A DNA stretch of 23,465 bases from a virus. Where the stretch lies: positions 1-23,465 of IMG/VR virus record IMGVR_UViG_3300024520_000505; one strand, 5' to 3'. The notes beneath the pieces are model-generated. The model saw only the letters and a list, made by a program, of their open reading frames with translations, was not told the DNA's origin and did no database searches. The translations under genes and the position numbers were made by a program. Positions 1 to 23,465 of the stretch are shown in pieces (the first letter of the stretch is position 1; each line of letters opens with the position of its first letter).

Positions 1-39
1 TTATTTAAATAGTATATATACTCCCCTTAGTACGCCCAA

Positions 40-129
40 GAGAGTGTATATAAAGGTTATGGTGACCGAGTGAGAGTAATTAAAGGTTGCGGTGGGCGAG
101 AGAGAGTATTAAAAGGTTTGGGTGTCTAG
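40..129. repeat. three 30-bp tandem direct repeats carrying reversed TATA-like boxes
   Basis: AAAGGTT recurs at 52-58, 82-88 and 112-118, and GGTG at 61-64, 91-94 and 121-124, so the period is exactly 30 bases. GAGAGT also repeats before each copy, with a 2-base indel in the first unit. Read on the minus strand, each unit gives AACCTTT followed by an A/T-rich octamer (TTTATATA, CTTTAATT, TTTTAATA). That resembles the TATA context used elsewhere in the window, for example the minus-strand promoter at 2079-2086. The array could be tandem leftward promoters, an operator or iteron-like origin elements. No start codon lies at the leaderless distance inside the window. Confidence 0.7.
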
Positions 130-165
130 TCGTGGTCGCTTATGTGAGTACACTAAGCAAAAGTC

Positions 166-173
166 GTTAAATT
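166..173 (+). promoter_or_regulatory. TATA-like box for the gene at 197
   Basis: GTTAAATT is centred 27.5 bases before the ATG at 197, matching the spacing of the stronger boxes in this window. The sequence is weaker than the TTTATATA type. Confidence 0.45.
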
Positions 174-196
174 ACTTGTTCGGTATACCCTAAGTA

Positions 197-445
197 ATGA
201 CGAAAGAATTAACCGTAGAAGAACTAGAACAACTTCTAACTGCAAAAAGAGAACAACAAGCCCAAGCATTAGCAGAGTCAGCAACAGATTTCATTAATCT
301 GTTTATGCAATTCGCTAACGTTTACACCGCTAAGAAGAGCCAAAGAACATATGCACAACTAGACTTCAACAAGCTAAAAGGTGCTAAGGTTGAAGGTGTT
401 AAAATTGGCTCTAGTGGTTCAGGTGCTTACATAGAAATAGTTTAG
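197..445 (+). CDS. small hypothetical protein, 82 aa
   Basis: I do not recognise a family. The first half (about residues 4-30) is a charged Glu/Lys/Gln-rich helix (VEELEQLLTAKREQQAQAL). A hydrophobic helical stretch (FINLFMQFANVY) follows, and then a basic, Gly/Ser-rich C-terminus. There is no clear signal peptide or full transmembrane segment. The ATG at 197 fits a leaderless start from the weak TATA box at 166-173. A run of nine T at 484-492 lies about 40 bases after the stop, so this is probably a single-gene transcript. It lies between the 30-bp repeat array and a minus-strand gene cluster that runs towards it. Confidence 0.65.
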   Translation: MTKELTVEELEQLLTAKREQQAQALAESATDFINLFMQFANVYTAKKSQRTYAQLDFNKLKGAKVEGVKIGSSGSGAYIEIV

Positions 446-483
446 ATAATCCCTAAGGGTTAATACTAAACACTTTCACGCCC

Positions 484-492
484 TTTTTTTTT
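484..492 (+). terminator. T-tract terminator
   Basis: Nine consecutive T follow the stop codon of the 197-445 gene by about 40 bases. Archaeal RNA polymerase terminates on T-rich non-template tracts without needing a hairpin. A short CCCTAAGGG palindrome lies upstream at about 451-459, but its loop is too small to form a good stem. Confidence 0.5.
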
Positions 493-674
493 GCTTGATT
501 TGGCGTGCAGGGTCACATGGCGAAAAAACGGTTTTTAGAGGCTTACTATGATATATATAAGGTACGAGTTCAGAAACATGCCAGACGAATTTAAGATTCG
601 TGTATGCCCGAAAAATTAAAAAAAAATTGAACCATATTAGGTATATGTATCATATATAAAAGGCTAAGAAAATA
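493..674. other. non-coding stretch with facing TATA-like boxes and a short hairpin
   Basis: No convincing gene is seen. A TATA-rich stretch at 551-560 points right, and TATATAAA at 653-660 points left when read on the minus strand, so the two boxes face each other. Between them lies a perfect 6-bp inverted repeat (ACGAAT 585-590, ATTCGT 596-601, 5-base loop). A 13-codon ORF starts at 578, but its spacing from the box is not the usual one. An A-run at 618-626 would read as T on the minus strand and could end leftward transcripts. Small RNAs are possible, but this is only suggestive. Confidence 0.3.
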
Positions 675-851
675 TTAAGGCTCAGGACTGTTATTAATAC
701 CGTCAGCCACAATAGTACCCTGCAACCTCAACATACATGTCAACAATTCGGGGAGGTTAAACTTTGTACCATTCCCTTTCGTGTGGTCTCCGTACTTTCG
801 ACCACAACATATACATATGATATTTAATAGTTCATTCCTACTAAGAGTCAA
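675..851 (-). CDS. small Cys-rich protein, 58 aa, TTG start
   Basis: This frame is open from a TTG directly after the TAA of the upstream minus-strand gene, in the same frame. The product is 58 residues long and starts MTLSRNELLNIICICCGRKY. A GGAGG ribosome site lies about 11 bases before the TTG, and no internal ATG occurs before residue 40, so TTG is the only sensible start. Cysteines at 13, 15, 16 and 39, with CCGRKYGDHTKG, resemble half of a zinc ribbon, though no family can be named. It is the last gene of a three-gene minus-strand operon (1193 to 675). Alternatively, TAA-TTG could be a readthrough point joining it to the preceding protein. Confidence 0.65.
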   Translation of the reverse strand: MTLSRNELLNIICICCGRKYGDHTKGNGTKFNLPELLTCMLRLQGTIVADGINNSPEP

Positions 852-998
852 TTATCTCAAGTCCTCCATGTTCAGGTTGTCTTCCATCTTATCAACCATC
901 TCTGCCAACATATTCTTTATGACTGTCTTCCTGTCCTCATCCAACCACTCTTCGTGGAGGAGTAACAACAAATCTCTAATCGCACTTGCTTCAGCCAT
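852..998 (-). CDS. small acidic helical protein, 48 aa
   Basis: The ATG at 998 lies six bases after the TGA of the 1005-1193 gene, and the product ends at a TAA immediately followed by the next gene's TTG. The sequence begins MAEASAIRDLLLLLHEEWLD and continues as an amphipathic, Glu/Asp/Lys/Met-rich helix. It looks like a small helical adaptor or regulator, but no family is recognised. Translational coupling to both neighbours is likely from the spacing. It is too short for a 60-codon cut-off, but clean reading, tight packing and ordinary codon use support it. Confidence 0.65.
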   Translation of the reverse strand: MAEASAIRDLLLLLHEEWLDEDRKTVIKNMLAEMVDKMEDNLNMEDLR

Positions 999-1004
999 AA
1001 TATA

Positions 1005-1193
1005 TCATCTAAATTCCTCTATAACATCTCTACTTATATACCTACCGTCATTCCTAGCCGATACGTTAGTATCGTCTTTTGAGGCAACCTTCTTGTACTC
1101 GTCAAGCATGTGTAGTAAAATCAAGCCTATGCCTATTAGTGCAAGTACGCCTGTAAAAAGAAAAAAAATGCCACACACAAGTTTCCAAGACAT
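1005..1193 (-). CDS. small single-pass membrane protein, 62 aa
   Basis: Residues about 4-27 (KLVCGIFFLFTGVLALIGIG and the LILL that follows) form one strong transmembrane segment. A charged tail of about 35 residues follows (EYKKVASKDD, ending VIEEFR). The N-terminus is very short, so the tail may face either side. It is the first gene of a three-gene minus-strand operon with 852-998 and 675-851. The upstream box is weak: ATTCAAAT on the minus strand (1216-1223) is centred 26.5 bases from the ATG. The function is unknown; superinfection exclusion or lysis would fit such a protein but is not shown. Confidence 0.65.
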   Translation of the reverse strand: MSWKLVCGIFFLFTGVLALIGIGLILLHMLDEYKKVASKDDTNVSARNDGRYISRDVIEEFR

Positions 1194-1208
1194 ATATTGA
1201 TATATATC

Positions 1209-1367
1209 CTATCCTATTTGAATGTTGCTTAAAAAGTCGCTTACGGAACAGTGTTTGTCTCTTAGGCAACGAAGCTTTCGTTGTCTTAGCAACAGTTCCC
1301 TTTCATGTTTGGCAATTTTCATTAATTTTTGTTCTATCTCTACAAGTTCTTCATCAATACTTTGCAC
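1209..1367 (-). CDS. small coiled-coil protein, 52 aa, GTG start
   Basis: The open frame runs from GTG 1367 to TAG 1209. The product starts MQSIDEELVEIEQKLMKIAK and continues with HERELLLRQRKLRCLRDKHC, a heptad-like charged helix, then a short SVSDFLSNIQIG tail. An in-frame TAG lies two codons before the GTG, so the start is fixed. TCTTATAT on the minus strand (1390-1397) is centred exactly 26.5 bases away, supporting leaderless initiation at GTG. The coding sequence contains a strong nested inverted repeat (1245-1299). No family is recognised; it is likely a small DNA- or protein-binding coiled coil. Confidence 0.65.
   Translation of the reverse strand: MQSIDEELVEIEQKLMKIAKHERELLLRQRKLRCLRDKHCSVSDFLSNIQIG
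1245..1299. repeat. nested inverted repeat inside the 1209-1367 gene
   Basis: CAACGAA (1267-1273) and TTCGTTG (1277-1283) form a perfect 7-bp stem with a GCT loop. Outer arms starting GGAAC (1245) and ending GTTCC (1299) pair imperfectly, so the whole 55-base element can fold as one long hairpin. It lies in coding sequence, but the 7-bp core is stronger than expected by chance. Confidence 0.55.
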
Positions 1368-1389
1368 ATACTATATACACATATCTTAC

Positions 1390-1397
1390 ATATAAGA
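1390..1397 (-). promoter_or_regulatory. TATA box for the 1209-1367 gene
   Basis: On the minus strand the octamer reads TCTTATAT, centred 26.5 bases before the GTG at 1367. Confidence 0.5.
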
Positions 1398-1398
1398 A

Positions 1399-1590
1399 TT
1401 ATTGCTTTTCTCCATCTTTTCCAAACTCTCTTCTCAACTGTTCAAGCTCGCTTAGCTTGTCTTCCAATAGAAAGTGTAATTTCCAAAAGGTCTTGCGACC
1501 TTGCTCACTTAGGTCTTTTTCAGTCTCGTCATGCTTGAAGTTAAACCACTTGAATATCTCTGTAAAGTCGTCAAGTTCCAGTTCTACCAT
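1399..1590 (-). CDS. small charged helical protein, 63 aa
   Basis: The product begins MVELELDDFTEIFKWFNFKH and ends in a Glu/Lys/Arg-rich helix (LLEDKLSELEQLRREFGKDG) with coiled-coil character. No catalytic motif or membrane segment is present. CTTTAATA on the minus strand (1613-1620) is centred exactly 26.5 bases before the ATG, so it is probably read from its own leaderless transcript. The 1209-1367 gene follows in the same direction with its own box. The family is not recognised. Confidence 0.65.
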   Translation of the reverse strand: MVELELDDFTEIFKWFNFKHDETEKDLSEQGRKTFWKLHFLLEDKLSELEQLRREFGKDGEKQ

Positions 1591-1612
1591 AAAACAAGTC
1601 TTCCTTATATAC

Positions 1613-1620
1613 TATTAAAG
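1613..1620 (-). promoter_or_regulatory. TATA box for the 1399-1590 gene
   Basis: It reads CTTTAATA on the minus strand, centred 26.5 bases before the ATG at 1590. Confidence 0.55.
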
Positions 1621-1632
1621 ATAGTGGCAATA

Positions 1633-1640
1633 CTTAAATA
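1633..1640 (+). promoter_or_regulatory. TATA box for the 1663-1830 gene
   Basis: CTTAAATA is centred 26.5 bases before the ATG at 1663. It lies 13 bases from the minus-strand box at 1613-1620, so this short space holds two divergent core promoters. Confidence 0.6.
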
Positions 1641-1662
1641 TGTTATATGATGTAATATATAC

Positions 1663-1830
1663 ATGTCTGAGAAGGGGAACAAAAAAGAAAAGGCACAGCC
1701 TTCAATTGAGGAGTCCCCTGAAGACATTTCTATATCATCTCAAGCCGATTTGGAAAAATCGTCTCCAAGTGGCTCTCCATGTATATGTAAAGATAAAAGA
1801 GAAATATCATGTACCATACATGGTGGTTAA
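1663..1830 (+). CDS. small Ser/Glu-rich protein with C-terminal metal-site-like motif, 55 aa
   Basis: It starts at ATG 1663 (MSEKGNKKEKAQPSIEESPE) and ends at TAA 1830. The first 38 residues are polar and probably disordered. The C-terminus has CICKDKREISCTIHGG, in which C40, C42, C50 and H53 could bind a metal. A longer open frame at 1640-1864 covers the same bases but gives an implausible Leu/Lys/Tyr-rich sequence with no promoter match. The frame chosen here has the leaderless box at the right distance. The function is unknown. Confidence 0.65.
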   Translation: MSEKGNKKEKAQPSIEESPEDISISSQADLEKSSPSGSPCICKDKREISCTIHGG

Positions 1831-1855
1831 CAAAATAAATAAAAAAAATTCGCAG

Positions 1856-2056
1856 TTATTCTAAAGCTTTGCGATAAGCTTTTACACTGGAGGTGATGTT
1901 TTCGATTGTTGCAGTAATCAGTTTTGTCTGAAGCTCCAACATGTCTTTTCCAACACCGTTAGGATCACCTTTCTTGCTGATATCTCCAAAGACGTTTAAC
2001 AATTCGGTCTGCAAGTTGGTAAATGCTTCAAAGTATTCAGGTACTTGTGTTGCCAT
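1856..2056 (-). CDS. small helical protein, 66 aa
   Basis: The product begins MATQVPEYFEAFTNLQTELL and continues as two amphipathic helices around a GDPNGVGKD turn (residues 30-38). There are no cysteines and no membrane segment. TTTATATA on the minus strand (2079-2086) is centred exactly 26.5 bases before the ATG, giving one of the clearest promoters in the window. A minus-strand T-rich stretch after the stop (the A-runs at 1834-1848) probably terminates it. It is transcribed divergently from the portal gene. The family is not recognised. Confidence 0.7.
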   Translation of the reverse strand: MATQVPEYFEAFTNLQTELLNVFGDISKKGDPNGVGKDMLELQTKLITATIENITSSVKAYRKALE

Positions 2057-2078
2057 GTTTATAACGAATATACATGAT

Positions 2079-2086
2079 TATATAAA
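2079..2086 (-). promoter_or_regulatory. TATA box for the 1856-2056 gene
   Basis: It reads TTTATATA on the minus strand, preceded by AACC as in the 30-bp repeats at 40-129, and is centred 26.5 bases before the ATG at 2056. Confidence 0.7.
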
Positions 2087-2168
2087 GGTTGTGTTTATTT
2101 TAAAGGCACTGCGTGCCGTTCCAAAAACTATAATATTACTAACCATATTTACAAATACTTCCATAAAC

Positions 2169-2176
2169 CTTAAATA
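2169..2176 (+). promoter_or_regulatory. TATA box for the portal operon
   Basis: CTTAAATA, preceded by AAAC, is centred 26.5 bases before the ATG at 2199. Confidence 0.65.
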
Positions 2177-2198
2177 ACCTGACAAAACTTTAACAACT

Positions 2199-4130
2199 AT
2201 GGTCAGTTTTAGAAAGTCTTTTGCTGGTGCCTTGTCCAAGCTTGGATTCATAGAGAAATCCTACACGGAAACTACCACCCGACCTAGTGTAGCCCAGCCT
2301 TACATGAGTACCGATACAGGTGCAAAACTACCAATTTTCCCATTTCCACTCACCATGATTTATGAGTTGGCAGATAACATTGATGCCCTAAGAATACCTA
2401 TTGAGACTCTCAACCGTGAAATGTTCAAGAACGGATTTGAAGTTGTAGAGAAATGGAAGTACAAATGTAATAATTGTTCCAAGGAGTTTCAATATGCACC
2501 TACCATGGACAACCCTGACGAGCAGCCGTTTGAGGCTAACGGTGACAATGCACAGGCACACCCACGAAAGAAAAAGGCTGTAGAGGCAAAGGGACTTGTG
2601 TGTGACACATGTGGAAGTCACGACCTTGTCAGACCAGTGCCAGAACACAGAAAGACCTTGGAAAACTTGATGATGGAGCCCGTAAACAGCAACCAGCAAA
2701 CCTTGGAAGACGTTGCACGTCAGTTGGAGAGGGACTTTGAAATTGCAGACAATGCATATTTGCTTTTGCTTAAGAATTACAAGATAGACGATGTTACAGG
2801 TGCGATAGACCAAGAGAAGACAATTATAAAAGAGATGTTGAGGATTGAGCCACCACAGGTGGCAATGATTGCTGACAGTGATGGGCGTATTGGTTATGAC
2901 GACAAGAGAAACAAGATTTGGGTATGCCCAAGGTTTGAGCACAGGGATGCCAGACTTACCACCCCAAAATGTGACAGATGTGGAGCAGAGGCACTAAAGG
3001 CGGTAATTGAAGTTAACTCTGTATACTCTATAGGTATCCCACAACCTAAGAGAGTCATTTATGGAGAAGGCGAAGTTATTTGGAAGGCTGGAAAGTACAA
3101 GCCAAACTTGCTTTATGGATTTTCACCTATCTATTCAGTGTGGTCAAAGGCAATGTCCCTGTCACACATGGACGAATATATTCGCAAGTACTTTGACAAG
3201 ATGAGACCACCACGAGGTATGTTGGTTATTTCTTCAAGGAACTATGACACCTTTAGAAAGAGTTGGGACGTGCTTGAACAAAAGGCACAGGAAGATCCAT
3301 ACATGATTCACCCCCTATTGGTAGAGAATGACAAGGGTGGAAAGAACCCTGCACAGTGGCTTGACTTTACTGGATCGCTTAAGGAGTTGGAATTTATCGA
3401 GGTAAGAAAGGAGTTGAGAATGATTATCGGAGCCGTCTATGGCGTGCTTCCGTTCTATTATGGCGAGACCCCTGCTGGCTGGAGTCAGGAGGGATTGCAG
3501 GTTACAATTACAAACCGTGCTGTTCTATGGGGACAGGACACCTTAAAGAAGGCATTTTTCTCAAAAATTTCAAAGATGTTAAACATTGATGACTGGGAAC
3601 TTCAGTTAAAGACTGGTGAGGAGACCGACAAGTTGAGAGACTTGCAGACTGACGGTATTGAAATACAGAACATGATGATGCTTCAACAGATGGGCTTTGA
3701 CATTACAAGAACCCACACAGGTGAGTTTAAGGTGAGCAAGGAAACTGCACTAACAGCAGAAATGATGTTTGGTATTGGTGCAATCAATGGAAACCAGAAC
3801 GGTGCAGGAAAGGGAGTACCAGCCCCTCAGGAAAAGACACAGTCGTTTGAGGGAGAGCCAAACAACATGAGACCAAGCGACATTGGCGGCACTGGACAGG
3901 GAAGTCCTACAAGCGGAAGCTCAATGAGCAAAAAGTCCGCATATCCAAAGGGAATCACCCCGTCAAACTTTGAGGTAGTAAAGAATACTTTGCAAACTGC
4001 TATGGATTATGATTGGAAAAAGACAAAGACCGTTGAGGAACTGAGAAAGGCTACTGGAATGACTGTAAGGGATGCAAGGGACATTGTTGCTGGTGAATTT
4101 GAAGGCGTAAAGAGATGGGAAGATGAGTGA
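2199..4130 (+). CDS. portal protein with two zinc-ribbon-like insertions
   Basis: Portal proteins form the ring at one capsid vertex through which DNA is packaged and to which the neck attaches. Length (643 aa), position before the protease and capsid genes, and YGFSPIYSVWSKAMSL (about 306-321) followed by a helical segment with IRKYFDKMRPPRG support a phage portal of the SPP1/HK97-like class. GAVYGVLPFYYGE (411-423) fits the region before the stem. Two insertions are unusual: C90/C93 with C135/C138, and C243/H248 with C258/C261, both of zinc-ribbon spacing. The C-terminus from about 520 is Gly/Ser/Pro-rich and then helical. The start fits a leaderless transcript. The gene is markedly GC-richer than the tail genes. 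The portal call is solid; the zinc sites are inferred from spacing. Confidence 0.85.
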   Translation: MVSFRKSFAGALSKLGFIEKSYTETTTRPSVAQPYMSTDTGAKLPIFPFPLTMIYELADNIDALRIPIETLNREMFKNGFEVVEKWKYKCNNCSKEFQYAPTMDNPDEQPFEANGDNAQAHPRKKKAVEAKGLVCDTCGSHDLVRPVPEHRKTLENLMMEPVNSNQQTLEDVARQLERDFEIADNAYLLLLKNYKIDDVTGAIDQEKTIIKEMLRIEPPQVAMIADSDGRIGYDDKRNKIWVCPRFEHRDARLTTPKCDRCGAEALKAVIEVNSVYSIGIPQPKRVIYGEGEVIWKAGKYKPNLLYGFSPIYSVWSKAMSLSHMDEYIRKYFDKMRPPRGMLVISSRNYDTFRKSWDVLEQKAQEDPYMIHPLLVENDKGGKNPAQWLDFTGSLKELEFIEVRKELRMIIGAVYGVLPFYYGETPAGWSQEGLQVTITNRAVLWGQDTLKKAFFSKISKMLNIDDWELQLKTGEETDKLRDLQTDGIEIQNMMMLQQMGFDITRTHTGEFKVSKETALTAEMMFGIGAINGNQNGAGKGVPAPQEKTQSFEGEPNNMRPSDIGGTGQGSPTSGSSMSKKSAYPKGITPSNFEVVKNTLQTAMDYDWKKTKTVEELRKATGMTVRDARDIVAGEFEGVKRWEDE

Positions 4131-4176
4131 GAGGGCTGAATGGGCATGGCTGACTGGAGATGACGAGGATGAGTAA
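4123..4176 (+). CDS. 17-codon overlapping ORF after the portal gene
   Basis: The ATG at 4123 lies inside the last codons of the portal gene, in another frame. The 17-residue product (MSERAEWAWLTGDDEDE) overlaps the start of the next ORF by eight bases. It is supported only by its place in a continuous ladder of overlapping stop and start codons. It may be a real micro-protein or just a translational coupling device. Confidence 0.3.
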   Translation: MSERAEWAWLTGDDEDE

Positions 4177-4243
4177 GGTATATTGTACTAAAAAGGTAAG
4201 TTTTTATGTGACAAAGACAGAGGAAGAAGAGGAAGATGACTAA
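4169..4243 (+). CDS. 24-codon overlapping ORF
   Basis: It starts at ATG 4169, inside the end of the previous ORF. The 24-residue product (MSKVYCTKKVSFYVTKTEEE, then EEDD) has a basic half and a strongly acidic tail. It overlaps the next ORF start by eight bases, and its purine-rich end (GAGGAAGAAGAGGAAG) would serve as the ribosome site for the next gene. It could be a peptide or mainly a coupling element. Confidence 0.3.
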   Translation: MSKVYCTKKVSFYVTKTEEEEEDD

Positions 4244-4391
4244 AACAATAACAACATTAACTTTTAGACGATGTAATCTGTGTGAAAGTTCTTCAATCAA
4301 GTGGCAAGACAATGAAGATGAAAATCATTTGTGTTACGAATGCATGGAAAGTGAAAATGACCGTGTTTTTGAACATGGAGACCAAGGTTGA
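4236..4391 (+). CDS. zinc-ribbon mini-protein, 51 aa
   Basis: The product carries CNLC (C13, C16) and CYEC (C33, C36), a classical four-cysteine zinc ribbon. TFRR precedes the first knuckle and a short acidic tail follows the second. The ATG at 4236 is preceded by a purine-rich GAGG-type ribosome site. Its TGA overlaps the TTG start of the next gene (TTGA at 4388-4391), so the two are translationally coupled. Such ribbons usually bind nucleic acid or protein partners. Lying directly after a portal gene that also carries ribbons, it may act in head assembly or packaging, but that is inference. Confidence 0.65.
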   Translation: MTKTITTLTFRRCNLCESSSIKWQDNEDENHLCYECMESENDRVFEHGDQG

Positions 4392-4648
4392 CCAAAAGAT
4401 TTCACAAATGTGATGACACCTGTAAGGTAAATCATACACCAAAGGCTTCATCTCCAAAGACTGTCAAAAAAATAATCGAAAAAAAACTCAAGGTACAGCC
4501 TGTCAAGCCACGCAAACTTGAAAAAAAGACCGAGGTCATCATTGATATAATGGAAATTGTAGATAAAATCAACAATACAAATGAAACTAACAAAGTTTTA
4601 GAAAAAACACTTATTAATCTAAGAAAGTTAGAGAAAGATATTGCCTGA
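4388..4648 (+). CDS. basic coiled-coil protein, 86 aa, TTG start
   Basis: It begins at TTG 4388, overlapping the preceding TGA; the first internal ATG is at about codon 55, so TTG is required. GGAG lies about 9 bases upstream. The N-terminus has H6, C8, C12 and H16 (HKCDDTCKVNH), a possible small metal site. Residues 18-48 are Lys/Pro-rich and basic, and the remainder is a heptad-like helix (IVDKINNTNETNKVLEKTL). It could bind DNA or RNA and dimerise through the helix. The family is not recognised. The gene overlaps the next start by eight bases. Confidence 0.6.
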   Translation: MTKRFHKCDDTCKVNHTPKASSPKTVKKIIEKKLKVQPVKPRKLEKKTEVIIDIMEIVDKINNTNETNKVLEKTLINLRKLEKDIA

Positions 4649-5087
4649 AAAGTTAGAAACTAACGAAAACGCAAACGACATGACCAAAAAGCTTTGGGAA
4701 AAGCACCAAGGTGACGAATTTACCGCAGTAAACAACTACAAGGAGGGAGTATGTCTTGGCTGTATGAAGGTTGACAGGGCTGCCGCTACCATTGCTGACA
4801 TTTGTGGTGATTGTGCTGGAAAAAAGGGGCGTGAGCCTCTCTTGGCAAAGGTTTGCGACAAATATTACGGGTTATGTTTCTTTTGCAACTCATACAAGTT
4901 CAATATTGAGCAGGTAAACGGAAGATTTTGCAACACATGTCACTCCAGAATAGCCAAAGTCACCAAAGAGTATAATAAAAAAGGTGGATTCATGAAGACT
5001 GACCCATTTTGGATAAGCATGCGTAAAAAACACGGAAAGGATTGGAAAAAGATAATGGGTGGCTATAATAAATCTAATCGTCGCTAG
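4641..5087 (+). CDS. double zinc-ribbon protein, 148 aa
   Basis: Two zinc ribbons are visible: C38/C41 with C55/C58 (CLGC, CGDC) and C79/C82 with C97/C100 (CFFC, CNTC). A basic C-terminus follows (MRKKHGKDWKKIMGGYNKSN). The start is uncertain: TTG 4641 overlaps the previous gene by eight bases and fits the coupled pattern of the cluster, while ATG 4680, 13 codons later, would also keep all cysteines. It may be a nucleic-acid-binding accessory protein. Its 3' end overlaps the end of the minus-strand gene 5074-5229 by 14 bases. Confidence 0.7.
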   Translation: MPEKLETNENANDMTKKLWEKHQGDEFTAVNNYKEGVCLGCMKVDRAAATIADICGDCAGKKGREPLLAKVCDKYYGLCFFCNSYKFNIEQVNGRFCNTCHSRIAKVTKEYNKKGGFMKTDPFWISMRKKHGKDWKKIMGGYNKSNRR

Positions 5088-5229
5088 TCTTACCACGTTT
5101 TTTTCTCATATACTCTCTTAAATCTGGTGGGGTAAGGAGTAGTTCCAACAATGTTTCTATATTGGCTAGCTTGTTGTTTGTATCCACTAATAATTCCTCG
5201 ACTTCCCCCAGTACAAAGTCAAATTTCAT
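5074..5229 (-). CDS. small acidic helical protein, 51 aa
   Basis: It starts at ATG 5229, inside the end of the upstream minus-strand gene (overlap 5219-5229). A GGAG ribosome site lies nine bases before it. The product starts MKFDFVLGEVEELLVDTNNK and continues as a Leu/Glu-rich helix with a basic tail (REYMRKKRGK). Its 3' end runs convergently into the end of the 4641-5087 gene with a 14-base overlap. It is probably co-expressed with the HAD-like gene. No family is recognised. Confidence 0.65.
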   Translation of the reverse strand: MKFDFVLGEVEELLVDTNNKLANIETLLELLLTPPDLREYMRKKRGKTSDD

Positions 5230-5659
5230 TTTTATTCTCCAAGATAAATATCATACGGTCATTCTTAAAGTCATAGTAGCGTTTATCATAATTAATATCA
5301 CGTTTTTTAAGATTTAAGCCAAAATACCTACCCACTCTCATTGAAAGTAACGGTTTTCGCATGAATCTTGGAAAGAACTCCAATTGATTTTTTTTCCCAT
5401 TGAACCTAATCTTTCCATGTGTTACTAATTTTTCATCACCTTCTATCCATTCTTTGGCATTGTCGCTTCTAAAATGGACTATGCTTCTGCTCAATCTTGG
5501 CTGTTCTTTCATATTGTTACTATTTGTAATAACCCATAATTTTGTTCCCTTTACATATAGGTCAATAAGAGGCATTTTATGCTCTATATCGTCAACATGT
5601 TCCCTGTAAATACTGTTAAATGTCTTGTCGCAATCAAATATGTATATGGATGTAGCCAT
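5219..5659 (-). CDS. possible HAD-like protein, short or degenerate, 146 aa
   Basis: Near the N-terminus IYIFDCDKTF (D9, D11, T13) matches HAD superfamily motif I (hhhhDxDxT), and LWVITNSN (T45, N46) matches motif II. HAD proteins are mostly phosphatases and phosphotransferases that use the first Asp as nucleophile. The later motifs (a Lys and an acidic pair) are not clear; the second half is rich in Lys, Arg and Phe. The protein may therefore be a minimal, divergent or inactive member, or the match may be chance. Its ATG is centred 26.5 bases from the palindromic TATA box at 5682-5689. It opens a two-gene minus-strand cassette in a region otherwise read rightward. Confidence 0.6.
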   Translation of the reverse strand: MATSIYIFDCDKTFNSIYREHVDDIEHKMPLIDLYVKGTKLWVITNSNNMKEQPRLSRSIVHFRSDNAKEWIEGDEKLVTHGKIRFNGKKNQLEFFPRFMRKPLLSMRVGRYFGLNLKKRDINYDKRYYDFKNDRMIFILENKNEI

Positions 5660-5681
5660 GTCATATAATCAGCAATACTTA

Positions 5682-5689
5682 TTTATAAA
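5682..5689. promoter_or_regulatory. palindromic TATA box shared by two divergent genes
   Basis: TTTATAAA is its own reverse complement. It is centred 26.5 bases before the minus-strand ATG at 5659 and 23.5 bases before the plus-strand ATG at 5709. A slightly offset octamer, TTATTTAT at 5679-5686, gives 26.5 for the plus strand. Confidence 0.6.
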
Positions 5690-5708
5690 GCCTTGTTAGT
5701 TGTTAATC

Positions 5709-5906
5709 ATGGATGAAAAGTGTAAATCATGTAAAATAACCAAGTATGGTTACACTGACGGACAGCATTCAATATTCATATGCTTCAAATGTGGTAGATT
5801 TGACGGCATGAGTGGTGGGGATGATTCATTTTTAGCCAAAATAAATGAAGAACCTATGTCATTATTGGTGATGATTAAGGAAAAAATACTCATTCCAATA
5901 AGTTAA
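5709..5906 (+). CDS. zinc-ribbon protein, 65 aa
   Basis: CKSC (C5, C8) and CFKC (C25, C28) with the intervening YGYTDGQHSIFIC form a standard zinc ribbon resembling those of transcription and translation factors. A hydrophobic C-terminus (SLLVMIKEKILIPIS) follows. A TTG at 5700 is in frame, but ATG 5709 lies at a better distance from the shared TATA box. The next gene's TATA box starts at the base after its stop codon (5907). A regulator or a partner of the other ribbon proteins in this cluster is plausible, but the function is unknown. Confidence 0.65.
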   Translation: MDEKCKSCKITKYGYTDGQHSIFICFKCGRFDGMSGGDDSFLAKINEEPMSLLVMIKEKILIPIS

Positions 5907-5914
5907 TTTATATA
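5907..5914 (+). promoter_or_regulatory. TATA box for the 5937-6182 gene
   Basis: TTTATATA is centred 26.5 bases before the ATG at 5937. Confidence 0.7.
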
Positions 5915-5936
5915 CTTTACTAAACATGTATATACC

Positions 5937-6182
5937 ATGGAAGTATTTTCATCTGTATTAGAACCTCTACTTTTGGCTGCTCTTATAGGTATGGGTAGTG
6001 GATTGTTTGCATTCTTTAGAAAAATGAGTAACACACAAAGGGACTTGTGTGAAACAGTACAAAGATTGCAAAAAACCTTAATTATTTTAGCTAAAGCAGT
6101 TGACAGACAGTCAAACAGATTACATCCAAAAGAAGCAGATTCCGAACTTGACGACCTTGTCAAGGAACTTTTGGATAAATAG
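5937..6182 (+). CDS. membrane-anchored coiled-coil protein, 81 aa
   Basis: Residues about 6-27 (SVLEPLLLAALIGMGSGLFA) form one transmembrane segment. It is followed by a basic FFRK stop signal and a long soluble helix of heptad type (QRDLCETVQRLQKTLIILAK), ending in an acidic tail. The layout suggests an N-terminal membrane anchor with a cytoplasmic coiled coil. Next to the multi-pass protein at 6234 it could be part of a lysis or membrane-remodelling pair, but no endolysin is visible. It has a strong promoter of its own. Confidence 0.65.
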   Translation: MEVFSSVLEPLLLAALIGMGSGLFAFFRKMSNTQRDLCETVQRLQKTLIILAKAVDRQSNRLHPKEADSELDDLVKELLDK

Positions 6183-6202
6183 GCGTAAATTTAACAATAA
6201 AC

Positions 6203-6210
6203 CTTAAATA
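6203..6210 (+). promoter_or_regulatory. TATA box for the 6234-6497 gene
   Basis: CTTAAATA, preceded by AAAC, is centred 27.5 bases before the ATG at 6234. This favours that start over the TTG at 6228. Confidence 0.6.
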
Positions 6211-6233
6211 ATAACTCTCAGCCAAGGTTGAGT

Positions 6234-6497
6234 ATGATTGATCCATTGTTAATCGCAACCCTCTCCGTAATAGGAGGAGCAATCTTGAATACGTTTAGAG
6301 GATTCTTAGGATCTTCTGATGCTACATATGACATCAAAAAATTCTTTGGTGCATTAATTGTAGCAGTATTTGCAGGTATTGCAGTTGCACAAACCTTGGC
6401 TCTTGCAGGATTAGGAATTACAGAACTCGTATTAATCGGGCTAACTGTCGGTTTCTCAGTCGATTATGCAGTGAGCAAGGCAAAGAAAACTCAGTAA
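6234..6497 (+). CDS. small multi-pass membrane protein, holin-like, 87 aa
   Basis: Three hydrophobic segments are visible: about residues 4-20 (PLLIATLSVIGGAIL), 37-60 (FFGALIVAVFAGIAVAQTLA) and 63-80 (ITELVLIGLTVGFSVDYAV). A short basic C-terminus (SKAKKTQ) follows. Small size, three membrane spans and a basic tail are the usual features of phage holins, but sequence alone does not prove this. An alternative start at TTG 6228 adds two residues, while ATG 6234 fits the TATA box. It lies between accessory genes and the protease-capsid operon. Confidence 0.65.
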   Translation: MIDPLLIATLSVIGGAILNTFRGFLGSSDATYDIKKFFGALIVAVFAGIAVAQTLALAGLGITELVLIGLTVGFSVDYAVSKAKKTQ

Positions 6498-6500
6498 GCA

Positions 6501-6530
6501 TTTTTTAAACCCTTACTTTTTCCCTTCTTT
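6501..6530 (+). terminator. pyrimidine-rich terminator region
   Basis: Several T-runs (6501-6506, 6517-6521, 6528-6530) follow the stop at 6497 and precede the next promoter. Confidence 0.4.
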
Positions 6531-6539
6531 TCTATAAAC

Positions 6540-6547
6540 TTTATAAG
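6540..6547 (+). promoter_or_regulatory. TATA box for the protease-capsid operon
   Basis: TTTATAAG is centred 27.5 bases before the ATG at 6571. An in-frame ATG at 6550 lies only 6.5 bases from the box and is therefore unlikely to be used. Confidence 0.6.
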
Positions 6548-6570
6548 TAATGTTACAGTCGAGTTTATAT

Positions 6571-8208
6571 ATGGAAGACGAGATATTCTTCAATGAATTT
6601 GTGACAAAAGACCTACATCCTATTGACGGTGCTCAACGATTTTTCGAAGGTTATCTTACAGTTCAGGTTAAAGACAAGCAGGGAGAGATTACAATCGTTG
6701 ATGAATTAATCAAGGTATTACCTATTTGGATGGACAGAGGAGCACCAATCAGTGACACTCACAGTAACAGAATTATCGGAAAAGGTATCAGTTATGCCAA
6801 GGTGGATTATAAAACCAAGGAAGGTACTTTATTACCAGCAATTAAAATTACAGGAAAGATACACAAAGACTATCACCTAGACAATGAAATTTGGGACAAG
6901 ATTAAAAGTGGAGAGTACAAGGGACTGTCATTTGGCGGTGCAACAAAGGCAAACAGAACGCCAAAAGTCATGAAAGATGGAAGTGTTGCCTATGAACTTA
7001 AATCATTAGAACATTATGAGGTCGCTGTATGCAAAGATCCAGCAGTTCCCCTAGCATTAATTACCGATTATAATCCACTTGCAAAGGCAATTACCGACAA
7101 CGTAGAGAGAAGAGATGACGGCAAGATGGTAATCAAGTGCAGTAAATTTGGTTGTACTGTAGAGAAAATGACAGATTTTGCAAACGCAGATGGTGATAAA
7201 ACTAACGCACAAGGTAAACAAGATGTAGAACCAAACAAATCATCAAACAGGGAATCAAGTCCAGTAGATGACGATGACGATGCAAATATTGGAGAAGAAA
7301 AGAAAGACGATGAAATTAAAAAAGAGATACAGGGAAACATTGGAGACGTAAGACACAGTGGAAAGGAATATGAGAACACTGAAACTGCACAAATAACAAG
7401 AGTTCCAGAAGAGGGTGGAGACAGTGACGATGCAGTTGTTACCAGAGAGGGTAAAAAAGAGGAAGAGGAAGATGAAACTAAAAAATCAGGTTATCAAACA
7501 GAAGATGGCAATAATCAATTAGGTGGACAAGGTGTCCCAAAAGAGAAAGAAAAAGAGAAAGATAAGAAGAAAAACAGCGAAAACTATATAAACTCGCTTA
7601 ATAAAGATTCTGGTAAGGATATGGACAAAGATACTTCCACAATTTCAAAAACTGAAGAAGAGAAATCTTCCGAAGATGAAGAAAAGAAAGACGAAGTTGA
7701 AAGAGAAGATAAAAATGCATCTTTCCAAGAAGCAATCAAATCAAACATCGGTACATTGACTGACGTTATAAAGTCACTCGCAGAAACTCAAAAAGACGTT
7801 AGTTCTACATTAGTAGGTATTGATGATAGATTGAAAGCATTGGAAACTCCAACAGACTTACCGTTGAAGCCTAGTACTTCAGCAAGTGAAGACGTTGGTG
7901 CAAAGGTTACAGTCCCAGATACATACCAATCTAATTCTGTGCAAGCAGGACTAGACGACGATAAATCTGGTGAAGATAAACCAAAATCAGACCCTAGTGG
8001 ACTGAAAATGCAAGAGAAATCTAATTTCGACTTTACTACCGAGACTCCAAGACCTAATGCAGCAATCGAAACAATTAACAAATCTACAACCGATATGTCA
8101 TTTGTTTTGAAAGATGCAAGAGAAGGTGGAAATCTAAGCGTAGTAGCAAGAAACATTCTAGCAGGCAAGTATTATACTCCAACACCTGACGAAGTAGGAA
8201 CATACTAA
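6571..8208 (+). CDS. head maturation protease fused to an acidic scaffold
   Basis: Residues about 1-175 resemble the prohead serine protease of phage XkdF/HK97-protease type. RGAPISDTHSNRIIGKG has the candidate catalytic His (H64), YKGLSFGGATK the candidate Ser (S120), and LEHYEVAVCKDPAVPLALI closes the domain. From about 200 to 480 the chain is extremely rich in Glu, Asp and Lys and low in complexity, as expected for an internal scaffold that is later digested. C191 and C195 lie in CSKFGC at the junction. The C-terminus (ARNILAGKYYTPTPDEVGTY) may contact the capsid protein. Such fusions direct shell assembly and then clear the interior. I chose ATG 6571 from the TATA spacing. The capsid gene follows after one base. 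Confidence 0.75.
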   Translation: MEDEIFFNEFVTKDLHPIDGAQRFFEGYLTVQVKDKQGEITIVDELIKVLPIWMDRGAPISDTHSNRIIGKGISYAKVDYKTKEGTLLPAIKITGKIHKDYHLDNEIWDKIKSGEYKGLSFGGATKANRTPKVMKDGSVAYELKSLEHYEVAVCKDPAVPLALITDYNPLAKAITDNVERRDDGKMVIKCSKFGCTVEKMTDFANADGDKTNAQGKQDVEPNKSSNRESSPVDDDDDANIGEEKKDDEIKKEIQGNIGDVRHSGKEYENTETAQITRVPEEGGDSDDAVVTREGKKEEEEDETKKSGYQTEDGNNQLGGQGVPKEKEKEKDKKKNSENYINSLNKDSGKDMDKDTSTISKTEEEKSSEDEEKKDEVEREDKNASFQEAIKSNIGTLTDVIKSLAETQKDVSSTLVGIDDRLKALETPTDLPLKPSTSASEDVGAKVTVPDTYQSNSVQAGLDDDKSGEDKPKSDPSGLKMQEKSNFDFTTETPRPNAAIETINKSTTDMSFVLKDAREGGNLSVVARNILAGKYYTPTPDEVGTY

Positions 8209-8209
8209 A

Positions 8210-9427
8210 ATGACTCAAATCAGAACAATCGATGAGCTTGAGGCACAATATTATGGACACAATCGTAACCTTCTTAGAAAAGCAGATGCTCCATCAACTA
8301 CCAGTACTGCTGGTATGTTTAACGCCATTTTTGGTGCTTACGCATGGGCTCAACTCAACTTAGAAGCAAACGCATTCGGCATTCTCCCAAAATACCCTTG
8401 GGATAAATCTGGATGGAGGGTTATAACAGCAAAACCAACACTTAATACCAACAACAGTAACACTGCCCTAGGTGGTACTACTGAAGGCGGATTAATTGCT
8501 GAAACAATCAAACCAACAGTCGCAGAATTAGATGTCAAACCAAAAACTGCTCAGTTGCCTTTCAGTGCATCTGAAGTTATGGAATGGCTATCAACTCATT
8601 CAAAAGACGACATTTGGGGTGGACTTGGTTCACTAAGATTGTACATGGCTGTGCAACACAAAGAGTTCATTAATAGAATGCTTTTGGCAGATGTTGAAAG
8701 CGATGCAGCAGCATCAAGTGGTGCTCACACTGGTACACAAGACTTTGAATCACTAGATAGAATCGTATCAAGTGATGCAGAGGAAGATGCACTAGGTGGA
8801 AGCCACTCTGGATTTTACGATCCTTGGGCTGCTGATGCTACCGTTGACAGAGATGGAAACGGTGGAGAATTTGACTGTACAGTAGAATCTGCTTCTGGTA
8901 CTATCGGTACTGACGGTGTATTGACTGACGATGTTCTAAGAACTTTCTTACGAAAGATTAGAATCGCAGCAGGTAAAGATCCAAATGTATTCCTAGGCTC
9001 CCATGAAGTCTACTCTGAGATACAAGGCTTATACATGCCAAGTGTCCGTATTGCAAACCCATACGGTGAGCAATTAGTTCAAGTAGACGTAAACGGTATC
9101 CAAACCTTTAAAGGTACAGGTACTGGTATTCATGTCGACTCTATCTATGGAATTCCATTCATTCCAACAAAAGATGCACCATCTAATGGTTCAACTGAAG
9201 TTGGAAGACTATTTGCATTAGATACATCTGATGCAGAAGGCTATGGATATCCAAGAATCGGAATTCAAGTGGCTATACCAACCGAGTATTATGAAGCAAC
9301 TAGAAGATCTGCTGGCTATCCATTCGTGAACAATGCTTTCGTTGAGAAAGGTGTGTTCAGAACAATGGGTGAGACAGTTTGTCGCCATTTCAAATCACAA
9401 GGTAAAATTAGAGACATTAAACTCTAG
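8210..9427 (+). CDS. major capsid protein (HK97 fold)
   Basis: A 405-aa protein directly after the protease-scaffold is the expected major capsid protein. It begins MTQIRTIDELEAQYYGHNRN, has a central acidic, Gly-rich insertion (about 180-240), and ends with a region typical of virion shell proteins (YYEATRRSAGYPFVNNAFVE). No long N-terminal scaffolding arm is present, which agrees with the scaffold being part of the upstream gene. HK97-type capsid proteins diverge beyond easy recognition, so the call rests on size, context and general character. The gene ends before a clear T-rich terminator, so protease and capsid probably form one transcript. Confidence 0.8.
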   Translation: MTQIRTIDELEAQYYGHNRNLLRKADAPSTTSTAGMFNAIFGAYAWAQLNLEANAFGILPKYPWDKSGWRVITAKPTLNTNNSNTALGGTTEGGLIAETIKPTVAELDVKPKTAQLPFSASEVMEWLSTHSKDDIWGGLGSLRLYMAVQHKEFINRMLLADVESDAAASSGAHTGTQDFESLDRIVSSDAEEDALGGSHSGFYDPWAADATVDRDGNGGEFDCTVESASGTIGTDGVLTDDVLRTFLRKIRIAAGKDPNVFLGSHEVYSEIQGLYMPSVRIANPYGEQLVQVDVNGIQTFKGTGTGIHVDSIYGIPFIPTKDAPSNGSTEVGRLFALDTSDAEGYGYPRIGIQVAIPTEYYEATRRSAGYPFVNNAFVEKGVFRTMGETVCRHFKSQGKIRDIKL

Positions 9428-9442
9428 TCATACCAACCCCCC

Positions 9443-9459
9443 TTTTTACCCCTTTTTTT
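9443..9459 (+). terminator. T-tract terminator after the capsid gene
   Basis: Runs of five T (9443-9447) and seven T (9453-9459), separated by ACCCC, follow the stop codon at 9427. Confidence 0.6.
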
Positions 9460-9467
9460 ATATTAAC

Positions 9468-9475
9468 TTTATATA
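9468..9475 (+). promoter_or_regulatory. TATA box for the 9498-9890 gene
   Basis: TTTATATA is centred exactly 26.5 bases before the ATG at 9498. Confidence 0.7.
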
Positions 9476-9497
9476 ATAGTGGTTCATACATTTCTTA

Positions 9498-9890
9498 ATG
9501 GCAATTACAATCGCACAAAATGCCGACCATAAAAGTCTTACAGGAAAGACACTATCCATCCAAGCAGAACTGACTTCTAAATTAAAGTCAACCATTGTTG
9601 ATGTCACCTATGGTGCATCTGACAATTATGCTACTAATGGTAATACTGTCGATCTATCCCTAGGAAGTAGAATTAGTACTGTTATTGGAGCAGAAATACT
9701 CCATTGTAACAAAGGACTACTTTTGCAATATGCACCAGCAGCAGCAGGAGCAGCAGCAACAGGGAAAATTAAAGCTTTTGGTCACACTCCAACAAGCTCT
9801 ACAGCAACAGTTGTAGCCCTTGAGGAACTAGATAGTGCTGATACAGCAGTCAATTCAATGACTATTCGTATTAGAGTAATCGGTTTCTAG
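9498..9890 (+). CDS. small virion protein, probable capsid decoration, 130 aa
   Basis: A beta-rich, Thr/Ser/Ala-rich protein directly after the major capsid gene. The ending (AVNSMTIRIRVIGF), the LSLGSRISTVIGAEIL segment and the GKIKAFGHTP segment resemble, from memory, a class of small structural proteins found after capsid genes in marine siphoviruses. A short Ala-rich stretch (YAPAAAGAAATGK) lies near residue 80. It has its own promoter and a T-run after it, so it can be made in large amount. Decoration or head-stabilising protein is the best guess; the exact role is not shown. Confidence 0.6.
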   Translation: MAITIAQNADHKSLTGKTLSIQAELTSKLKSTIVDVTYGASDNYATNGNTVDLSLGSRISTVIGAEILHCNKGLLLQYAPAAAGAAATGKIKAFGHTPTSSTATVVALEELDSADTAVNSMTIRIRVIGF

Positions 9891-9907
9891 ACTAAGATCT
9901 AGTCATA

Positions 9908-9915
9908 TTTTTTTT
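9908..9915 (+). terminator. T-tract terminator
   Basis: Eight consecutive T follow the 9890 stop and precede the next TATA box. Confidence 0.5.
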
Positions 9916-9925
9916 CTTAATAATG

Positions 9926-9933
9926 TTTATATA
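9926..9933 (+). promoter_or_regulatory. TATA box for the 9956-10228 gene
   Basis: TTTATATA is centred 26.5 bases before the ATG at 9956. In-frame ATGs also occur at 9947, 9950 and 9965. Confidence 0.6.
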
Positions 9934-9955
9934 TGACTAAATATCTATGATGTTT

Positions 9956-10228
9956 ATGGTTGAGATGAATCATAATGCAATTACTGTAAGTGCAGACACT
10001 ACAATTAAAGGTGCTCATGGAGTAGTTGTATCTGTACATGTCACAAAGGCAGGAGCAAGTGGAGACAAGATTGTATTAAGAAATGGTACTGCCAACTCAG
10101 ATGCAATAGAATTTACCGTGTTTGGAGAAGGAATACAAAACATTCAAGGAATCAATAGAAGATTTGAAAATGGTATTCGGGCTGATATTACAGGTACTAC
10201 TGCTCAATATCTAGTAGTGTTTAAATAA
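9956..10228 (+). CDS. small beta-rich virion protein, 90 aa
   Basis: The protein starts MVEMNHNAITVSADTTIKGA and has alternating beta strands (VVVSVHVTKAG, DKIVLRNGT, IEFTVFGEG), ending QYLVVFK. No cysteines or charged clusters are present. Its position between the first small virion gene and the connector, its compact beta pattern and its individual promoter suggest a second decoration or head-fibre-like subunit. The start at 9956 is chosen from promoter spacing; 9947 would add three residues. The family is not recognised. Confidence 0.55.
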   Translation: MVEMNHNAITVSADTTIKGAHGVVVSVHVTKAGASGDKIVLRNGTANSDAIEFTVFGEGIQNIQGINRRFENGIRADITGTTAQYLVVFK

Positions 10229-10231
10229 ATC

Positions 10232-10239
10232 TTTAAATA
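10232..10239 (+). promoter_or_regulatory. TATA box for the connector gene
   Basis: TTTAAATA is centred 27.5 bases before the ATG at 10263. A second TTTATATA at 10250-10257 is too close to the start to serve it. Confidence 0.6.
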
Positions 10240-10262
10240 TCAAGTGACTTTATATATTAGTG

Positions 10263-10859
10263 ATGGTTACTACAACTACATATTGTTCTGTAGGAGATAT
10301 TAGTGATTTCCTAAGAGTTCCAATCACTGCAACTACCACACCAAACAAGGAGATGGTTCGCAAGATCATTGCAAGAAAGGAGGAGGAGTTGGACAGAAGA
10401 ATAGGTCATACTTGGAAGACAAAAAAAATTACCAGAGAAATTCACGATTTACCGCTATTATACACGTTTGGATGGGGTACACCACTATTCCTTCAACACA
10501 GAAACATATTGGATCTTGATGTAGATGAGGGGGATAAAATAGAGATATGGAAGGGAGAGTCAAACGAGTGGGAAAACATCATTGACAGTCCACAATGGTA
10601 TCATGCAGAGTATGAATATGGTAGAATTTATGTCAGAGGATTCCTGTTTACAATATTAAGAAAGAATAGGGTTAGAGTCACATACCGTTACGGTGGAGAG
10701 AACTTTGCTGGTGATACTGTAATCCCACCTGACATTACAGATGCTGTAATAAAAATGGCATCAATAGAAATAATGAACACTTCATTTCGTATGATGAGAT
10801 TCCAAGCGGTGGAAGCGTGTCTCCTAGCGAAAGTAAGAGATTTTGGCAGGAAGATATAG
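10263..10859 (+). CDS. head-tail connector (adaptor), apparently frame-broken near its end
   Basis: The N-terminus (VGDISDFLRVPITA) and the helix with IIARKEEELDRRIGHTWK match the usual start of head-tail adaptor proteins that dock on the portal ring. A beta region with VRVTYRYGGE and a C-terminal helix (ITDAVIKMASIEIMNTSF) follow. As read, it ends with an odd sequence (FQAVEACLLAKVRDFGRKI). A shift to the -1 frame at 10802 instead gives PSGGSVSPSESKRFWQEDID then LCVSNRREVFVIP, ending at TAG 10901-10903, four bases before the next ATG. That version looks more natural and would be 213 aa. A lost base, an assembly error or a genuine recoding event are all possible. ATG 10263 fits the TATA box better than the GTG at 10260. 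Confidence 0.7.
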   Translation: MVTTTTYCSVGDISDFLRVPITATTTPNKEMVRKIIARKEEELDRRIGHTWKTKKITREIHDLPLLYTFGWGTPLFLQHRNILDLDVDEGDKIEIWKGESNEWENIIDSPQWYHAEYEYGRIYVRGFLFTILRKNRVRVTYRYGGENFAGDTVIPPDITDAVIKMASIEIMNTSFRMMRFQAVEACLLAKVRDFGRKI

Positions 10860-10907
10860 ACCTATGTGTATCTAACCGTAGAGAAGTATTTGTGATACCA
10901 TAGAATT

Positions 10908-11669
10908 ATGTTATTTGGTAGTATTCGTAGAAGAATAGTTAGTGCAATCAATAAAGTTTATTCCATAACAAGTAAAGGTGGCAGTGCTAGGGTTTTACAT
11001 GAAGATGATAAATTAAAAGATGATGAAATACAATTGGGAAGAGTTGCTATTCCAGTACCAGATGATGTGTTAAAAGACAGTATTTCACTTAATGAAAATA
11101 TGAGTAATGAAGAATTGTCATTGGTGGTTACAAATGTCATTCAAAATGTAGATAAACAATATACTGAAAAAGAACCATATGATAAGGTATTAGACCCTAC
11201 CCCTTCTCCAATAACTGCCGACAGTAAACCTACATTGCCTGATGGGTGGTCAGCTGCATATTATCCTGCTGGTGGAGAAACTGGTGGTAAACCCCACATA
11301 CCATCCATAAAAGAATGGGTTAACAATGTCAAATTAAACCATATGACCACACAAGATCTACAACAGGAATATGGTAAGACATTTAATAAAAAAACTCCCA
11401 ATTTATGGAACGATGACATGAGAGAAAAGTTGGTTGATTCTATAGCATTTATGGTTGCTAGGAAGATATGGTATGTAGGCAGGAGACCTAGTAGTATGAC
11501 TGATAGTGAGTGGGATGAACACACCAAACATATGAGACCTCATCAAGGTTCGTTTAGTAAAAATGAGCATTGGTCTAATGGTTTTCCTTATGGACAAGAA
11601 TATACTTATAGAAGTTGGGGTCATGAAGAAGTAATGGAGTTAAAAACTAAAGGGAAGTTGAGCTGGTAG
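10908..11669 (+). CDS. probable neck or tail-completion protein (gp10-like), 253 aa
   Basis: The C-terminal half includes SIKEWVNNVKLN and then REKLVDSIAFMVARKIWYVG followed by RRPS (about 170-190). This resembles the helix and Gly turn of HK97 gp10-type head-tail joining proteins (IA...I...G..P). The N-terminal half (about 1-110) is polar and variable, and residues 90-125 are Pro/Gly-rich. It lies between the connector and a probable tail terminator, the usual slot for this function. No separate TATA box or strong ribosome site precedes ATG 10908, so it depends on the connector transcript. Its stop is directly followed by the next ATG. Confidence 0.5.
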   Translation: MLFGSIRRRIVSAINKVYSITSKGGSARVLHEDDKLKDDEIQLGRVAIPVPDDVLKDSISLNENMSNEELSLVVTNVIQNVDKQYTEKEPYDKVLDPTPSPITADSKPTLPDGWSAAYYPAGGETGGKPHIPSIKEWVNNVKLNHMTTQDLQQEYGKTFNKKTPNLWNDDMREKLVDSIAFMVARKIWYVGRRPSSMTDSEWDEHTKHMRPHQGSFSKNEHWSNGFPYGQEYTYRSWGHEEVMELKTKGKLSW

Positions 11670-12086
11670 ATGGCTATTACAACTTATGATGCAGTAGATG
11701 ATATCATTGATCTTATTAGAACAAAATGGTCTAGTTTAAGACCACCTCACATAACAAAGGTATGGGAAAAAAGAACTGTTGGGTTTATAGATGATAGAAG
11801 TGATGAAATCATCGTGTCCCCAAAAGGTGAAAATATACAGTATTTTGGTCTAGGTGGTAGTTCATTCTTTCATGAACAGATAATTGAATTGGATATACGT
11901 ACATATCAAAATATTAAAAGACATGATAAAGTGGTCAAAGAGGTGGTTAAAATCATCAAAGATAACATAGTTGGTACTACCTACACAGATTTGCGAGTAA
12001 TAGGTTCATTTAGTAGAAACTTTCAATTTCGTAATATGTTTGATTATGTTATAACTATATCATATAGAAAATCAGACCCATCCTAG
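11670..12086 (+). CDS. probable tail terminator protein, 138 aa
   Basis: The alpha/beta pattern fits small tail-terminator proteins, which cap the tail tube and join it to the neck: an N-terminal helix (DAVDDIIDLIRTKWSSL), strands with EQIIELDIRTYQN, a helix (DKVVKEVVKIIKDNI), then FDYVITISYR. Size and place just before the tail tube gene agree. The ATG follows the previous TAG without a gap (TAGATG), implying coupled translation. It ends 41 bases before the tail tube start, with a new promoter between. Confidence 0.6.
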   Translation: MAITTYDAVDDIIDLIRTKWSSLRPPHITKVWEKRTVGFIDDRSDEIIVSPKGENIQYFGLGGSSFFHEQIIELDIRTYQNIKRHDKVVKEVVKIIKDNIVGTTYTDLRVIGSFSRNFQFRNMFDYVITISYRKSDPS

Positions 12087-12097
12087 ACCTAAAAATC

Positions 12098-12105
12098 TTT
12101 ATATA
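12098..12105 (+). promoter_or_regulatory. TATA box for the tail tube gene
   Basis: TTTATATA is centred exactly 26.5 bases before the ATG at 12128. Confidence 0.7.
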
Positions 12106-12127
12106 GTAATAGACTGTTTATTATATT

Positions 12128-13138
12128 ATGGTAGTTTATACTGGTGGATCGTCATCTGTTGCTTATGGATATGAAACAACTTTTGGTACAGCGGTAACCC
12201 CAACAGATTCATTTGGATTACAACAAAAAGTTACTGGTTTATCACTCAATACAAGTCAAATAGTTCTTAATAAATTAGGTCAAGTAGAACCAACTAAATT
12301 TGCTTTCGGTCAACAACAAGGAAGTGTAAGTATGGGATTTATTCTTGACAGTGCTCAATCTTATAAAATTTTTGATTCTTTTTATGGTACTCCAAGTGGG
12401 ACTACTACAAAAGTATATCCAGCTCTTGCAAGTATATACACAGGAACCAGTGGAGTTAATGTATCCCCAGCAGCACCAAAATCATTAACAACCAGAATTC
12501 AGGTTAACGGATCAAGTGTGTTTACCAGAACATTAAAAGGATGTGTTGTTAATTCACTTGGTATAAGTACAAGTATTGGTGAAACAGTAAATGGTACAAT
12601 AGATATGGCTTTTGCAGAAGAAAGTACTGCTGATATTACAGGTTCTACGTTTGTTCAACAAGATGATACTGCTATTTCACAACCAGCAACTCCTTACACA
12701 TTTGCACACGGTTCATTAAAAATATCAAATCAAGGCAATCCAACTGCTACAATGACAGAAATTGCAGAAATTCAAGATGTTGATGTAACATTTACATCTA
12801 ATGCTGAATTACTTTATAGTCTTGGAAGTCATTATGCACAGAGTGTATTTAGAAAAGTATTTGATATTGGTGGTAGATTTAGAACATCATTCAAAGATAA
12901 AGCACTTTTACAATATGTGATTGATCAATCTATTCTTACTAAAGAAACTGAAACTGTTGGAGAGGTAAGTAATGTAGGTTTGTCACTAACATTCACAAAT
13001 GGGTCAAAGAATATGACATTGGAATTTGGTGGTGTATCATTAGCAGATCATAGTTTAACTGGAATTGAACCAGTAGAACCAATATTTGAAGAACTAAACT
13101 GGAAAGCAAAATACTCTAAAATATCAGTAACACCATAA
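12128..13138 (+). CDS. major tail tube protein, 336 aa
   Basis: This protein forms the inner tube of the tail. It is beta-rich with many Ser, Thr and Gly and no long helices. The opening (VYTGGSSSVAYGYETTFGTA) matches the start seen in many siphovirus tube proteins, where a Gly-rich strand precedes YG.E..FGT. The second half contains repeated strand segments (IQDVDVTFTSNAELLYSLGS, LSLTFTNGSKNMTLEFGGVS). Position before the tail assembly chaperone and tape measure is canonical. A strong individual promoter suits a very abundant protein. Confidence 0.75.
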   Translation: MVVYTGGSSSVAYGYETTFGTAVTPTDSFGLQQKVTGLSLNTSQIVLNKLGQVEPTKFAFGQQQGSVSMGFILDSAQSYKIFDSFYGTPSGTTTKVYPALASIYTGTSGVNVSPAAPKSLTTRIQVNGSSVFTRTLKGCVVNSLGISTSIGETVNGTIDMAFAEESTADITGSTFVQQDDTAISQPATPYTFAHGSLKISNQGNPTATMTEIAEIQDVDVTFTSNAELLYSLGSHYAQSVFRKVFDIGGRFRTSFKDKALLQYVIDQSILTKETETVGEVSNVGLSLTFTNGSKNMTLEFGGVSLADHSLTGIEPVEPIFEELNWKAKYSKISVTP

Positions 13139-13160
13139 TAACAATTATATTATCATAAGC

Positions 13161-13168
13161 CTTATAAG
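13161..13168 (+). promoter_or_regulatory. TATA box for the tail chaperone gene
   Basis: CTTATAAG, a palindrome, is centred exactly 26.5 bases before the ATG at 13191. Confidence 0.6.
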
Positions 13169-13190
13169 TAACCTATATTAATATTTTGTA

Positions 13191-13604
13191 ATGACTTTAA
13201 TACCAATAGAGATTATGTATGGTGGTAAAAAGGAAATTATAGAATTTGAAGATTCTCTAACATTTGGTGACACTGAATCATTAATTGGTAATTCTGTAGA
13301 CCTTAGTGATGTAACAAAACCAAAAATAGACCTACAAAAATATAGACTAAGTCTATTGGTACTAACCATCAAAAAAGCACCATTTAAGGTGGGCGATGTA
13401 ACAGCCATTAAAATGACAGATGCAAAAGTCATAAAATCGATACTAAAGGAGATAGTGAAGGTACACCCTTTAACGAGTTATATCGAGGATTGGATGGAAA
13501 CATTCATAAGCTCAGAGGAACTGAACAAGTTAGATACACAATCTACTACCACTGTGCCACCCAATTCGGCTGGGACAAAGAAACAGTTGATAGGCAAGAA
13601 ATAA
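13191..13604 (+). CDS. tail assembly chaperone, short form (gpG-like), 137 aa
   Basis: This small protein lies directly between tail tube and tape measure, where tailed viruses encode chaperones that coat the tape measure during tail assembly. The N-terminal beta half (PIEIMYGGKKEIIEFEDSLT) is followed by strands and a helix (VIKSILKEIVKVHPLTSYIE, then DWMETFISSEELNKLD), as in gpG proteins. A second open frame overlaps its 3' end and encodes the typical C-terminal extension (13466-13711). Residues 118-137 (STTTVPPNSAGTKKQLIGKK) are a low-information tail used only by the unshifted product. Confidence 0.7.
   Translation: MTLIPIEIMYGGKKEIIEFEDSLTFGDTESLIGNSVDLSDVTKPKIDLQKYRLSLLVLTIKKAPFKVGDVTAIKMTDAKVIKSILKEIVKVHPLTSYIEDWMETFISSEELNKLDTQSTTTVPPNSAGTKKQLIGKK
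13466..13472 (+). promoter_or_regulatory. candidate -1 ribosomal frameshift site CCCTTTA
   Basis: In the chaperone frame the codons are CAC-CCT-TTA, so the heptamer reads C CCT TTA, the X XXY YYZ form for simultaneous -1 slippage. It lies inside the region where the -1 frame is open (from 13412). I found no other canonical heptamer between there and the conserved extension. Confidence 0.5.
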
Positions 13605-13711
13605 ACTATTTAAAGAAATTATTTTATACACATAAAATTACTATGGAAGAGGCTGAACGTGAAAATATTACCCCACCAATGTCTCGTAATATGACTAAAA
13701 ACTTTAAATAG
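13466..13711 (+). CDS. frameshifted C-terminal extension of the tail chaperone (gpGT-like)
   Basis: The -1 frame is open from 13412 to the TAG at 13709-13711. It encodes YTIYYHCATQFGWDKETVDR and then QEINYLKKLFYTH, which closely resembles the second domain of tail assembly chaperones, normally made only as a frameshift fusion (like lambda gpGT). Slippage at 13466-13472 would give a product of about 173 residues. A TTG at 13490 could instead start a separate 73-residue protein, but it has no clear ribosome site. The end of the ORF overlaps the TATA box of the tape measure gene. Confidence 0.65.
   Translation, partial: PFNELYRGLDGNIHKLRGTEQVRYTIYYHCATQFGWDKETVDRQEINYLKKLFYTHKITMEEAERENITPPMSRNMTKNFK
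13703..13710 (+). promoter_or_regulatory. TATA box for the tape measure operon
   Basis: TTTAAATA is centred 25.5 bases before the ATG at 13732. It overlaps the last codons of the chaperone extension, so the bases serve both purposes. Confidence 0.55.
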
Positions 13712-13731
13712 ATATATAATATTTATATATC

Positions 13732-15870
13732 ATGGTAGATGAATCTAATCTTGAAAGGGAATATGTAAAACTTTTATCACAGTTAACTAAACAAACACAA
13801 TTATTAGAAAAAACATTTAGTATTTTAGAACAAAAAGTATTTAAAACTAATACAAAATTTGAATCACAAATATCAGCTCAAGAAGAATGGACTAAGAGGG
13901 TTAAATCAGATAATAGAACTGCCAATTTATTTTCAAAAGTAAGAATTAAGGAATTAGAGCAGGCTGATGATTTATATAAAGTTAGAATGAAAGAGATGAA
14001 AGGTAGAAAAGATATTGCAAAAATATTATCATCTGATAAACAAGCAAGAATTGCTGATAATAGAGTAAGAGCAAAAGAAAGAGAGAATTTGGAAGAAATT
14101 CATCAAGAAGGTGTAAAACGTAATATTCTCATGAGAAAGGCAATGCAAGGCACAACTAACAAATTTGATTTTATAACAAGTTCACTCACAAAAGGTAGGG
14201 GGTTAATACCAACAATGTCTTTATTAGGAAAGGGTGCTTATAATTCAGCAGTATCATTTAAAGCAATGAAGTCAGCTCAAGAAGAATTTAAAATTGCATC
14301 TATACAAGGTGATAAAACAAAAATTAATGCAACAAGAAAAACAATGATACAAGCTGAAACAGATTATGAAGGTAAAACAGCAGGAAGTAAAAATTTAAAA
14401 AGTATAAGTGAAAAACTTGCCAATGCAGGAAAATTCTTTGAAAATCATATGACTGGTATACTTATAGGTGCTGGTGCAGCTGGTGTGTTAATAGGTGTGA
14501 TTAAGAAAGCAGTTAGTGTATCTCCAATGTTTCAACAAATGATGAAGTTGATGAACTTTGCAGTAACCATGATACTTCGACCTTTGGGTGATTTTATAGG
14601 GTTCTTCCTAAGACCTATACTTATATTATTACTTAGAAAGTTTATACTTCCTTGGTTTAAGGCTTCACATGGAACACTTGTGGCAGCAGGAACAGCAGCA
14701 GGTGAAGTTGTTGTTAATTGGATTGATGATTTAACTTCTGGTGATATGACAAAGATGTCAACTGCTATAGGGAAAGCACTTATTGGTGCATTTGGTCTTG
14801 CACTTTCTCTTAAAGCAATGAAACTTTTATTTAGTAAAGCATCTAGTGCTATAATTGCACCTATTATCAAAATAGCATCACCAGATTGGTTAGGTAAATT
14901 GGTGATAAAGATGCCACTTATGCCTGATTGGGTTAAAAAATTATTTGCTATAACACCTGAAGTTGATCTTAGTGGTGGTGGCAGTGGTGGTAGTGGTGGT
15001 AGTGGAGTTGGAGGTACTGATGATGGTAAACCAAATAAAACCACAACTGTTGATAATGGTAAAAAAAACTCAACGGGTAAATTTCAACAAAATCAAGGAT
15101 CTGTCAATACAAAAACTGGTGAGACATATACTAGAGAAGAAACTCTTAAAAGACTTGCAGATAAACAAGCTGCTGATGTAAAGTATAGTACAAACGCATC
15201 AAAATCTGATAAATTACTTGATAGGGTAAAAAGTACATTTAAAAAACATGGATTGTTAAGAGGTATACAATCATTACAAAGTATAATGCCAAAACTGAAA
15301 TTCGGTGCAGATAAAATGTCTGGTTTAAGAGCACTTATCAGTACAGCATCAATTAAAGGTATAGGTGGTTCACTACTTGGTAGTGTACTTGGAGGCGGTG
15401 CTGGAGCTACTGGTCTTCCTTGGATGATAGCAGAAAATCTAGATAATATACCACAGGCAAAAGAGTTTAGGTTATGGTTTCAATCTAAAATGCATGAAAT
15501 GCTCCCAGAAATTGATGGTACTCCAGTAGATTCTGCATTTAAAAGTTGGGCTGGTGTAGATATTTCAAATCCAGTAAGTAATGCTGTTAAAGAAGGAGTT
15601 GACTGGTTTAGAGATGCTACAGGTCTTGCAAACGGTGGTGTTATAAATGAACCTATAAATGGAGTAGGTCTAAATAGTGGTAGAAAATACCAATTTGGTG
15701 AACATGGTAGTGAAGCAGTAGTTCCACTAAATGGTGGTGGAATGGGTGGTGGTACTACAGTTAATATCAATATCAGTAATATGAGTGGTGATAGACAGGA
15801 TGTAGAGAAATTAAGAAAAACTATATTAGAAGTATTACAACAAACATCTATGAGTAGGGTAAGAGCATGA
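13732..15870 (+). CDS. tape measure protein, 712 aa
   Basis: Tape measure proteins set tail length and are ejected ahead of the DNA. The N-terminal 135 residues are coiled coil (LLSQLTKQTQLLEKTFSILE, then RIKELEQADDLYKVRMKEMK). Hydrophobic segments follow at about 240-260 (GILIGAGAAGVLIGVI), 276-309 (MILRPLGDFIGFFLRPILIL) and 346-363. A Gly/Ser linker (SGGGSGGSGGSGVGG) lies near 413-430. The C-terminal LANGGVINEPINGVGLNSGR, then KYQFGEHGSEAVVPL (about 632-666), is the common tape measure ending. At 712 residues, and about 1.5 angstrom per residue, the tail would be roughly 100 nm. The next gene overlaps its end by four bases (ATGA). Confidence 0.85.
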   Translation: MVDESNLEREYVKLLSQLTKQTQLLEKTFSILEQKVFKTNTKFESQISAQEEWTKRVKSDNRTANLFSKVRIKELEQADDLYKVRMKEMKGRKDIAKILSSDKQARIADNRVRAKERENLEEIHQEGVKRNILMRKAMQGTTNKFDFITSSLTKGRGLIPTMSLLGKGAYNSAVSFKAMKSAQEEFKIASIQGDKTKINATRKTMIQAETDYEGKTAGSKNLKSISEKLANAGKFFENHMTGILIGAGAAGVLIGVIKKAVSVSPMFQQMMKLMNFAVTMILRPLGDFIGFFLRPILILLLRKFILPWFKASHGTLVAAGTAAGEVVVNWIDDLTSGDMTKMSTAIGKALIGAFGLALSLKAMKLLFSKASSAIIAPIIKIASPDWLGKLVIKMPLMPDWVKKLFAITPEVDLSGGGSGGSGGSGVGGTDDGKPNKTTTVDNGKKNSTGKFQQNQGSVNTKTGETYTREETLKRLADKQAADVKYSTNASKSDKLLDRVKSTFKKHGLLRGIQSLQSIMPKLKFGADKMSGLRALISTASIKGIGGSLLGSVLGGGAGATGLPWMIAENLDNIPQAKEFRLWFQSKMHEMLPEIDGTPVDSAFKSWAGVDISNPVSNAVKEGVDWFRDATGLANGGVINEPINGVGLNSGRKYQFGEHGSEAVVPLNGGGMGGGTTVNINISNMSGDRQDVEKLRKTILEVLQQTSMSRVRA

Positions 15871-16757
15871 CACAAATAGTTATTGTAAAAACAAGTGAGG
15901 GTGGTAATACTAGTCAAACTGCATTTTTAATCAGTAATCTTAACACTTTTAATTGGGATGTAAATACCCCAGTCACACCTATGCCTCTTCCAGAAGACAC
16001 TCATGAATCTAATATATTGGTAAAAATGGAAGGTAATAGTGCCCAACTTAGTGTATCATGGACAATGACAAAGGGTAGTTATTTTGGTACATTTGATTCA
16101 TCTAATAACTCATTCACTGCCAATTCAGAAACTCTTACATCATATGAACAAATAACAAGATTTAAAGAAGAATTTATACCTACATTCATACAAGATGGAT
16201 ATAGTATGTTTGTTTTAGATGAGACAACAAATAATGTGTTATTAAATGATGATGGTACAATGACAACAATTAGATTTGATGTTAGTGGTCAATCTCCTGT
16301 GGTTTGGAATGCAAGTTTACAGTTTATGGTTGGTGATGTGGTATCACTCTTCGAAGCAGATGTTCCACCTAGACCTAGATCTGTAAATATGTCACAACCT
16401 AATACAAGTGTAAAAGAGATAAAAGTAGAATGGGTTGAATTTACTGAGTTTGCTACATCTGCTGATGCTATAGAAACAACAGGTGTGGAAATACATTATA
16501 AATTTAATAATGATATTTGGAAAAAATTCACTAATAGTGATTTAATTACTAGTGAACAAGCAGTTGGATTAGGAAGTGGTGCTAGTGGTTCTTCAGTATA
16601 TTCACCAATTTTTAGAACATTTACAGTTTCAAATACAGGTAAATATAAGATCAAAGTTGCATTATTAAGTGAAAAATCTGATGAAGCAGGTATTAGACTT
16701 CCTAGACGTGGGACTAAACTTGGTACATTAAGTGATAAAGTATTGGTTGTTGTATGA
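15867..16757 (+). CDS. distal tail protein, probable, 296 aa
   Basis: This lies directly after the tape measure with a four-base ATGA overlap, the position of distal tail (Dit-like) proteins that join tube and baseplate. The first 170 residues are beta-rich with ILVKMEGNSAQLSVSWTM and a helix (YEQITRFKEEFIPTFI). The last 120 residues (RPRSVNMSQPNTSVKEIKVE, TTGVEIHYKF, TGKYKIKVALLSEKSDEAGI) look like a fibronectin type III or similar beta sandwich. Function is inferred from position; the sequence alone would only give a beta-rich virion protein. Confidence 0.6.
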   Translation: MTQIVIVKTSEGGNTSQTAFLISNLNTFNWDVNTPVTPMPLPEDTHESNILVKMEGNSAQLSVSWTMTKGSYFGTFDSSNNSFTANSETLTSYEQITRFKEEFIPTFIQDGYSMFVLDETTNNVLLNDDGTMTTIRFDVSGQSPVVWNASLQFMVGDVVSLFEADVPPRPRSVNMSQPNTSVKEIKVEWVEFTEFATSADAIETTGVEIHYKFNNDIWKKFTNSDLITSEQAVGLGSGASGSSVYSPIFRTFTVSNTGKYKIKVALLSEKSDEAGIRLPRRGTKLGTLSDKVLVVV

Positions 16758-18922
16758 CCAATATAAAATTATTAAACATTAGAAGAAATAGTAGTGGAGT
16801 TATAACCCATAGACGATTCTATAAACCTAGAAATGTGATAGTAAAAAGGGAAGGTAATAGAGGTGCTGATAACATGCGATTCTCATTAGATGTAACATCA
16901 AAAATTCAAAAGAATGATGAAGTATACTATATACAGGACATAGTTGATCTTGACAATTTAGTTGGTATGTATAACTTTTATGGTAATTTTAGAGATGAAA
17001 GTGGATTTGAACAGGATGATTTTTATGTTGGTAATTATTCAATTCCTGATGCTGTAAGTGGTACAGGTGCACAGGAATTAGTAGAGCCAAATAAATCATT
17101 TAAGGGATATTATAAAGTACCAATATTTGTAAACACAGAAGATGGTATTAAAATGAAAAAAGCATATGAGTTACAGGATAACATTAACAAACCAATAATA
17201 GACATGAGTGGAGATTTTGATATATATTTTTGGTTTAATTCACAAATTAACAGTGGTCATACTGTTAGAACGTTGATAGATATTTATAATGATGTTATAG
17301 ATAAAGGGTTATTACTACAATTAGAAGATACAAATGACCGTGTAAAATTAACAGTTGGTGATGGTACTTCAAATATAATATACACCCCAAACTCATCACT
17401 AGACCCAGACGATGGTGTAAATCACCTAGTTAGAGTGACTAGACTTGGTGGAACTTTTAAAATATATATAGACAGTGTAGATCAAACTCTTACAGGAACT
17501 GCAAGTTTTGCAGGTGATTTGAATGATCATGGTGATGCTACAAACACTGTTGATTTTTTTCATCTATTTAAACAATACAGTGAAACATCTACTTCATATG
17601 TAAGTAATACAGGATTTAGGGGTCATGGTTTACAACTTAGATTTTACAATATATCTCTCCCAGATGATGAAGCAAGTAAGATATACACAAGTAAACCACA
17701 ACAAATGACCATGAAGTTTGGTGGAACTGTGTGGAAAATTGAAGATGGTATGAATAAGAAATATAATGCTATTAGTTTTGCATCAAAGTTATTTAATACT
17801 ATACTTACCACTGATAATATTAGTGTATCACCAAGTAATGTAAATGTTAGTAGAAATGGATTATTATATACTGATGGTAAATCATATGAAATAATTGCAG
17901 ATGTACTTGAAAATATAGGTGATAATGAATTTGTGCATATAACAAAAGAACCTACAAGTGATCCTATACAATATACATGGGGAGATATGTCTGCAAGTGG
18001 TACTTTTCTTGATTTCATGGAACTTATTATGATATTTGAAGAAACTAAATTTTTCTCAGTATTACCTAGAAAAATATTAATTATTGAAGAATATATTGAA
18101 TCCAATTATATAGTTAGTGATTCCAATTTTAGATTAATTGATTTTTTTTATGATGATACATATACCACTAATAAAATTGAAGTTGTAGGTAATTCAGCAG
18201 TTAAAAAAGGATATTATGATAGGACTGGTGTAACATTCAATAATAATGTATGGGATATATGGAGAGGAGTAAGTGTTGATAATACAACAGTAGGAGCAGA
18301 TTATTTTATAAAATTTACTCTTGATGGCAATGAAGCCACTGAATGGACAGATACATCAACAAATCCAGTATCAGGTAGTGGATATTATTATCAATTAGAT
18401 GACGAGAGAACAAGTTATAGATTATGGTCAAACTATTCTTCTACAATACATAGTTGGTCATATGAAGTCATTTATAGATTTAGTATAACATATGGTAGTG
18501 GTGGTGGGGCTATGTCTACAACTCAAATTAGAAGTGATACAACATCAATAAATGATAATGGTCTTTATTCTAAAAAAATAAATTTACCCCAAATAAATGA
18601 TGGTATAAACCTTGGTGATTTTGCAACCAAATATATTACACGTTATAAAGATATTAATTTAAGAGTTAAAGTAATAACTCCATCACTTATAAACTCCATG
18701 AGTATAGGTCAAAAAGTAGGTGTATATTATGATACAAAAAATATATCTCAACTAGGTACTGGAAATCTTATGAAAGTTGCTTCAATAGAATGGAAATATC
18801 CTGAAACAGTTACTACTATAGAATTAGGAGAAAATGAGTTTAATTCATTTGATGTTGAAAAGGTAGAGTCCACTAGTAATAGAATATTAAGTGATTCAGC
18901 AACTAGATTTAGAGGTAACTAA
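16754..18922 (+). CDS. baseplate hub or tail-associated protein with LamG-like insertion, 722 aa
   Basis: The gene overlaps the distal tail gene by four bases (ATGA). The N-terminal start (VIVKREGNRGADNMRFSLDV, then KNDEVYYIQDI) and the C-terminal region (LGDFATKYITRYKDINLRVK, IGQKVGVYYD, MKVASIEWKYPETVTTIELG) resemble the gp27-like hub core of tail tips. Between about 65 and 312 lies an insertion with LamG/concanavalin features: LVGMYNFYGNFRDESG, DFDIYFWFNSQ, LLLQLEDTNDRVKLTVGDG, HLVRVTRLGGTFKIYIDSVD and LQLRFYNISLPDDEASKIY. Such domains bind sugars or proteins, so the hub may itself touch the host surface. The gene is very AT-rich. The hub call rests on order plus the two flanks. Confidence 0.65.
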   Translation: MTNIKLLNIRRNSSGVITHRRFYKPRNVIVKREGNRGADNMRFSLDVTSKIQKNDEVYYIQDIVDLDNLVGMYNFYGNFRDESGFEQDDFYVGNYSIPDAVSGTGAQELVEPNKSFKGYYKVPIFVNTEDGIKMKKAYELQDNINKPIIDMSGDFDIYFWFNSQINSGHTVRTLIDIYNDVIDKGLLLQLEDTNDRVKLTVGDGTSNIIYTPNSSLDPDDGVNHLVRVTRLGGTFKIYIDSVDQTLTGTASFAGDLNDHGDATNTVDFFHLFKQYSETSTSYVSNTGFRGHGLQLRFYNISLPDDEASKIYTSKPQQMTMKFGGTVWKIEDGMNKKYNAISFASKLFNTILTTDNISVSPSNVNVSRNGLLYTDGKSYEIIADVLENIGDNEFVHITKEPTSDPIQYTWGDMSASGTFLDFMELIMIFEETKFFSVLPRKILIIEEYIESNYIVSDSNFRLIDFFYDDTYTTNKIEVVGNSAVKKGYYDRTGVTFNNNVWDIWRGVSVDNTTVGADYFIKFTLDGNEATEWTDTSTNPVSGSGYYYQLDDERTSYRLWSNYSSTIHSWSYEVIYRFSITYGSGGGAMSTTQIRSDTTSINDNGLYSKKINLPQINDGINLGDFATKYITRYKDINLRVKVITPSLINSMSIGQKVGVYYDTKNISQLGTGNLMKVASIEWKYPETVTTIELGENEFNSFDVEKVESTSNRILSDSATRFRGN

Positions 18923-18930
18923 TAAAAATC

Positions 18931-18938
18931 TTTATATA
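18931..18938 (+). promoter_or_regulatory. TATA box for the fibre operon
   Basis: TTTATATA is centred exactly 26.5 bases before the ATG at 18961. Confidence 0.7.
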
Positions 18939-18960
18939 CCATAATGCTCTCAATTATATC

Positions 18961-19551
18961 ATGTGGAGTATAACACCAAAGAAAATTAACATTAATCCAG
19001 CCTTAAACATTTGTGTCGTAAAGACAGATATTAACGGTAATAAAACATGGCTATATGGTCAAAACCAAGTAACCAATGATGGTGATGTTTACTATGCAAC
19101 TAGAGCAGGTGTAGATCCATCAGCAACAACATTACCAGATCCTAATTTTTTCGATGCAGCATGTGTTCTTCAAAACCCTTCTAGTGCAGATACAATAGCA
19201 AAAACAGATACTTATGCTCAAGTCAGTTCTCCAATAGTTACAAGTGGAGCAGTTCAAGATGTTGAAGCTGGATTCCCAAAAGTAAACGATACAACTACAG
19301 AAAATACTGGTAAAGACGTAGATGCAGTAACATACAAATTTACATGGACTACAGCACAAATTAATACCAGTTCAGGAAATGCAATTACTGGTGGATGTAT
19401 TATTGACAGTGCAGATGCAACAGGTGATAGTGTTACAGCAGGTAGTAAACTTTTAACTCATTGGAACTTTGTAAGTCCAAGTTCTTTCCATAAAACTAAT
19501 ACAGATACCTTGACACTCTATGTAAATCATACAATGAGTGGTCAAGCATAA
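18961..19551 (+). CDS. tail-tip or receptor-region virion protein, 196 aa
   Basis: A beta-rich Thr/Ser/Asp protein starting MWSITPKKININPALNICVV with GQNQVTNDGDVYYATRAGVD. The NxVTNxGDxYYAxRA pattern is familiar to me from minor structural proteins of marine tailed viruses, but no name can be assigned. The C-terminus (HKTNTDTLTLYVNHTMSGQA) continues the beta pattern. It opens the fibre region with a strong promoter and shares one base with the next start (TAATG). It probably lies at the tail tip. Confidence 0.5.
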   Translation: MWSITPKKININPALNICVVKTDINGNKTWLYGQNQVTNDGDVYYATRAGVDPSATTLPDPNFFDAACVLQNPSSADTIAKTDTYAQVSSPIVTSGAVQDVEAGFPKVNDTTTENTGKDVDAVTYKFTWTTAQINTSSGNAITGGCIIDSADATGDSVTAGSKLLTHWNFVSPSSFHKTNTDTLTLYVNHTMSGQA

Positions 19552-19697
19552 TGAGTCTTAAAAATCTATTTCGTTTATTAGACAGAATTAACCTTAGAGA
19601 GACTGGCAGTACTGGTCTTGACACAAAGGTATTATTCGAGGAATCAACTCCATACTTTCTAAAAAGTACTAATGGTAAAGTAAACAAAGGTAGGTAA
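19551..19697 (+). CDS. small protein, 48 aa, in the fibre operon
   Basis: ATG 19551 shares its A with the preceding TAA. The product starts MSLKNLFRLLDRINLRETGS and ends FLKSTNGKVNKGR; it has an amphipathic N-terminal helix and is basic overall. Four bases separate its TAA from the ATG of the large fibre gene. It is below common length cut-offs, but tight packing between two virion genes supports it. It could be a fibre chaperone or linker; the family is not recognised. Confidence 0.6.
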   Translation: MSLKNLFRLLDRINLRETGSTGLDTKVLFEESTPYFLKSTNGKVNKGR

Positions 19698-19701
19698 TTA
19701 A

Positions 19702-21270
19702 ATGGCACGAAAGGCAATATTTAAACATGCCACACAAGTAAATACATCAACATATCCTGACGATGGTACTTCTCCAGTAGGTTCTAATGAATGGAATGAA
19801 GCACCAGATGCACAGGGTATGCTTGGATTTTCACCAACAACTGCCACAATTACAATAGCAAGTGGAGTAGCAACAGTAACAGATACAGTAACAGTCGTTG
19901 CAGCAGAATCAGGTACAAGTGACACTTTAGATAAACTAGCAATTACCAATACAAGTCAATATGACTTGATTTATTTATTCGCAGATACAGGAGATACAAT
20001 CACATTAACAAACACATCAAGTCCTTCAGCAAGTGGTCACATTAAAACTGTCAGTGATGTAAACGAGACATTATCATCAACCACACCTACAATTCTTATC
20101 AGAAAAGGTAACTATTGGTATGGATATGGTGGTGGTGTAGTCAATGCAGTAAGTGATATTGGAGATGTTACAATCAGTTCAATAGGAAGTGGTGAGTTAC
20201 TAAAATGGAACGGATCTACATGGATTAATCAAACTCTGGCAGAAACAGGTATTGCAGCAGCAAGTCACACTCAGGCAGCAAGTACAATTACTGACTTTGA
20301 CACGGAAGTAGCAAACAATACAGCAGTAGCAGCAAACACAGCAAAGGTAACATATCCAACAGCAGATTCTAATAAACTAGCAGGTATTGAAGCAAGTGCA
20401 ACCGCAGACCAAACTGATGCAGAAATTGTAGCTGCCGTGGAAGCAGGTACTGATTCAAATACATTTACGGATGCAGATCATTCTAAATTAAATGCTATTG
20501 AAGCAAGTGCAGATGTAACAGATGCAACCAATGTAAATGCAGCAGGAGCTGCAATGTTATCAGATACAACCACAGCAGGTATGGGATTTGTAATAGATGA
20601 AGATGCAATGGGAAGTAATTTAGCCACCAAAGTTCCAACACAGCAAAGTGTAAAGGCTTATGTAGATACAGCAGTAGCATCAAACGTCACACTTAAAGGA
20701 AGTTATAATGCAAGTACAAATTCCCCAGACTTAGATACAAGTCCAAGTGGAGTAGTAGCAGGAGACCATTATGTGGTTTCAGTTGCAGGAACTTTCTTCA
20801 GTGAATCATTACAAGCAGGAGACAGTATTATAGCACAGCAGGATAATCCAACCACATTTGCACATTGGGTAACAGTCAATAATAATATGGTAACTCCTAT
20901 TGTTGAAGCAAACATAGCAGATAATGCAATTACATTAGCAAAGATGGCAGCAGGAACAGATGGTAATTTAATATCATATGATACTAATGGAGACCCAGTA
21001 GCTGTAGCAACTGGAACAGCAACCCATGTATTAACTTCAAATGGTGCAGGAGCAGCACCAACATTTCAAGCAGCAGCAGGTGGTGGAGCAACAATCGTAC
21101 ACGCCTTTACAAACACAACAACAACAACATATACTGGAACTGCAAGTTCATTTGGTTCAGTTGGTGTAGGAGACAGAGACATTTACATCAAGAAAATAGA
21201 TGCCAACAACGAGGGTGTATTCACTAAAATATGGAAGAACGGAGTCGCTGTCGAGGTTCAAATTGCATAG
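19702..21270 (+). CDS. tail fibre protein with internal repeats, 522 aa
   Basis: The N-terminus (MARKAIFKHATQVNTSTYPD, SNEWNEAPDAQGMLGF) is followed by Thr/Ser/Ala-rich sequence typical of trimeric fibres. Common fibre features are LLKWNGSTWINQ, the pair KLAGIEASATADQTDAEI (about 222-239) and KLNAIEASADVTDATNV (about 260-276), TKVPTQQSVKAYVD, and DNAITLAKMAAGTDGNLISY. The C-terminus (HAFTNTTTTTYTGTASSFGS, KIWKNGVAVEVQIA) is probably the receptor-contact tip. It is rich in GCA codons and has a higher GC than the hub gene. The call is firm as a fibre; the receptor is unknown. Confidence 0.8.
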   Translation: MARKAIFKHATQVNTSTYPDDGTSPVGSNEWNEAPDAQGMLGFSPTTATITIASGVATVTDTVTVVAAESGTSDTLDKLAITNTSQYDLIYLFADTGDTITLTNTSSPSASGHIKTVSDVNETLSSTTPTILIRKGNYWYGYGGGVVNAVSDIGDVTISSIGSGELLKWNGSTWINQTLAETGIAAASHTQAASTITDFDTEVANNTAVAANTAKVTYPTADSNKLAGIEASATADQTDAEIVAAVEAGTDSNTFTDADHSKLNAIEASADVTDATNVNAAGAAMLSDTTTAGMGFVIDEDAMGSNLATKVPTQQSVKAYVDTAVASNVTLKGSYNASTNSPDLDTSPSGVVAGDHYVVSVAGTFFSESLQAGDSIIAQQDNPTTFAHWVTVNNNMVTPIVEANIADNAITLAKMAAGTDGNLISYDTNGDPVAVATGTATHVLTSNGAGAAPTFQAAAGGGATIVHAFTNTTTTTYTGTASSFGSVGVGDRDIYIKKIDANNEGVFTKIWKNGVAVEVQIA

Positions 21271-21286
21271 GTGGAATGATTGACTG

Positions 21287-21898
21287 ATGGCTATTACATA
21301 TCTCAATTATAGGTTATGTTCAGAAGATGGATGTTTCCTAAAACATGATGGAAAAGGATTATGTAAAAAACATTATGCTAAATTATATGAATCATATGAT
21401 AAACGTAAAGAGTATCATAAAGAATACACATCAAACCCAACAAATAAAGAAAGAAAATTAGAATGGGATAGAAACAATACTGATAAGACTAAACAGTATA
21501 GACAAAAACATAATAGTAAACCTGACCATAAAGCAAAAAGAAAGGTATACCGTCAAAGACCATATGTAATGGAATATGAAAGAAATTATAAGAATGATTA
21601 TAATAAGAAAAACCCAGAAAAATCTCTTAATTGGAGTAAAACCCATCTTGAAAAATCAGGTGAAATTCATAATTTATCCATATATGATATGATGTATGCT
21701 TTACAGTCTTGGTCAAAATCAGTTAAGAAAAGAGATGATAAAAAATGTACTGAATGTGGTGATGATAAGAATTTACATGCCCATCATGTGTTACAAAAAT
21801 CAATATATCCAGAGTTTACATTTGTAATATCAAATGGAATAACTGTATGTCAGCCATGTCATATGAAAATACATAAGGAGGAACGAAGTTGGCAATAA
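21287..21898 (+). CDS. HNH endonuclease with N-terminal zinc finger, 203 aa
   Basis: The C-terminal HNH nuclease has C154/C157 (CTEC), the AHH motif with H166/H167 (LHAHHVLQKSIYPEFTFVIS), N183 (SNGITVC), and C188/C191 with H192 and H196 (CQPCHMKIH). These are the active-site histidines and the structural zinc site. The N-terminus has C11, C16, C26 and H29 (ending GLCKKHY), the zinc finger common in phage HNH genes. The middle (40-115) is a basic repeat of Lys/Tyr/Asn-rich helices (KEYHKEYTSN, KQYRQKHNSK, YERNYKNDYNKKN) likely to track along DNA. It stands between two fibre genes, as free-standing homing endonucleases often do. Its end holds the ribosome site and start of the next gene. Confidence 0.85.
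   Translation: MAITYLNYRLCSEDGCFLKHDGKGLCKKHYAKLYESYDKRKEYHKEYTSNPTNKERKLEWDRNNTDKTKQYRQKHNSKPDHKAKRKVYRQRPYVMEYERNYKNDYNKKNPEKSLNWSKTHLEKSGEIHNLSIYDMMYALQSWSKSVKKRDDKKCTECGDDKNLHAHHVLQKSIYPEFTFVISNGITVCQPCHMKIHKEERSWQ
21875..21881 (+). promoter_or_regulatory. strong ribosome site for the TTG start at 21889
   Basis: AAGGAGG lies seven bases before TTG 21889, inside the end of the HNH gene. No ATG occurs near the start of that frame, so this site decides the start. Confidence 0.65.
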
Positions 21899-22659
21899 AA
21901 TTTTTGAGCGGTAGAAGGATCCAAGGATTATCAACTGATGCTACAACAGTAACAAATTCAACAGTATCATCATTAACAGATGTAGTATTTGATGCTTCAA
22001 CAGAGATAGGTTCTCTAACATATTCAGGAAACACAATAACACGATCAGTTGATTCATATGCTAGAAGTGCCATCAATGCAAATTTTCAATTTAATAATAC
22101 AGGAACACAAACATTAGAACTTGTTGCACAGAAAACAGGTACAAGTGCTTGGTTCCATTTCGGTCTTGCTTCTGCTAAATGTGTAGATGTCGGTGCAACT
22201 GGAAATGCTTCTTCTCAATTTGAATATGCCATAAGATCAGCAGATGATGGCAGAACTTGGATTAGACAATCATCAGGAGCTTGGACACAGGTTAGTAATA
22301 CAGCAGATAATACTACATATAAAATTGTCAATAACAGAACAACAGTAACATATTATGCAAACGGTTCTTCCATAGGAACAACTACTCATGCGACACCAAA
22401 CGCTAAATATTATCCTATGATAATAGTTGCACAAACAGGAGTAGATGGTTCTTATGCACTTGATTATTCAGGAGATATAATTACAACTACAACAGGTGTT
22501 AAACCAACTAATGTCCAAGTAGGAAGCAGATTTGAAGAAACAGATACTAGGAAGATGTATCATAGAGATGATGTTGACTTTAAAGAGGAAAACGGTAATG
22601 AAGCAACAAACTACAGATCAGCATCATGGTATGAACAACTCTCAGGAGAGACTCCATAA
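21889..22659 (+). CDS. receptor-region tail protein, TTG start, 256 aa
   Basis: The N-terminus MAIKFLSGRRIQGLSTDATT looks like a short virion-attachment module that I associate with host-recognition proteins of uncultured marine viruses. The middle (about 45-200) is a beta-sandwich of concanavalin-like type (NANFQFNNTGTQTLELVAQK, WFHFGLASAK, YKIVNNRTTVTYYANGSSIG). The C-terminus has VQVGSRFEETDTRKMYHRDD, a motif also seen at the ends of such proteins. It starts at TTG behind AAGGAGG and overlaps the HNH gene by ten bases. It overlaps the next start by one base (TAATG). Sugar binding is inferred. Confidence 0.6.
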   Translation: MAIKFLSGRRIQGLSTDATTVTNSTVSSLTDVVFDASTEIGSLTYSGNTITRSVDSYARSAINANFQFNNTGTQTLELVAQKTGTSAWFHFGLASAKCVDVGATGNASSQFEYAIRSADDGRTWIRQSSGAWTQVSNTADNTTYKIVNNRTTVTYYANGSSIGTTTHATPNAKYYPMIIVAQTGVDGSYALDYSGDIITTTTGVKPTNVQVGSRFEETDTRKMYHRDDVDFKEENGNEATNYRSASWYEQLSGETP

Positions 22660-23261
22660 TGGCTTACAAACAGCATTTCATAGAGTGGTTTAGTGGCAAG
22701 CAACTTCCTAGTTATTGGAGTACTACAGTAGGTGGAGCTTCTATAATTATGAATGATGTAGTTGACGGTGGATTGAAATTATACACTACGTCAACTGGAA
22801 CAAATTCAAATTTTACAATGAATTTTAATAATAAAAGACAGTATAGTCATACAGGAAGTGTTTGTCAATTCACAATAAATGCAGATGTTCAACAAGCAAG
22901 TACGACAAATTGGTTCTTACAGGTAGGTCTAGGTCATACAGTTGGAAACACAGGACACTGGCTTAGTGCAAAATCTGCACAATCATATTTTAGGTTACAG
23001 ACATCACAATCAGAAAGTGCTACTTATTCTGCTGATACAACTGTTGCAAATTCTCCAGCTTGGGTTTCAGCAAAAATAGAAAACAAATCTGGAAGTTGTG
23101 AGTTGTCATTAAATGGTGTATTGTCAGCAACTAATGATTCAGGTTTACAAACTTCAACAGGTATGCAACCTAATGTGTATGGTAACAGAGGTACATCAGG
23201 TAGTGCAGGTTCTAATCCTTTAGTTTGTTTGTTAAGATATATGGAGGTATACAACACATGA
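22659..23261 (+). CDS. lectin-like tail protein, 200 aa
   Basis: The product begins MAYKQHFIEWFSGKQLPSYW with NDVVDGGLKLYTT. This pattern (FSG..L...WS, D.VDGGLK) opens concanavalin A-like or glucanase-like beta sandwiches. Strands with LSLNGVLSATND and a C-terminal LLRYMEVYNT complete a jelly roll of about 200 residues. The next gene begins with a recognisably related sequence, so the two are tandem paralogues. It overlaps the previous gene by one base and the next by four (ATGA). A GGAG lies upstream of the start. It is likely a carbohydrate-binding adhesion protein. Confidence 0.6.
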   Translation: MAYKQHFIEWFSGKQLPSYWSTTVGGASIIMNDVVDGGLKLYTTSTGTNSNFTMNFNNKRQYSHTGSVCQFTINADVQQASTTNWFLQVGLGHTVGNTGHWLSAKSAQSYFRLQTSQSESATYSADTTVANSPAWVSAKIENKSGSCELSLNGVLSATNDSGLQTSTGMQPNVYGNRGTSGSAGSNPLVCLLRYMEVYNT

Positions 23262-23465
23262 CCGACTCAATCTATGACCAACTAAACGCATACGGTACGG
23301 TAGCCAAGCAACGATTCGTTGAGACATTCAGTGGAGATGCATTGGATACTGATAGATGGTCAACACATGGAAGTGGAACTATTGCTATGGATGATTCCAT
23401 AGACGGTGGTTTGAAAATCACATCAGCAACAACTGGAGTGACAAGAATAGATTTTGCTTCATCTG
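23258..23465 (+). CDS. lectin-like tail protein, partial, paralogue of the preceding gene
   Basis: ATG 23258 overlaps the previous TGA (ATGA), with GGAGG about 12 bases upstream. The visible 69 residues begin MTDSIYDQLNAYGTVAKQRF, followed by VETFSGDALDTDRWSTHGSG and DDSIDGGLKITSATTG. This aligns with the start of the previous protein (FSG..L...WST, D..DGGLK). The frame is open to the window edge. It is probably another member of the lectin-like set that varies host recognition. Confidence 0.65.
   Translation, partial: MTDSIYDQLNAYGTVAKQRFVETFSGDALDTDRWSTHGSGTIAMDDSIDGGLKITSATTGVTRIDFASS

Follow-up and report, generated by a model that had tools for sequence, protein, structure and literature searches.

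The closest described systems are the tail assembly chaperone genes of phage lambda and of haloarchaeal tailed viruses. In the lambda G/G-T system (Xu, Hendrix and Duda 2004, as described in PMC5009743), the gene precedes that of the tape measure protein, and a -1 shift late in G gives two products with a shared N-terminal domain, one of which also has a T domain. In archaeal viruses, -1 frameshifting in tail chaperones has already been reported for HVTV-1, HCTV-1, HCTV-2 and HCTV-5 (PMC5009743, PMC8211752). The heptamers reported in haloarchaeal tailed viruses are G_GGA_AAx and A_AAA_AAC, the latter in HCTV-2 (PMC5009743), and a frameshift at G_GGA_AAT was predicted for Hardycor1 (PMC7911831). 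A review of 2021 gives one demonstrated cellular archaeal case together with reports in a few haloviruses (PMC8211752). The remark in our first-pass annotation that such shifts are little described on archaeal ribosomes is fair, but to call the present case the first would not be. The heptamer found here, CCCUUUA, has been put forward as a -1 frameshift site of Giardiavirus, a eukaryotic virus with an unrelated gene and ribosome, where its use is disputed (PMC8230311).

We analysed a window of 23,465 bases, which is one complete IMG/VR virus record. It contains an ORF, here called G, that is overlapped by a start-less open region in the -1 frame, called T (Table 1). The locus shares with lambda the position before the putative tape measure gene, the predicted -1 shift late in the G frame and the division into a common N-terminal domain and a T domain; unlike lambda, it belongs to a virus of archaea, uses another heptamer, shows no sequence similarity that we could find and has a conserved Shine-Dalgarno (SD)-like element upstream. 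SD stimulators of frameshifting are known in bacteria, and in E. coli dnaX the -1 shift at A_AAA_AAG is promoted by an internal SD sequence together with a downstream stem-loop. An SD-like element 5' of a -1 heptamer is thus common to dnaX and our locus, whereas the gene and the heptamer differ and a stem-loop 3' of the site is not supported in the archaeal virus. HVTV-1, HCTV-1 and HCTV-5 (Druskaviridae) are likewise tailed viruses of archaea; their portal and major capsid proteins (MCP) are related to those of the virus studied here, and they have two overlapping chaperone ORFs between a tail protein and the tape measure region, annotated as a joined CDS and in -1 phase where read. In HVTV-1 and HCTV-1 (L101 and L102), GGAGG or GGGGAG is seen 8-10 nt 5' of the chaperone heptamers, the comparison there being one of presence and not of conservation. 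Their heptamers are GGGAAAG and GGGAAAC, whereas the virus here and its relatives always have C_CCT_TTA; G and T of the window gave no tblastn match in the genomes of the HVTV-1/HCTV group, and the MCP identity is about 30%. The kind of gene is already known; what is new is the distant virus group, a heptamer that PMC5009743, PMC8211752 and PMC7911831 do not list for archaea, and the conserved SD-like element.

Table 1. Features of the putative G/T chaperone locus and its neighbours (positions in the window)
Feature	Position	Strand	Remarks
G (tail assembly chaperone, zero-frame product)	13191..13604	+	ATG start, 137 aa; residues 1-94 common to the fusion
T (-1 frame open region, start-less)	13412..13711	+	overlaps G; T domain from 13472 after the shift, 79 aa
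Slippery heptamer C_CCT_TTA	13466..13472	+	P-site CCU to CCC, A-site UUA to UUU
SD-like AAGGAG, probable frameshift stimulator	13446..13451	+	14 nt 5' of the heptamer
Predicted G-T fusion, 173 aa	13191..13711	+	13191-13472 in frame 0, 13472-13708 in frame -1, stop 13709-13711; predicted from heptamer phase
TTG, rejected as independent T start	13490..13492	+	not conserved in 40 distinct loci
Possible small hairpin, 18 nt 3' of the heptamer	13491..13506	+	folds in the window sequence
Tail tube / major tail protein, directly 5' of G	12128..13138	+	Phage_tube_2 PF18906, E 1.8e-20; phrog_290
Tape measure protein (inferred), directly 3' of T, 712 aa	13732..15870	+	position, length, C-terminal YQFGEHGSEAVVPL

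In the frame of G the heptamer reads C CCT TTA, which is the X_XXY_YYZ phase required for an exact -1 shift, and a shift at this point would join 94 residues of G to 79 residues of T. The first-pass annotation had placed a domain with YYHCATQFGWDKETVDR in the -1 frame after a G-like ORF, had regarded CCCTTTA as correctly phased and had expected a fusion of about 173 residues; all of this, including every coordinate, agreed with our reading of the frames. A search of IMG/VR with the G protein found 41 relatives, all of which have CCCTTTA at the same codon (codons 92-94), and the -1 frame is open in all 40 whose contigs run past the heptamer, L031 ending just 3' of it. Further searches, using the T alignment as well as alignments of those members that had diverged most, widened the set. 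For the G family it comprised 159 located sites, some contigs being present in more than one locus, which were reduced to 87 exactly distinct ones and then to 75 loci less than 95% identical in nucleotide sequence. Loci entered the set through similarity of their proteins, and the peptide patterns used to find the later members belong to other parts of the proteins. All 75 of these loci have CCCTTTA at the same codon, with G identity down to about 30%, although the loci are related to one another and such counts are not independent trials. The heptamer would have been doubtful if relatives that keep both frames had lost it, and no such case was found.

The conservation of the site is also seen at synonymous positions. 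Across the 75 loci a TAC, CAC or TTC codon is followed by CCT and TTA, without a single synonymous variant, so that the synonymous agreement reaches 1.00 at each of the three, where codon usage would predict 0.55, 0.43 and 0.24. Just before the site the residue varies (Tyr, His or Phe), while its codon ends in C throughout. Most of the codons from -30 to -11 before the heptamer lie near the expected agreement; part of the conservation 3' of the heptamer stems from dual coding. Judged against codon usage, the conservation of CCCTTTA across the relatives is far beyond chance. A frameshift in a single contig can be an error, and the two frames might once have been one gene, split by faulty sequencing or by decay. 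The same two-frame layout recurs, however, in 75 distinct loci, which come from many metagenomes, and both frames are conserved; this rules the explanation out, and we give it a practically negligible probability.

The T frame has no conventional entry of its own before the site: ATG, GTG and TTG are absent from it 5' of the heptamer in all 40 distinct loci, and in 13 of them a T-frame stop lies no more than 6 nt 5' of the heptamer. T can therefore be reached only by a shift or from a start further in. Such a start, which the first-pass annotation had named as the finding that would speak against a shift, could be TTG 13490, the heptamer then being incidental. This codon is TTG in the window and in 21 of the 40 loci, and the SD-like element lies upstream of it, at a distance of 38 nt, which speaks against initiation at this place. 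The same codon is, however, CTG in 16 loci, GTG in one and a non-start codon in two, and a protein initiated within the overlap would permit synonymous changes at CAC-CCT-TTA, of which there are none. Together with the stops in the T frame, this led us to reject an independent start at TTG 13490, and initiation of a separate T protein anywhere in the overlap appears very unlikely. As no start precedes the heptamer and the later TTG is not conserved, T is most likely reached by a shift from G.

That T is translated is indicated by its pattern of substitution. In the part of T that lies past G, differences number 2337, 1400 and 3694 at codon positions 1, 2 and 3, and since they fall mostly at the third position, T is by this measure a real protein under selection at the protein level; in addition, 17 members share invariant residues. 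The shifted product might be made from slipped transcripts and not by the ribosome, transcriptional slippage being another recognised source of shifted proteins (PMC5009743). No run of identical bases at the site is longer than three, and slippage is improbable where there is no long homopolymer; the conserved codon phase and the SD-like element also point to the ribosome, so we regard a transcriptional origin as highly improbable. A ribosomal shift thus remains the preferred route to the -1 product.

A second conserved element was found upstream of the site. Codons 86-88, which read AAG or AGG, GAG and ATA in most of 27 relatives, have a synonymous agreement of 0.96, 1.00 and 0.97, compared with 0.59, 0.55 and 0.40 expected, whereas the adjoining codons 89 and 90 vary freely at synonymous sites. 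Dual coding cannot explain this, because the T frame is closed just 5' of the heptamer in 13 of the 40 loci. We scored the pairing of the 21 nt 5' of the site with an assumed 16S rRNA 3' end, AUCACCUCCU. In 40 loci the mean was -8.40 kcal/mol, against -3.86 for synonymous recodings, and the summed energy of -336.1 kcal/mol lay beyond that of all 300 recoded sets (best -206.1), while windows further upstream did not differ from their own recodings. The complementary register shifts among AAGGAG, GGAG, GAGGTG, AAGGAGGT and GGAGG with the pairing strength kept, as would be expected if the pairing itself is conserved.

On this evidence the AAGGAG-like element is probably a frameshift stimulator. 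It could instead be that the shift takes place and the element is kept for another reason, such as the protein sequence or RNA binding. The amino acids at this place were strongly conserved in the first-round set (LKEI/LREI), and L049 and L099, the two that have diverged furthest among the 40 loci examined, lack the SD-like element while keeping the heptamer. On the other hand, the conservation is synonymous, all Glu codons at this position being GAG and not the commoner GAA, and the register moves while the pairing strength is kept; we hold this second explanation to be unlikely, though deserving some weight, and prefer a stimulator. We know of no archaeal case of SD-stimulated frameshifting. 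SD stimulators are mentioned in the review of archaeal recoding (PMC8211752).

The starts of the structural genes look different from the internal element: G, the tape measure ORF, the tail tube and the portal genes are preceded by little or no SD, which fits leaderless starts, whereas ORFs 19702, 21287 and 22659 do have one. We also noticed short A+T-rich, TATA-like gaps without an SD directly 5' of G (13140-13190) and of the tape measure ORF (13700-13731), which suggest archaeal promoters and leaderless transcripts.

The first-pass annotation had proposed looking for a conserved structure downstream of the heptamer, and this was not supported. In the window, 61 nt of the 3' region fold somewhat better than shuffled sequences (z -2.49), but stretches of 101 nt from the window and four relatives do not. 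The small hairpin of Table 1 is absent from the RNAalifold consensus of 29 relatives, and of the helices named by hand near it only one pair covaries, in an alternative register.

The identification of G and T as a tail chaperone, also made in the first-pass annotation, is supported by the gene order and by the predicted fold. The AlphaFold2 model of G residues 1-94 (pLDDT 86) consists of a beta hairpin followed by helices, and among its best Foldseek matches are tail assembly chaperones from Bacillus phages, from one Arthrobacter phage and from HHTV-2, a virus of haloarchaea, the matches to those of the Bacillus phages and HHTV-2 having a probability of 1.00 and E values of 1.3e-4 to 3.7e-3; a Foldseek search of the PDB gave no match. 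According to this model, G has the tail assembly chaperone fold. T is predicted to be helical, and four of its 17 members match the tail assembly chaperone family phrog_9001 weakly (best E 0.02). No Pfam match, no meaningful PDB sequence match and no match in the annotated phage collection were obtained for either G or T. Several features of this class of genes are found together here: a conserved heptamer in phase, an overlapping second ORF without a start, a predicted chaperone fold and the gene order.

Another, more distant group, L240-L265 (e.g. L243:2564-3126 and L256), has a G that looks unrelated and a similar T domain (FGWT...), and carries an in-phase CCCTTTC or CCCAAAA at the corresponding position. 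T of L243 matches phrog_9001 at 1e-4, and the group gave no match in the annotated phage collection.

The morphogenesis module runs from portal (2199-4130) and MCP (8210-9427) to tail tube, G/T and the 712-aa ORF, so that, as is typical of chaperone genes, a Phage_tube_2 gene lies 5' of G/T and the long ORF directly 3'. Profile searches with the latter gave no match; its C-terminal YQFGEHGSEAVVPL is a motif usual in tape measure proteins. The capsid-side genes of the window are almost the same as in some relatives. When the window was compared with its relative L027 over 6550-13604, the MCP was 99.8% and the ORF at 6550-8205 98% identical, and the tail tube only 57% and G 64%, which suggests an exchange of the tail module. 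The portal protein has zinc-ribbon-like CxxC...CxxC insertions, an apparently unusual feature of a portal protein, and close to the end of the structural genes there is an HNH endonuclease ORF (21287-21898), possibly a homing endonuclease.

That the virus is archaeal, as the first-pass annotation had assumed, is supported by the matches of its portal, MCP and of the MCM helicase of relatives. Among 50,697 phage records, the portal matched only haloviruses of the HVTV-1/HCTV type, and the MCP only these and methanogen-associated viruses. An MCM helicase is encoded in five of nine longer relatives; in G002, the one whose neighbouring gene was read, it is followed by a Rad51/RadA-like gene, and the only matches of this MCM in the phage collection are archaeal viruses. 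These archaeal-type replication genes come from the longer relatives, none having been found in the window itself. AmoC was not found in the nine longer relatives, the controls likewise giving no match, and PCNA was not found either. Profile searches of genome contigs, one based on the alignment of G and one on that of the MCP, might have shown a host through a provirus but found no relative. With about 30% identity in the MCP and about 25% in the portal to the HVTV-1 group, the virus is by these values a distant relative and not a member of the Druskaviridae. A published tree sets MCPs of the HVTV-1 type among viruses of marine archaea (PMC8651126), which is compatible with the archaeal affiliation and is not a test of it.

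Taken as a whole, the data are best explained by G and T being one gene with two products, and we consider it very probable that these arise by a -1 slip at C_CCU_UUA. We infer that the shift occurs at a rate at which most ribosomes would read through G to give the 137-aa protein, while some would slip back by one base, the tRNAs on CCU and UUA re-pairing with CCC and UUU to give the G-T fusion. The AAGGAG-like sequence 14 nt upstream would probably pair with the 16S rRNA 3' end while the ribosome is elongating and so promote the slip. By analogy with lambda (PMC5009743), from which the roles in tail assembly are taken, G may coat the tape measure protein, and in the minority product G-T the T part may recruit tail tube subunits.

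Programmed frameshifting in archaea is thinly documented, and the chaperone with CCCTTTA would be a phylogenetically deep case. The heptamer also offers annotators a clear marker of split chaperone genes in contigs of archaeal viruses. The different heptamer and the conserved SD-like element raise a testable question, namely whether a -1 slip of the elongating archaeal ribosome is stimulated when its 16S rRNA pairs with the mRNA. It seems likely that in a large non-halophilic group of archaeal tailed viruses an invariant C_CCU_UUA and an internal SD drive a -1 shift on archaeal ribosomes, and that these viruses would use mRNA-16S rRNA pairing for recoding despite having little or no SD at the starts of their main structural genes.
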